Part shown: positions 1-7,199 of the stretch, in pieces
Numbering within the stretch: position 1 is the stretch's first letter
How the letters are laid out: each line of letters opens with the position of its first letter
NCBI GenBank assembly: GCA_009703635.1
Contig: WLFS01000023.1
Coordinates: 1-7,199, forward strand
From: Actinomycetota bacterium
GTDB taxonomy: Bacteria > Actinomycetota > Actinomycetes > Actinomycetales > Microbacteriaceae
Direction of reading: 5' to 3'
DNA: 7,199 nt
The notes under the pieces: model-generated
Told to the model about the DNA's origin: nothing
Databases searched by the model: none
Seen by the model: the letters and a program-made list of their open reading frames with translations, nothing else
Program-made: the position numbers and the translations under genes

Positions 1-83
1 CCAAGTAATACTGCCAGAGAAGCGTTTGATTCAATCGGCTCAGGATCTGGCTTAGCCTCAGATTCCTTCACTCGAAATTTCAT
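1..83 (-). CDS. Partial small protein coupled to serC, possibly DUF2530-like membrane protein (N-terminus only)
   Basis: Reading the minus strand, the serC stop TAA (85-83) shares its last base with an ATG (83-81), giving TAATG. An open frame then runs off the window edge for 27 complete codons. The visible peptide begins MKFRVKESEAKPDPEPIESN and continues ASLAVLL, so a charged, Pro/Glu-rich N-terminus passes into a hydrophobic stretch. A GCGGAG ribosome binding site lies inside the end of serC about 8 nt before the ATG. One-base overlap plus an internal SD indicates translational coupling in an operon with serC. The D-P-x-P-I-x-x-N pattern leading into a hydrophobic segment resembles the short actinobacterial DUF2530 membrane proteins, which I recall near serC in some genomes. 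That is a memory-based guess on few residues. The function is unknown and the C-terminus is outside the window. Confidence 0.6.
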   Translation of the reverse strand, partial: MKFRVKESEAKPDPEPIESNASLAVLL

Positions 84-1201
84 TAGCCAAGCTCCGCTAC
101 TACGTAATCGATGCAGGCAATTAGTGCCTGAATGTCAGCTTGGTCGGTCGAAGTGAAAGTTGCAACTCGAAGCTGGTTTCTTCCAAGCTTGCGATAAGGA
201 TCTACATCCACCACACCGTTAGCCCTAAGAACCTTAGCGATTTGGGCTGCGTCGATCGCCTCATCGAAATCGATTGTGACAACCACCTGGGAGCGGTGCT
301 TAGGGTTCGCAACAAAGGCGCTCGCAAAGCTAGTTGCATCAGCCCAGTCATACAAAAGCTTGGAAGATGCCTTAGTTTTGGCATCAGCCCAAGCCAAGCC
401 CCCGGATGAGTTAATCCATTTGATTTGCTCGTTTAGCAAAAATAGCGTTGAGATCGCTGGGGTGTTCAGGGTCTGATTCAACCTGGAGTTGTCAATTGCA
501 ATCTGCAGAGATAAGAACTCAGGGATGTAGCGATCGGTGCCAGCAATCTTGGCTGCGCGCTCCAAAGCTTTAGGGCTCATCAGAGCTAACCAAAGCCCAC
601 CGTCTGAACCAAAGTTTTTCTGTGGAGCGAAGTAGTAAACGTCCGTTTTCGATGCCTCGAAGTCGATTCCTCCAGCAGCCGAGGTGGCATCGGTCAAGAA
701 AATCGCATCCTGGTCCGCTCCGGCTACCTTTTCAACGGGAGCGACGACGCCAGTTGAGGTTTCGTTGTGCGGGTATACGTATGTATTGACGCCGGTTGTT
801 GCCGAAAGCTCAGACCTGGATCCAACCTCACCTTTTTTGATATCCACTGATCCCAGGAAGGGCGCTGAAAGGGCTTTGGCGAATTTGGCCCCGAACTCAC
901 CATGAACCAAAGCTTGAGAGTTGCCTTCAGCTAGGGAGTAAGCAGCCAGGTCCCAAAAGGCAGTTGAGCCACCATTTCCTAAAACGATTTCGTAGCCCTT
1001 TGGAGCCCTAAACAAATCAAGAAGTCCACTCTGGACCTCAGAAACCATGTCTTTTATGGGTTTTTGACGGTGAGAGGTGCCCATAAGCTTCGCCCCCGCC
1101 GAACCAAAGGCGGCCAGCTGTTCTGGGCGCAATATGGACGGCCCGCAGCCAAAACGGCCATCTTTAGGCAGTAAATTGCTGGGAATTAGGATTTCGGGCA
1201 T
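83..1201 (-). CDS. serC: Phosphoserine aminotransferase SerC, actinobacterial type
   Basis: This is a PLP-dependent class V aminotransferase of the cytoplasm. It converts 3-phosphohydroxypyruvate plus glutamate to O-phosphoserine, the second step of serine synthesis, and may also act in pyridoxine synthesis. From the ATG at 1201 it is 372 aa, normal for the actinobacterial SerC branch. Visible landmarks in that numbering are the N-terminal KDGRFGCGPS, LGNGGSTAFWD near 74-84, HNETSTGV near 145-152, TDATSAAGGID near 170-180, and FAPQKNFGSDGG, whose Lys (about 195) is the Schiff-base lysine. The frame stays open upstream to a GTG at 1243 (386 aa). I prefer 1201 because the family usually starts just before this K-P/D-G-R-F motif, neither start has a good SD, and a TAAACT hexamer lies 7 nt before the ATG, fitting a leaderless mRNA. 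The gene downstream overlaps it by one base. The gene is intact with no odd features. Confidence 0.95.
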   Translation of the reverse strand: MPEILIPSNLLPKDGRFGCGPSILRPEQLAAFGSAGAKLMGTSHRQKPIKDMVSEVQSGLLDLFRAPKGYEIVLGNGGSTAFWDLAAYSLAEGNSQALVHGEFGAKFAKALSAPFLGSVDIKKGEVGSRSELSATTGVNTYVYPHNETSTGVVAPVEKVAGADQDAIFLTDATSAAGGIDFEASKTDVYYFAPQKNFGSDGGLWLALMSPKALERAAKIAGTDRYIPEFLSLQIAIDNSRLNQTLNTPAISTLFLLNEQIKWINSSGGLAWADAKTKASSKLLYDWADATSFASAFVANPKHRSQVVVTIDFDEAIDAAQIAKVLRANGVVDVDPYRKLGRNQLRVATFTSTDQADIQALIACIDYVVAELG

Positions 1202-1208
1202 ACCGATG

Positions 1209-1214
1209 AGTTTA
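1209..1214 (-). promoter_or_regulatory. Putative -10 element of a leaderless serC promoter
   Basis: On the minus strand TAAACT (pattern TAnnnT) ends 7 nt before the serC ATG at 1201, so transcription would begin at or next to the A of the start codon. About 17 nt further upstream is TTATCG, a weak -35 (3 of 6 matches). There is no Shine-Dalgarno sequence between the hexamer and the ATG. Leaderless genes are common in Actinobacteria. The motif is short and can occur by chance, so the call is moderate. Confidence 0.4.
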
Positions 1215-1314
1215 GTAGCCTGCGAGTTTCCCGATAAGGGCACGTGGCGGGTTGCCCCCGAAATTCATGGGTTAGAATTGCCGAGCTGTCTAAATCAATC
1301 CATTTGGGCAGTCG

Positions 1315-1348
1315 GATCTGAAATGTTTCCAACGCCTGGAATCAGATC
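1315..1348 (+). promoter_or_regulatory. Dyad-symmetric element upstream of the NlpC/P60 gene (operator or leader hairpin)
   Basis: Two nested inverted repeats occur here: GATCTGA (1315-1321) with TCAGATC (1342-1348), and TTCCA (1327-1331) with TGGAA (1337-1341) around ACGCC. Together they can form a 12-bp hairpin with a 5-nt bulge on the 5' side. The element ends 9 bp before a TATAGT hexamer and so overlaps the expected -35 region of the NlpC/P60 promoter. No T-tract long enough for a terminator follows, since the run after the right arm is only TTT. A transcription-factor operator is the simpler reading. It is not one that I can name. Confidence 0.4.
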
Positions 1349-1357
1349 TTTAGAACT

Positions 1358-1363
1358 TATAGT
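1358..1363 (+). promoter_or_regulatory. Putative -10 element for the NlpC/P60 gene
   Basis: TATAGT is a 5 of 6 match to the TATAAT consensus. It would place the transcription start near 1370, giving a 5' UTR of roughly 50 nt. There is no recognisable TTGACA-like -35 at 16-18 bp; that position is taken by the right arm of the inverted repeat at 1315-1348. This suggests either an activator-dependent promoter or a repressor operator. Confidence 0.35.
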
Positions 1364-1418
1364 TTCGATTCAGGACTGACTTCTTTATTGAGGTCATTGG
1401 AGCACCGGAGGTAACGGT

Positions 1419-2324
1419 TTGGCCAGTACTGGTTCAGGCAGACACAGAGCAGACGTTGAGATTAACGTCCTTGAATCCTTTGAGGTTCGCTCAAGACGAT
1501 CAATCCGCGACGCTGAAAAAGCCAAACTCGATAGAACCTCCCGTCGCGCTCGCCGTGCCCTTGCACGCATGGAAGCCCGGGCCATAAAGCGCGAAAAGGC
1601 CCTAGCTAGACCGGTTGCCCTTTCAGCTGGCGATAACAGACTCCGCTCCAACCCAACTTTCAGAACTGCCGTAACTATGCTGACCGCCTCGGGGCTTCTG
1701 GCAACCGTGGCCCTTCCGGCTTATGCCTATGACCCAGAAATTGCCGCCATGGCAAGACTTACCACCACCAGCCAGGCTGATATCGTTCAGACCGATGGCA
1801 CTCAGAACCTCACCGTGGCAGCAGCCAACACGATCAAGTTCGTCCGAGGCGAGTATGCCTCAGCCAATGCTGAGTCGGTGCTTCGCCAGCAAACGCTAAA
1901 CAACTACCTGGCCTACAACGGTCCAACAGCTGCTGAGTTTGTCAAAAACCCTCCCTACAGCACAATCTCCTCAGAACAAGTTCTTCAGGTTGCCTCCAAG
2001 TATGTTGGAACCCCTTACGTATTTGGTGGGTCAAACCCTCGCGGCTTTGACTGCTCTGGGTTGATCTTGTTCGTCTATGCCCAGTTCGGTGTTGCTCTTC
2101 CTCACTCCGTGACCGCTCAGGCTAGATCGGGAATTATCGTTTCTCCAGAGGACGCTCTACCCGGTGACTTGGTTATCTATAACGACCACGGACACAACGG
2201 TATTTACGCCGGCAACGGGCAGATGTATCACGCCCCTCAGCGAGGAGACTACGTGAAGCTGGGTGTAATCAACTCTCTTGCTGAAGCCGGCGGTCACTAC
2301 TTCGTACGCCTGGGAACCAACTAG
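1419..2324 (+). CDS. Secreted NlpC/P60 cell-wall peptidase (putative DL-endopeptidase)
   Basis: The 301-residue protein is a predicted exported cysteine peptidase that cleaves peptidoglycan stem peptides. Its start is TTG at 1419, fixed by a strong GGAGG (1407-1411) with 7-nt spacing. Residues 1-80 are cytoplasmic and rich in Arg/Lys from about 24 to 64. A hydrophobic segment (about 81-100) ends in ALPAYA, a plausible signal peptidase site after residue 103. Residues 104-180 are a Ser/Thr/Ala/Gln-rich linker with no recognised domain. The NlpC/P60 domain fills about 184-301. Its motifs are GTPYVFGGSNPRGFDCSG with catalytic Cys212, LPGDLVIY (247-254), His259 in HNGIYAGNG, and His271 in MYHAP as third catalytic residue. 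No SH3, LysM or other wall-binding domain is visible. The long charged n-region before the signal is unusual for secreted proteins in general, although Arg-rich R-R-x-x-R-x-A-E starts recur in this actinobacterial group. The exact substrate cannot be read from sequence. Confidence 0.93.
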   Translation: MASTGSGRHRADVEINVLESFEVRSRRSIRDAEKAKLDRTSRRARRALARMEARAIKREKALARPVALSAGDNRLRSNPTFRTAVTMLTASGLLATVALPAYAYDPEIAAMARLTTTSQADIVQTDGTQNLTVAAANTIKFVRGEYASANAESVLRQQTLNNYLAYNGPTAAEFVKNPPYSTISSEQVLQVASKYVGTPYVFGGSNPRGFDCSGLILFVYAQFGVALPHSVTAQARSGIIVSPEDALPGDLVIYNDHGHNGIYAGNGQMYHAPQRGDYVKLGVINSLAEAGGHYFVRLGTN

Positions 2325-2359
2325 CCTTCAGGCCTAAAAAAACACAGATCCGATTTGGT

Positions 2360-2387
2360 TTGGCATTGCCCCAGCCTGGGCTAATCT
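2360..2387 (+). promoter_or_regulatory. Putative promoter of the intergenic structured RNA
   Basis: TTGGCA (2360-2365) matches 5 of 6 bases of the -35 consensus. It is followed after 16 bp by TAATCT (2382-2387), which fits the actinobacterial TAnnnT -10 pattern. The start site would lie near 2393-2395. The pair lies just downstream of the NlpC/P60 stop, within sequence that has no gene on either strand. Confidence 0.4.
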
Positions 2388-2435
2388 AAGAGACAAGTTA
2401 TTCATTGTTTTCTTTTTGAAAGGCCAGGGGTTTAG

Positions 2436-2510
2436 ATGACAGGTATGCTTCCCAAGCATTGCTTCCAATCTCGGCAACCCCAGCCAATCGGATTGATACG
2501 GGTCCAGTAA
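2436..2510 (+). CDS. Possible 24-residue mini-ORF (leader peptide or microprotein), unrecognised
   Basis: ATG at 2436 opens 24 codons, beginning MTGMLPKHCF and ending in RVQ, and stops at TAA (2508-2510), five bases before the terminator stem. Upstream are AGGGG five bases from the ATG and GAAAGG twelve bases away. Both are possible ribosome binding sites, and GAAAGGA is used by the HNH gene nearby. The peptide has no membrane segment, contains one Cys, and resembles nothing I know. Position fits a leader peptide whose translation could affect the arm at 2427-2481. A chance ORF within a structured RNA is equally possible. Confidence 0.2.
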   Translation: MTGMLPKHCFQSRQPQPIGLIRVQ

Positions 2511-2515
2511 AGCGC

Positions 2516-2546
2516 GCGTCGTCATTTTTATGACGGCGCTTTTTTT
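2516..2546 (+). terminator. Strong Rho-independent terminator
   Basis: GCGTCGTCAT (2516-2525) pairs with ATGACGGCGC (2530-2539) as a 10-bp stem with one G-U pair and a TTTT loop, followed directly by seven T (2540-2546). The T-tract is on the plus strand only, so it stops plus-strand transcription. That would be the candidate RNA at 2394-2546 or read-through from the NlpC/P60 gene. Confidence 0.9.
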
Positions 2547-2576
2547 GTGCCCAGGCAGTTAATAACTTGCGAAAAC

Positions 2577-2597
2577 GACCCACAATCCGTGTGGGTC
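2577..2597 (+). promoter_or_regulatory. Perfect 8-bp inverted repeat just upstream of the HNH gene
   Basis: GACCCACA (2577-2584) and TGTGGGTC (2590-2597) form a perfect dyad around ATCCG. It ends 6 nt before the GAAAGGA ribosome binding site. If transcription starts from the TAACTT hexamer at 2563-2568, the repeat would be the first element of the mRNA, a 5' stem-loop. On DNA it could instead be an operator. No T-tract follows, so it is not a terminator. I do not recognise the sequence as a known regulator site. Confidence 0.45.
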
Positions 2598-2617
2598 ACA
2601 TTCGAAAGGAATTAAAA

Positions 2618-3121
2618 ATGAGAACTCTAGTTCTAAATGCCGGCTACGAGCCGCTTGCCGTGGTCAGTTTCAAGCGGGCCATTATCTTGGTGCTCAATCA
2701 AAAAGCCACCGTCCTAGCCCAGGCTGGGGTGAGCGTGGTTAGAAGTGCCACCGGTGAATACAAGCTGCCTTCAGTTATCTTGCTTTCTCGCTACGTGCGA
2801 ATCCCAGGATCTCGGGTGATTCCGGTTTCTCGAAGGGGAGTGCTAAGGCGAGACGGGCACCGCTGCGGCTACTGCAAACGCTCCGCCTCAACGGTTGATC
2901 ACATCCAGCCTCGTTCAAGAGGCGGGGATGACTCGTGGGAAAACCTGGTTGCATGCTGCCTTCGCTGCAACAACAAAAAGGGCGATAAGACCTTAGGCGA
3001 GATGGGTTGGGCTCTGGATTTTGCACCAAAGATGCCAGCTGGAAATGTTTGGATGGTTCGGGGTGCGGAGCGATTTGAACCGGAGTGGAATGAGTACTTG
3101 GCATTTGCCAGTGCTGCTTAG
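2618..3121 (+). CDS. Orphan HNH endonuclease, actinobacterial family
   Basis: This is a 167-residue putative Zn-stabilised HNH (His-Me finger) nuclease. The frame is open upstream to 2567, but ATG 2618 is chosen because GAAAGGA (2604-2610) lies 7 nt before it and MRTLVLNAGYEPLAVVSFKR is the usual start of this family. Residues 1-70 form the conserved N-terminal part. The HNH region is about 74-123. Zn ligands are C83-x2-C86 and C114-x2-C117, the catalytic pair is D94-H95 in VDHIQPRSRGG, followed by N109 in WENL and N118 in CNNKKGDK. All nuclease residues are present, so the enzyme looks active. A tail of about 45 residues follows with aromatic and charged residues. No methyltransferase, intron, terminase or toxin partner is adjacent. 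The family is widespread in Actinobacteria as a stand-alone gene, and I know no established role. It converges on the tRNA-Arg gene 25 bp away. Confidence 0.88.
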   Translation: MRTLVLNAGYEPLAVVSFKRAIILVLNQKATVLAQAGVSVVRSATGEYKLPSVILLSRYVRIPGSRVIPVSRRGVLRRDGHRCGYCKRSASTVDHIQPRSRGGDDSWENLVACCLRCNNKKGDKTLGEMGWALDFAPKMPAGNVWMVRGAERFEPEWNEYLAFASAA

Positions 3122-3146
3122 CCCATTTAGCTAAAAAGAAAAAAAG

Positions 3147-3218
3147 TGACCCCGAGAAGAATCGAACTTCCGCACAAGGTTTAGGAAACCTCTGCTCTAT
3201 CCACTGAGCTACGGGGCC
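3147..3218 (-). tRNA. tRNA-Arg (anticodon CCT, reads AGG)
   Basis: The 72-nt minus-strand sequence folds as a full cloverleaf. Acceptor GGCCCCG pairs with CGGGGTC (one G-U). The D arm is GCTC/GAGC, the anticodon arm GAGGT/ACCTT has loop TTCCTAA, and the T arm GGAAG/CTTCT has loop TTCGATT. The discriminator base is A. Anticodon CCT identifies the tRNA for the rare arginine codon AGG. The 3' CCA is not encoded and must be added after transcription. T-rich sequence follows the 3' end (rc of 3132-3146, about TTTTTTT then TTTTT) and may help termination. No duplicated 3' end (attachment-site footprint) is seen elsewhere in the window. Confidence 0.97.
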
Positions 3219-3280
3219 ATACCCATCAAAGATACCCCAACACTAAGCCGGGCTAGCTGAGTAAAAATCAGTCCCAAAGT

Positions 3281-3286
3281 TAGTCT
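3281..3286 (+). promoter_or_regulatory. Putative -10 element of a leaderless promoter for the large helicase-like gene
   Basis: TAGTCT (TAnnnT pattern) ends 6 nt before the ATG at 3293, and no Shine-Dalgarno sequence lies between. The transcript would therefore start at the initiation codon. The -35 region (about 3258-3263) is weak. The 74-bp gap to the tRNA gene must hold this promoter and the divergent tRNA promoter, for which TATCTT on the minus strand (about 3229-3234) is a candidate. Confidence 0.35.
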
Positions 3287-3292
3287 TGAAGC

Positions 3293-6200
3293 ATGTCCGA
3301 ATCTCAAATCCCCGATCTAGCAATTGCTGGTGACAGCTTTGATTTGTGGCTTTCGGAAATCAAGCAGATCGGCTGCTCCGATCCACTCAGTCACTTTCGT
3401 GACAACTCTTACGGGCAGATAAATCTCGAACGAGCTCACCCAGGAGGACTTGCACAGTTCGTCACCGGGCGGCCAGCTTTGTTATCAAACCTGGTTCGCG
3501 ACCCGCTGTCATTTTCTAGGGCGCATTCAGCAGCCCGACGAATCAAGGCCAAGCAGGCCGCTTTGTCAGAGCACTTCGGGCTCGACACTTTGTATATGGC
3601 AAGCGGGCTAGTTGACCTTAGCGCCGATGGCAAAGAGCTTCGGATGCCTGTGCTGCTGTGGCCGGTAAACCTTGTGCGTAAGCATGATGATTTTGAACTG
3701 AGTCTTTCTCGAAAAGCCGTCGTAAATCCAGCCCTTGCCCCAGCACTATACGCAGCCTATGGCGTCAGGCTAAACAACGAGGATTTACTCTCCCATGTTC
3801 AAGTTGGCTCTGACCCGATTCCTATTCGAGTTCTCGATCACATAGCTGCTCTAACCGAATCGGCTGGCTCGCCTGAGCTTCGCCGGATTCTTGTAATTTC
3901 AAACTTCTCTTCAGCTGCCATCGAGCTGGCTGCCGATTTCAGAAGATCCGATAACCCAGTGCTAAAACTGCTCAGCGGAGATTTGATTGCCGATACTTCC
4001 AACCAGCTTGGCGTTGCCGATCCGATAGCCGTCACTGACTCCGACGCCACCCAAACCAAGATCGTTTCCCGCGCACTAGCTGGGGCCAGCTTTGCTGTTG
4101 AGACCCTGCCGGGTTGTGGATATACCCAGACTGTTGTACTTCTTATTGCAGCGCTTGCTCACCAAGGCAAAAGAGTCTTGGTACTCGCTCCTAGAAGACA
4201 AACCCTCAACGAACTTAGTGATCGGATGGCACAGATTGGCCTTCAAGGATTAGGCATCAGATCAAGTGCCACCTGGATGGACATGATTGGTGCCATTTCC
4301 CGAAACGAGAAAGCAAAGCCCGCCAACTACTCATCTCTTGCAACCCTCCGGGATAGCTCAAGAGAGCAAGTCTCAAATTACTTCGCTTCTTTTTCTAAAG
4401 TTGATGGTGAGCTAGGGGTAAGTATCGAGCAGGCTCTCGAGCAACTCTCGAGGCTAGCTGCTAGCCGCAAGCCACCGATAAACGAAGCTCGAATCGATGC
4501 CGATCAGCTCGGAAGACACCGGGATCTAACCTTTGCTCTGACACTGCTTCGCCAAGCTTCCGAACTGGGAGAGTTTGAGATTGGCCCTGAGGACTCCAGT
4601 TGGTTTAGGGCAAGATTTGAAAACCCCCAGGAAATTCCAGCTCGAATTGCCCTAGCCAAAGCTTTGCACCAGGGAAGCTTCCAGGAGTTGTCTGACCAGC
4701 TAGCGCAGTTTACAAAGACAGTCGAATTTGTTCCAGCGAGAAGCGTTACAGACTGGCTGAGCTATCTGGAGCTGTTTGTTGGGGTTCGAGACACCCTGGA
4801 TAAGTTCAAGCCAGAGGTGTTTGATCGCCCACTAACCGAACTGATTTTCGCCACCGCCCCTAGAAAAGACAAGTCAGTGATGAGCGGTGCCAACCGTCGT
4901 CGCCTGAAAAAACTTGCCAAGGAATACTTGCGTCCTGGAATGCACGTAGCGGACATGCACCTAGCCCTAAAGGAAATCCAATCCCAGCGCGATATCTGGG
5001 CAAGGCACTGTCTGGTTGCCAAAGCCCCTCAGGTTCCACTCGGTATTGCTCAGGCTCAAAACGCAGCCAATACCTTCTTTGAAGAGCTCAAGGTGCTGCA
5101 GCTTCACTTAGATTCCGAATCAGTCAACCCAGGTCTTGTCGACCAGCCGCTAGATGAATTGCGCAGTATTCTCCGATCACTTGCCGAAGACACTTCGATA
5201 TTGGATAACTATCCAGAGCGCGCGATGACCCAATCTCGTTTGGACGAGGCCGGTCTTGGACAGCTCTCGGTGGAGCTAACCAAGCTTCACACCACCAAAG
5301 ATGCACTTCAGTCCGAGCTCGAACTGGCTTGGTGGAAATCAGCTCTCGAGACTCTATTGCAAAGATCAGGTAGCTCTCTTGCTGGAGACCACAATCAAGT
5401 GGTTGCTAACGAGCAAAGATTCTCCCAGTCGGAAAAAGACCTGATTCGCGAGGGCGCGAAGACCGTGGCATTTGAACTTGCCACCTCTTGGAAAAATTCC
5501 CTTGAGATATTCCCGACTGAGGCACAAACCCTAAAGGAGCTACTCAAGCTCAAGCGTGCGGTGTTGTCAGAAGTTCAGGCACTGGCTCCAAATGTTTATA
5601 AGGCACTTGCGCCAGTTGTGATGTGCTCGCCATACGAAGTTCCAACTGTTCTGTCTCGCAGCGACAGCTTTGATGTGGCGATAGTGCTCGATGGAGCCGG
5701 GTCTTCTATTGCCGAAAACTACAGCGGTTTAGCAAGAGCCAGCCAGGCAATCATATTTGGCGATGACGCGATTGCTGCAGCTACCGGCTTCAATCTGGAG
5801 TGCCTGCCTGATGAATCCATCGAGCGGGTACTTCCCGAGTCGATTTTCACGGCTGCTAGAACTGTCATGCCAGTTGAGGTTCTCAAAAGAAGCTACCGCT
5901 CTAGCGGGCAGGTGCTGGGGGATTACATCAACTCAGAGTTCTACGGCGACCGAATAATCTTTGAGCCATCCAAAGATTCCTACTTTGGTCGATCCAACGC
6001 TGTTCTGGTAAAAGTAGCTGCGGCAAAAGCGGCGGAACCTGAGAGCTTAGATGCTGAGGTGGCGCAAGTAATTGATTTGATCTTTAGCCACGCCACTTGG
6101 AGCCCACAGGATTCCTTGCTGGTTGCAACTGCCAGCCAAAAGCATGCGGAGCGTTTAGATCAGGCCCTGCAAGCTGGCATGAGAGACAAGGCTCACTTGG

Positions 6201-6943
6201 CTGAGTTTTTCGAAGGCCATGGCCGCGAGAAATTTGAAATCACAACCATTCAGGATCTGGCTCACCGTATTGCCGATCGGGTGATTTTCTCAGTTGGCTT
6301 CGGCAAGGGCTCATCAGGGTCTGCGCCTAAATCACTAGGACTTATTTCTCATCGCGACGGCAATCGCTACCTAGCAAACTGCTTGGTCTCGGCACGAAAG
6401 CACCTGACCGCGGTCAGCGCTCTAGAGCCAGTGGACCTGGTTGACCCAAGCATTATCGGCTCAGATGTGTTGAGGGAAATGCTAAGTGAGATTTCCAAGC
6501 CAACCCGAAAAGCCGTAGAGGCCGATGTGAATCCAATGATTGCTGATTTGGCCATTCGATTGACCAAGTTTGGGGTCACCACTCGAACCAACTTCTCCTC
6601 AAGGCTCAAGCTGGTTGCCTCGGTGGGAGAAAAAGCTGCTGTAGTCGAACCGGACTGGGGTTTGTTGGGCTACAACCTTTCCGAGCGGCACAGGCTGCGT
6701 CCCATGATGCTTGAATCCCTTGGTTGGGAATACATAAGAGTTCCGAGCTTTGAATTATTCGCTGACCCGGAGCTTGTGGCACAGCGCATTGCCATCGCCT
6801 TAGGTATTGAAGTTAGTAAGAAGCCACAGCCGCTTTTTGAAATGGAGCCAAGGGCTTTTGAGGATACCCACTCTGCTTGGGGCGATCCGGTTGATTCAAA
6901 CGACCAGCGGCTACGTGAAGACAAACCGCCTCACTGGGCTTAG
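3293..6943 (+). CDS. Large DUF4011-SF1 helicase-Vsr-like protein with degenerate ATPase motifs (pseudo-helicase)
   Basis: 1216 residues in one intact frame. Residues about 15-160 resemble DUF4011: DPLSHFRDN, then LDTLYMASGLVDL and LRMPVLLWPVNLVRK. An SF1 (Upf1/Dna2-like) helicase core follows, split by a largely helical insert of about 400 residues (340-760). Motifs: I = LPGCGYTQT (272-280) with Tyr277 where Lys is expected; Ia = VLVLAPRRQTLNEL (296-308); II = VAIVLDGAG (795-803) with Asp800 kept but Glu replaced by Gly801; III = FGDDAIA (822-828) without Gln; IV = LKRSYRSSGQ (864-873), retained; V = TIQDLAHRIADRVIFS (985-1000), Gly lost; VI = GNRYLANCLVSARKH (1023-1037) with Ser1033 where the Arg finger is expected. 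The C-terminus (about 1115-1172: VVEPDWGLLGYN, then LSERHRLRPMMLESLGWEYIRV) resembles the Vsr/DUF559-like nuclease fold that ends such proteins; the usual Tyr-His is Tyr-Asn. I recall this architecture among phage-defence genes (Hhe type). ATP hydrolysis looks unlikely here, so a scaffold, DNA-binding or purely nucleolytic role is inferred. Confidence 0.8.
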   Translation: MSESQIPDLAIAGDSFDLWLSEIKQIGCSDPLSHFRDNSYGQINLERAHPGGLAQFVTGRPALLSNLVRDPLSFSRAHSAARRIKAKQAALSEHFGLDTLYMASGLVDLSADGKELRMPVLLWPVNLVRKHDDFELSLSRKAVVNPALAPALYAAYGVRLNNEDLLSHVQVGSDPIPIRVLDHIAALTESAGSPELRRILVISNFSSAAIELAADFRRSDNPVLKLLSGDLIADTSNQLGVADPIAVTDSDATQTKIVSRALAGASFAVETLPGCGYTQTVVLLIAALAHQGKRVLVLAPRRQTLNELSDRMAQIGLQGLGIRSSATWMDMIGAISRNEKAKPANYSSLATLRDSSREQVSNYFASFSKVDGELGVSIEQALEQLSRLAASRKPPINEARIDADQLGRHRDLTFALTLLRQASELGEFEIGPEDSSWFRARFENPQEIPARIALAKALHQGSFQELSDQLAQFTKTVEFVPARSVTDWLSYLELFVGVRDTLDKFKPEVFDRPLTELIFATAPRKDKSVMSGANRRRLKKLAKEYLRPGMHVADMHLALKEIQSQRDIWARHCLVAKAPQVPLGIAQAQNAANTFFEELKVLQLHLDSESVNPGLVDQPLDELRSILRSLAEDTSILDNYPERAMTQSRLDEAGLGQLSVELTKLHTTKDALQSELELAWWKSALETLLQRSGSSLAGDHNQVVANEQRFSQSEKDLIREGAKTVAFELATSWKNSLEIFPTEAQTLKELLKLKRAVLSEVQALAPNVYKALAPVVMCSPYEVPTVLSRSDSFDVAIVLDGAGSSIAENYSGLARASQAIIFGDDAIAAATGFNLECLPDESIERVLPESIFTAARTVMPVEVLKRSYRSSGQVLGDYINSEFYGDRIIFEPSKDSYFGRSNAVLVKVAAAKAAEPESLDAEVAQVIDLIFSHATWSPQDSLLVATASQKHAERLDQALQAGMRDKAHLAEFFEGHGREKFEITTIQDLAHRIADRVIFSVGFGKGSSGSAPKSLGLISHRDGNRYLANCLVSARKHLTAVSALEPVDLVDPSIIGSDVLREMLSEISKPTRKAVEADVNPMIADLAIRLTKFGVTTRTNFSSRLKLVASVGEKAAVVEPDWGLLGYNLSERHRLRPMMLESLGWEYIRVPSFELFADPELVAQRIAIALGIEVSKKPQPLFEMEPRAFEDTHSAWGDPVDSNDQRLREDKPPHWA

Positions 6944-7164
6944 TCCGAAGATTTAGGAGGGGAGGGCTTTGACCCCTTGGTGCCTGAGTCTCTCGAATCA
7001 GTTCTGTAAAAACCGGTGCCCTTAAAGCTCACACCCAACTGTCCAAACACTTTTCTCAGTTGACCGCCACACTCTGGGCAGAGCGTTTCCTGCTCTGCCG
7101 AGAACTCTTGCCAAATATCAAAGCTGTGTTCGCAAGCCTTGCAAACGTAGCTGTAGGTAGGCAT
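6940..7164 (-). CDS. FmdB-family zinc-ribbon protein
   Basis: The 74-residue protein begins MPTYSYVCKACEHSFDIWQE, the typical FmdB/CxxC_CXXC_SSSS start. Zinc ligands are C8-x2-C11 and C29-x2-C32 (CPECGG), followed by LRKVFGQLGVSFKGTGFYRTDSR and a short Ser/Pro/Lys-rich tail. It is named after a putative regulator of formamidase/amidase genes, but the function of the actinobacterial members is not established. The ATG at 7164 matches the family start; the upstream GAAAGAA is only a weak ribosome binding site. Its TAA (6942-6940) overlaps the TAG of the convergent large gene (6941-6943), and no terminator separates the two. Confidence 0.9.
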   Translation of the reverse strand: MPTYSYVCKACEHSFDIWQEFSAEQETLCPECGGQLRKVFGQLGVSFKGTGFYRTDSRDSGTKGSKPSPPKSSD

Positions 7165-7199
7165 AAGTTGTTCTTTCGCTCGAGTAAGGAAGAGCTATA

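Follow-up and report, generated by a model that had tools for sequence, protein, structure and literature searches.

RecC has dead helicase domains, and UPF1, IGHMBP2 and Dna2 are helicases with an active ATPase. In RecC and AddB, according to two reports, a helicase- and nuclease-like shell lacks its catalytic residues (PMC1185551, PMC4824097). The protein studied here, encoded in a 7,199-nucleotide stretch of Microbacteriaceae DNA (the window; Table 1), resembles RecC and AddB in this respect. However, it differs from both in its UPF1-like predicted fold and DUF4011 N-terminus, and the window contains no gene for a RecB-like partner. It resembles the anti-phage proteins Hhe and ProA and the PADLOC candidate PDC-S37 in its DUF4011 and helicase-REase arrangement, and its helicase part matches their profiles significantly, though not over their full length. 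We found no described function for this large protein, which occurs in nearly all sampled genomes of its order; the accessible parts of the literature on pseudohelicases, DUF4011, anti-phage ProA/Hhe, PDC-S37 and Microbacteriaceae core helicases do not treat it. We give about an even chance to the following reading: this core protein, passed on vertically within the order, descends from a DUF4011-SF1 helicase-PD-(D/E)xK enzyme, has become a double pseudoenzyme and serves as a RecC-like, ATP-independent nucleic-acid-binding scaffold presenting a PPHW tail.

Matches to the protein were found in 247 of 249 genomes from the family (Microbacteriaceae) and in 292 of 297 from the order, leaving two and five genomes, respectively, without a match. 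Both sets are groups centred on the genome (G001) of Amnibacterium kyonggiense (L014), and we take the order to be Actinomycetales in GTDB. The protein is under strong purifying selection: dN/dS against a close relative (L001) is 0.063, with every region constrained. The original prediction was of an intact frame that selection has maintained although the ATPase residues are gone, with a possible housekeeping role. The frame indeed has no stop or frameshift, dN/dS and presence across the family agree with continued selection, and the distribution, at least, is housekeeping-like. A window-specific oddity or sequencing artefact was rejected, since cluster P0001 (95% identical) represents 243 member sequences. 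For comparison across the order, 80 loci outside the family were hand-picked among the best-scoring matches listed, so that weaker order matches are unsampled; their placement outside Microbacteriaceae rests on match scores and the tree. One locus with a frame below 900 aa (L157) was dropped from the comparison, and another (L155) has no Walker A column.

Table 1. Features of the window, with coordinates and strand
Feature	Position	Strand	Remarks
HNH endonuclease gene, upstream	2618..3121	+	start codon picked by eye
tRNA-Arg (CCT)	3146..3218	-	
Core DUF4011-helicase-REase-like pseudoenzyme	3293..6943	+	1216 aa
N-terminal signature H49-R69	3437..3499	+	order consensus near HPSGLAQLLAGRxTRLSxLVR
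Pfam DUF4011 match, residues 75-149	3515..3739	+	above gathering score
Degenerate Walker A PGCGYTQT	4109..4132	+	Tyr277 at Lys position
Conserved basic insert, residues 530-566	4880..4990	+	
Degenerate Walker B	5669..5701	+	Leu799-Asp800 vs Asp-Glu in active orthologues
Motif III	5759..5782	+	G823-D824 (GD) kept, Gln lost
Motif IV RSYRSSGQ	5888..5911	+	Tyr868-Arg869 kept
Motif V region	6260..6304	+	AHRIAD in place of QGDERD
Motif VI	6377..6400	+	Ser1033 at Arg position; Arg1035 kept
C-terminal PD-(D/E)xK/Vsr-like (MTES_1575-like) domain	6473..6805	+	catalytic residues partly stripped; weak Pfam match
C-terminal tail, residues 1177-1216	6821..6940	+	akin to the separate PPHW microprotein; disorder predicted for most of it
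Convergent zinc-ribbon protein (Pfam Zn_ribbon_8)	6940..7164	-	frequent neighbour of orthologues

Judged by alignment, the SF1 ATPase residues are lost, which sets the protein apart from UPF1, IGHMBP2 and Dna2. Where active SF1 helicases carry the Walker A Lys, Walker B DE, motif III Gln and motif VI Arg, it has Y277, L799-D800, I827 and S1033. The predicted replacement of the Walker A Lys by Tyr (P273-G-C-G-Y277-T-Q-T) extends to its relatives: position 277 is Y in 119 rows of a 134-row alignment, A in nine, S in three, G and F in one each, with one gap. Lys is thus absent from all 133 assessable rows of this family-centred set; among rows from the rest of the order, it is present in 11 of the 78 that could be assessed. 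Walker B is also lost, but the original placing of the change at Gly801 needs a shift by one residue: the alignment of positions 793-812 with active relatives contains no gap, and hence the Asp corresponds to Leu799 and the Glu to Asp800. In motif III, I827 replaces the Q seen in 10 of the 11 active-looking orthologues from the order, and motif V has lost the QGDERD found in 9 of the 11; the loss of the motif III Gln, a loss in motif V and the retention of motif IV had been noted originally. In motif VI, TRAR has become VSAR. The predicted Ser1033 is therefore present here (position 1033 in the 134-row set: S 121, R 10, G 1, two gaps), but it is not a general mark of the dead proteins. Ser occurs in Rhodoluna-like rows and in L013, and of the 68 other dead rows from the order, 26 have lost the Arg, though not all in one way.

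Several residues of the site have nonetheless been kept. G274, G276 and Q279 are present in all 133 assessable family-centred rows, as is Asp800; among 79 dead rows compared, Asp824 is found in 100% and Arg1035 in 97%. Given the constancy of Asp800, Asp824 and Arg1035, nucleotide could be bound without being hydrolysed. The kept G274, G276 and Q279, together with Asp824 and Arg1035, would also fit a sensor in which a bound nucleotide controls conformation. We regard such a sensor as unlikely, since the Lys has given way to Y, A, S, G or F in this family and L069, L074 and L075, among other order relatives, have lost the P-loop altogether.

The fold itself is predicted to be kept. An AlphaFold model has a UPF1/IGHMBP2/Dna2-like fold, with predicted RecA-like domains that superpose on those of UPF1 and IGHMBP2, as expected of SF1B proteins, although identity to UPF1, IGHMBP2 and Dna2 in the aligned parts is only 13-17%. 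The two ten-residue blocks holding the P-loop have pLDDT values of 93-95, which, with the fold, argues against a true P-loop elsewhere. AddAB (4cej_A) appears in the Foldseek list at rank 50 (E 2.8e-6), behind many other SF1 proteins; this fold comparison hardly covered the nuclease-like part. A sequence search of solved structures returned no relative, only a chance-level O-methyltransferase (E 0.97). The Pfam DUF4011 model (PF13195) scores 26.4 bits against a gathering score of 22.2. The H49-R69 signature is common to active-looking and dead order orthologues and absent from most generic DUF4011 or class-level rows. Furthermore, within the inter-motif insert, conservation among 17 dead rows compared is highest in bin 521-560, which overlaps the basic insert.

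The original prediction ascribed the disabled protein to a single lineage. The loss is real, but its scope is wider: it is common to a 76-row clade spanning the order sample and recurs outside that clade. The tree, a quick one with long-branch warnings from which L155 and L161 were left out, requires four changes of state, three of them forced by well-supported branches. Active-looking orthologues, such as that of Phycicoccus sp. Soil802 (L066), with close relatives in Pedococcus, Nostocoides and Oryzihumus, occupy the same locus. Unlike the window protein, they keep GKSQT and DEAS; both motifs are present in 119 of 120 proteins among the matches listed for L066, which are ranked by likeness to this active query. 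However, their N-terminal and basic-insert signatures are like those of the dead proteins, and three of them (L063, L066 and L068) also have the zinc-ribbon neighbour and PPHW. Neighbours recur at orthologue loci generally, the convergent zinc-ribbon gene, which we presume to be FmdB-type, lying downstream in most; its absence from outgroup loci is a weak control because their flanks were short. That active-looking and dead proteins have the same signatures and neighbours suggests that specialisation preceded the loss of catalysis, whether or not the protein was domesticated from a defence gene, as first proposed. With the ATPase lost in most sampled lineages, the active-looking orthologues offer a natural contrast for asking what a helicase does without ATP.

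Could the protein be a defence protein of the Hhe, ProA or PDC-S37 type that can still sense or block phage although it no longer hydrolyses ATP? Defence-finding profiles do match parts of this near-universal protein: PADLOC reports PDC-S37 (E 5.4e-62) and Hhe (E 1.4e-18), and both models also match five orthologues tested. However, the protein scores only 91.2 bits with the Hhe model (NF042953; equivalog cut-off 2000) and 166.2 bits with ProA (NF058533; cut-off 1500), is shorter than these profiles (1797 and 1903 positions, respectively) and lacks their ATPase motifs. On these scores, assignment to either family, including the Hhe type originally proposed, was dropped. No genome among 150 from the family exceeds the Hhe cut-off. 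Long Hhe-like DUF4011 proteins (>130 bits, frames >1300 aa) appear patchy, occurring in about 12 of the 150, a count that may be low because scoring was confined to two candidates in each genome. The near-universal distribution and recurring locus argue against an anti-phage system, and we consider such a role quite unlikely.

An ATP-independent nuclease, another of the roles first suggested, is weakened by the state of the C-terminal domain and seems to us distinctly improbable. The Pfam match is 19.5 bits against a cut-off of 38.2, Lys1106 stands at the strand-1 Asp, and the RDRDR Asp is gone in the window lineage, so that the nuclease site appears incomplete and the protein a double pseudoenzyme. 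On the other hand, Glu1119 is kept here and none of the 79 dead rows has changed Asp1121, and hence the domain may still bind metal or have some nuclease activity; two relatives (L058 and L059) retain ID and ExDG. Simple decay towards a pseudogene would fit the many different ways in which catalytic motifs were lost across the order, and the gene split between two frames in Arenivirga flava (L016), but the dN/dS and distribution given above, the frames that stay long and open across the order sample and the invariant non-catalytic motifs speak strongly against it, and it was rejected.

The protein probably has a role that needs no helicase engine, because the engine is broken in most genomes yet the protein is carefully preserved. 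In the scaffold reading that we prefer, the dead helicase/nuclease shell, as in RecC and AddB, would bind nucleic acid independently of ATP. Binding would involve surfaces on the conserved HPSG..R.TRLS segment near the N-terminus and on the basic RRRLKKLAREYLRPG insert, whereas recruitment of a partner protein would fall to the disordered tail with its PPHW.

The relation of this tail to a microprotein was absent from the original prediction. Over its final 40 residues the protein matches a microprotein with a PPHW ending that is encoded separately and unannotated, and that is fused in several clades; PPHW lies at or near the very C-terminus of the big protein. In the AlphaFold model the tail, placed with low confidence, lies undocked from the body, which speaks neither for nor against binding. 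No Pfam model matches four separate microprotein copies or the window tail, no NCBIfam model matches the four copies, and a homologue search with a 45-aa microprotein found only its own source protein (Phytoactinopolyspora mesophila). Fusion of neighbouring same-strand genes may be neutral. We tentatively propose, as a possibility well short of an even chance, an order-wide housekeeping complex for nucleic-acid surveillance in which a RecC-like shell is joined by the class-wide microprotein as its recruitment arm. Catalysis would have been dispensable early, which would account for its three or four losses on the tree and for the retention, in most cases, of shell, neighbourhood and tail; such a complex is undescribed in the literature searched. 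The microprotein is also a second lead in its own right. Of 197 class genomes, 112 have it at an E limit of 1e-3 and 143 at a limit of 0.05, which, applied per genome, admits some chance hits. Its range goes far beyond that of the big protein, and it thus has a role without it.

Judged from aligned sequences, loss of the Walker A lysine in the 1216-residue DUF4011-helicase-Vsr-like protein of the window is both old and general. A search for homologues of this protein gave 1081 proteins; the best 120 are 48–95% identical to it, and 113 of these 120 are longer than 1150 aa. We aligned these 113 with the window protein and 20 loci found by scanning named genomes. Tyr277, which the original prediction had placed at the lysine position, is indeed conserved: across the 134 rows the column reads Y in 119, A in 9, S in 3, G in 1 and F in 1, with one gap, and never K. 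At E ≤ 1e-3, 247 of 249 genomes in the family set have a match to the protein, as do 292 of 297 in the order set, 83 of 197 in the class set (33 at E < 1e-100, by manual count) and 25 of 149 in the phylum set. In the class and phylum sets, many of the weak matches are short segments of other helicases. The claim that the frame is kept under selection agrees with a dN/dS of 0.063 overall against the 94% identical orthologue at locus L001 (N-terminus, 0.030; first helicase part, 0.047; insert, 0.085; second helicase part, 0.055; nuclease-like part, 0.038; tail, 0.024). For the pairs with loci L002 and L003, synonymous sites are largely saturated.

Among the Pfam matches of the window protein, DUF4011 passes its cut-off (26.4 versus 22.2 bits); the matches to AAA_11 and the MTES_1575 nuclease fall short of theirs. 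The original reading of disabled ATPase motifs stands except for Walker B, where Gly801 had been assigned to the Glu position. Residues 793–812 align gap-free with active relatives; hence, Leu799 occupies the Asp position and Asp800 the Glu position. The nuclease-like domain has the predicted order helix, three strands, helix, strand, two helices. In active order relatives the nuclease site consists of ID, ExDG and RDRDR or RERDR, and some order relatives retain a fuller site. The window protein has Lys1106, Glu1119 and Asp1121, and the Asp of RDRDR is missing. All 79 dead rows compared (those that have lost the SF1 ATPase residues) carry Asp1121, so some metal binding may persist at this site.

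Outside the family, 11 of 79 order rows retain both the Lys of Walker A and the DE of Walker B. One row (L155) has no Walker A column, and the other 67 have A (19), Q (12), V (11), P (5), T (5), L (4), R (4), S (2), G (2), N (1), D (1) or I (1) at the Lys position. The active-looking L066 corresponds to Phycicoccus sp. Soil802, by a 100% identical protein, and has named relatives in Pedococcus, Nostocoides and Oryzihumus. Of the 120 proteins listed for L066, 119 contain GxGK[ST] as well as DEAS. In a quick LG+G4 tree of 109 rows, made with motif columns removed and carrying long-branch warnings, a single clade (SH-aLRT 100) unites the 13 family rows with 63 other dead rows, the 11 active rows cluster with dead rows L140, L153 and L158 (SH-aLRT 99), and ten class-level dead rows, with K changed to R, form a separate clade (SH-aLRT 95). 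Four state changes are required on this tree, three of them forced by starred branches; in principle, these could include gains.

Compared in 40-residue bins with 8 active-looking rows, 17 dead rows are less conserved around Walker B and motif III and more conserved at residues 41–80 and 481–560. Two signatures in these better conserved regions, H49-R69 and the RRRLKKLAREYLRPG...D.H insert, are common to active and dead order orthologues, suggesting that a special non-catalytic role became established ahead of the loss of catalysis. Both are mostly missing from generic DUF4011 rows, and the ten class-level dead rows retain them only in part.

In most other family loci, a separate frame downstream matches residues 1177–1216 of the window protein; it encodes a microprotein with a consensus near WGD....ND.RL..DRPPHW. 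Among 47 distinct family-centred loci, the microprotein is separate in 34 (same strand, ≤1.5 kb) and fused to the big protein in 10; in the remaining 3, the contig ends within 66 bases. A tail or microprotein was accepted in 17 of the 20 order loci L058–L077 (16 by profile, L067 by pattern). It lies on the opposite strand in L074; the tail match in L062, with 57 residues following, is doubtful, and L064 and L075 gave no match. It is present in 9 of 11 class loci. Sixty further order loci gave 6 fused, 17 separate and 37 with none, the last being uninformative because flanks were short. Fusion of the tail requires at least 8 changes on the tree, with 6 rows lacking an assigned state. At E ≤ 0.05, 143 of 197 class genomes have the microprotein (112 at 1e-3, by manual count). 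Unannotated actinomycete examples are about 45–70 aa long with PPHW at or near the C-terminus (e.g. L079:12604-12738, L095:7354-7485, L078:9101-9238). In L014, L008, L019 and other family loci, the start of the separate frame lies inside or just past the big gene's end, in a different reading frame, and the two may be translationally coupled.

Features of the window
Feature	Position	Strand	Remark
Class-V aminotransferase gene	83-1243	-	
NlpC/P60 gene	1419-2324	+	
HNH endonuclease gene	2618-3121	+	directly upstream of big gene (tRNA-Arg between)
tRNA-Arg	3146-3218	-	
Big 1216-aa frame	3293-6943	+	
Zinc-ribbon gene	6940-7164	-	convergent; overlaps end of big frame

The convergent zinc-ribbon gene also lies downstream in 15 of the 20 order loci and 8 of 11 class loci (L078–L088), and in 0 of 8 long DUF4011 outgroup loci with short flanks. 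It is near the microprotein in 9 of 16 loci fetched from genomes without a full-length big protein in the class scan. We take the aminotransferase gene to be SerC-like, and the zinc-ribbon gene's family presumably takes in Ruc (Rv0991c). Ruc is described as a redox chaperone (PMC7448276), in passages that do not mention FmdB, the type to which the zinc-ribbon protein would belong. An HNH endonuclease gene is also upstream of the orthologue in L001–L006, L033, L034, L049, L017 and L067.

Its distribution argues against the big gene being a defence gene: it is a near-universal core gene, while long Hhe-like proteins seem to be scattered, occurring in 12 of 150 family genomes on manual reading of a profile scan. 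The window protein misses the NCBIfam cut-offs for the anti-phage proteins Hhe and ProA by a wide margin. The PADLOC models PDC-S37 and Hhe match window positions 3293-6940 and the five orthologues L010, L059, L066, L072 and L078, evidence that the protein is akin to defence proteins; for the same reason, automated surveys may list this widespread protein as a defence candidate. In Pseudomonas aeruginosa, a different DUF4011 gene is reported as a conserved gene flanking a defence hotspot, present in every isolate examined (PMC10250203), which raises the possibility that DUF4011 proteins belong to the core genome in other lineages as well.

What might the protein do? RecC and AddB show that domains resembling a nuclease or a helicase can serve to thread or recognize DNA without catalysis (PMC1185551, PMC4824097). 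We propose, by analogy, that the window protein most likely has a similar non-catalytic role, in which it would thread or recognize DNA and its PPHW end would recruit a partner.

The Arenivirga flava copy (L016:5776-9620) is split over two frames, by a frameshift or sequencing error. The contig that bears an Amnibacterium-like orthologue (L011; JABBOB010000065.1) is assigned to an Acidobacteria MAG and is probably misbinned.
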